Source: Actinomycetes bacterium
Lineage (GTDB): Bacteria > Actinomycetota > Acidimicrobiia > Acidimicrobiales > Bog-793
DNA: 33,769 bases
Reading direction: 5' to 3'
Assembly (NCBI GenBank): GCA_021803215.1
Contig: JAJZLV010000129.1
Location: 1 to 33,769 of the forward strand
A model generated the notes under the pieces. The model did not search any database, had not been told where the DNA came from, and saw only the letters and a list, made by a program, of their open reading frames with translations. Shown here piece by piece: positions 1 through 33,769 of this stretch. The first letter of the stretch is position 1; every line of letters starts with the position of its first letter. Position numbers and translations under genes: made by a program.

Positions 1-1
1 G

Positions 2-2008
2 GGTGGCGGCCGCAGCGGGGGCACAGGCGGCGCCTTCGGGGGCGCCGGCGGCCGGGGCGCCCCGGGCGGTGCCGGTGCCGGGGTCCGAGGTGGCCCCGGT
101 GCTCGAGGCCGCCCGCCGCAGCGGCGGGCCCGGCGTCGCCGGCGGAACATGGAGGAGCTGGAGCCGATCCAGGTGACGGCCTACGTTCCCTCGAGCGCCC
201 CTGTTCCCGAGAGCGAGGTCATCGTCGAGCGGGGCTCGACCCCCCAGCAGCTAGGGCCGAAGCTGAACCGCTCGGCCGGAGATGTCGTGCGCTTCCTCCT
301 GCTGCAAGGAGAGATGGTGACGGCCACCCAGGCCCTCACAGACGACATGATCGAGCTCTTCGCGGCCGAGATCGGCGCCAGGGTGCGTCTCGTCGACCCG
401 GGAGAGGAGCAGGAGGCCGCCCTGCGCGCCCGCTACTTCGGCGAGGCCGGGGGCGACAAGGACGAGGACGAGGGCTCGCTCCGACCCCGGCCGCCGGTCA
501 TCACCGTGATGGGACATGTCGACCACGGCAAGACCCAGCTGCTCGACCGGATCCGCTCGGCCAACGTCGTGGCCGGCGAGGCCGGTGGCATCACCCAGCA
601 CATCGGCGCCTACCAGACCGAGTGGGAGGGCCACCTCCTCACCTTCATCGACACGCCCGGCCACGAGGCCTTCACGGCCATGCGGGCCCGCGGCGCCAGC
701 ATCACCGACATCGTCATCCTGGTGGTGGCGGCCGACGACGGCGTGATGCCCCAGACGGTCGAGGCGATCAACCACGCCCGGGCGGCCGGGGCCCCGATCG
801 TCGTCGCCCTCAACAAGATCGACCGCGACGATGCCGATCCGAACCGGGTCATGCAGCAGCTCTCCGAGCACGGCCTTGTGCCGGAGGAGTGGGGCGGCGA
901 CACAATCACGGTCCAGATCTCGGCTCTGCAGGGGCTCGGCATCGAGGACCTGCTCGAGCAGATCGTGGTCCTCGCCGAGGTGCTCGAGCTCCGGGCCAAC
1001 CCGGAGGCGGATGCGCGGGGCGTCGTGCTCGAGGCGAACCTCGACGTCGGCCGGGGACCGGTGGCGACGGTCATCGTGCAGCACGGCACCTTGCGGGTAG
1101 GCGACCCGATCGTCGCCGGGCCCTCCTGGGGTCGCGTGAAGGCCATGATCAACGATCGGGGAGACCAGGTGAAAGAGGCCGCCCCCTCGACGCCGGTGCA
1201 GGTGCTCGGGCTCTCCGAGCCACCCATCGCAGGTGACGAGCTACGGGTGACCGACGATCTCTCGATCGCCCGCAACGTGGGTGAGGCCCGCGAGCAGCGG
1301 CTGCGCTACGCCTCCTTCGCCCAGTCGCAGGCCGCCTCCTCCGGGGCGCCCGGCGCCCGGCTCGAGGACCTCTTCCAGCAGATCAGCCGGGGCGAGACCG
1401 CCTCTTTGAACATCGTGCTCAAGGCCGACGTGCAGGGCTCCCTCGAGGCCGTCACCGAGAGCCTGCGAAAGCTCGAGCGCGAGGAGGTGAAGATCGCCTT
1501 CGTCCACCGGGCGGTCGGCGGCATCTCCGAGAGTGATGTCGACCTGGCGGCCGCCTCCGGCGCCACCATCATCGGCTTCAACGTCCGCCCCGACCGCCGG
1601 GCCCGCGAGCTGGCCGACCAGCGCAGCGTGGAGATCCGCACCTACGAGATCATCTACAAGCTGATCGAGGACATCCAGGCCGCCATGGTGGGCATGCTGG
1701 CGCCCGAGTTCGAGGAGATCGTCACGGGCGACGCCGAGGTCCGCGAGGTCTTCCGGGTCCCCCGTGTCGGGGCGATCGCCGGGTGCTACGTGCAAAACGG
1801 CGTCATCACCCGGGGCTCGAAGGTGCGCTTCCTCCGAGACGGCGCCGTCATCTGGAAAGGCGCCGTCTCCTCGCTGCGTCGCTTCAAAGACGACGTCCGT
1901 GAAGTGCAGGCCGGCTTCGAGTGCGGGATCGGCCTGACGGACTTCCAGGACCTCCACCAGGGCGACGTCATCGAGACCTACGAGGAGCGCGAGATCCCGA
2001 GGACCTGA
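2..2008 (+). CDS. infB: Translation initiation factor IF-2 (5' end outside window)
   Basis: GTPase that brings initiator fMet-tRNA to the 30S subunit and promotes subunit joining. The open frame runs in from the left edge. The first ~45 codons are Gly/Arg-rich and end in an arginine run, typical of the actinobacterial IF2 N-terminal extension, so the Met at 149 is internal and not the start. An IF2-N domain follows (about nt 235-390). Next is the G domain with G1 [10 protein letters not shown] (nt 506-535), G3 DTPGHEAF and G4 NKID. After that come the beta-barrel domains and the C-terminal fMet-tRNA-binding domain. The stop overlaps the rbfA start (TGATG). Identity is certain; only the 5' end is missing. 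Confidence 0.97.
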
Positions 2009-2397
2009 TGGCCGGCCGCTACGACCGGCGATCAGGCGGCGGCGCCCATCGCCCGACCCATCCCTATCCCCGCACCGCCCGGGTGAACGCCCTGCTGCTC
2101 GAGATAGTCGCCACCGAGATCGAGAGGCTGAGCGACGACGACCCTCGCCTCTCCATGGTGACGGTGACCGCCGTCGAGGTGGAGCCCGACCTTCGCCATG
2201 CGACGGTGCTGCTCGACTCGGTGGAGGAAGGGGTCTCGGCCGCTCTCGAGGCGCACCGGGTCGCCATCCAGGCCGCGATCGGCCGGGGCGGCCGCATGAA
2301 GCGGACCCCGACCCTCACCTTCGAGCCGGACCCGGCCGTGGCGGCCGGCCGGCGGGTGGAAGAGGTGCTCCGGCGGATCCACCGTGGCGAGTCCTGA
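2008..2397 (+). CDS. rbfA: Ribosome-binding factor A
   Basis: A 129-residue KH-fold protein that acts in late 16S rRNA maturation of the 30S subunit. The ATG shares its A with the infB stop (TGATG), which implies translational coupling; a longer in-frame reading into infB is not needed. It contains the family core: an N-terminal helix RTARVNALLLEIVATEIERL, then the strand LSMVTVTAVEVEPDLRHATV, and C-terminal GRGGRMKRTPTLTFEPD. It overlaps truB by 14 nt. The infB-rbfA-truB order is the usual bacterial one, which supports the call. Confidence 0.94.
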   Translation: MAGRYDRRSGGGAHRPTHPYPRTARVNALLLEIVATEIERLSDDDPRLSMVTVTAVEVEPDLRHATVLLDSVEEGVSAALEAHRVAIQAAIGRGGRMKRTPTLTFEPDPAVAAGRRVEEVLRRIHRGES

Positions 2398-3262
2398 CGG
2401 CTACCTGGTAGTCGACAAGCCGGCCGGCTGGACCTCCCACGACGTGGTGGCCCGCTGCCGCCGGCTCTTGCAGAGCCGCCGGGTCGGCCATGCGGGCACC
2501 CTCGACCCGGACGCCACCGGCGTCCTCGTGATCGGCGTCGGGCGGGCGACCCGGCTCCTTCGCTACGCCTCGGCGCTCGGCAAGTGCTACCTCGGCGAGG
2601 TGGCTCTCGGGGTCGCGACGACCACCCTCGACGCCTCGGGGGAGGTGACCGGACGGGTCGAGATGGGAGCTGTCGGCTTGCAGGAGGTGCGTCAGGCAGC
2701 TCTCAGCCTCACCGGCCGCATAGAGCAGGTCCCTCCGATGGTCTCGGCCGTGAAGGTCGGCGGGCGCCGCCTCCACGAGCTGGCGAGAAGAGGAGCCGAG
2801 GTCGAGCGGGCCGCCCGCCCGGTCGAGATCAGGCGGCTCGATGTCTACGAGACGGGCGAGCCGGGCGTCTTCGGGATCTTCGTCGACTGCTCCTCGGGCA
2901 CCTACATCCGGGTGCTGGCGGCCGACCTCGGTGAACGCCTCGGCGGCCTCGCCCACCTCCGGGCGCTCCGGCGCCTCTCGGTCGGCTCGTTCAGCGACGC
3001 CGAGGCGATCCCGCTCGAGGCGGTCTCGCCCGACGGGGTGCGCCCCCCGGGCGGCCTGGTGCGCGACCTGCAGTCGGCCGTCCTCTCTCGCGAGCTGGTG
3101 CTGGCGGTCGGGCAGGGAAAGTCGATCGAGCGCAACCCGCTCGGCCTCACCGGCGAGGGGCCGTGGGCCCTTTTCGACGAGGCAGGCGAGCTCGTGGCCG
3201 TCGCCGGGCCCCGAGGCCACGACCGGCTTCAGCCGGTCGTCGTGCTGCGGTCCGCCTCGTGA
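2384..3262 (+). CDS. truB: tRNA pseudouridine-55 synthase
   Basis: Isomerises U55 in the T-loop of tRNAs to pseudouridine. The 292-residue protein carries the TruB signature GHAGTLDPDATGVL with catalytic Asp41, the N-terminal KPAGWTSHDVV block, and YIRVLAADLGERLG further on. The C-terminal part is consistent with the actinobacterial TruB C-terminal (PUA-like) region. The start is GTG at 2384, inside the end of rbfA. The stop TGA overlaps the GTG of ribF (GTGA), so the two are probably translated in series. Length and motifs are normal for the family. Confidence 0.96.
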   Translation: MASPDGYLVVDKPAGWTSHDVVARCRRLLQSRRVGHAGTLDPDATGVLVIGVGRATRLLRYASALGKCYLGEVALGVATTTLDASGEVTGRVEMGAVGLQEVRQAALSLTGRIEQVPPMVSAVKVGGRRLHELARRGAEVERAARPVEIRRLDVYETGEPGVFGIFVDCSSGTYIRVLAADLGERLGGLAHLRALRRLSVGSFSDAEAIPLEAVSPDGVRPPGGLVRDLQSAVLSRELVLAVGQGKSIERNPLGLTGEGPWALFDEAGELVAVAGPRGHDRLQPVVVLRSAS

Positions 3263-4110
3263 GCGCGCCGGTAGCCTCCGGGCCCGTGAGAGCCGAGCCG
3301 GGCAGCGTCGTCACGATCGGCGTCTACGACGGGCTCCACCGCGGCCACATGCAGGTGATCGGACTGGTCACCCGCTTGGCACGCCAGCAGGGGCTGAGAA
3401 GCGTCGTCGTCACCTTCGACCGCCACCCGGCCTCGGTGGTCCGGCCCGAGAGCGCCCCGCTCCAGCTGACCGATCTCCCGCAGCGGATAGAGCTCCTCTA
3501 CAAGGCGGGCATCGACGACGTGCGCCTCATCGAGTTCACCCCCGAGCGGGCTGCCGAGTCGGCCGAGGAGTTCGTCGACGAGGTGCTGGTGGGCGAGCTC
3601 TCGGCCCGCCACGTCGTCGTGGGAAGCGACTTCCACTTCGGGCGGGGAAGGGGCGGGGACGTCTCTCTCCTCGAGAAGATGGGCGCCACCCGGGGCTTCG
3701 TCGTCGAGCCCTTCTCCCTCGTCGCCGACGAGAGCGGCCAGATCGTCTCCTCGACCCGGATTCGCCGGGCGATATCGGCCGGCGACCTGCCCGAGGCGTC
3801 GAGGCTCCTCGGGCGCCCCTATGAGGTGAGGGGCCTGGTCGTCGGCGCAGCCTCCGCGTTCGCCGGGGCGGGCGAGGGGTCCTTCGGGGCCGAGGTGGCG
3901 GTTCCGAGGGAGATCCTCCTCCCGCCGCCCGGCGGCTACAGGGCCCAGGTCGGCCTCGTCGGGGCAGCCGGCGTGCCTCTGATGGACTGCCACGTCGTGG
4001 TGCCGCCCTTGGCGGGGAGCCTCGCCGTCCTCGGCCTCCCCGCCGAGCCAGCGCCCGCCACCCCTTTGCGGGTCCTTTTCGAGAAGGAGACCGGGCCGGG
4101 CGAGCTCTGA
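3259..4110 (+). CDS. ribF: RibF-type FAD synthetase with a degenerate riboflavin-kinase domain
   Basis: A 283-residue protein from GTG 3259, which overlaps the truB stop as GTGA. The FMN-adenylyltransferase half (about 15-185) is intact. It has GVYDGLHRGH (21-30), VTFDRHPASV (51-60), VVGSDFHFGRGRGGD (120-134) and SSTRIRRAI (164-172). After LLGRPYEVRG (183-192) a normal RibF has a flavokinase barrel with a GFPTAN Mg-ATP motif and a catalytic Glu in an E-x-H-x-x-DF-x-DLYG motif. Neither is present. Only short barrel-like stretches remain (GGYRAQVGL, 225-233; TPLRVLFEKE, 268-277). The protein therefore probably makes FAD from FMN but may not phosphorylate riboflavin. The family is certain; the loss of kinase activity is inferred. 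Confidence 0.9.
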   Translation: MSAPVASGPVRAEPGSVVTIGVYDGLHRGHMQVIGLVTRLARQQGLRSVVVTFDRHPASVVRPESAPLQLTDLPQRIELLYKAGIDDVRLIEFTPERAAESAEEFVDEVLVGELSARHVVVGSDFHFGRGRGGDVSLLEKMGATRGFVVEPFSLVADESGQIVSSTRIRRAISAGDLPEASRLLGRPYEVRGLVVGAASAFAGAGEGSFGAEVAVPREILLPPPGGYRAQVGLVGAAGVPLMDCHVVVPPLAGSLAVLGLPAEPAPATPLRVLFEKETGPGEL

Positions 4111-4156
4111 GGCCTCGAAGAGCTGCCTTCTTGAGAGAAGTCCTGGCCACGGCCGG

Positions 4157-4162
4157 TAGGAT
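4157..4162 (+). promoter_or_regulatory. Putative -10 box for leaderless def transcript
   Basis: TAGGAT lies exactly 6 nt before the def ATG, so transcription would start at or next to the A of ATG. A possible -35, TTGAGA (4131-4136), sits at a long 20-nt spacing. It overlaps a 5-bp hairpin, CTTCT-TGAG-AGAAG (4127-4140). Confidence 0.5.
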
Positions 4163-4168
4163 TGGGGC

Positions 4169-4696
4169 ATGGCCACCTATGAGATCCGCCTGTTCGGTGA
4201 CCCCATGCTGCGCCAGCGTGCCCACGAGGTGACAGAGATCGACGGGCGGCTTGCCCACCTGGCGAGCGACATGGTGGAGACGATGCACGCCGCCCCGGGC
4301 GCCGGCCTGGCGGCCACCCAGGTGGGCGTCGACAAGCGCCTTTTCGTCTACGACGAGGGAGAGGGCGGCGGCCCCCGGGCCATCGTGAACCCCGTCATCG
4401 CAGAGAGCCGGGGGGAGTGGACCTTCGAGGAGGGGTGCCTCTCCGTCCCGGGCCTGCACTGGACGATCGTGCGGCCGAAGGAGGTCCACCTGGTCGGCTA
4501 CGACATCGATGGGAACGAGCTCTCGATCGAGGCCGACGAGTACCTGGCGCGCATCTTCCAGCACGAGCTCGACCACCTGGACGGCATCTTGCTCCTCGAG
4601 CGCCTCGACAAGCAGACCCGGAAAGAGGCCATGCGCACGCTCCGCTCCCGCGGGCTCGCCAGCCGCGGAGCACCCGGCGAGAGCACCGGCCTCTGA
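4169..4696 (+). CDS. def: Peptide deformylase
   Basis: A metalloenzyme that removes the formyl group from the N-terminal fMet of new proteins. All three motifs are present in 175 residues: GAGLAATQ (44-51), EGCLS (88-92, metal ligand Cys90) and HELDH (132-136, ligands His132 and His136, catalytic Glu133). The ATG has no Shine-Dalgarno sequence but is preceded by TAGGAT at leaderless spacing. fmt lies 16 nt downstream, so enzymes that add and remove the formyl group are encoded together, as in many bacteria. Confidence 0.96.
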   Translation: MATYEIRLFGDPMLRQRAHEVTEIDGRLAHLASDMVETMHAAPGAGLAATQVGVDKRLFVYDEGEGGGPRAIVNPVIAESRGEWTFEEGCLSVPGLHWTIVRPKEVHLVGYDIDGNELSIEADEYLARIFQHELDHLDGILLLERLDKQTRKEAMRTLRSRGLASRGAPGESTGL

Positions 4697-4712
4697 GCGG
4701 GCGGGAGCGGGC

Positions 4713-5588
4713 GTGAGCTCGCTCGCATTTCTCGGGAGCCCAGCCGTCTCGGCCCGCTGCCTACGCGCCCTGGTGGCGGCCGGGCACGAGGTGACCTGGG
4801 TGGTCACCGGCCGGGACAAGCGCCGCGGCCGGGGAGGCGGCCTCTCGCCGACGCCGGTGAAGCAGGCCGCTCTCGAGCTCGGCCTGCCGGTGAGCGATCG
4901 GATCGAGGACGCCCTCTCCTCGGGCGCCGAGCTCGGCGTCGTGGTCGCCTTCGGGCGGATCATCAAGCCGGCCTTCCTCGCCGAGCTCCCGATGGTGAAC
5001 CTCCACTTCTCCCTCCTGCCGCGCTGGCGGGGGGCGGCCCCGGTGGAGCGGGCCATCCTCGCTGGCGACCAGGAGACGGGCGTCTGCCTGATGGCCGTCG
5101 AGGCCGGGCTCGACGAGGGCGGGATATACGCCCGGCGGAGCACCCCGATAGGCAGCGAGGAGACGGCCGCCGAGCTCACCGAACGGCTCGGCCAGATCGG
5201 AGCCGAGCTCCTCGTCGCTCAGCTGGCTGCCGGGCCGGCCGGCCTCGGCGTGCCCGTCGCCCAGGAGGGAGAGGTCACCTACGCCGCCAAGATCGACCCG
5301 GCGGAGCTCCGGCTCGACTTCGCCCGGCCCGCAGAAGAGCTCCTGCGCCTGGTCCGGGTGGGGCGCGCCTTCACGACCTGGCGGGGCGAGCGCCTCATCG
5401 TCCACCGGGCCCGCCTCGAGCCGGGAGAGACCGGGCTCCGGCCCGGCACCCTCGAGAAGGGCCGCGTCGCCACCGCCGACTCCTGGTTCGTGCCGCTCGA
5501 GGTGCAGCCGCAGGGGAAGCGTCCCCAGAGCTTCGCCGACTTCCTCCGCGGGGCCCGCCCCGTCCGGGGCGAGCGCTTCGGCGCCTAG
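4713..5588 (+). CDS. fmt: Methionyl-tRNA formyltransferase
   Basis: Transfers formyl from 10-formyl-tetrahydrofolate to Met-tRNAi. The 291-residue protein has the conserved active-site segment NLHFSLLPRWRGAAP (Asn96, His98) and Asp134 in GLDEGGIY, together the Asn-His-Asp catalytic set of the family. The N-terminal FLGSP and VVAFGRIIKP segments belong to the Rossmann-like domain. The C-terminal domain runs from about residue 200. The GTG start at 4713 is preceded by GGGAG at 5-nt spacing. It lies just after def and is probably co-transcribed with it. Confidence 0.96.
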   Translation: MSSLAFLGSPAVSARCLRALVAAGHEVTWVVTGRDKRRGRGGGLSPTPVKQAALELGLPVSDRIEDALSSGAELGVVVAFGRIIKPAFLAELPMVNLHFSLLPRWRGAAPVERAILAGDQETGVCLMAVEAGLDEGGIYARRSTPIGSEETAAELTERLGQIGAELLVAQLAAGPAGLGVPVAQEGEVTYAAKIDPAELRLDFARPAEELLRLVRVGRAFTTWRGERLIVHRARLEPGETGLRPGTLEKGRVATADSWFVPLEVQPQGKRPQSFADFLRGARPVRGERFGA

Positions 5589-5601
5589 AGGGCGGCGGCG
5601 G

Positions 5602-5607
5602 TACCGT
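5602..5607 (+). promoter_or_regulatory. Putative -10 box for leaderless rpe transcript
   Basis: TACCGT lies exactly 6 nt upstream of ATG 5614, inside the 25-nt gap after fmt. No convincing -35 is seen. The spacing matches the other leaderless candidates in this window. Confidence 0.4.
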
Positions 5608-5613
5608 GGCGTG

Positions 5614-6336
5614 ATGGTGAGCCGGCGCGCGACGATCCCCGAGCTTCCCTTCCTCGCCCCCTGCTCTGTCCGGGTGGCGCCCTCCATATTGGCGGCCGAC
5701 TTCGGCCGGCTGGCCGACGAGATAGCCAAGATCGCCCCTTTCACCGACTGGCTGCACCTCGACGTCATGGATGGCCATTTCGTGCCGAACATCTCCCTCG
5801 GCGTGCCGGTGGTGGCCTCGATCCGGCGCCACTGCTCTCTCTGGCTCGACTGCCACCTGATGATCTCTGAGCCCGGCCGCTACCTGGAGGCCTTCGCCGA
5901 GGCGGGAGCCGACGGCTGCTCGGTCCATCTCGAGGTCGGCGCGACGCCGGAGCACTGCGAGAAGATGCGGAGCCTCGGGCTCAAGGTCGGCTTGGCCGTG
6001 AACCCCGAGACGCCGATCGAGAGGGCCTTCTGCTTCCTCGAGTCGGTCGACTACCTCGTCGTCATGTCGGTCCACCCGGGCTTTGGGGGGCAGGCCTTCA
6101 TCGAAGAGGCGCTCGGGAAGATCGAACGGGCCCGCCAGGAGATCGACCGGCTCGGCCTCGAGGTGACGGTCCAGGTGGACGGCGGCATCGACGAGGAGAC
6201 GGCGAGAGGCTGTGCGATCGCCGGCGCCCGTTGCTTCGTCGCCGGGACGTCGGTCTTCGGTGCGCCAGACCCGGGCCGGGCCGCCGGACAGATAGCGGCG
6301 GTCGCCGCGAGGGCCGCAGCGGGGGGAGGCAGGTGA
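5614..6336 (+). CDS. rpe: Ribulose-phosphate 3-epimerase
   Basis: Interconverts ribulose-5-phosphate and xylulose-5-phosphate. Ribulose-5-phosphate is also the substrate of the RibB half of ribBA downstream. The TIM-barrel signatures are VAPSILAADFGRLADE (21-36), LHLDVMDGHFVPN (47-59, metal ligands His48 and Asp50), His81 in DCHLMI, MSVHPGFGGQ (152-161) and VDGGID with Asp190. The protein has 240 residues from ATG 5614, with about 18 extra N-terminal residues before the usual start of the fold. GTG codons flank the ATG, but the upstream TACCGT box favours the ATG. The stop overlaps mog (GTGA). Confidence 0.94.
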   Translation: MVSRRATIPELPFLAPCSVRVAPSILAADFGRLADEIAKIAPFTDWLHLDVMDGHFVPNISLGVPVVASIRRHCSLWLDCHLMISEPGRYLEAFAEAGADGCSVHLEVGATPEHCEKMRSLGLKVGLAVNPETPIERAFCFLESVDYLVVMSVHPGFGGQAFIEEALGKIERARQEIDRLGLEVTVQVDGGIDEETARGCAIAGARCFVAGTSVFGAPDPGRAAGQIAAVAARAAAGGGR

Positions 6337-6821
6337 ACCTGCGAGCAGAGGGCGCCCGGCCGGCCGCCAAGGTGATCACGGTCTCGGACGGGGTGGCCGG
6401 GGGAACCCGCGAGGACAAGAGCGGGCGGGCCCTGGTCGAGCTCCTCGAGAGCCACGGCTTCGAGGTGGTCGATAGGCGCGTCATCCCCGACGGAGCGGGG
6501 GAAGTGGCGGCGGCCCTCGAGGTGGCGAGCGTCGGCTTCGCCGGTCTCGTCGTCACGACGGGCGGCACCGGGTTCGGCCCGCGTGACGAGACGCCCGAGG
6601 GTACGAAGATGGTGCTCGAGAAGGAGGCGCCTGGCCTCGCCGAGGCGATGCGGCTCGTGAACCCGCTCGGGAGGCTCTCGCGGGCGGTGGCCGGCAGCCG
6701 GGGAGAGACCCTCATCTGCAACGTGCCGGGCTCAGAGAAGGGCGCCGTCGAGTCTCTGGAGGCGGTCATCGACGTCCTGGCTCACGCCATAGACCTGCTC
6801 GGGGGGGGAAGGCCCCACTGA
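6333..6821 (+). CDS. MogA/MoaB-type molybdopterin adenylyltransferase family protein
   Basis: A 162-residue MPT-binding fold protein. The family activates molybdopterin by adenylation ahead of molybdenum insertion. Motifs are ITVSDGVAGGTREDKSG (15-31) and TTGGTGFGPRDETPEG (75-90), the substrate-binding loop of MogA/MoaB. The start is GTG at 6333, overlapping the rpe stop (GTGA) and preceded by a GGGGGAGG Shine-Dalgarno stretch. No other molybdenum-cofactor gene is in the window, so MogA versus MoaB cannot be decided from context. Its place between rpe and ribD suggests simple co-transcription. Confidence 0.88.
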   Translation: MNLRAEGARPAAKVITVSDGVAGGTREDKSGRALVELLESHGFEVVDRRVIPDGAGEVAAALEVASVGFAGLVVTTGGTGFGPRDETPEGTKMVLEKEAPGLAEAMRLVNPLGRLSRAVAGSRGETLICNVPGSEKGAVESLEAVIDVLAHAIDLLGGGRPH

Positions 6822-6841
6822 GCGCTCGTGACGAGGAGCTC

Positions 6842-7846
6842 ATGGCCCGGGCTCTCGCTCTCTCCGGCGCCGCCCGGCGGCGCGCCTCTCCCAACCCCTG
6901 GGTCGGCTGCGTCGTCGTCTCGCCGAGCGGCGAGGTGGTGGGCGAGGGGGCGACGGAACGGCCGGGCGGCCGCCACGCCGAGGTGGTCGCCCTCGACCTC
7001 GCCGGCGACTCGGCCCGGGGTGGGGCGGTCTATGTGACCCTCGAGCCCTGTGCCCACGAGGGACGCACCCCTGCTTGCACCGAGCGGCTCAAAAAGGCCG
7101 GTGTGGCAAAGGTGGTGGCCGCCCTGGTCGACCCTGACCCGAACGTCTCCGGCAGGGGGCTGGCCGAGCTCGAGCGGGCCGGCATCGAGGTGGGCACCGG
7201 GCTGTTGGCGAGCGAGGTCGAAGAGAGCCTCGCCCCCTATCTCACCCACAGGAGAAGCGGCCGGCCTCTCGTGGTGCTGAAGCTGGCCCTCACCCTCGAC
7301 GGCCGGCTGGCGGCGCCCGACGGCTCGAGCAGGTGGATCACCGGCCCAGAGGCCCGCCAGGAGGTCCAGCAGCTGAGGGCGGACTCGGACGCCGTCCTCG
7401 TCGGGGCGGGGACCGCCCGGGCAGACGACCCCGAGCTGACGGCCCGGCCGGGGGGGGTGCCGGCGGAGCGCCAGCCCTTGCGGGTGGTGCTCGGACGGGC
7501 GCCGAAGGCGGCCCGCTTGCGGCCCGCCCTTGAGATGACCGGAGACCTGCGCGGGGTCCTCGACGAGCTCGGTCGCCGGGGCGTGCTCCAGCTCCTCGTC
7601 GAGGGCGGGGCGCAGGTGGCCGGGGAGTTCCATCGGGCCGGCCTCGTCGACCGCTACGTGCTCTTCCTCGCCCCGGCCCTAATGGGCGGCGAGGACGGGA
7701 GGCCGGCTTTCGCCGGAGCCGGGGCGAGGAGCATCTCCGAGGCCTGGCGGGGCGAGATCGTCTCGCTGCGCCGACTGGGCGGAGACCTCCGGCTCGACCT
7801 CGTCGCCCGCCGCCCCGAGTCCACCGGGCGGGCCTGCCACTACTGA
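6842..7846 (+). CDS. ribD: Bifunctional pyrimidine deaminase/reductase of riboflavin synthesis
   Basis: Carries out the second and third steps of riboflavin synthesis, deamination then ribosyl side-chain reduction. The deaminase domain has zinc motif HAE (45-47) and PCAHEGRTPAC (69-79). The reductase domain starts near residue 140 (KLALTLDGRLA), with SRWITG and LVEGG further on. The ATG at 6842 has GAGGAG only 3 nt upstream. Homologues usually carry a short segment before the conserved MARAL, and here the residues DEEL precede it in frame. A CTG at 6818 overlapping the mog stop (CTGA) is therefore an alternative start, adding 8 residues. No ATG, GTG or TTG lies between them in this frame. Confidence 0.95.
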   Translation: MARALALSGAARRRASPNPWVGCVVVSPSGEVVGEGATERPGGRHAEVVALDLAGDSARGGAVYVTLEPCAHEGRTPACTERLKKAGVAKVVAALVDPDPNVSGRGLAELERAGIEVGTGLLASEVEESLAPYLTHRRSGRPLVVLKLALTLDGRLAAPDGSSRWITGPEARQEVQQLRADSDAVLVGAGTARADDPELTARPGGVPAERQPLRVVLGRAPKAARLRPALEMTGDLRGVLDELGRRGVLQLLVEGGAQVAGEFHRAGLVDRYVLFLAPALMGGEDGRPAFAGAGARSISEAWRGEIVSLRRLGGDLRLDLVARRPESTGRACHY

Positions 7847-7854
7847 CCCTCCAG

Positions 7855-7860
7855 TAGGAT
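7855..7860 (+). promoter_or_regulatory. Putative -10 box upstream of ribBA
   Basis: TAGGAT lies in the 34-nt gap between ribD and ribBA. Here the start codon is 20 nt downstream, with a clear AAAGGAGG ribosome site between, so this transcript would have a short leader. No strong -35 is seen. The same TAGGATTGGG string precedes def. Confidence 0.35.
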
Positions 7861-7880
7861 TGGGCGAAAGGAGGCCGCAA

Positions 7881-9128
7881 GTGGCTTTGTCGAGCGTGGA
7901 GGACGCCATCGCGGCGATAGGCCGGGGCGAGATGGTGGTCGTCGTCGACGACGAGGACCGCGAGAACGAGGGCGACCTCGTCATGGCGGCCGAGTTCGCC
8001 ACCCCCGAGGCGATCGCCTTCTTCCTCAAGCACACCTCGGGCGTCATCTGCGTCCCGCTCACTCCCGAGCGGGTCGACGAGCTCGAGCTTCCCCTCATGG
8101 TGAGCCAGAACACCGAGTCGCAGCGGACCGCCTTCACGGTCTCGGTCGACTTCCGGCCCGCCACGACGACTGGCATCTCGGCCCGCGACCGCTCGGCCAC
8201 CATAAAGGCGCTGATCGACCCGGCCACCAAGCCCGCCCAGCTTGCCCGGCCGGGGCACATCTTCCCGCTTCGCTACCGGACCGGCGGTGTGCTGAAGAGG
8301 GCCGGCCACACCGAGGCGACCGTCGACCTCGCCCGCATGGCCGGCTGCCAGCCGGCCGGCGTCCTCTGCGAGATCGTGACCGCCGACAAGCAGGCGATGG
8401 CCCGGCTGCCCGAGCTCGAGGCCTTCGCGGCCGACCACGGTCTCGAGATCGTCACCATCGCGGACATCGTCCGCCACCGCCGCCAGCGGGAGAAGCTCGT
8501 CGAGCGGGTCTCATCGGCTCGCATCCCGACCAAGCACGGCGATTTCACCGGCTACGCCTTCCAGTCGCTCCTCGACGGCGAGCAGCACTTCGCCCTCGTG
8601 AAGGGAGAGGTCGCCGGGGCGAAGGACGTCCTCGTGCGGGTGCACTCCGAGTGCCTCACAGGAGACGCCTTCGGCTCGCTCCGCTGCGACTGCGGGTTGC
8701 AGCTCGAGTCGGCCATCGAGATGATCGCCGCGGAGGGAAGGGGAGTCGTCGTCTACCTGCGGGGCCACGAAGGCCGCGGGATCGGCCTCGGCCACAAGCT
8801 CGCCGCCTACACCTTGCAGGAGCAGGGTCTCGACACCGTGGACGCCAACGTCGAGCTCGGCCTGCCGGTGGACAGTCGCGAGTACGGCATCGGCGCCCAG
8901 ATCCTCGTCGACCTCGGCATCACGACGATGCGCATCCTCACCAACAACCCGGCCAAGCGGGGCGGCCTCGCCGGCTTCGGCCTCGAGATCGTCGGGCGCG
9001 TGCCCCTCCAGCCGGTCGAGAACCCCGAGAACCGGGCCTATCTGCGGACCAAGGCGGAGAAGATGGGGCATCTGCTCGACGGCTTGGGCCTGGACGACGG
9101 CACCGAGCTGGCAGGGGCCGAGGGCTGA
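7881..9128 (+). CDS. ribBA: Bifunctional DHBP synthase / GTP cyclohydrolase II
   Basis: Makes both precursors of riboflavin: dihydroxybutanone phosphate from ribulose-5-phosphate (N-half) and the diaminopyrimidine from GTP (C-half). The RibB half has VDDEDRENEGDLVMAAE (22-38) and HTSGVICVPL (51-60). The RibA half has the zinc ligands Cys258, Cys269 and Cys271 in SECLTGDAFGSLRCDCG and then RGHEGRGIGLGHKL. The GTG at 7881 is chosen because AAAGGAGG lies 6 nt upstream; a TTG 21 nt earlier would have no ribosome site. The protein has 415 residues. Its stop overlaps the ribH ATG (TGATG). Confidence 0.96.
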   Translation: MALSSVEDAIAAIGRGEMVVVVDDEDRENEGDLVMAAEFATPEAIAFFLKHTSGVICVPLTPERVDELELPLMVSQNTESQRTAFTVSVDFRPATTTGISARDRSATIKALIDPATKPAQLARPGHIFPLRYRTGGVLKRAGHTEATVDLARMAGCQPAGVLCEIVTADKQAMARLPELEAFAADHGLEIVTIADIVRHRRQREKLVERVSSARIPTKHGDFTGYAFQSLLDGEQHFALVKGEVAGAKDVLVRVHSECLTGDAFGSLRCDCGLQLESAIEMIAAEGRGVVVYLRGHEGRGIGLGHKLAAYTLQEQGLDTVDANVELGLPVDSREYGIGAQILVDLGITTMRILTNNPAKRGGLAGFGLEIVGRVPLQPVENPENRAYLRTKAEKMGHLLDGLGLDDGTELAGAEG

Positions 9129-9628
9129 TGGAGGCAACCCACCGCCTTCCCGCCCCGAGCTCGAAAGAGGGCGAGCTCGTCGGCTCGCAGGACGGGGCAG
9201 GCCTTCGCATCGGGCTGTTGGTGGCCCGTTTCAACGAGGAGATCACCAAGCGGCTGCTGGAGGGTGCCTACGAGGCGCTCGAGCGGCTGAGGGTGAGAGA
9301 GGCCGACCGCAGGGTCGCCTGGGTGCCGGGCGCCTTCGAGCTGCCGCTGGCTGCGGGCGCCCTTGCGAGAAGCGGCCGGGTCGATGCCGTGGCCTGCCTC
9401 GGCTGCGTCATCCGAGGCGAGACCGCCCATGACCTCTACGTCGGGAGCGAGTGCGCCCGCGGGCTGCAGCAGGTGCAGCTCGAGACCGGCGTTCCGGTCG
9501 CCTTCGGGGTGCTCACGACGGGCAGCTTCGACCAGGCCCTCGAGCGCTCCGGCGGCAGCCACGGCAACAAGGGCTACGAGGCGGTCCTCACCGCGGTCGA
9601 GATGGCGAACCTGCTGCGGGAGCTCTAG
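9128..9628 (+). CDS. ribH: 6,7-dimethyl-8-ribityllumazine synthase
   Basis: Condenses the pyrimidine and dihydroxybutanone phosphate into lumazine, the substrate of riboflavin synthase. In 166 residues it shows LLVARFNEEITKRLLEGA (30-47), WVPGAFELPLAA (65-76), CVIRGETAHDLYV (93-105, catalytic His101) and the phosphate-binding GGSHGNKGYEA near the C-terminus. The ATG at 9128 overlaps the ribBA stop. The first ~25 residues precede the conserved fold and are poorly conserved in the family. The stop TAG directly abuts the GTG of hisG. Confidence 0.96.
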   Translation: MEATHRLPAPSSKEGELVGSQDGAGLRIGLLVARFNEEITKRLLEGAYEALERLRVREADRRVAWVPGAFELPLAAGALARSGRVDAVACLGCVIRGETAHDLYVGSECARGLQQVQLETGVPVAFGVLTTGSFDQALERSGGSHGNKGYEAVLTAVEMANLLREL

Positions 9629-10504
9629 GTGCTGAAGCTGGTCCTGCCGAAGGGCTCCCTCGAGCGGGCCACGCTCGAGCTGTTCGAGGCGGCCGATCTG
9701 TCTGTCCGCCGCTCCTCGGAGGTCGACTACTCGGCCAGCATCGACGACCCCCGCATCTTCGAGGTCCGGATCCTGCGCCCGCAGGAGATCCCCCTCTATG
9801 TCGAAGAGGGCCTCTTCGACATCGGGATAACGGGACGGGACTGGATCGAGGAGACCGGGGCCGACGTCGTCTCGCTCGGGGTGCTGCGCTACTCCAAGCA
9901 GACGAGCAACCCGATACGGATCGTGCTGGCGGTCGAGGGCTCCTCGGGCCTCGAGAAGGTGGCCGACCTGCCGGCGGGCTGCCGGGTGGCGACCGAGTAC
10001 CCGCGCCTCACCGAGCGGTTCCTCACCGAGCGGAGCATCTCGGCCGAGATCCGCTACTCCCACGGCGCCACCGAGGCCAAGGTGCCCGAGATCGCCGACG
10101 CGGTCGTCGAGATCACCGAGACCGGCCGGGCGCTGCGAGCCGCCGGGCTCAAGGTGATCGAGACCCTCCTCGTCTCCCACACCGAGCTCATCTGCAACCG
10201 GGAGGCGGCCGAGGAGCCCGAGAAGGCCCACGCCATGAGCCAGCTGCTCGTGCTGTTGCAGGGGGCTCTCGAGGCGCGGGGAAAGGTGCTCGTGAAGCTG
10301 AACGTCGCGACAGAGGACCTGGACGGGGTGATCGGGCTGCTTCCCTCCATGAAGTCGCCGACCGTCTCGAAGCTCTTCGGCGAGGACGGCTTCGCGGTCG
10401 AGACCGTCGTCCCGAAGGCCGACATCAACATCCTCATCCCGGCGCTGAAGGACAGGGGGGCGAGCGACATCCTCGAGATCGACCTCTCGAAGATCGTCCA
10501 TTGA
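9629..10504 (+). CDS. hisG: ATP phosphoribosyltransferase, long form
   Basis: First enzyme of histidine synthesis, joining ATP and PRPP. The 291-residue length and the C-terminal ACT-like regulatory domain (about 215-291, DGVIGLLPSMKSPTVSKL to IDLSKIV) mark it as the long, histidine-inhibited form that needs no HisZ. The N-terminal LVLPKGSL and the segment FDIGITGRDWIEETGADV are family hallmarks. The GTG start follows the ribH stop with no gap. No hisE lies next to it. The stop is embedded in a TTGA overlap with the next small gene. Confidence 0.95.
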   Translation: MLKLVLPKGSLERATLELFEAADLSVRRSSEVDYSASIDDPRIFEVRILRPQEIPLYVEEGLFDIGITGRDWIEETGADVVSLGVLRYSKQTSNPIRIVLAVEGSSGLEKVADLPAGCRVATEYPRLTERFLTERSISAEIRYSHGATEAKVPEIADAVVEITETGRALRAAGLKVIETLLVSHTELICNREAAEEPEKAHAMSQLLVLLQGALEARGKVLVKLNVATEDLDGVIGLLPSMKSPTVSKLFGEDGFAVETVVPKADINILIPALKDRGASDILEIDLSKIVH

Positions 10505-10716
10505 GCCAGGAGCTCTTGCTCGGCTCGGTCGCATACTACGAGCCCGAGCGCGGGCTCGGCGTCGTCTTGTCGAACGAGGGCGCCGAGCATCTCTTCCACT
10601 GCACCGCCATCAGCGACGGCTCTCGCCAGATAGAGGTCGGGCGGGCCGTCTGCTTCCGGCTCGTTCCCGCCCACGGCGGGCGCTACGAGGCGGCGGCGCT
10701 CACCAAGCTCGCCTGA
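10501..10716 (+). CDS. Small cold-shock-domain-like protein
   Basis: A 71-residue protein. The layout GSVAYYEPERGLGVVLS, then GAEHLFHCTAISDG, then IEVGRAVCFRLVPAHGGRYEA matches the five-strand cold-shock nucleic-acid-binding barrel. The RNP1-like GLGVV and RNP2-like HLFHC lack several of the usual aromatics. The most likely start is TTG 10501, overlapping the hisG stop (TTGA); TTG 10516 is a second option. It is presumably translated with hisG. Binding to RNA or DNA is inferred from the fold only. It ends 15 nt from a convergent gene. Confidence 0.72.
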   Translation: MSQELLLGSVAYYEPERGLGVVLSNEGAEHLFHCTAISDGSRQIEVGRAVCFRLVPAHGGRYEAAALTKLA

Positions 10717-10731
10717 GCTCGTCCCGGCCGG

Positions 10732-11160
10732 CTACTGGCCGGCTTCCGGCGGTGAGGTGCCCTTGCCGTCCGCCTCCGGTCCGCCCATCGTCTCTTGCAG
10801 CTTCACCCAAGCGAGACGGAGCTGGGTGAGGCCGTCTTTGAGGGAGGACTCGTGCTCTCCGAGGCGGGGACCGAGCCCTTCGACCACGAGCCCCAGGGCG
10901 TCGATGGCGCCGCGGGCCGAGTCGAGGTTGGGCGGCTGCTGGGAGAGGTGGAGGGCCGCCAGCTCGAAAAGCCCGTAGCAGTGGTTGGCGATGACGTCCT
11001 CGACCGGAGCCGCCAGCAGCTGGGCGGCGATCTGGCGCATCTCCTCCTCGGACTCATCGGGCACCTGCCCGGGCGGTGGGCTCGGAGCGGCCGGAGCTTT
11101 CGGGGCGCCCTGCTCCCGCGGTATCTCGTGCTCCCCGCCAGGGGTCCAAAGGCTGCTCAT
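10732..11160 (-). CDS. DUF1844-like actinobacterial protein of unknown function
   Basis: A 142-residue cytoplasmic protein. The first ~40 residues are Pro/Glu-rich and look disordered. The core (about 45-120, from MRQIAAQLLAAPVEDVIANH to GLTQLRLAWVKL) is helical. It resembles the DUF1844 pattern in which an LxxxALxxL helix is followed by a helix containing LDxARxxIDxLGxLxE. I know of no established function. In many actinobacteria such a gene lies near infC, as here. A TATGGT box 8 nt upstream of the ATG (11169-11174, minus strand) suggests a nearly leaderless mRNA. Confidence 0.72.
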   Translation of the reverse strand: MSSLWTPGGEHEIPREQGAPKAPAAPSPPPGQVPDESEEEMRQIAAQLLAAPVEDVIANHCYGLFELAALHLSQQPPNLDSARGAIDALGLVVEGLGPRLGEHESSLKDGLTQLRLAWVKLQETMGGPEADGKGTSPPEAGQ

Positions 11161-11221
11161 CGCCAGTCACCATAGAGCGCCGGAGGCGCCCGCCCACCGC
11201 CGCCCGCCGGCCGGGGGAGCC

Positions 11222-11250
11222 TTGACGGCGCCTCTGGCGGGGACTAGGAC
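11222..11250 (+). promoter_or_regulatory. Sigma-A-type promoter of the MFS gene
   Basis: TTGACG (-35, 11222-11227) and TAGGAC (-10, 11245-11250) are separated by 17 nt, the best-matching full promoter in the window. The predicted start near 11257 gives a leader of about 60 nt. An inverted repeat ACGA-N6-TCGT (11249-11262) overlaps the start region and could be an operator. Confidence 0.6.
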
Positions 11251-11279
11251 GAAATAAGTCGTAAACGGGTGTTCATTCA

Positions 11280-11307
11280 CCTCTCTAAGAGGGGCCTGAG
11301 AGAGAGG
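11280..11307 (+). promoter_or_regulatory. Mutually exclusive hairpins over the MFS ribosome site
   Basis: CCTCT (11280-11284) can pair with AGAGG (11288-11292). The longer CCTCTCT (11280-11286) can instead pair with AGAGAGG (11301-11307), which is the probable Shine-Dalgarno site of the GTG at 11316. The two foldings exclude each other. The pairing is read directly from sequence; any regulatory use is inference. Confidence 0.35.
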
Positions 11308-11315
11308 ACTCGAGA

Positions 11316-13031
11316 GTGGCTGTGATCGAACCGGCCGTGGCCGCCCCGGCGGAGGGCCGCGGCCCATTGGCAAGAGCGCTCTGGTACCGACAGCTCGAGC
11401 GCTATCCGGACACGGGACCTCGCGTCGGCTATCTCGCCATCGTGGTCGTCGCCACGGTCATCCTCTACTACCAGCTCTACGTGGCCGGCGCCGTGGCGCC
11501 CCAGATCCTCGCGCACTACGGGATGTCCTTTCGCTTCTACGTGAACATCACCGTGGTGGCGAACGCCATCGGCGCCTTCACCTCGGTCATGGCCGGCCTG
11601 GCGGACCGGTGGGGCCGGGCGAACATGGTCGCCTACGGGCTCGGCATCACCGGGCTTCTCATCCTCTTCGGCATCCCGAACGCCCCGAACTCCTGGAGCT
11701 TCGCCGTCATAGTCGTGGCGGTCGGCTTCGTCGAGGGCATCATCCTCGTCGCGACCCCGGCCCTCGTGCGGGACTTCTCGCCCCAGCTCGGGCGGGCCTC
11801 AGCCATGGGTTTTTGGACCCTCGGGCCGGTCGTCGGGAGCCTCGTCGTCGCCGAGGTGGCGAGCCACACCCTGAGCCATCTCGTCGCCTGGCAGGACCAG
11901 TTCATCATCTGCGGGATAGTCGGGCTGGTCGTCTTCGTCATCGCGCTCTTCGGACTTCGCGAGCTCTCGCCGCGCCTGCGGGACCAGCTGATGGTGAGCA
12001 TCAGGGACCGGACCCTCATCGAGGCGAAGGCGAAGGGGGTCGACATCGTCGAGAGCCTGAAGCGGCCCTGGCGCCAGGTGCTCCGCTTCGACATCATCGC
12101 CTCGGCCTTCGCCATCGCGGTCTTCCTGATCATCTACTACACGGCGGTCGGCTTCAACGTCATCTACTTCGAGACGATCTTCGGCTTTTCTGCCTCGCAG
12201 GCGAACGCCCTCGGCAACTGGCTCTGGGGCTTCGACGCCCTCGGGCTCATCGCCGTCGGGATCGTCTCGGACTTCTTGAAGGTGAGAAAGCCGCTCATGG
12301 TGCTCGGAGCCCTCGGCTCGATCGCCATGACGATCGTCTATTTGCGCCAGGCGACCGATCCCCACACGACCTACTACACGGTCGCGCTGATCTTCAGCCT
12401 CCTCGCGGTCTTCCTCGCCATCGCTTATGCCCCCTGGATGGCCAGCTTCACCGAGACGGTCGAGCGGCGCAGCCCGGCCCTCACCGCCCACGGCCTGGCG
12501 GTCTGGGGATGGATACTGCGAGCCGTCGTCGCCGTCTCGATCTTCGTGCTCCCCTACGTCGTCTCCTCGGTGACCCCGCTCGTCGAGCACGGGGCTCTCG
12601 GGGTGAAGGCGCAGAAGATCTTGAAGACGGACCCGAACGTGGCCGTCGTGCTCGCCCATCCGGCTCTGTTCGCCAAGCTCGCGAAGTACCCACCGGCCAA
12701 GATCCCGCCGCCGCTTCTCGCCCAGGCGATCCACACCGTCGGCCTGAAGCGCCTCATCACCATCAGCAAGGACACCAAGCTGAAGGGCGAGGTCGCCTTC
12801 TTCCAGAAGAACGCCACCGCCCTCAAGTCGGTGAGCGCCGCCAGCAAGTCGGCCCCCGGCCAGTGGCAGAACTGGTACTGGGTCTGCGTGGCCGGCGAGG
12901 CTGCCTTCCTGCCTCTCATCTTGCTGATGGCAGGCCGCTGGAGCCCGCGGAAGGCGAGACGCGATGCCCAGGAGCACGACCGCCTGGTGGAACAGGAGCT
13001 CGCCCGGCTGCGAGAGGGCGCCGCTCTTTGA
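11316..13031 (+). CDS. Major facilitator superfamily transporter with extracytoplasmic insertion
   Basis: A 571-residue inner-membrane secondary transporter with about 12 hydrophobic helices; the substrate is unknown. The loop between TM2 and TM3 has the MFS signature in the form GLADRWGRANMV. Residues about 415-515, before the last helix, form a ~100-residue hydrophilic segment rich in Lys and Ala. The topology places it outside the membrane. The C-terminus is a charged cytoplasmic tail. The GTG at 11316 has AGAGAGGA 8 nt upstream. It is transcribed alone from the TTGACG-N17-TAGGAC promoter. It resembles the sugar-porter/benzoate-type MFS group only loosely, so no substrate is assigned. Confidence 0.85.
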   Translation: MAVIEPAVAAPAEGRGPLARALWYRQLERYPDTGPRVGYLAIVVVATVILYYQLYVAGAVAPQILAHYGMSFRFYVNITVVANAIGAFTSVMAGLADRWGRANMVAYGLGITGLLILFGIPNAPNSWSFAVIVVAVGFVEGIILVATPALVRDFSPQLGRASAMGFWTLGPVVGSLVVAEVASHTLSHLVAWQDQFIICGIVGLVVFVIALFGLRELSPRLRDQLMVSIRDRTLIEAKAKGVDIVESLKRPWRQVLRFDIIASAFAIAVFLIIYYTAVGFNVIYFETIFGFSASQANALGNWLWGFDALGLIAVGIVSDFLKVRKPLMVLGALGSIAMTIVYLRQATDPHTTYYTVALIFSLLAVFLAIAYAPWMASFTETVERRSPALTAHGLAVWGWILRAVVAVSIFVLPYVVSSVTPLVEHGALGVKAQKILKTDPNVAVVLAHPALFAKLAKYPPAKIPPPLLAQAIHTVGLKRLITISKDTKLKGEVAFFQKNATALKSVSAASKSAPGQWQNWYWVCVAGEAAFLPLILLMAGRWSPRKARRDAQEHDRLVEQELARLREGAAL

Positions 13032-13100
13032 GCCCGGGCTGGTCTCCCTCTCGGCTGGGCGGGCCGGGCGCTCTCGGCCGTGCTGGTACCGGGCGACTGC

Positions 13101-13106
13101 TAGCCT
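13101..13106 (+). promoter_or_regulatory. Extended -10 promoter for the infC operon
   Basis: TGCTAGCCT holds a TGN extension followed by TAGCCT, giving a start near 13113 and a leader of about 157 nt before the infC start. The -35 is poor, as is common for extended -10 promoters. Confidence 0.4.
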
Positions 13107-13126
13107 TTGCAGGACAACCGAGGAGA

Positions 13127-13185
13127 AGCGGACAGCGCCTGGAGCGCTCTCCCACCTGGCCACCACCGCGGTGAGTGCGCCAGGT
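13127..13185 (+). ncRNA. Structured 5' leader of infC
   Basis: The untranslated stretch before infC contains a small hairpin AGCGC-CTGGA-GCGCT. It also has a larger nested one: ACCTGGC (13154-13160) pairs with GCCAGGT (13179-13185) and encloses CACC-ACCGC-GGTG. infC-rpmI-rplT leaders are regulatory in several bacteria (L20 or IF3 control). No known leader class is recognised here, so this is only a candidate element. Confidence 0.35.
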
Positions 13186-13269
13186 CGCTGCGATCGTGAG
13201 GCCGTCGTCCACCTCTCCTGAGTTTGCTGCGAGCACGAGGCTCCGGCCGAGCGAGAGGAACGACAGCCG

Positions 13270-13938
13270 ATCACGAACGCACCCTCCACCAACGAGCCGA
13301 GGATCAACGAGCGGATCCGGGCCCGGGACGTCCGCCTCGTAGACGCAGAAGGTCGCCAGCTCGGGATAAAGCCGCTTCCTGACGCCCTCTCGATCGCCCA
13401 GTCCCAGGACCTGGACCTCGTCGAGGTGGCTCCGCTCGCCAACCCGCCGGTCTGCCGCATCATGGACTACGGGAAGTTCAAGTTCGACGCCGCCCAAAAG
13501 GCCAAGGAGTCGAGGCGCAAGGCGAGCAACGTCGGAGTAAAGGAGATGAAGTACCGGCCGAAGATAGGCCAGGGTGACTTCGACACCAAGACCCGCCAGG
13601 TCGTGAAGTTCCTGCAGGACGGCCACAAGGTGAAGGTCACGGTGATGTTCCGGGGTCGGGAGGTCTACCACTCCGACCTCGGCAAGAGGATCCTCGACCG
13701 CATCGCGGAGCAGGTGGAGGGCATCGGTCGCATCGAGTCGGACGCCCGGCTCGACGGAAGGAACATGGTCATGGTCATCGCACCGGACCGGCGGGCCCGC
13801 CAGTCGGCGGCCGACCGGGCGAGCCAGGACGGCGACGGGCCGGCGGCCGCAGCGGGGCCGCCGGCGGCCGGGGCGACCGGGAGCCACGCGGCAGCCGAAG
13901 CGGCGCCGGAGCCGGCCGGAGAGGGACAAGGGGAGTAG
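13270..13938 (+). CDS. infC: Translation initiation factor IF-3 (AUC start)
   Basis: Prevents premature 50S joining and checks the initiator codon. Conserved IF3 sequence starts well before the first ATG/GTG/TTG: EPRINERIRARDVRLVDAEG, then LDLVEVAPLANPPVCRIMDYGKFK. The frame has a TGA at 13219 and no ATG, GTG or TTG before 13426, so the start must be non-canonical. ATC at 13270 with GAGAGGA about 10 nt upstream fits, as AUU/AUC starts are well known for infC. The C-domain ends near residue 168; an Ala/Gly/Pro-rich tail of about 50 residues follows. Total 222 residues. rpmI follows after 2 nt. Confidence 0.93.
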   Translation: MTNAPSTNEPRINERIRARDVRLVDAEGRQLGIKPLPDALSIAQSQDLDLVEVAPLANPPVCRIMDYGKFKFDAAQKAKESRRKASNVGVKEMKYRPKIGQGDFDTKTRQVVKFLQDGHKVKVTVMFRGREVYHSDLGKRILDRIAEQVEGIGRIESDARLDGRNMVMVIAPDRRARQSAADRASQDGDGPAAAAGPPAAGATGSHAAAEAAPEPAGEGQGE

Positions 13939-13940
13939 GA

Positions 13941-14135
13941 ATGCCAAAGACGAAGACAGACAGGGGAGCGGCCGCCCGCTTCAAGGTGACCGGCTCGGGC
14001 CGCTTGCGCCGCCGGCAGCAGAACCGCCGCCACATCCTCGAGAAGAAGAGCCCGGCGAGAAAGCGCCGGCTGGCGGGTGAGGTCGAAGTCTCCTCGGGCG
14101 ACGCCAAGAAGGTCCGCCGGATGCTCGGAATCTGA
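13941..14135 (+). CDS. rpmI: 50S ribosomal protein L35
   Basis: A 64-residue, strongly basic large-subunit protein. It begins MPKTKTDRGAAARFKVTGSG and continues with the RRRQQNRRHILEKKS block typical of L35. It sits 2 nt after infC, with GGGGAG upstream of the ATG, in the classic infC-rpmI-rplT order. Length and composition are normal. Confidence 0.97.
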   Translation: MPKTKTDRGAAARFKVTGSGRLRRRQQNRRHILEKKSPARKRRLAGEVEVSSGDAKKVRRMLGI

Positions 14136-14201
14136 GCCGGCAGCCAGGTTCTCTCGCCAGCCCACATCTCACAAATCTGACGTCCAAGAAAGGAGCCCCA
14201 C

Positions 14202-14597
14202 ATGGCCAGGGTCAAGCGCGCGGTTCACGGTAAGAAGCATCGCCGGGCCGTGCTCGAGCGCGCCCAGGGGTTCTACGGCAACAAGTCACGCAGCTACCGG
14301 GCGGCGAACGAGCAGGTCATGCACTCGCTCCAGTACGCCTACCGGGACCGGAGGGCCCGTAAGGGGGACTTCCGCCAGCTGTGGATCCAGCGCATCAACG
14401 CGGCCGCCCGCCTGAACGGCACCTCCTACAGCCGCCTCATCGCCGGCCTTCACCGCGAGGGGATCGAGGTCGACAGGAAGATCCTCGCCGACCTGGCGGT
14501 CCGTGACCCGCAGGCCTTCTCCGGCCTCGTGAAGGCAGCCGTCGGCGGGTCCGCCGCCTCTGCCAGCCCAAAGACGGCTACGAAGGCCGACTCCTGA
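14202..14597 (+). CDS. rplT: 50S ribosomal protein L20
   Basis: A 131-residue 23S-rRNA-binding protein needed early in 50S assembly. It begins [19 protein letters not shown] and contains [17 protein letters not shown] and [20 protein letters not shown], the conserved L20 core. The AAAGGAG ribosome site lies just before the ATG. The last ~15 residues are an Ala/Ser/Lys tail. The stop overlaps a CTG that appears to start the next gene. Confidence 0.97.
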
Positions 14598-15415
14598 CCC
14601 GAGCGGTTCTCGGGGCGCGCCACCAGCGCGTCCAGCGCCTGCGCCGCCTGACCAGGCGGGCCAGCGCCCGGGCGAGCGAAGGCTCCTTCGTGGCCGAGGG
14701 CTTGAAGGTGGTGGCGGCCGCCCTCGAGTCGGGTGCCACAGTCGAGAGCCTCTACCTGGCACCCGAGGGTCGCGGCCAGCCGGCCGTCGCCGCTCTCGCC
14801 GAGGCGGCCCTCTCGGCCGGGGCGAGGGTCTTCGACCTTGGGCCCGGGATCATGGAGAAGGTGGCTGACACGGTCACGCCCCAGCCCGTCTGCGCGGTCG
14901 TCGAGATGCGCCACCGGCCGCTCGAGGAGGTTGTCTCGGCCGGCGGCGAGCAGGCCGAGCGCCTCATCGTCTGCTGTGTCGCGGTGCGGGACCCGGGCAA
15001 TCTCGGGGCGATCTTGCGCTCGGCGGCAGCGGCCGGTGCTGACGGCCTCGTCTGCTGCGAGGGGACGGCCGACCCCTACAACCCGAAGACGGTGCGGGCG
15101 AGCGCCGGCTCCATCTTCGAGCTGCCCTTGAGCGTGCGGGAGCCGGCCGAGGCCGCCCTCGAGGCGCTTCGCCGGGCCGGCTTCAAGCGGATCGCCACGA
15201 GAGCGCGCGGCGGCGTCGACTACGCCCTGGCAGATCTCGACGGGGATGTCGCCCTCGTGCTCGGCAACGAGGCGAGCGGCCTTGCTCCCGAGCTGGCCGG
15301 AGGCTTCGAGGAGGAGGTGACGATCCCGATGGCGAGAAGGACCGAGTCGCTCAACGTCGCCATGACGGCCACCATCCTCTGCCACGAGGTGGCCCGCCGC
15401 CGCCGGCTTCGCTGA
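14594..15415 (+). CDS. SpoU/TrmH-family RNA 2'-O-methyltransferase (apparent CUG start)
   Basis: An SPOUT-fold methyltransferase, probably acting on 23S rRNA as in the RlmB/TsnR group. Motif 1 is [20 protein letters not shown], motif 2 [14 protein letters not shown], motif 3 [16 protein letters not shown]. The conserved N-terminal substrate-binding domain, with [11 protein letters not shown] and [12 protein letters not shown], begins upstream of GTG 14690. No ATG, GTG or TTG occurs in this frame between a TGA at 14504 and 14690. The CTG at 14594 overlaps the rplT stop (CTGA) and is the best start, giving 273 residues. If 14690 were used the protein would lose the first ~32 residues, including the [11 protein letters not shown] helix. 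Confidence 0.88.
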
Positions 15416-15432
15416 TGGAACCGGCCAGCCCT

Positions 15433-15438
15433 TAGCAT
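15433..15438 (+). promoter_or_regulatory. Putative -10 box for the pheS leader transcript
   Basis: TAGCAT is followed by exactly 6 nt and then ATG 15445, the leaderless arrangement. It lies 17 nt after the methyltransferase stop codon, so pheST probably has its own promoter. Confidence 0.45.
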
Positions 15439-15444
15439 GGCGAG

Positions 15445-15576
15445 ATGGTGGCTCCTGAAAACCGGCTCGGTCACCTCGTGAGGGAGGGCCGCAGCCACGG
15501 ATCGAGAAGGGGGTGGGGAGGTTGGCTCGCAATAGAGCCCGCTCCTGAGAACCGATGCCGAAGGAGTCGGGGGTGA
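15445..15576 (+). CDS. Candidate 43-codon leader ORF coupled to pheS
   Basis: An open frame starting at the leaderless ATG and ending TGA at 15574-15576. Its stop overlaps the likely pheS start GTG (15573) as GTGA. The peptide is Gly/Arg-rich with two Trp codons (RRGWGGWL) and no Phe codon. It encodes the pentapeptide APENR twice, 30 codons apart (a 14-nt repeat at 15451 and 15541, one mismatch). A small hairpin GGCTC-GCAATA-GAGCC lies at 15524-15539. Translation would deliver ribosomes to pheS. It may be a chance frame; no homologue is recognised. Confidence 0.35.
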   Translation: MVAPENRLGHLVREGRSHGSRRGWGGWLAIEPAPENRCRRSRG

Positions 15577-16652
15577 GCGGGGGAGCCGTCGCAAGCAGCG
15601 ACGAGCTTCCTTTCACCCCGGCCGAGCTGGCCGAGATCGAAGCCGAGGCCCGCGCCGGCCTGGAGGCCGCCGCCGGTCTCGGGGCCCTGGCGGAGGCCGA
15701 GCGCCAGGCGCTCGGGAAGCGCTCGCGCTTCTCCCTGCTCTACCAGCAGCTCGGCCGGCTCTCGCCCGAGAGGCGAAAGGAAGCAGGCCAGCGGCTCCAC
15801 CAGCTGCGACGCCGCTTGGAAGACCTCGTCGAGGAGCGCCGGCACCTCCTCTTGGAGGCCGAGCGCCTTGCCCGCCTGGAGGCCGACCGGCTCGACCTGA
15901 CCGAGGTGCTCCCGGGCGAGCTGGCGGGACACCTCCATCTCGTGACCCTCGTCACCGAGCGGCTCGAGGACGTCTTCGTCGGTATGGGCTATGAGATCGC
16001 CGAGGGGCCCGAGCTCGAGACGGACTGGTACAACTTCCAGGCCCTCAACATCGGGGTCGACCACCCCGCCCGGGCCTCGACCGACACCTTCTTCGTCGAT
16101 GTGGAGGGAGAGGACGGGGCCGACTACCTCTTGCGCACCCACACCTCGCCGGTCCAGGTCCACCTCTTGGAACGAGGTCGTCTCCCCATCTACGCCGTGG
16201 CGCCCGGGCTCGTCTACCGGCGCGACACTGCCGATGCCACCCATCTGCCCGGCTTCCACCAGATCGAGGGCCTGGCGGTCGACCACTGCATCACCATGGG
16301 GGACCTGGCGGGCACGATCGAGTCCTTCGTCCACGCCCTCTTCGGCTCGGAGGTCTCCACCCGTCTCAGGCCCGGCTACTTCCCTTTCACCGAGCCGTCG
16401 GCCGAGTTCGAGATCTCCTGTCAGATCTGTGGCGGGGAGGGCTGCCGGACCTGCTCGATGACGGGCTGGATAGAGCTCGGCGGCTGCGGCATGGTTCACC
16501 CGAACGTCCTTTTGGCGACCGGCGTCGACCCAGAGGAGTGGTCCGGCTTCGCCTTCGGCTTCGGCGTCGATCGCCTCGCGACCATGCGCCACGGCATCGC
16601 CGACCTCCGCTCGTTCGTCGAGAACGACATCCGATTCCTCAGCCAGTTCTGA
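15573..16652 (+). CDS. pheS: Phenylalanyl-tRNA synthetase alpha subunit
   Basis: Catalytic subunit of the class II alpha2-beta2 synthetase that charges tRNA-Phe. The GTG at 15573 is chosen because AAGGAG lies 6 nt upstream; ATG 15555 has no ribosome site and adds only 6 residues. An N-terminal coiled-coil tRNA-binding arm spans about 20-110. The catalytic domain has LLRTHTSPVQV (near 186), the motif-2 region LVYRRDTADATHLPGFHQIEG and motif 3 FGFGVDRLATMRHG (near 330). A Cys-rich insert CQICGGEGCRTC (near 285) is seen in many bacterial PheS proteins. The protein has 359 residues. pheT follows after 25 nt. Confidence 0.95.
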   Translation: MSGGAVASSDELPFTPAELAEIEAEARAGLEAAAGLGALAEAERQALGKRSRFSLLYQQLGRLSPERRKEAGQRLHQLRRRLEDLVEERRHLLLEAERLARLEADRLDLTEVLPGELAGHLHLVTLVTERLEDVFVGMGYEIAEGPELETDWYNFQALNIGVDHPARASTDTFFVDVEGEDGADYLLRTHTSPVQVHLLERGRLPIYAVAPGLVYRRDTADATHLPGFHQIEGLAVDHCITMGDLAGTIESFVHALFGSEVSTRLRPGYFPFTEPSAEFEISCQICGGEGCRTCSMTGWIELGGCGMVHPNVLLATGVDPEEWSGFAFGFGVDRLATMRHGIADLRSFVENDIRFLSQF

Positions 16653-16677
16653 CCAAGCCTGAAAGGAGCGAGTGCCG

Positions 16678-19239
16678 ATGAGGGCCATCCTCTCGTGGTT
16701 GCGCGAGCTGACGCCGCTGCCGGTCGAGCCGGGTGACCGGCAGGCCGCCGCCGAGCTCGCGAGCGAGCTCGACTCCCTCGGGCTCGTGGTCGAGAGGGTC
16801 GAGCAGGTCGGTCAGGGCCTGGACCAGGTGGTGCTCGCCCGGGTGCTCGAGATCTCGCCGATCTCGGGGGCCGACCGCATCCGCCGGGTGGTGGTCGACA
16901 GGGGAGGGGGCGAGAGCGTCGAGGTGGTCTGCGGCGCCTGGAACTTCGAAGAGGGAGATGTCGTCCCCCTCGCCCCGGTCGGGGCAGAGCTGCCGGGCGG
17001 CTTCAAGATCGGGCGGCGGACGATGCGGGGCCAGGTCTCCGACGGCATGCTCTGCTCGGCGCGAGAGCTGGCCCTCTCCGACGACCACGCGGGCATCCTC
17101 GTCCTGGCGCGGCCCGCCGGCGAGCTACCGCCCGGAGTCGAGCTCGGGAGGAGCCTCGCCGAGCACCTCGGCATCGGAAGGGACGTGGTCTTCGACCTCG
17201 ACGTCGAGCCGAACCGGCCCGACTGCCTCTCCATGCTCGGCGTCGCCCGCGATCTCGCCGCCCGCTATGGGCTGCCCCTCTTCCCGCCCGAGCCGCGCCT
17301 CGAGGAGTCCGAGCCGTCCTCGGCCGAGCTGGCGAGCGTCGAGATCGAAGCCCCGGAGCTCTGCAGCCGCTTCATCGCCCGGGTGCTGACCGGGGCGCGG
17401 CCAGTCGCCTCCCCGCCCCTTTTGCAGCGCCGGCTCCACCTCGCCGGCATGCGACCGATCAACCTCCTCGTCGACGCCTCCAACTACGTCATGCTGGAGC
17501 TTGGCCAGCCGAACCACCCCTACGACCTGGACCGGCTAGGGGGAAGGGGCCTCCGGCTGCGGGCGGCCCACGCCGGAGAGAGCCTCGTCACCCTCGACGG
17601 CGAGACGCGCATCCTCGGGACCAGAGAGCCGAGGAGACGAGACGAGAGCAGCTCGCGCGAGGCCGTCATCTGCAACCTGAACGACCTCCCGGTCGGGATC
17701 GCCGGGGTCATGGGCGGCCACTCGAGCGAGATCGGGGAGGCCACCACCGCGGTGCTGCTCGAAGTCGCCCACTTCGACCAGGTGGCGGTCGGCCGCACGG
17801 CCCGCCGCCTCGGGCTGCGCACGGAGGCCTCGGTGCGCTTCGAGCGGGGCGTCGACCCGGCCGGCCTCGGGCGGGCGGCCGCCCGCTTCTGCGAGCTCGT
17901 CGTGAGCGGAGCCGAAGCGGCCGGGGTGGCCCCGCCGAAGGTGGCCCGCGGGATCGCCGAGGCTGCCGCCGCCTCCTTCGAGCCGACCCGCTTCCGGGTC
18001 CGTCCGGCCCGGGTCAACGCTCTCCTCGGCACCTCCTTGAGCGGCGCCGAGATGGCCTCTTTGCTCTCACCGGTCGGCTTCGAGGTGCGACCGGGCGGCG
18101 CGCAGGAGTCGCTCGAGGTGGTCGTGCCGTCGTTCCGCCCCGACGTGACCGGCGAGGTGGACATCGCGGAGGAGGTGGCTCGCACCTTCGGCTACCGCAA
18201 GATCGTCCCCACCGAGCGGCGCTCGCCGGCGGTCGGGGCCCTCGACGAGGTCCAGCTGCTGAGGCGCCGGATCAGGCGGGTGCTGGCCGGTGTCGGGGCG
18301 CACGAGGCCTGGACCAACTCGATCGTGAGCGAGCAAGAGCAGCTCCTGAGCGGTATCGGCGCCGATCTGGTCAGGCTGGCGAACCCGATGGTGGGAGACG
18401 AGAGCGTCATGCGGGCCGGCCTCCTACCGGGCCTCCTGAAAGCTCTCAGGTACAACTCGGGGCATCGCAACGGGGCGGTCAGGCTCTTCGAGATCGGAGA
18501 GGTCTTCGCCCTCTCTTCTGCCGCCGACGGCCGAGCCCGTCCCGACGAGCGCCAGCGGATCGCCGTCCTGCTGGCTCGCCGGGGCGACGGGGCCGAAGAG
18601 GCGGTGCGGGTCTGGCAGGTGCTGGCCGACTCGCTCGGCTTGGCCCGGGTCCGCCTCGTGCAGCCCGGCTTCGAGCAGGGGGCCTTTGAACCTGCGGGGA
18701 TCCCGGGCGGGCTCGAGCCGAGCCTGGCGGGGCTTCATCCGGCGCGGGCCGCCTGGCTCGTGGCCGACAAGACCCCGGCCGGCCCCGAAGAGAGTGACCG
18801 GCGAGAGGTGCCGGCGATCGGCTCGCTCGGAGAGATAGATCCGGAGCTGCTCGAGGCCTTCGGCCTCGCAGCCCGCCGCATCGGCTGGATCGAGCTCGAT
18901 CTCGAACGGCTCGCCGCCGCGCCCCGCCGCCCGGAGCTGGCCGAGCCTGTGAGCCGCTTTCCCTCGAGCGACATCGATCTCGCCTTCTCGGTCTCCGACG
19001 AGGTGCCGGCCGCCCGGGTGGAAGAGACGGTCGCCTTGGCGGCGGGGGAGCTCTGCGAGTCGGTCCGCCTCTTCGACGTCTACCGGGGGGAGGGGCTCGA
19101 AGAGGGGCAGCGCTCGCTCGCCTTCAGGCTCCGCCTGGTCGCTTTTGACCGCACGCTCACCGACGAAGAGGTCGCGGCGGTCCGCCGGCGCTGCATCGAG
19201 TCGGTCGAAGAGGCTCTTCCCGCCAAGCTGCGGGCCTAG
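16678..19239 (+). CDS. pheT: Phenylalanyl-tRNA synthetase beta subunit
   Basis: An 853-residue partner of PheS, providing tRNA binding and editing. The N-terminal MRAILSWLRELTPL is the usual PheT opening. An EMAP-type tRNA-binding domain spans about 40-150, then the B3/B4 editing region and the B5 domain. The ferredoxin-like anticodon-binding domain occupies the last ~95 residues (SRFPSSDIDLAF to LPAKLRA). ATG 16678 is preferred over GTG 16672 because AAAGGAG lies 9 nt before it and only 3 nt before the GTG. Length is normal. Confidence 0.96.
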   Translation: MRAILSWLRELTPLPVEPGDRQAAAELASELDSLGLVVERVEQVGQGLDQVVLARVLEISPISGADRIRRVVVDRGGGESVEVVCGAWNFEEGDVVPLAPVGAELPGGFKIGRRTMRGQVSDGMLCSARELALSDDHAGILVLARPAGELPPGVELGRSLAEHLGIGRDVVFDLDVEPNRPDCLSMLGVARDLAARYGLPLFPPEPRLEESEPSSAELASVEIEAPELCSRFIARVLTGARPVASPPLLQRRLHLAGMRPINLLVDASNYVMLELGQPNHPYDLDRLGGRGLRLRAAHAGESLVTLDGETRILGTREPRRRDESSSREAVICNLNDLPVGIAGVMGGHSSEIGEATTAVLLEVAHFDQVAVGRTARRLGLRTEASVRFERGVDPAGLGRAAARFCELVVSGAEAAGVAPPKVARGIAEAAAASFEPTRFRVRPARVNALLGTSLSGAEMASLLSPVGFEVRPGGAQESLEVVVPSFRPDVTGEVDIAEEVARTFGYRKIVPTERRSPAVGALDEVQLLRRRIRRVLAGVGAHEAWTNSIVSEQEQLLSGIGADLVRLANPMVGDESVMRAGLLPGLLKALRYNSGHRNGAVRLFEIGEVFALSSAADGRARPDERQRIAVLLARRGDGAEEAVRVWQVLADSLGLARVRLVQPGFEQGAFEPAGIPGGLEPSLAGLHPARAAWLVADKTPAGPEESDRREVPAIGSLGEIDPELLEAFGLAARRIGWIELDLERLAAAPRRPELAEPVSRFPSSDIDLAFSVSDEVPAARVEETVALAAGELCESVRLFDVYRGEGLEEGQRSLAFRLRLVAFDRTLTDEEVAAVRRRCIESVEEALPAKLRA

Positions 19240-19260
19240 CCGGGCCCGGGCGGCCCCGGC
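19239..19260. terminator. GC-rich hairpin between convergent genes
   Basis: GCCGGG (19239-19244) pairs with CCCGGC (19255-19260) around a 10-nt loop, immediately after pheT and before the end of the opposite-strand gene. There is no T tract, so intrinsic termination is uncertain. Confidence 0.3.
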
Positions 19261-19268
19261 ACCTCGGC

Positions 19269-19667
19269 TCAGTCCTCGCCCCGCAACCTGAAGACGAGAT
19301 CGCTCGCCAGCGGCCCGAGGTAGCTCGCCAGGCGGTCGAGCAAGCCGGGTGGGAGGCAGCCGAGCAGCTGGTCGTACAAGCTGGCCACCGGGTCGACCCG
19401 CCGGTCGGCCGCCAGCTCCTCCAAGAGGGCGCAGCAGCGCTCGATCAGCTCCTCACGGCCACCGGTGGCGAGGAGGTCCGCCATGAAGTCGGCCAGCTCG
19501 TTCAGGACGATCTCGTCGCTCAGATCCTCCTCGTAGAGCTCGGCCAGCTCCGAGAAGAGCTCGTCGAACTCGGGCGCCAGCCGGGCGTGCACGACCCGGG
19601 CGCAGATGAGAGCAGGCGGATCTCCGGGCTCTTGGCCGAAATCGATCCCTTCGCTGTTCGCGATCAC
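19269..19667 (-). CDS. Acidic helical protein of unknown function
   Basis: A 132-residue, strongly acidic protein with no signal peptide or membrane segment. It is predicted all-helical, with repeated Leu/Glu/Asp-rich stretches such as LFSELAELYEEDLSDEIVLNELADF and CCALLEELA. The GTG at 19667 is chosen because AAGGAGGA lies 4 nt upstream. The layout, an acidic first helix followed by a compact helical bundle, recalls small immunity-like or DUF-type proteins, but no conserved motif is recognised and no function is given. No toxin-like neighbour is seen. The coding status is supported by the good ribosome site and the third-position GC bias. Confidence 0.72.
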   Translation of the reverse strand: MIANSEGIDFGQEPGDPPALICARVVHARLAPEFDELFSELAELYEEDLSDEIVLNELADFMADLLATGGREELIERCCALLEELAADRRVDPVASLYDQLLGCLPPGLLDRLASYLGPLASDLVFRLRGED

Positions 19668-19800
19668 CTCGTCCTCCTTCGCAGGCGCTCTCCTGGCCCA
19701 TGACGGACGGGCGATCTGTCGGCGCGGGCCGACGGTGGAAAGCTACTCCGGCGGTGCGCGCCGGGCGATTCGTGGCGCCTGGCCTGGCCGCAGGCGACAG

Positions 19801-19806
19801 TACTGT
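19801..19806 (+). promoter_or_regulatory. Putative -10 box for leaderless gene at 19813
   Basis: TACTGT followed by exactly 6 nt and then GTG 19813. There is no Shine-Dalgarno sequence before the GTG, which fits leaderless translation. Confidence 0.5.
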
Positions 19807-19812
19807 TGGCTC

Positions 19813-20280
19813 GTGGCCGCACCCAAGCTCGAGCGTCGCACCCTCGCTCTTTCAGCCCTGGCGCTCCCGCTACTCGGCATGATCGGGCTCTTCGCCTGGG
19901 CCGGGTCGAGCAGCTCGCCGAGCGCGAGCGCCGTCGTGGCGAGGTTCTTCGATGCCTACAACCGCCGTGACTGTGCCGGTGTGAGCCAGGCCTTCTACCG
20001 CGCGCCCGGGGTTCACACACCGACCTGCGCCCAGCTGTTCGGCTCTTCGCCGCCCACCTACAGCCACTGCAGCGAGAGCCCCCTTTCCCCCGCGACGGCC
20101 AGCGCCCTCTCCTCCCGGGTGCCCTCGAACTACACCTCGGTCCGCTTGGTCCAGGCTTCGTGCACCCAGTCCTCGCGTCTGGCCGGCAAGGCCTCGTCGC
20201 ATGGGGTCGTCTTCGACTTCCTGCTGGCCACTGCGCCGAGCGGCGAGCAGGCCATCATCACGATTGGAAGGGCCCCCTAG
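19813..20280 (+). CDS. Secreted or membrane-anchored protein, unknown function
   Basis: A 155-residue protein. Residues about 8-31 form one hydrophobic helix (LALSALALPLLGMIGLFAWAG) after a basic N-terminus, so the rest should lie outside the membrane. The exported part starts SASAVVARFFDAYNRRDCAGV, which resembles the first helix of NTF2/SnoaL-like folds, but this is only a hint. It is Ser-rich and has four cysteines that could form two disulfides. The GTG start is supported by the TACTGT box. It ends 4 nt before the end of the convergent ubiB-like gene. Confidence 0.68.
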   Translation: MAAPKLERRTLALSALALPLLGMIGLFAWAGSSSSPSASAVVARFFDAYNRRDCAGVSQAFYRAPGVHTPTCAQLFGSSPPTYSHCSESPLSPATASALSSRVPSNYTSVRLVQASCTQSSRLAGKASSHGVVFDFLLATAPSGEQAIITIGRAP

Positions 20281-20284
20281 GCGC

Positions 20285-21892
20285 TCAGGCCTTCTCGCCG
20301 CGTCCGGACTCCTCGAGCTTGTGCCTCAAGGTCTCGCGGCGCGCCTGCAGCTCCCGGTAGGTGATCTGCCGGGTCTCGGCTGAGAGCCCGATCGAGGCCC
20401 GCAGCCCGTCGAGGTCGACGGGGGTCGAGCGGACGTCGACGCCCACCTCGGCTGCGATCCGCTCGGCGTGGTGCTCGGCGAAGTAGGCGGCGATGACGGC
20501 TACCTCTCCGAGCAGGTCTATCTCAGGAGCCATCGTGGCGACTGCCCCGTCGACGAAGAGCATGTCCTTCACGAACAGCATGAGCTCTTTCGGCATCTTG
20601 GCGCCATAGGAGAGGAGCTGGCGGGTGAGGTCGCGTATCTGGGCCGTGAGCTCCTCGGCCGAGAGCAAGGTGACGTCCTGGGCCGGCCTGTCCAGCCCGA
20701 GGGCTCTGATGACCTCGTCGGTGTCCGCCTCGGGCGGGAGAGCCCCGAGCTCTCGGAGCGCCTCTATCTGGCTCGGAACGTCGTTTGTCGTCCCGCCGAC
20801 GAGGAGGCGGAGGAAGGCCCGCCGCTGCCTCTCGTCGAGGCGCCCGACTATCCCGTGGTCCAAGAGGGCCACCCGGCCGCCTGGTTGCACGAAGAGGTTG
20901 CCGCCGTGCAGGTCACCATGGAAGACGCCGTAGAGCAGAGCACCCTCGAGAAAGGCGATGACCAGGCCCCGCAGCACCTCCTCGGTGGCGATTCCGGCGT
21001 CGCGCATGCCCTTGACATCGTCCCAGGCGAAGCCGGCCAGGCTCTCCATCACGAGCATCCGCTTGGTCACGAGCACCGGATGGGGCCGGGGGACGATGAT
21101 CGAGCGCTGTCCGGTGAGGGCCAGCACCCGGCCGATGTCGAGCATGCTGTCGGCCTCGAGGCGGAAGTCGAGCTCCTCGACGATCGTCTCGGCGAACAGC
21201 TCGATGAGAGCGGGCGGGTTGGCCAGCGCCGAGATCGGTATCCTCCCGACGAGGAAGGGGGCGATGTAGCTCATGACCGCCAGGTCGTGGCGGACGAGCT
21301 GGGCGACCTTCGGGCGCTGCACCTTCACGACGACGCTCTCTCCCGTCCGGAGCACCGCCCGGTGGACCTGGGCGATCGAGGCAGCCGCTATCGGCACCGG
21401 GTCGAAGCTCGCGAAGGTGCTGTCGAGGCTGCCGGCGAGCTCGGCTTCCAAGGTGGCCCGCACCACCTCGAATGCCTCGGCCGGCACCCGGTCCCGTAAC
21501 AACTTGAACTGGGAGACGACCTCCTCGGGGAAGATGCCCTCGCCCGAGGAGAGGATCTGGCCGAGCTTTATGAACGTCGGGCCGAGGCGCTGGAAGCCGC
21601 GCCGCAGCCGCCGGGAGAGCCCGGCCCGCGAGGCCTCCTTTCCCTTCGGGCGGTCGAGGAGGTACCAGCCGGCAAAGGCGTAGGCCAAGACGGCCGTCAC
21701 CTGGAAGATCCGGCTCACCGGTGGGAGGCGGCGGCGCCTTGTCAAGAGGGGCAGCCTCGCCCGGGTGCTGGCCCGCAGCTGCCCGGCGTCCCGGCGCCAG
21801 GAGAGCTCGACGCCCGCCAGCGAGAAGGGACCCTCCGTCGTGAAGGAGTAGGTCTCGGTGTCGGAAGTGGGCTCGGGCACCTCTCCAGTCAA
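20285..21892 (-). CDS. UbiB/ABC1 (ADCK) family atypical kinase-like protein
   Basis: A 535-residue member of the atypical protein-kinase-like family, some of whose members support quinone lipid synthesis. Hallmarks are the KxGQ motif in PTFIKLGQILSS (near 108), the Ala-rich nucleotide loop AAASIAQVH, the lysine strand VVVKVQRP, EELDFRLEA, and the catalytic region FHGDLHGGNLF followed by LLDHGIVG (325-350). The TTG start at 21892 has no clear ribosome site; a GTG four codons later is an alternative. It lies 22 nt downstream of fabF on the same strand and so probably forms the end of the fab operon. The substrate is unknown. Confidence 0.9.
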   Translation of the reverse strand: MTGEVPEPTSDTETYSFTTEGPFSLAGVELSWRRDAGQLRASTRARLPLLTRRRRLPPVSRIFQVTAVLAYAFAGWYLLDRPKGKEASRAGLSRRLRRGFQRLGPTFIKLGQILSSGEGIFPEEVVSQFKLLRDRVPAEAFEVVRATLEAELAGSLDSTFASFDPVPIAAASIAQVHRAVLRTGESVVVKVQRPKVAQLVRHDLAVMSYIAPFLVGRIPISALANPPALIELFAETIVEELDFRLEADSMLDIGRVLALTGQRSIIVPRPHPVLVTKRMLVMESLAGFAWDDVKGMRDAGIATEEVLRGLVIAFLEGALLYGVFHGDLHGGNLFVQPGGRVALLDHGIVGRLDERQRRAFLRLLVGGTTNDVPSQIEALRELGALPPEADTDEVIRALGLDRPAQDVTLLSAEELTAQIRDLTRQLLSYGAKMPKELMLFVKDMLFVDGAVATMAPEIDLLGEVAVIAAYFAEHHAERIAAEVGVDVRSTPVDLDGLRASIGLSAETRQITYRELQARRETLRHKLEESGRGEKA

Positions 21893-21914
21893 GCGCCGAA
21901 AGCGGCGGTCGTCG

Positions 21915-23102
21915 TCACTCGCTGAAGCTCGAGAGCACGATCGTGCCGTTGTGGCCGCCGAAGCCGAAGCTGTTCGAGAGCAGGGCGCCCTCCTCGAAGG
22001 GGGCGGGGCCGCCGGTCACCAGGTCCAGGTGGATCTCGGGGTCGAGCTGCTCCAGGCCGACCGTCGGCGGGATCAGGCGGCGCTCGATCGTGAGGCTGGC
22101 GGCCACGGCCTCGAGAGCGCCGGCGGCGCCGAGGCTGTGGCCGGTGACCCCTTTCAGCGAGGTGACGGGCGGGCTCTCGGAGCCGAAGAGCTTCTCGAGG
22201 GCCTCGGCCTCGGCGAGGTCGTTGAGTGGGGTCGAGGTCCCGTGGGCGTTGACGTGGGTGATGTCGGCCGGGGAGAGCCCGGCGTCCTCGAGGGCGAACT
22301 GCATGCAGGCGAGGGCCCCAGCGCCTCCGGGTGCGGGAGCGGTTATGTGGTGGGCGTCCGCGGTCGAGCCGGAGCCGAGCATCTCGGCGTAGATGTGGGC
22401 GCCTCGCGCCCTGGCGTGCCCGAGCTCCTCGAGCAGCAGGGCGCCGGCTCCCTCGCCCATGACGAAGCCGTCGCGCCGGACGTCGAAGGGCCGGGACTCG
22501 CCCGAGGTGGAAAGGGCCGTCATGTTCGAGAAGGCCGCCATGGCGACCGGCGTCATGGCGGCCTCGGCCCCTCCGCCCACAACGAGGTCGCAGCGACCGT
22601 AGGCGATCAGCCGGTAGGCGGCTGCGATCGACTGCGTCCCGGCAGCGCAAGCGGTGACGACCGTCTCGCAGGGTCCGTGCCAGCCAAAGCGCATCGAGAC
22701 GGAGGCCGCTCCCGCGTTGGCCATCATCATCGGGACGAGGAAGGGCGAGACGCGGCGGGGCCCCTTCTCCTGCAGCACCTTTATCTGGCCCTCGAGGGTC
22801 TCGAGGCCCCCGACGCCGGTGCCGATCACGACGCCGGCCCGGGCGGGGTCCGGTTCGGGGTGGCCCCCGTCCTCGAGCGCCATCTGGGCGGCCGCCACGG
22901 CGAACTGCTGGAAACGGTCGGCCCGGCGGGACTGCTTCAGATCGAACCAGGGGCTCGGGTCGAAGTCCCTCACCCGCCGCTCTCCTTCAGGAGCAGGCCC
23001 GTTCAGACCCTCGAAGAAGGCGTCGAGCCCGATGCCGGCGCACGAGACGACGCCGAGACCGGTCACGACGACCCGGCGCCGGCCCCGGCGCTCGAGCTCC
23101 AT
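21915..23102 (-). CDS. fabF: Beta-ketoacyl-ACP synthase II
   Basis: Condensing enzyme that elongates acyl-ACP with malonyl-ACP. The Cys-His-His triad is visible: Cys152 in VVTACAAGTQS, His287 in NAHGTSTPLND and His322 in GVTGHSLGAAGA, with Lys317 just before. The ATG at 23102 overlaps the acpP stop (TGATG); the longer frame through acpP is ignored. At 395 residues it is a little shorter than the usual ~410. It follows acpP as in many fab operons. Confidence 0.95.
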   Translation of the reverse strand: MELERRGRRRVVVTGLGVVSCAGIGLDAFFEGLNGPAPEGERRVRDFDPSPWFDLKQSRRADRFQQFAVAAAQMALEDGGHPEPDPARAGVVIGTGVGGLETLEGQIKVLQEKGPRRVSPFLVPMMMANAGAASVSMRFGWHGPCETVVTACAAGTQSIAAAYRLIAYGRCDLVVGGGAEAAMTPVAMAAFSNMTALSTSGESRPFDVRRDGFVMGEGAGALLLEELGHARARGAHIYAEMLGSGSTADAHHITAPAPGGAGALACMQFALEDAGLSPADITHVNAHGTSTPLNDLAEAEALEKLFGSESPPVTSLKGVTGHSLGAAGALEAVAASLTIERRLIPPTVGLEQLDPEIHLDLVTGGPAPFEEGALLSNSFGFGGHNGTIVLSSFSE

Positions 23103-23341
23103 CAGAGCTTGGAGGTGACGAGCTCGAAGGCCTGCCCGATGGTCTCGACTCCCTCGAGCTCGCTCTCTTCGACCGTGATGTCGAAGGCCTCCTCGAGAGC
23201 CATGACGAGCTCGACCACCTCGAGGCTGTCGGCTTCGAGGTCGCCAGCGAAGCTGGCCGCCGGGGTGATCTTCTCGGCCGGCACCTGCAGCACCTCGACG
23301 GCGCATTCCTTGAACTTCTCGAAGGCGGCTTCGTTGTCCAC
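23102..23341 (-). CDS. acpP: Acyl carrier protein
   Basis: A 79-residue acidic four-helix carrier. Ser39 in LEADSLEVVELVMALEE is the 4'-phosphopantetheine site. GTG at 23341 is preferred because AAAGGTGA lies 4-8 nt upstream; GTG 23350 would add three residues and has no clear ribosome site. The gene lies between fabG and fabF in a complete type II fatty-acid operon. The 72-nt gap from fabG, longer than elsewhere in the operon, holds a small GGCGG/CCGCC hairpin (23362-23376). Confidence 0.95.
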   Translation of the reverse strand: MDNEAAFEKFKECAVEVLQVPAEKITPAASFAGDLEADSLEVVELVMALEEAFDITVEESELEGVETIGQAFELVTSKL

Positions 23342-23413
23342 TCGTGTCACCTTTCATCCCGGGCGGCGATACCGCCTCTAATCCTCGGTTCCCTCTAGCT
23401 GATCTCTAGGCCC

Positions 23414-24148
23414 TCAGTGTCCCATGCCGAGACCGCCGTCGACGGGGATCACGGCCCCCGTGACATAGCCGGCCTCCTCGCTGACGAGCCAGGCTACGGC
23501 CCCCGCCACCTCCTCGGGCTCGGCCGCCCTTTGGAGCGGCACCGCCGAGGTGAGAGCCGAGAGTCGCTCTGCTCCAAGGACAGCTGTCATGTCAGTCGAG
23601 ACGACTCCCGGGGCGACGACGTTCACCGTGATGTTGCGGCCGGCGAGCTCGCGGGCCAACGAGCGCCCGAAGCCGACGAGGCCGGCCTTCGAGGCGGCGT
23701 AGTTGGTCTGGCCGGCCGAGCCGAGCAGGCCGACGACCGAGGAGATGAGCACGATGCGGCCGTATCGGGCCCGCAACATCTTCTGGCTCGCCCGCTTGCA
23801 GGTGCGGTAGGTGGCCGTCAGGTTCGTCTCGATCACCGCGCTCCAGGAGTCCTCGCTCATGCGCAGCAAGAGGGTGTCGTCGGTGATGCCGGCCGAGCAG
23901 ACGAGGATCTCGACGTTGCCGAGCCTCTCCTCTGTCTCCTTGAAGGCGGCCTCGACCTGTTCGGGGGAGGTGACGTCGCAGCTGACCGGCAGGAGCGGCT
24001 CGCTGCCGGCCGGCCCCTCGAGAGGAGCCGGAGGAGCGCTCCTCCAGGTGACCGCCACCCTGCAGCCGTCCCTCTGCAGCCGTCGGGCGGTCGCAAGCCC
24101 GATCCCGCGCGAGCCTCCCGTTACGAGAGCGACCCGTCCCTCGCTCAC
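23414..24148 (-). CDS. fabG: 3-oxoacyl-ACP reductase
   Basis: NADPH-dependent short-chain dehydrogenase that reduces beta-ketoacyl-ACP. It has TGGSRGIG (10-17), CSAG (84-87) and the catalytic set Asn109, Ser137, Tyr150 and Lys154 (YAASK), plus the C-terminal GAVIPVDGG. The protein has 244 residues. The GTG start overlaps the fabH stop (GTGA). Its place between fabH and acpP supports FabG over other SDR roles. Confidence 0.94.
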   Translation of the reverse strand: MSEGRVALVTGGSRGIGLATARRLQRDGCRVAVTWRSAPPAPLEGPAGSEPLLPVSCDVTSPEQVEAAFKETEERLGNVEILVCSAGITDDTLLLRMSEDSWSAVIETNLTATYRTCKRASQKMLRARYGRIVLISSVVGLLGSAGQTNYAASKAGLVGFGRSLARELAGRNITVNVVAPGVVSTDMTAVLGAERLSALTSAVPLQRAAEPEEVAGAVAWLVSEEAGYVTGAVIPVDGGLGMGH

Positions 24149-25080
24149 TGGTGCCAGCGGACGACGGCGCTCGCCCAGGTCATGCCGGCGCCGAAGCCGG
24201 AGAAGAGCACGAGGTCCCCCTCGCTCAGCCGGCCCGCGTCGGCGGCCTCGACGAGCGCCAGCGGGATGGAGGCGGACGAGGTGTTCCCGGTTCGGTCGAG
24301 CACGATGACGGCGCGCTCGCGCGGGATGCCGAGGCGCTGGATCATGGCGTCGATTATTCGCTGGTTGGCCTGGTGGGGGACGAAAAGGGCGATCTCGTCG
24401 GCCGCGATGCCGGCCTGGGCGATCACCTTGGCCGCCGAGTCGACCGTCACCCTGACGGCCCGCCGGAAGACTTCCCTTCCCTCCATCTTGAGGTAGCCGC
24501 CGTGCTCGCAGTAGAGGATGGGAAGCAGCGAGCCGTCGAGCCCGAGGTCGCTCGCGAGGACAAGCGGCTCTGAGTCCTGGCGGTGCTCGAGCACGACCGC
24601 GCCGGCCCCGTCGGCGAAAAGGACGGCGGTCGAGCGGTCCTCGAAGTCGGTGATGGAAGAGAGTGTGTCCGATCCGATGACGAGCGCCCGGTCGAAACCG
24701 ATCCGGGCGGTCAGCATGGCGTCTGCCGTCACGAGGGCGTAGACGTAACCGGCGCAGGCGGCGTTCAGGTCGAAGGCGGCGCCCGAGCAGCCGAGCTGGG
24801 CGTGCACCGTCGCAGAGGTGGCCGGCACCGCCTTGTCGGGCGTCGTTGTCGAAAGGACGAGCAAATCGATGTCAGAGGGCGAGAGGCCGGCCCTGGTGAT
24901 GGCGGCGGCGCCGGCTTCTATGGCGAGGCTCGAGGTGGTGCCGCCGATGCGGCGCTCCCTGATGCCTGTTCGCTCGACTATCCAGGCATCGCTCGTGTCC
25001 AGGCGGGCTTCGAAGTCGGCGTTGGTCACGACCTTCTCGGGGAGGGCGCTGCCCCATCCGGTGATGCTGGAGCCGCTCAT
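24145..25080 (-). CDS. fabH: Beta-ketoacyl-ACP synthase III
   Basis: Starts fatty-acid synthesis by condensing acyl-CoA with malonyl-ACP. The triad is Cys109 in NAACAGYVYAL, His236 in VPHQANQRI and Asn266 in RTGNTSSASIP. The protein has 311 residues. The ATG at 25080 overlaps the fabD stop (ATGA), with AGGAGGAAAG upstream as ribosome site. In actinobacteria this enzyme sets the primer type (straight or branched), which cannot be read here. Confidence 0.96.
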   Translation of the reverse strand: MSGSSITGWGSALPEKVVTNADFEARLDTSDAWIVERTGIRERRIGGTTSSLAIEAGAAAITRAGLSPSDIDLLVLSTTTPDKAVPATSATVHAQLGCSGAAFDLNAACAGYVYALVTADAMLTARIGFDRALVIGSDTLSSITDFEDRSTAVLFADGAGAVVLEHRQDSEPLVLASDLGLDGSLLPILYCEHGGYLKMEGREVFRRAVRVTVDSAAKVIAQAGIAADEIALFVPHQANQRIIDAMIQRLGIPRERAVIVLDRTGNTSSASIPLALVEAADAGRLSEGDLVLFSGFGAGMTWASAVVRWHQ

Positions 25081-26312
25081 CTTTCCTCCTCATGTCGCGC
25101 CCTAAGCCAGGCGACCGGTTGGCCCGAGCTGACCCTCTCGCCGGGGAGCACGAGGACGCCCTCGACCGAGCCGGCGAAGGCGGAGCGGATCTCCGTCCCG
25201 CCGACGAGGCCGACGAGGCCGCCGACCTCGAGATCGACGGCGCGGCGCTCCCCCCGCTGCCCCGGGGTGAGCGAGGCGAGCTCGTCGGCCGGCTGGAAGA
25301 GCCCGGCGGCCGGAGCGAGCACGAGCCGCTCGTCCATGTGGAACCGCTCGCCGGCGCGCTGGTCGGCGGCGGCGAGAGCCGCGGCGCTCTCTCCGGCGAG
25401 CATCTCGACCACCCTCTGGAGGTCGTCGGGCGTGGCCACCGAGGCCGCCACGGTCTCGTGGCTCGGCATCATGCGACGGGCGAGCCCGGTGAGGACGCCG
25501 CCCGGGCCGAGCTCGATGAGGCTCTGAGTGCCGGCTGCCAAGAGGGCCTCCACCGTCTGGCGCCACCGCACCGGGCTGCAGAGCTGCGCCGAGAGGAGGC
25601 GGGGCCACTCCTCTGCCTGCGAGTGCGCCCGGGCGTCGACGTTGGCGATCACGGCGGGCTCGGGGGCGTGGAAGGTGATCGTGCCGAGCGCCTTCCTGAG
25701 CCGGTCTCGAGCCGGTGTCATGAGGGGGGTGTGAAAAGCCCCCCCGACAGGTATCGGGAGGACCTTTTTCGCCCCCATCTCCTTCGCGAGCGTCCCGGCC
25801 TCTGCCACCGCCTCTTTCGATCCGGCTATCACGACCTGTCCGGGGGCGTTGTAATTGGCGACCCAGGCGTCGGCCTCGGCCCTCAGGCAGGCGGCCTCGA
25901 CGCCGTCGTCGTCGAGGCCGAGAACGGCTGCCATCGTGCCCGGGTTCTCCTCGGCGGCGTGCTGCATGGCGGCTCCCCGCTCGACCACGAGCTGGAGGCC
26001 GGACTCGAGGTCGATCGCACCCGAGGCGACGAGAGCCGAGTACTCGCCGAGGCTGTGCCCGGCGCAGAGGCCAGGCTCGAGGCCGATCCGCTCGGCGGCG
26101 TCGAGCACGACGAGGCTCATCACGAACGTCGCCAGCTGGGCGTTGTCGGTGCGGGTGAGGGTCGCCTGGTCGGCGTCGAGGAGAAGTGCGACGACGTCCC
26201 GGCCGGTCAGCTCGGAGGCGTCACGGGCCAGCTCGAAGGAGGGGTGCTCCTGCCAGGCTGCCCCCATGCCGGGGCGTTGCGAGCCCTGACCTGGAAACGT
26301 GAACGCAAGCAC
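25077..26312 (-). CDS. fabD: Malonyl-CoA:ACP transacylase with C-terminal biotinyl/lipoyl-like domain
   Basis: Loads malonyl onto ACP. The transacylase (1-310) has FPGQGSQRPGM (6-16), the nucleophile Ser87 in GHSLGEYSAL and His194 in GGAFHTPLM. A family member normally ends near 310. Here about 100 residues follow. Residues ~328-403 (LVLAPAAGLFQP, then DLEVGGLVGLVGGTEIRSAFAG, then LVLPGERVSSGQPVAWL) have the two-half pattern of a biotinyl/lipoyl carrier fold, but no lysine stands at the hairpin turn. The GTG at 26312 is chosen for GGGAGG 5 nt upstream and because it matches the family start; upstream in-frame sequence is intergenic. It is the first gene of the fab operon. The fusion and fold are inferred from pattern. 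Confidence 0.92.
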   Translation of the reverse strand: MLAFTFPGQGSQRPGMGAAWQEHPSFELARDASELTGRDVVALLLDADQATLTRTDNAQLATFVMSLVVLDAAERIGLEPGLCAGHSLGEYSALVASGAIDLESGLQLVVERGAAMQHAAEENPGTMAAVLGLDDDGVEAACLRAEADAWVANYNAPGQVVIAGSKEAVAEAGTLAKEMGAKKVLPIPVGGAFHTPLMTPARDRLRKALGTITFHAPEPAVIANVDARAHSQAEEWPRLLSAQLCSPVRWRQTVEALLAAGTQSLIELGPGGVLTGLARRMMPSHETVAASVATPDDLQRVVEMLAGESAAALAAADQRAGERFHMDERLVLAPAAGLFQPADELASLTPGQRGERRAVDLEVGGLVGLVGGTEIRSAFAGSVEGVLVLPGERVSSGQPVAWLRARHEEER

Positions 26313-26423
26313 CCTGTCCTCCCTACCACCTTCGCGCGGCAGGTTCGCCGCTCGCCCTCTGCAAGAGAGTTTGACCCCTCGAGCGGCCACTTGGTTACCG
26401 AGGCCTCTTGAGCTGGGACGACT

Positions 26424-27218
26424 TTAGGTGTTGAAAGAGATCCGGGCGCGAAGGGGCAGGTGGTCGGAGTTGCCCGCCCCGAGAGCGGAGCCATCGAGCA
26501 CCTCGACCGGGCGGGTCACGAGGAGATGGTCGAGCTGGTGCCGGGGCCGCCGGGCCGGCCAGGTCTTGGCTTTGACAGCCCGGCGCCAGCCGGGCAGGGC
26601 GAGCTCGACGGGCGGGCCCCAGAAGTTCATGTCGCCGGCCAAAAGAGCCGGCTGCTCGGGGTCGGGGAGGGCCTTGCGCAGGCGCGCATAGAGAAGGGGG
26701 GAGCCATGGCTGAAGTGCGCCATGTGGGTCCCGACGACGGTCAGCCCGCAGGCCAGCTCGACCACGAGCGCCGCCCGCCTGGTGAAGTCCCGCCGGAGCC
26801 GTCCGAGCTCGATCGAGTCGAAGCGGGCGGCCTCCTGCCGGGTGAGGACGGCGATCCCCCAAGAGCCTTCCTCGTAGCCCTCCTTGGGGCGGGTCCTTCG
26901 CCGCGAGCGGCCGACCCGCAGGGCGCGGGCGACCCGGGGATAGGGGCGGCGCGGCTCCCATTCGTCCGCCGGGGCGCCGGGCACGGCGCGACGGGTTCTG
27001 AAGGAATGGGAGAGCGGGAGCTCGAAGCGGTGGTAGCCGAGGTCTCTCGCGATCTCCTGCGCCTGGCTCACTCCCTCGCCCGGTGCGAACACCTCCTGCA
27101 GCACGAGGACGTCGGCCCCGATCTCCTTGCAGGCGGCGACGAGGTCGTAGCGGCGCCCGTAGCCGTCCATGCCTGCGTGCACGTTGAAGGTGGCGACTAC
27201 GAGATCGATCCCGCCCAT
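26424..27218 (-). CDS. Endonuclease/exonuclease/phosphatase (EEP) family protein
   Basis: A 264-residue metal-dependent phosphodiester hydrolase of the DNase I/EEP fold; the substrate is unknown. Active-site residues are visible: ATFNVHAG (9-16), Glu42 in LQEVF, the HMAHF strand, AGDMNFWG and the C-terminal NSDHLPLR (Asn250, Asp252, His253). The ATG at 27218 is chosen because the fold begins at once; the longer frame continues upstream into the DGC tail. A TAGCTT box lies 7 nt before the ATG, so the mRNA is probably leaderless. It ends about 110 nt upstream of fabD on the same strand. Confidence 0.86.
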   Translation of the reverse strand: MGGIDLVVATFNVHAGMDGYGRRYDLVAACKEIGADVLVLQEVFAPGEGVSQAQEIARDLGYHRFELPLSHSFRTRRAVPGAPADEWEPRRPYPRVARALRVGRSRRRTRPKEGYEEGSWGIAVLTRQEAARFDSIELGRLRRDFTRRAALVVELACGLTVVGTHMAHFSHGSPLLYARLRKALPDPEQPALLAGDMNFWGPPVELALPGWRRAVKAKTWPARRPRHQLDHLLVTRPVEVLDGSALGAGNSDHLPLRARISFNT

Positions 27219-27225
27219 CGAAGGC

Positions 27226-27231
27226 AAGCTA
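27226..27231 (-). promoter_or_regulatory. Putative -10 box for leaderless EEP gene
   Basis: On the minus strand TAGCTT is followed by 7 nt and the ATG of the EEP gene. No Shine-Dalgarno sequence is present. Confidence 0.4.
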
Positions 27232-27270
27232 TCCGGGCGGCCGGCCTGCTCACCGCCCGGAGGCTTGGAC

Positions 27271-28821
27271 TCAGTGGCCTCCCCTCCCTCGCCCGCCTGG
27301 GCCGTAGCCGTTCCCCGGTCCGCCCCAGCCCTGCCCGTGTCCAGGGCCGTTGCCCGGACCGTGTCCGTGTCCATTGCCCGGACCGTGTCCGTGTCCATTG
27401 CCCGGACCGCCTGGCGGGCCGTTGCCGACCCCCGCGGGGCTGGCAGAAGAGCCCCGCCCCGGCGGGCCGGCGGAGATCGGGCCGGTCGGGCCGAGGCTCG
27501 TGCTGGTCAGCACCACCGGCTCGGAGGTGGTGGCGGAACCGTGGCTGTGCTTCGAGTTGATCGGCTTCGCGCGCCCCGCGGGCTTCTTCGTCCTCCTCGA
27601 GCTCGTCTGCTTCCGCCGGATGACCGGGCTGGCCGTCGCCAGCTGGGCGGTTGCTTGTCGGGAGGTGCTGTCCCTGTCGAGCTCGTTGGCGCCAACCCGA
27701 GGGGTGGCCCTGGCGGCCGGCGGAGAGAACCGGTGCGAGGAGGTGTGACGGGTCGGAATCTTTGAGGTGATCGGCGGGATCAGCTGGGGGAGGGTGGGAT
27801 CGGCCGTCCTCGAGCGGCCGAGAGCTGTCCTCGTGTTGTGGGGTCCCCCGTAGGGGAGAGCCAACCCGACCAGAGACCCGACGAGGATCAGAGCTGCCGC
27901 CATGGCGAAGAGCAATCCGCCGAGCCGCTTCTTTGGCCCAGGGCTCTGCTCGGAAGAGTGGGCCGCCTGGACGGCGGGGGAGGTCCTTCTGGCCGCCCTG
28001 CCGGCGTAGAGGGCGGCATCGGCCCTGGCGAGTAGTAGCTCGGGCTTGCCGAGAGCTTCGGCGCCCAGCTCGGTCAGGCTCGCCACCCCCCAGGAGAACG
28101 CCGGGCCGGGCATCTTCTCGGCCCGGCGGAGCATCGTCTTGGCCCCCTCGGCGTCGGTGAAGGGGAGGAGGACCACGAACTCGTCTCCGCCGATCCTGTA
28201 GAGACGGTCGGCGCCCCTGAGCGCCCCTTGCAAGGTGGCGGCGAGGGCGGTGAGGGCGAGGTCACCCGCTTCGTGGCCCCGCCCGTCGTTTATCTGCTTG
28301 AGGCCGTCGAGGTCGATCATCGCGACCGCGAGGTCGAGACCCGAGCGCCGGGCTGAGGCCAGCTGGCGCTCGAGGTCCTCGTTGAGGGCGAGCCGGTTGG
28401 CACAGCCGGTGAGAGCGTCGGTCCGGGCGGCGGCCTGCAGGTTCGAGGAGGCGGCGTCGACCGCCTCCGCCATCAGCTGGTCGAGGATCCGGTTGTAGCG
28501 CTCTGGAGAGACCGGGAGCCAGGCAGCGGTCCAGCCCGCTTCGGGCTCGGCGGTCGAGCCGACCACGACCTCGCGCAAGGCGGTGAGCGAGGTGATCACC
28601 TCGACGGGCGAGGAGAAGCCGCTGCCCCAGCCCCGGGCCGCCCGCCCGAGCTCGCGGCTGGCGGCGTCGGTGACGAGCGCGCTGGCCAGCGCCGAGAGCA
28701 GGAAGCGAGCCGCGACGCCGGCGCAGTGGCTGGCGTCGGAGCCGGCCCGCAGGCAGCTCTCTGACCAGGCTCTCAGAACCTCGTCGATGCCCTGCTCGGT
28801 CGTCCCGGCTTCCGACCTCAT
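27271..28821 (-). CDS. GGDEF diguanylate cyclase with one TM helix and an external Gly/His-rich tail
   Basis: A 516-residue protein predicted to make c-di-GMP. Residues 1-125 are an unrecognised helical, cytoplasmic domain. The GGDEF domain (about 130-290) has DALTGCANRL, the intact active-site loop GGDEF (211-215) and an RxxD inhibitory site (Arg202, Asp205). One membrane helix (about 302-323) follows. Then comes a ~150-residue Pro/Ser/Thr-rich stretch and a tail (about 470-516) made of repeats of the GNGHGHGP type. Topology puts catalysis inside and the tail outside. The ATG has GTAGGAG just upstream. Enzyme activity is likely; the role of the tail is unknown. Confidence 0.88.
   Translation of the reverse strand: MRSEAGTTEQGIDEVLRAWSESCLRAGSDASHCAGVAARFLLSALASALVTDAASRELGRAARGWGSGFSSPVEVITSLTALREVVVGSTAEPEAGWTAAWLPVSPERYNRILDQLMAEAVDAASSNLQAAARTDALTGCANRLALNEDLERQLASARRSGLDLAVAMIDLDGLKQINDGRGHEAGDLALTALAATLQGALRGADRLYRIGGDEFVVLLPFTDAEGAKTMLRRAEKMPGPAFSWGVASLTELGAEALGKPELLLARADAALYAGRAARRTSPAVQAAHSSEQSPGPKKRLGGLLFAMAAALILVGSLVGLALPYGGPHNTRTALGRSRTADPTLPQLIPPITSKIPTRHTSSHRFSPPAARATPRVGANELDRDSTSRQATAQLATASPVIRRKQTSSRRTKKPAGRAKPINSKHSHGSATTSEPVVLTSTSLGPTGPISAGPPGRGSSASPAGVGNGPPGGPGNGHGHGPGNGHGHGPGNGPGHGQGWGGPGNGYGPGGRGRGGH
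27352..27410 (-). repeat. 24-bp in-frame tandem repeat in the GGDEF gene tail
   Basis: Two perfect 24-nt units (27352-27375 and 27376-27399) and a partial third encode the GPGNGHGH octapeptide repeat. The unit is a multiple of three, so copy-number change would keep the frame. Confidence 0.8.
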
Positions 28822-29142
28822 CTCCTACCACTCCTAGTAGTGAGGCAACCACAAAGCGTCACCAATGCCATTGTGCCACCTCCGAGCCGGAAACGGCGCG
28901 ATTCGCAAGATTTTCTTCTCGGCCCACACCCGGACGAGCGGCCTCCAGCCGTCAAAGCCGGTCTCGAGCGCCCGCCGCCGGCCGACCGCCGGGAGGAGCG
29001 TGACCAAGGCGGACTTTCTCGCTCGTGTCGCCAACTCCCCCCGGCCGCTGCGGCACGAGCGCCCGGCGAGGAGATGGCTCGCTTCTGTACGGCGGGTGGT
29101 CTTGCCTCGCAATCCGGCCCGGGCCAGCCAGCAAGTGCTCTC
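28822..29142. other. Non-coding stretch upstream of the GGDEF gene
   Basis: No convincing gene is seen. A 92-codon minus-strand frame (28834-29112) ends 13 nt before the GGDEF start, but it has no ribosome site and no recognised motif. The part nearest the GGDEF gene is less GC-rich than its surroundings and should hold its promoter, though no clear -35/-10 pair is found. Confidence 0.4.
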
Positions 29143-29260
29143 GCTCAGGAAGCCGAGTGGCCGCTCAGGAAGCCGAGTGGCCGCTCAGGAAGCCGAGTGG
29201 CCGCTCAGGAAGCCGAGTGGCCGCTCAGGAAGCCGAGTGGCCGCTCAGGAAGCCGAGTGG
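29143..29260. repeat. Six-copy 20-bp tandem repeat
   Basis: The unit gctcaggaagccgagtggcc occurs five times in full and a sixth time minus its last two bases, without any mismatch. Each unit can form a small hairpin, CTC-A-GG / CCGAG with an AAG loop and one bulged A. The last unit contains the stop codon of the lipoprotein gene; the others lie in its 3' untranslated region. Twenty is not a multiple of three, which argues against coding use. Confidence 0.92.
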
Positions 29261-29844
29261 ATGGTCTCGACCACCTCGACTCCGAGCGGGCCGGCGAAGA
29301 CGACGGTGACTCCCAGGGTCGGAAAGTAGTAGGCGGCCGTTCCCTTCAGCCACCTCTGGCCGAAAAGGTGCGAGGGACCGAACGAGTAGACGTCGGCGTG
29401 GTAGCCGTCCACCTGCTGGCTGCCGAGCTCGGCCCCGAGTCCGACGACGTTCCGCAGTCCGAAGATGACCAGGTTGGCCGCCTTGCCGGGATTTGACCTC
29501 CACAGCCTGCAGGAACCGGTGATCTGGCCCACCCAGATCGTCCCTGGCTGTCGGGCCGGGTGGCATGGGGTGGAGGAGTCCAGCTTGTCGACCTCCCAGG
29601 AGGGTGGGATCAGCAGCCTCGCCCTGTCGAAGACGACAGGCACCCAGTCGGTGCGAGGCGCCGTCGTGGCGGGCGGTGGAAGAGTCGTAGAGCCGCCGGC
29701 GGTCGTGGTCGTCGGGTAGTCGTAAGCGCCCGTGCCGAGGTTCTTCGGGTGACTGCAGGCGGCGAGGACCGCGCCGGCCACGAGGAGCGCGCCGAGAGCC
29801 GCGGCGAGGCGCCCGCTTGGGCTTGGGTGGTGTGCTCGCGACAT
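29245..29844 (-). CDS. Putative lipoprotein, unknown function
   Basis: A 199-residue exported protein. A basic N-terminus, the hydrophobic stretch RLAAALGALLVAGAVLAAC and the lipobox LAAC with Cys30 indicate lipidation and membrane anchoring. A Thr/Pro-rich linker (about 44-64) leads to a globular part with LIPPSWEV and two cysteines that could form a disulfide. No family is recognised. The C-terminal residues IHSAS and the stop are encoded by the first unit of the 20-bp tandem repeat. Confidence 0.8.
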   Translation of the reverse strand: MSRAHHPSPSGRLAAALGALLVAGAVLAACSHPKNLGTGAYDYPTTTTAGGSTTLPPPATTAPRTDWVPVVFDRARLLIPPSWEVDKLDSSTPCHPARQPGTIWVGQITGSCRLWRSNPGKAANLVIFGLRNVVGLGAELGSQQVDGYHADVYSFGPSHLFGQRWLKGTAAYYFPTLGVTVVFAGPLGVEVVETIHSAS

Positions 29845-29959
29845 CGGCTGCTACTCGTCTCCGCGCTCTGGGCCGTCTCTCGGCGCCATTACTACCTGCT
29901 GGTCGACCCGCCGTGGTCTCGTCCGACGATAGATCCTCTTCGAGGCGTCCGACGCCTTG

Positions 29960-29965
29960 TAGTTT
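29960..29965 (+). promoter_or_regulatory. Putative -10 box for leaderless mini-gene
   Basis: TAGTTT followed by exactly 6 nt and GTG 29972. Its spacing is the same as before def, rpe and the gene at 19813. Confidence 0.35.
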
Positions 29966-29971
29966 CCCGCC

Positions 29972-30097
29972 GTGCGCGAGGCCTATGTCGACCGCATCGG
30001 CAGGGGAGATCCTCCGCTCTTCGGCGGTGCGAGCGGGACTCTCCCGGCTTTCTCGACTGCCAGCGGGCCATCTTTGCCTGAGGGACCGGCAACCTGA
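29972..30097 (+). CDS. Candidate 41-residue leaderless small protein
   Basis: An open frame from GTG to TGA encoding VREAYVDRIGRGDPPLFGG and continuing Ser/Gly/Pro-rich. It has no signal peptide or membrane helix and no recognised homologue. The main support is the TAGTTT-N6-GTG start arrangement; the length is within chance expectation in GC-rich DNA. Confidence 0.3.
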   Translation: MREAYVDRIGRGDPPLFGGASGTLPAFSTASGPSLPEGPAT

Positions 30098-30234
30098 GCG
30101 ACGACCAGCTCCGGGGCGCCTCGCCTCCGAGTTCGATGACGCTCGGAGGTGGGCTCCGATCTCGAGGTCGCCGTCGCTGCTCTTGAGATGGAGAGCCCAG
30201 CCCTGTGACCGGCGGAGATGTCGAAAAGACGGTG

Positions 30235-30317
<83 letters not shown>

Positions 30318-30373
30318 CCGGGCGAAGCGTACCCGGCCCCCGGCCCTGGTGAGTATCTGTAAGCCTTAGCGGG

Positions 30374-32431
30374 ATGCAGTCGACTGACCGGAGCGAGGCC
30401 GTCCACGGCCCGCTCCGGCCGGGCGAGCTGGCAGAGGCCGCCGTCCTGGCGGACCTCGCCCTTGTCCTAGAGGTGGTCGGATGGTTCGTCCCCTTCGGCG
30501 GGGCGCTGCAGGCGCTCGCCATCCTGCCCTTCGCCGCCCTCTCCTCACGCCATCGCCTGCGAGCCGGCATCGTGGCGGTCGTGAGCGCCGCCTCGGTCGC
30601 CTTCCTCGTCGGGGGAGTGGGCATCGTGCTCCAGACCGGCCTGGCGGGCACGGTCGGACTCTCCATCGGCACCACCTTCCGGCGCAGGTGGTCGGGCGCC
30701 GCCTCGGTCGCCATCACGATGGGTGCCGCCGGGTTGCCTATTGCCGCCGTGACCGACTTCATCGACTGGCTCTCGCCCAACTTCCGACGGCTCACCTTCG
30801 ACCAGGTCCGGATCCTGTGGCGCGACGTGAAGCTCCTCCTCGGCTTGCTCGCCCACCTAGTCCCGACCGGCGGCCTCGTACACCTCGGCCAACAGGTGCT
30901 CGACTGGGTTCTCGGCCACTGGTGGTTCACGATCCCGATCGCCGAGCTGGCCGTCATCCTCGTGGTCGCCCTCGTCTGTTTGAGGATGTGGCCCATCCTG
31001 CGCGCCCTCGGCCAGACGAGCCTGCGTCCCTATGTCGGCGGGTTGCAGGAGCGCGACGAGCCTGAAGTCGCCGTGGCACCGGTACCGGTCTCCCTCGAAG
31101 CGGTCCGCTACGCCTACGAGGGGAGCGAGGTGGACGCCGTCGCCGGCATCGACCTCGACCTCGACCCGGGCGAGCTGCTCGGGCTGGTCGGGCTGAACGG
31201 CTCGGGCAAGTCCACCCTGGTGCGCATCCTCGCCGGCCGGCTCGCCCCGAGCAGCGGGAACGTCCGACGCCCCGGGCGCCCGGGCTACGGCGAGCCGGGC
31301 GGGACTGCCATCATCTTCCAGCGCCCTGAGAGTCAGGTGCTCGGCGTGCGAGTCCGCGACGATCTCCACTGGGGTCTTCCGGCCGGCAGTCGGCCTCCCA
31401 TCGCCGAGCTGCTCGAGACCGTCGGCCTGGCCGGGAGGGAGGACACCGAGACCTCGACTCTGTCAGGCGGCCAGCTGCAGCGACTGGCGGTTGCGGCTGC
31501 CCTGGCCCGTTCTCCCCGCCTGCTCATCTCCGACGAGTCGACCGCCATGGTCGACGCCGACGGCCGGGAGGAGGTGGTAGCCCTCCTCACCCGGCTCCGC
31601 GACGAGGGTCTGGCGGTGGTCCACGTCACGCACCGCCGGGCCGAGACGGCCGTCGCCGACCGGGTGGTCGAGCTGAGCGGCGGCAAGGTGGTGGCGAGCG
31701 GGCCCCCGGCCGCCCGGAGGCCCGAGCCTGTCCGAGAGGAGATCGCCAGCCGGGTCGGCCGGGGCCTCGTCTCCGGCCGCAGGCCGCTTGTGGCGCTCGA
31801 AGGTGTCGGCTACGTCTACTCCGTCGGCACCCCTTGGGCGAAGCGGGCTCTCCTGGGGGTCGACCTCGAGGTCGGAGCGGGCGAAGGTCTCGTCGTGACG
31901 GGGGCGAACGGCTCTGGCAAGACGACCCTTGCCTGGGTGCTGGGCGGCCTCGCCGTCCCGACAGAGGGGTTCGCCCTTCTGGGCGGCCAGCCGATCGAAC
32001 AGGCGCCGACCCGTGTCGGGGTCGCATTCCAGCACGCCCGGCTGCAGCTGCTCCGCCCGAGCGTGATGGCTGACGTCTCTGCCGGCAGCACGAAGGAGGC
32101 GGCCGAGGCCGCCCTGCGCTCTGTCGCCCTCGACCCGCAAGAGATAGGGCCCCGGCGGGTGGACGACCTTTCGGGCGGCGAGCAGCGCCGAGTGGCCCTG
32201 GCGGGCCTGCTTCTTCGCCGGCCGGAGCTGCTCGTCTTGGACGAGCCCTACGCCGGGCTCGACGACGAGGCCCGCTACGCGCTGGCGCTCATACTCTTGG
32301 AGCTCCGCCAGCGCTACCAGATGGCGACCGTCGTGGTCTCCCACGACCTCGACAACGCCGAGCTGCTCGGAGAGCGGATCATCCGCCTGGAAGCCGGCTC
32401 GATCGTCGCCGAGGAGGTGCTCACCCCGTGA
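30374..32431 (+). CDS. ECF-type transporter: membrane domain fused to two ATPase domains
   Basis: A 685-residue protein joining what are usually three subunits. Residues 1-225 carry about six hydrophobic segments and are S-component-like by position. NBD1 has Walker A GLNGSGKST (273-281, Lys279), LSGGQLQRL, Walker B LLISDEST and the His switch VVHVTH. NBD2 has GANGSGKTT (510-518, Lys516), Q-loop VAFQH, LSGGEQRRV, LLVLDEPYAGLD and VVVSHD. Both ATP sites look intact. The ATG at 30374 lacks a clear ribosome site. The stop overlaps the next gene, an EcfT, as GTGA, supporting an ECF importer of vitamin or metal type. The substrate is unknown. Confidence 0.87.
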   Translation: MQSTDRSEAVHGPLRPGELAEAAVLADLALVLEVVGWFVPFGGALQALAILPFAALSSRHRLRAGIVAVVSAASVAFLVGGVGIVLQTGLAGTVGLSIGTTFRRRWSGAASVAITMGAAGLPIAAVTDFIDWLSPNFRRLTFDQVRILWRDVKLLLGLLAHLVPTGGLVHLGQQVLDWVLGHWWFTIPIAELAVILVVALVCLRMWPILRALGQTSLRPYVGGLQERDEPEVAVAPVPVSLEAVRYAYEGSEVDAVAGIDLDLDPGELLGLVGLNGSGKSTLVRILAGRLAPSSGNVRRPGRPGYGEPGGTAIIFQRPESQVLGVRVRDDLHWGLPAGSRPPIAELLETVGLAGREDTETSTLSGGQLQRLAVAAALARSPRLLISDESTAMVDADGREEVVALLTRLRDEGLAVVHVTHRRAETAVADRVVELSGGKVVASGPPAARRPEPVREEIASRVGRGLVSGRRPLVALEGVGYVYSVGTPWAKRALLGVDLEVGAGEGLVVTGANGSGKTTLAWVLGGLAVPTEGFALLGGQPIEQAPTRVGVAFQHARLQLLRPSVMADVSAGSTKEAAEAALRSVALDPQEIGPRRVDDLSGGEQRRVALAGLLLRRPELLVLDEPYAGLDDEARYALALILLELRQRYQMATVVVSHDLDNAELLGERIIRLEAGSIVAEEVLTP

Positions 32432-33243
32432 GCGAAGCGGTCGCCCCGGCCGGACGGCGCCGGCGCCAGCTGGCCGACCTCCACGTCCTCAGGTACGTGC
32501 CGGGAGCGGCCCCGCTCCACCGCGCCTGGGCCGGGACCAAGATCCTCGCCATCGCCCTGCTCTCGATCGGCCTCGTCTTCTTCCCGACGTGGGCCTCGGC
32601 CGGCCTGGCAGCCGCCGCCACGGCGGGCGGCTTCCTGGCCGCCCGCCTCCCGGCCGGCGTCATGCCCCGCGTCCCGCGATGGATCTGGCTCGTCTTGGCC
32701 TTCGGGGCCGTGCTCGCCTTCGTCGCGAGCGGGAAGCCCTATGTCGAGCTGGGCGGGGCCCGGCTCGGCCTCGGCGGCATAGACGAGTGGGCCGAGTTCA
32801 CCCTCATCGGAGTCGAGATACTCGCCCTGGCTGCCCTGCTCGCCTGGACGACGCCGCTCTCGGACCTGGCACCCGCCCTCGGTCGGCTTCTCGCTCCCTT
32901 CCGCCGGCTCGGGCTGCCGGTCGACGACGTCGTCGCCACGATGGCGCTCGGGATCCGCTGCCTGCCGCTCCTCGTCGAGGAGATGAGGGTGCTGGCGGCT
33001 GCCCGACGCACGAGGCGTCCAGAACCTCTTCGGGGTCTGAAGGAGATCGCCGAGGCGGCCGAGGAGCTGTTGTTCACCGCCCTCTCGAGTGCCCTCAGGC
33101 GGGCGAGGGAGCTGGCAGAGGCGATCGAGGGACGGGGCGGAGTGGCGGTGACGCCGCCCGAGACGCACCGGCTCGCAGCGGTCGACGGCTGGATTCTCGG
33201 GCTCAGCGCCGCCTTTCTCGTCGCGATGGTCATCGTCCGGTAG
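32428..33243 (+). CDS. ECF transporter transmembrane component EcfT
   Basis: A 271-residue scaffold protein that couples the ATPases to the substrate-binding component. It has several hydrophobic helices (for example KILAIALLSIGLVFF, WIWLVLAFGAVLAFV and the last helix to the C-terminus). The cytoplasmic coupling helices carry Ala-Arg motifs AAARRTR and AIEGRG, in the place of the two family ARG motifs. The GTG start overlaps the stop of the ATPase fusion gene. Together the two genes could form a complete transporter with no separate S or A genes. Confidence 0.87.
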   Translation: MSEAVAPAGRRRRQLADLHVLRYVPGAAPLHRAWAGTKILAIALLSIGLVFFPTWASAGLAAAATAGGFLAARLPAGVMPRVPRWIWLVLAFGAVLAFVASGKPYVELGGARLGLGGIDEWAEFTLIGVEILALAALLAWTTPLSDLAPALGRLLAPFRRLGLPVDDVVATMALGIRCLPLLVEEMRVLAAARRTRRPEPLRGLKEIAEAAEELLFTALSSALRRARELAEAIEGRGGVAVTPPETHRLAAVDGWILGLSAAFLVAMVIVR

Positions 33244-33248
33244 GGACC

Positions 33249-33254
33249 TAGGAT
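33249..33254 (+). promoter_or_regulatory. Putative -10 box for gene at 33262
   Basis: TAGGAT followed by 7 nt and GTG 33262, in the 18-nt gap after the EcfT gene. No Shine-Dalgarno sequence is present, so a leaderless start is likely. Confidence 0.45.
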
Positions 33255-33261
33255 CCGTCTC

Positions 33262-33546
33262 GTGGAGCGCCAGGCGGTCGAGCGAAAGCTGACGGAGGTG
33301 CACGCCCGGCTCGTCAAGGCCCGCCAGGAGCTCTCCATCTTGGAAGAGCAGCTGGGCGTCTTCGCCGAGACGGCCGAGGAGGCCCGCCTGAGAGCCCTCG
33401 TCTCCGAGACTCCCCTGGCCGACCAGGAGTGGCACGAGGCCCGTCGCCACGAAGAGGCGATGCTGCGGAGTCGCGAGAGCGCCCGCCAGCTCGTCTCCCA
33501 GCTAGAGCGGGAGCAGGACGAGCTGCTAACAAGGCTCGTAGTCTGA
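33262..33546 (+). CDS. Small coiled-coil protein
   Basis: A 94-residue, highly charged protein, almost entirely helical (VERKLTEVHARLVKARQELSILEEQL, then a second helix to the C-terminus), probably a two-helix coiled coil. No signal peptide. Start GTG from the TAGGAT box. It lies just upstream of a PdtaR-like regulator gene; similar small coiled-coil proteins occur in actinobacterial genomes, but no function is known to me. Confidence 0.75.
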   Translation: MERQAVERKLTEVHARLVKARQELSILEEQLGVFAETAEEARLRALVSETPLADQEWHEARRHEEAMLRSRESARQLVSQLEREQDELLTRLVV

Positions 33547-33549
33547 TCG

Positions 33550-33570
33550 TCAGTCAGTTGCTGACAGCCT
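33550..33570. promoter_or_regulatory. Small hairpin before the response regulator
   Basis: GTCAG-TTG-CTGAC forms a 5-bp stem between the coiled-coil gene and the regulator gene. It may be a weak terminator or part of the regulator's leader; no T tract follows. Confidence 0.25.
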
Positions 33571-33586
33571 GAGCGAAGGAGCCAGA

Positions 33587-33769
33587 GTGGCCAGGACCGT
33601 CGTCATTGCCGAGGACGAGGCGATCGTCCGTCTCGACCTGCGTGAGATCCTCGAGGAGAGCGGCTTCGAGGTCGTGGGGGAGACCGGGCGGGGAGACGAG
33701 GCAGTGGCCCTCGCGAAGGAGCACCGGCCCGATCTCGTCATCCTCGACATAAAGATGCCCGGCCTCGAC
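33587..33769 (+). CDS. Response regulator receiver protein, PdtaR-like (3' end outside window)
   Basis: The first 61 residues of a CheY-like receiver domain: VVIAEDEAIVRLDLREILEE with the acidic pair Glu-Asp, and the phospho-acceptor Asp in DLVILDIKMPGLD. This N-terminus closely follows mycobacterial PdtaR (Rv1626), a receiver-ANTAR RNA-binding antiterminator; the ANTAR part would lie beyond the window edge and is not seen. GTG 33587 has AAGGAG 5 nt upstream. Confidence 0.85.
   Translation, partial: MARTVVIAEDEAIVRLDLREILEESGFEVVGETGRGDEAVALAKEHRPDLVILDIKMPGLD

Follow-up and report, generated by a model that had tools for sequence, protein, structure and literature searches.

The window analysed here, 33,769 bases in total, is one entire contig of a draft genome of 2.64 Mb (about 95.5% complete). 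It carries two overlapping genes on the forward strand (Table 1): the first is a single long frame encoding a membrane domain followed by two complete ATPases; the second encodes EcfT, the T component of an ECF transporter. The stop codon of the first and the start codon of the second share the sequence GTGA, and GAGGAGG, the likely ribosome-binding site of ecfT, lies 10 bases 5′ of the GTG. On all of these points, coordinates included, the preliminary description of the locus was accurate. The upstream neighbour of the fusion gene is a tRNA-Leu. A second genome of the same genus encodes a fusion protein that is 81% identical over residues 5–684; given that the fused layout is kept there and in other genomes, it is not a product of chance. 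Downstream of ecfT is a small ORF that may belong to the system; its relative at one locus (L034) gave no matches to Pfam or NCBIfam at a threshold of 0.001.

Table 1. Coordinates of the fusion gene, its domains and neighbouring features within the window.
Feature	Position	Strand	Basis
Fused S-A-A′ ECF protein, 685 aa	30374..32431	+	Single open frame, 0 internal stops; translation; relatives
S-component-like membrane domain, residues 16–215, DUF2232-related	30419..31018	+	AlphaFold2 model, VIA-align, Pfam
Linker S to A, residues 216–238	31019..31087	+	Full-length model; residues 215–227 at pLDDT <50
ATPase 1, EcfA1-like, residues 239–446	31088..31711	+	TIGR04520 best stretch 239–446; PDB sequence match
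ATPase 2, EcfA2-like, residues 471–685	31784..32428	+	TIGR04521 best stretch 474–680; PDB sequence match
Likely ecfT ribosome-binding site GAGGAGG, within 3′ end of fusion gene	32411..32417	+	Sequence reading
EcfT (T component), 271 aa, GTG start at 32428	32428..33243	+	PF02361 match; PDB EcfT match
94-aa ORF 3′ of ecfT	33262..33546	+	Kept beside ecfT in 9 related loci, 54–81% identity

The ATPase half of the protein is readily recognised. ABC_tran matches it in two stretches (5.2e-48), and both ATPases have a Walker A motif (residues 273–280 and 510–517) and an ABC signature (starting at residues 363 and 599). The two top-ranking NCBIfam models are TIGR04521 (EcfA2-type) and TIGR04520 (EcfA1-type), both with scores below their whole-protein cut-offs, which we count against the ECF reading. 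Among PDB sequences the best match of ATPase 1 is EcfA1 (8bmr_A, 7e-33, 117.4 bits); the best non-ECF protein, ABCA7, follows only ∼3 bits behind at 114.5 bits, and this too is counted against. The best match of ATPase 2 is EcfA2 (4mki_B, 9.6e-31) and stands 10 bits clear. The neighbouring protein matches CbiQ (PF02361, 5.5e-26) and a solved EcfT chain (4huq_T, 5.1e-13, PDB sequences). Because of the closeness to EcfA1 and EcfA2, together with the EcfT match, the two ATPases and EcfT can be identified from their sequences as the motor of an ECF system whose A and A′ subunits differ.

The N-terminal domain is harder to place by sequence. Taken alone it scores 27.7 bits against DUF2232 (PF09991), just under the curated cut-off of 27.8, with profile positions 3–101 of 290 covered; the full-length protein scores 24.9 bits. 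All 13 of the domain sequences scanned, that of the window included, matched DUF2232 at E ≤ 10 (best 7.9e-10). The second Pfam match of the domain is to Thia_YuaJ, the ThiT family, and is weak (E 0.12 with the window sequence and 0.057 with the best row). When PDB sequences were searched with a domain profile, no S-component was among the matches; three GPCR rows from the same search (best E 0.021) are regarded as noise.

An AlphaFold2 model of the domain was built from the window sequence and 17 relatives (mean pLDDT 86.3, pTM 0.74). Foldseek returned no match to this model at E ≤ 0.001, ThiT (3rlb_B) being ranked 17th with an E-value of 4.3. The finer aligner VIA-align, applied to 336 of the 338 Foldseek candidates, placed ECF S-component chains at each of ranks 1–8 and in 12 of the 15 best rows. 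The scores (TmRibU 5kbw, Z 10.9 over 155 residues at 3.5 Å; ThiT 4muu, Z 9.3; chains 9kym_D and 4rfs_S lower) all lie beneath the level of about 13 under which Z may reflect a common helical arrangement. From entry title, chain and length we take 9kym_D to be FolT and 4rfs_S to be PanT. The S-component alignments begin at model residues 1–7 and extend to residues 207–214; by comparison the first row unrelated to S-components has a Z of 7.5 over 80 residues. We accept an S-like fold despite Z-scores below 13 because the leading rows belong nearly all to one family and because the alignments span the whole domain: in the model, the domain looks like a six-helix S-component. The suggestion that the N-terminal domain is S-like is thus borne out by its predicted fold, which resembles S-components rather than being structurally unrelated to them. 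A comparison of the full-length fold was uninformative on this point, the results being filled with ABC ATPases.

The distribution of charge fits the N-in/C-in topology of S-components. Across 18 rows, Lys and Arg average 3.06 per row at the H2/H3 turn and 2.72 at H4/H5; the H1/H2 and H3/H4 turns have none (0.00). Charge is also found in the long outer H5/H6 segment (5.28 Lys + Arg and 3.89 Asp + Glu per row), which is unexpected under a plain positive-inside rule. The AxxxA docking motif of helix 1 (A22/A26 in the window) is weak: among 18 rows, one of which is the window, it is strict at residues 22/26 in four, with a small-xxx-small pattern in 12. Conservation was assessed over 37 aligned domains: the 17 in the full-length alignment plus a further 20, with L038, L053/L070 and L068 excluded. 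Eight residues are invariant in all 37: L14, A20, R63, G81, G95, G99, R138 and W183. R63 falls in an inner turn of the predicted topology; R138 and W183 lie on either side of the long outer H5/H6 segment and are predicted to be extracellular, a placement inferred from the model. Our best guesses for residues that might contact the substrate or gate its passage are Arg138 and Trp183.

With the whole protein as query, 15 of 60 genomes (the source genome included) showed at least partial fusion of the N-terminal domain to an ATPase, and 14 of these fall within the 35 genomes of the source's family. Searching genome contigs with the domain yielded 17 loci: 12 with complete S-A-A′ frames, two (L038 and L039) in which the fusion frame is cut by a contig end, and three (L044, L045 and L046) with separate genes for S-A, A′ and T. 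The two sets of counts share many assemblies and are not independent. A relative of EcfT is present in all 12 complete fused loci (truncated by the end of the contig in L036 and L047), in all three split loci (detected by tblastn in L044 and L046) and in both named plasmid records; at L038 and L039 it is absent, the contigs ending before it. By contrast, one member of the source's family, G010, has besides the fusion an ordinary set on a separate contig: a T gene, a 488-residue frame that matches A-A′ and a separate S protein of family PF12822.

In a sample of the phylum, the domain was detected in 18 of 396 genomes. Sixteen of the 18 carriers, counting the source, have the domain and two ATPases in one frame; one (G094) has a single ATPase, and one (G115) gave a weak domain match with no matching frame on follow-up. 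Fourteen of the carriers belong to one family, f58, which is probably Mycobacteriaceae, since a protein of Mycobacterium ulcerans falls among the f58 rows in the tree. DUF2232 itself was found in 77 of the 396 actinobacterial genomes, where most of the frames that contain it have about 330 residues.

The M. ulcerans protein (WP_083866473.1, 690 aa) combines a homologous N-terminal domain (4.3e-28) with two ATPases in a single chain, is nested among rows of the family in the tree, and is adjoined, as in the source, by an EcfT gene (WP_015356436.1) with a 4-base overlap. DUF2232 is not among the best 25 Pfam rows listed for this protein, though its RefSeq name is "DUF2232 domain-containing protein". 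Its gene neighbours differ from those of the source: MarR, Lrp/AsnC, ddaH and rocD, against an upstream tRNA-Leu. The pair presumably equals Rv2326c/Rv2325c of M. tuberculosis. In a review Rv2325c and Rv2326c are given as an ECF T component and nucleotide-binding domain (PMC7761784), and a further paper describes Rv2325c as EcfT-like by structure (PMC8562490). Tsukamurella tyrosinosolvens has the same S-A-A′ then T arrangement with a 4-base overlap (WP_231857426.1 and WP_231857425.1); the fusion protein scores 21.8 bits against DUF2232, sits on a long branch of the tree and is annotated merely as an ABC transporter ATP-binding protein. At the level of sequence, the source pair is a member of an actinobacterial family of S-A-A′ proteins with EcfT, of mycobacterial type. 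The family is already annotated in a mycobacterium, and it is its S-A-A′ layout that is under-noticed. The view that known ECF systems keep S and A as separate proteins is therefore too strong: the fusion with EcfT recurs in M. ulcerans, Tsukamurella and 16 of 18 carriers in the phylum sample.

The order in which the parts were joined can be approached through the tree (35 rows, midpoint-rooted). The split loci L045 and L046 cluster with L016, which is fused and sits on a long branch; on the other side the first branch is that of the third split locus, L044 (support 91/96). This pattern would fit a history in which S and A fused first and A′ joined later, a reading that depends on the midpoint root, from which the true root may differ.

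No substrate could be assigned, and the preliminary description, which had left the substrate blank, holds in this regard. The window contains no riboswitch: a search of Rfam at gathering thresholds returned one tRNA only. In relatives the pair is followed by the 94-aa ORF, a response regulator of ANTAR type, polA and a frame resembling ribosomal protein S1, with a DtxR-type regulator among the downstream genes in four loci; as these are housekeeping genes, the neighbours were rejected as a clue to substrate. We also compared gene content in 21 family genomes out of 35 searched, ten of which carry the fusion and 11 of which do not. Neither thiC (3/10 carriers vs 4/11 non-carriers, the ThiC of the source genome being cut at a contig edge) nor panB (9/10 vs 9/11) tracks with the fusion, and nor does BioY, which exceeds its cut-off in 5/10 carriers (a sixth, G010, falls below it) and 6/11 non-carriers.

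Together these analyses make it very probable that the locus encodes an ECF-type (type III) ABC importer as two proteins: an S-A-A′ chain and EcfT. In the established ECF scheme (PMC4820897, PMC10368641), substrate is captured by S on the outside and released on the inside once S has toppled onto EcfT, and ATP resets the complex. By analogy, the S domain would bind a small nutrient on the outside and, once loaded, would topple onto EcfT, freeing the nutrient inside; binding and hydrolysis of ATP by A-A′ would then reset it. What would distinguish the source is the tether. The linker comprises ∼23 residues and, by simple arithmetic, would reach at most roughly 80 Å when stretched; because it ties S to A, the S domain could undock and reorient, but should not diffuse off or exchange freely. 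S, A and A′ would be fixed at 1:1:1 per chain.

The group II transporter ECF-FolT2 of Lactobacillus delbrueckii has EcfA1-, EcfA2- and EcfT-like parts and an S fold in common with the source; its S-component, however, is separate and exchangeable (PMC10368641, PMC7755397), whereas that of the source is covalently tied to A. The thiamine-type group I system YkoEDC is encoded by a dedicated operon and, like the source, has two fused ATPase domains (PMC5037267), but its S-component, YkoE, is a separate protein, whereas in the source S is fused as well. The S domain of the source shares a polypeptide with its A domains, and its T gene, ecfT, overlaps the fusion gene. The source genome has a single detected EcfT and returned no match when searched for the S families PF12822, PF07155 and PF09819. 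We favour a dedicated importer resembling those of group I, and the earlier suggestion that the fusion dedicates the importer to a single substrate is plausible. In group I systems S may separate less from the motor (PMC10368641); the limit set by the tether fits such behaviour, since S there may not separate far.

A quite different division of labour can be envisaged, in which the fused S-like domain is degenerate, acting as an anchor, and the A-A′-T motor serves a separate S protein in trans. The source genome offers a candidate: it has one lone BioY (G000:C54:15304-15726, 128.9 bits) and one detected EcfT, the one beside the fusion, and the 12 kb around BioY contain no match at 1e-3 to EcfT or to the fusion ATPases. 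This lone BioY may share the motor. BioY need not depend on the fusion motor, however, as five of the 21 family genomes (G004, G009, G013, G016 and G017, drafts 92–96% complete) have BioY with no EcfT detected, and its presence is unassociated with carriage of the fusion. A decaying domain is also hard to reconcile with two residues on the predicted outer face, Arg138 and Trp183, that never vary in 37 domains; this weakens the case for degeneracy, and we consider the arrangement as a whole unlikely.

Nor does an S-like fold by itself make an importer: it is common to sensor histidine kinases and MreD (PMC11109136), and a complex with a role in sensing, export or the envelope might be built upon it. 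In the source, however, the chain that holds the domain also contains EcfA1- and EcfA2-like ATPases, and in all 12 complete fused loci an EcfT relative stands alongside, which is the setting of an ECF importer; a role of this other kind is very improbable. As the window consists of one 33.8-kb contig from a draft assembly, one might suspect the fusion to be an artefact of assembly or reading frame. The chance of this is negligible, and the reading was ruled out: the same uninterrupted frame recurs in other assemblies, both among the 17 loci and among the carriers in the phylum sample.

In a 2025 paper ECF subunits are stated to be fused at times into multidomain proteins (PMC12075633). Within the literature searched, coverage of which was partial, we found neither a description of an S-A-A′ fusion nor a statement that the ATPase protein carries the S part as its N-terminal domain. 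We tentatively suggest, as a possibility that we hold at somewhat less than even chances, that a whole actinobacterial family, mycobacteria included, has its S component built into the N terminus of the ATPase protein and cycles with S tethered; that full expulsion of S is non-essential; and that all members share one class of substrate, contacted by Arg138 and Trp183. The same 2025 work, a single-molecule study, says that its own data do not formally prove expulsion of S to be essential (PMC12075633). Because the need for expulsion is left open there, the family is useful as a test: with S-A-A′ fused by nature, the transporter comes already tethered and can be used to ask whether S must leave the motor. 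On this reading, the mycobacterial ECF system also gains a candidate S component.

In three loci of relatives (L044, L045 and L046; table) the S and A parts are encoded by a single gene, which is followed by A' and then by EcfT, each as a gene of its own. This three-gene arrangement is the split counterpart of the S-A-A' fusion; by record title, two of the loci belong to Acidimicrobiales and one to Actinobacteria. A further S-A frame, of 563 residues, occurs in genome G094 (locus L053, which L070 overlaps), and matches the profile of the fusion's N-terminal membrane domain twice, at residues 13-166 and 206-343. Compared with each other by blastp, the two halves gave no match; the doubling may reflect an insertion or a half-duplication.

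Other ECF components are present in carrier genomes. The source genome holds a lone BioY biotin S component, and neither EcfT nor a related ATPase was found in the 12 kb around it. Genome G010 carries an S-A-A' fusion on contig C124 and, apart from it on C174, an ordinary ECF set: EcfT, an A-A'-like frame and a separate PF12822 S component.

Coordinates of the features described
Feature	Sequence	Position	Strand
Split S-A / A' / EcfT locus	L044	6977-9875	
Split S-A / A' / EcfT locus	L045	6989-9719	
Split S-A / A' / EcfT locus	L046	6998-9572	
BioY	L071 (BioY match G000:C54:15304-15726)	6287-6961	
Ordinary ECF set	G010, C174	3234-6198	
GGDEF-motif frame	window	27271-28821	-
24-base tandem array	window	27328-27409	
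20-base tandem array	window	29142-29260	
tRNA-Leu (CAA)	window	30234-30317	-
94-aa ORF	window	33262-33546	

The 94-aa ORF lies 3' of ecfT. Its copy in locus L034 matched no family in Pfam or NCBIfam; relatives 54-81% identical occur at nine related loci (L032-L035, L037 and L040-L043). On the other side, the tRNA-Leu gene ends 56 bases ahead of the fusion gene; in genome contigs, this tRNA precedes the fusion at 9 of the 15 loci examined. Shortly upstream of the region is a perfect tandem array (5.9 copies of a 20-base unit, 100% matches). Further upstream, the frame with a GGDEF motif, presumably diguanylate-cyclase-like, has a tail rich in Gly, His and Pro, and its span includes the 24-base array.
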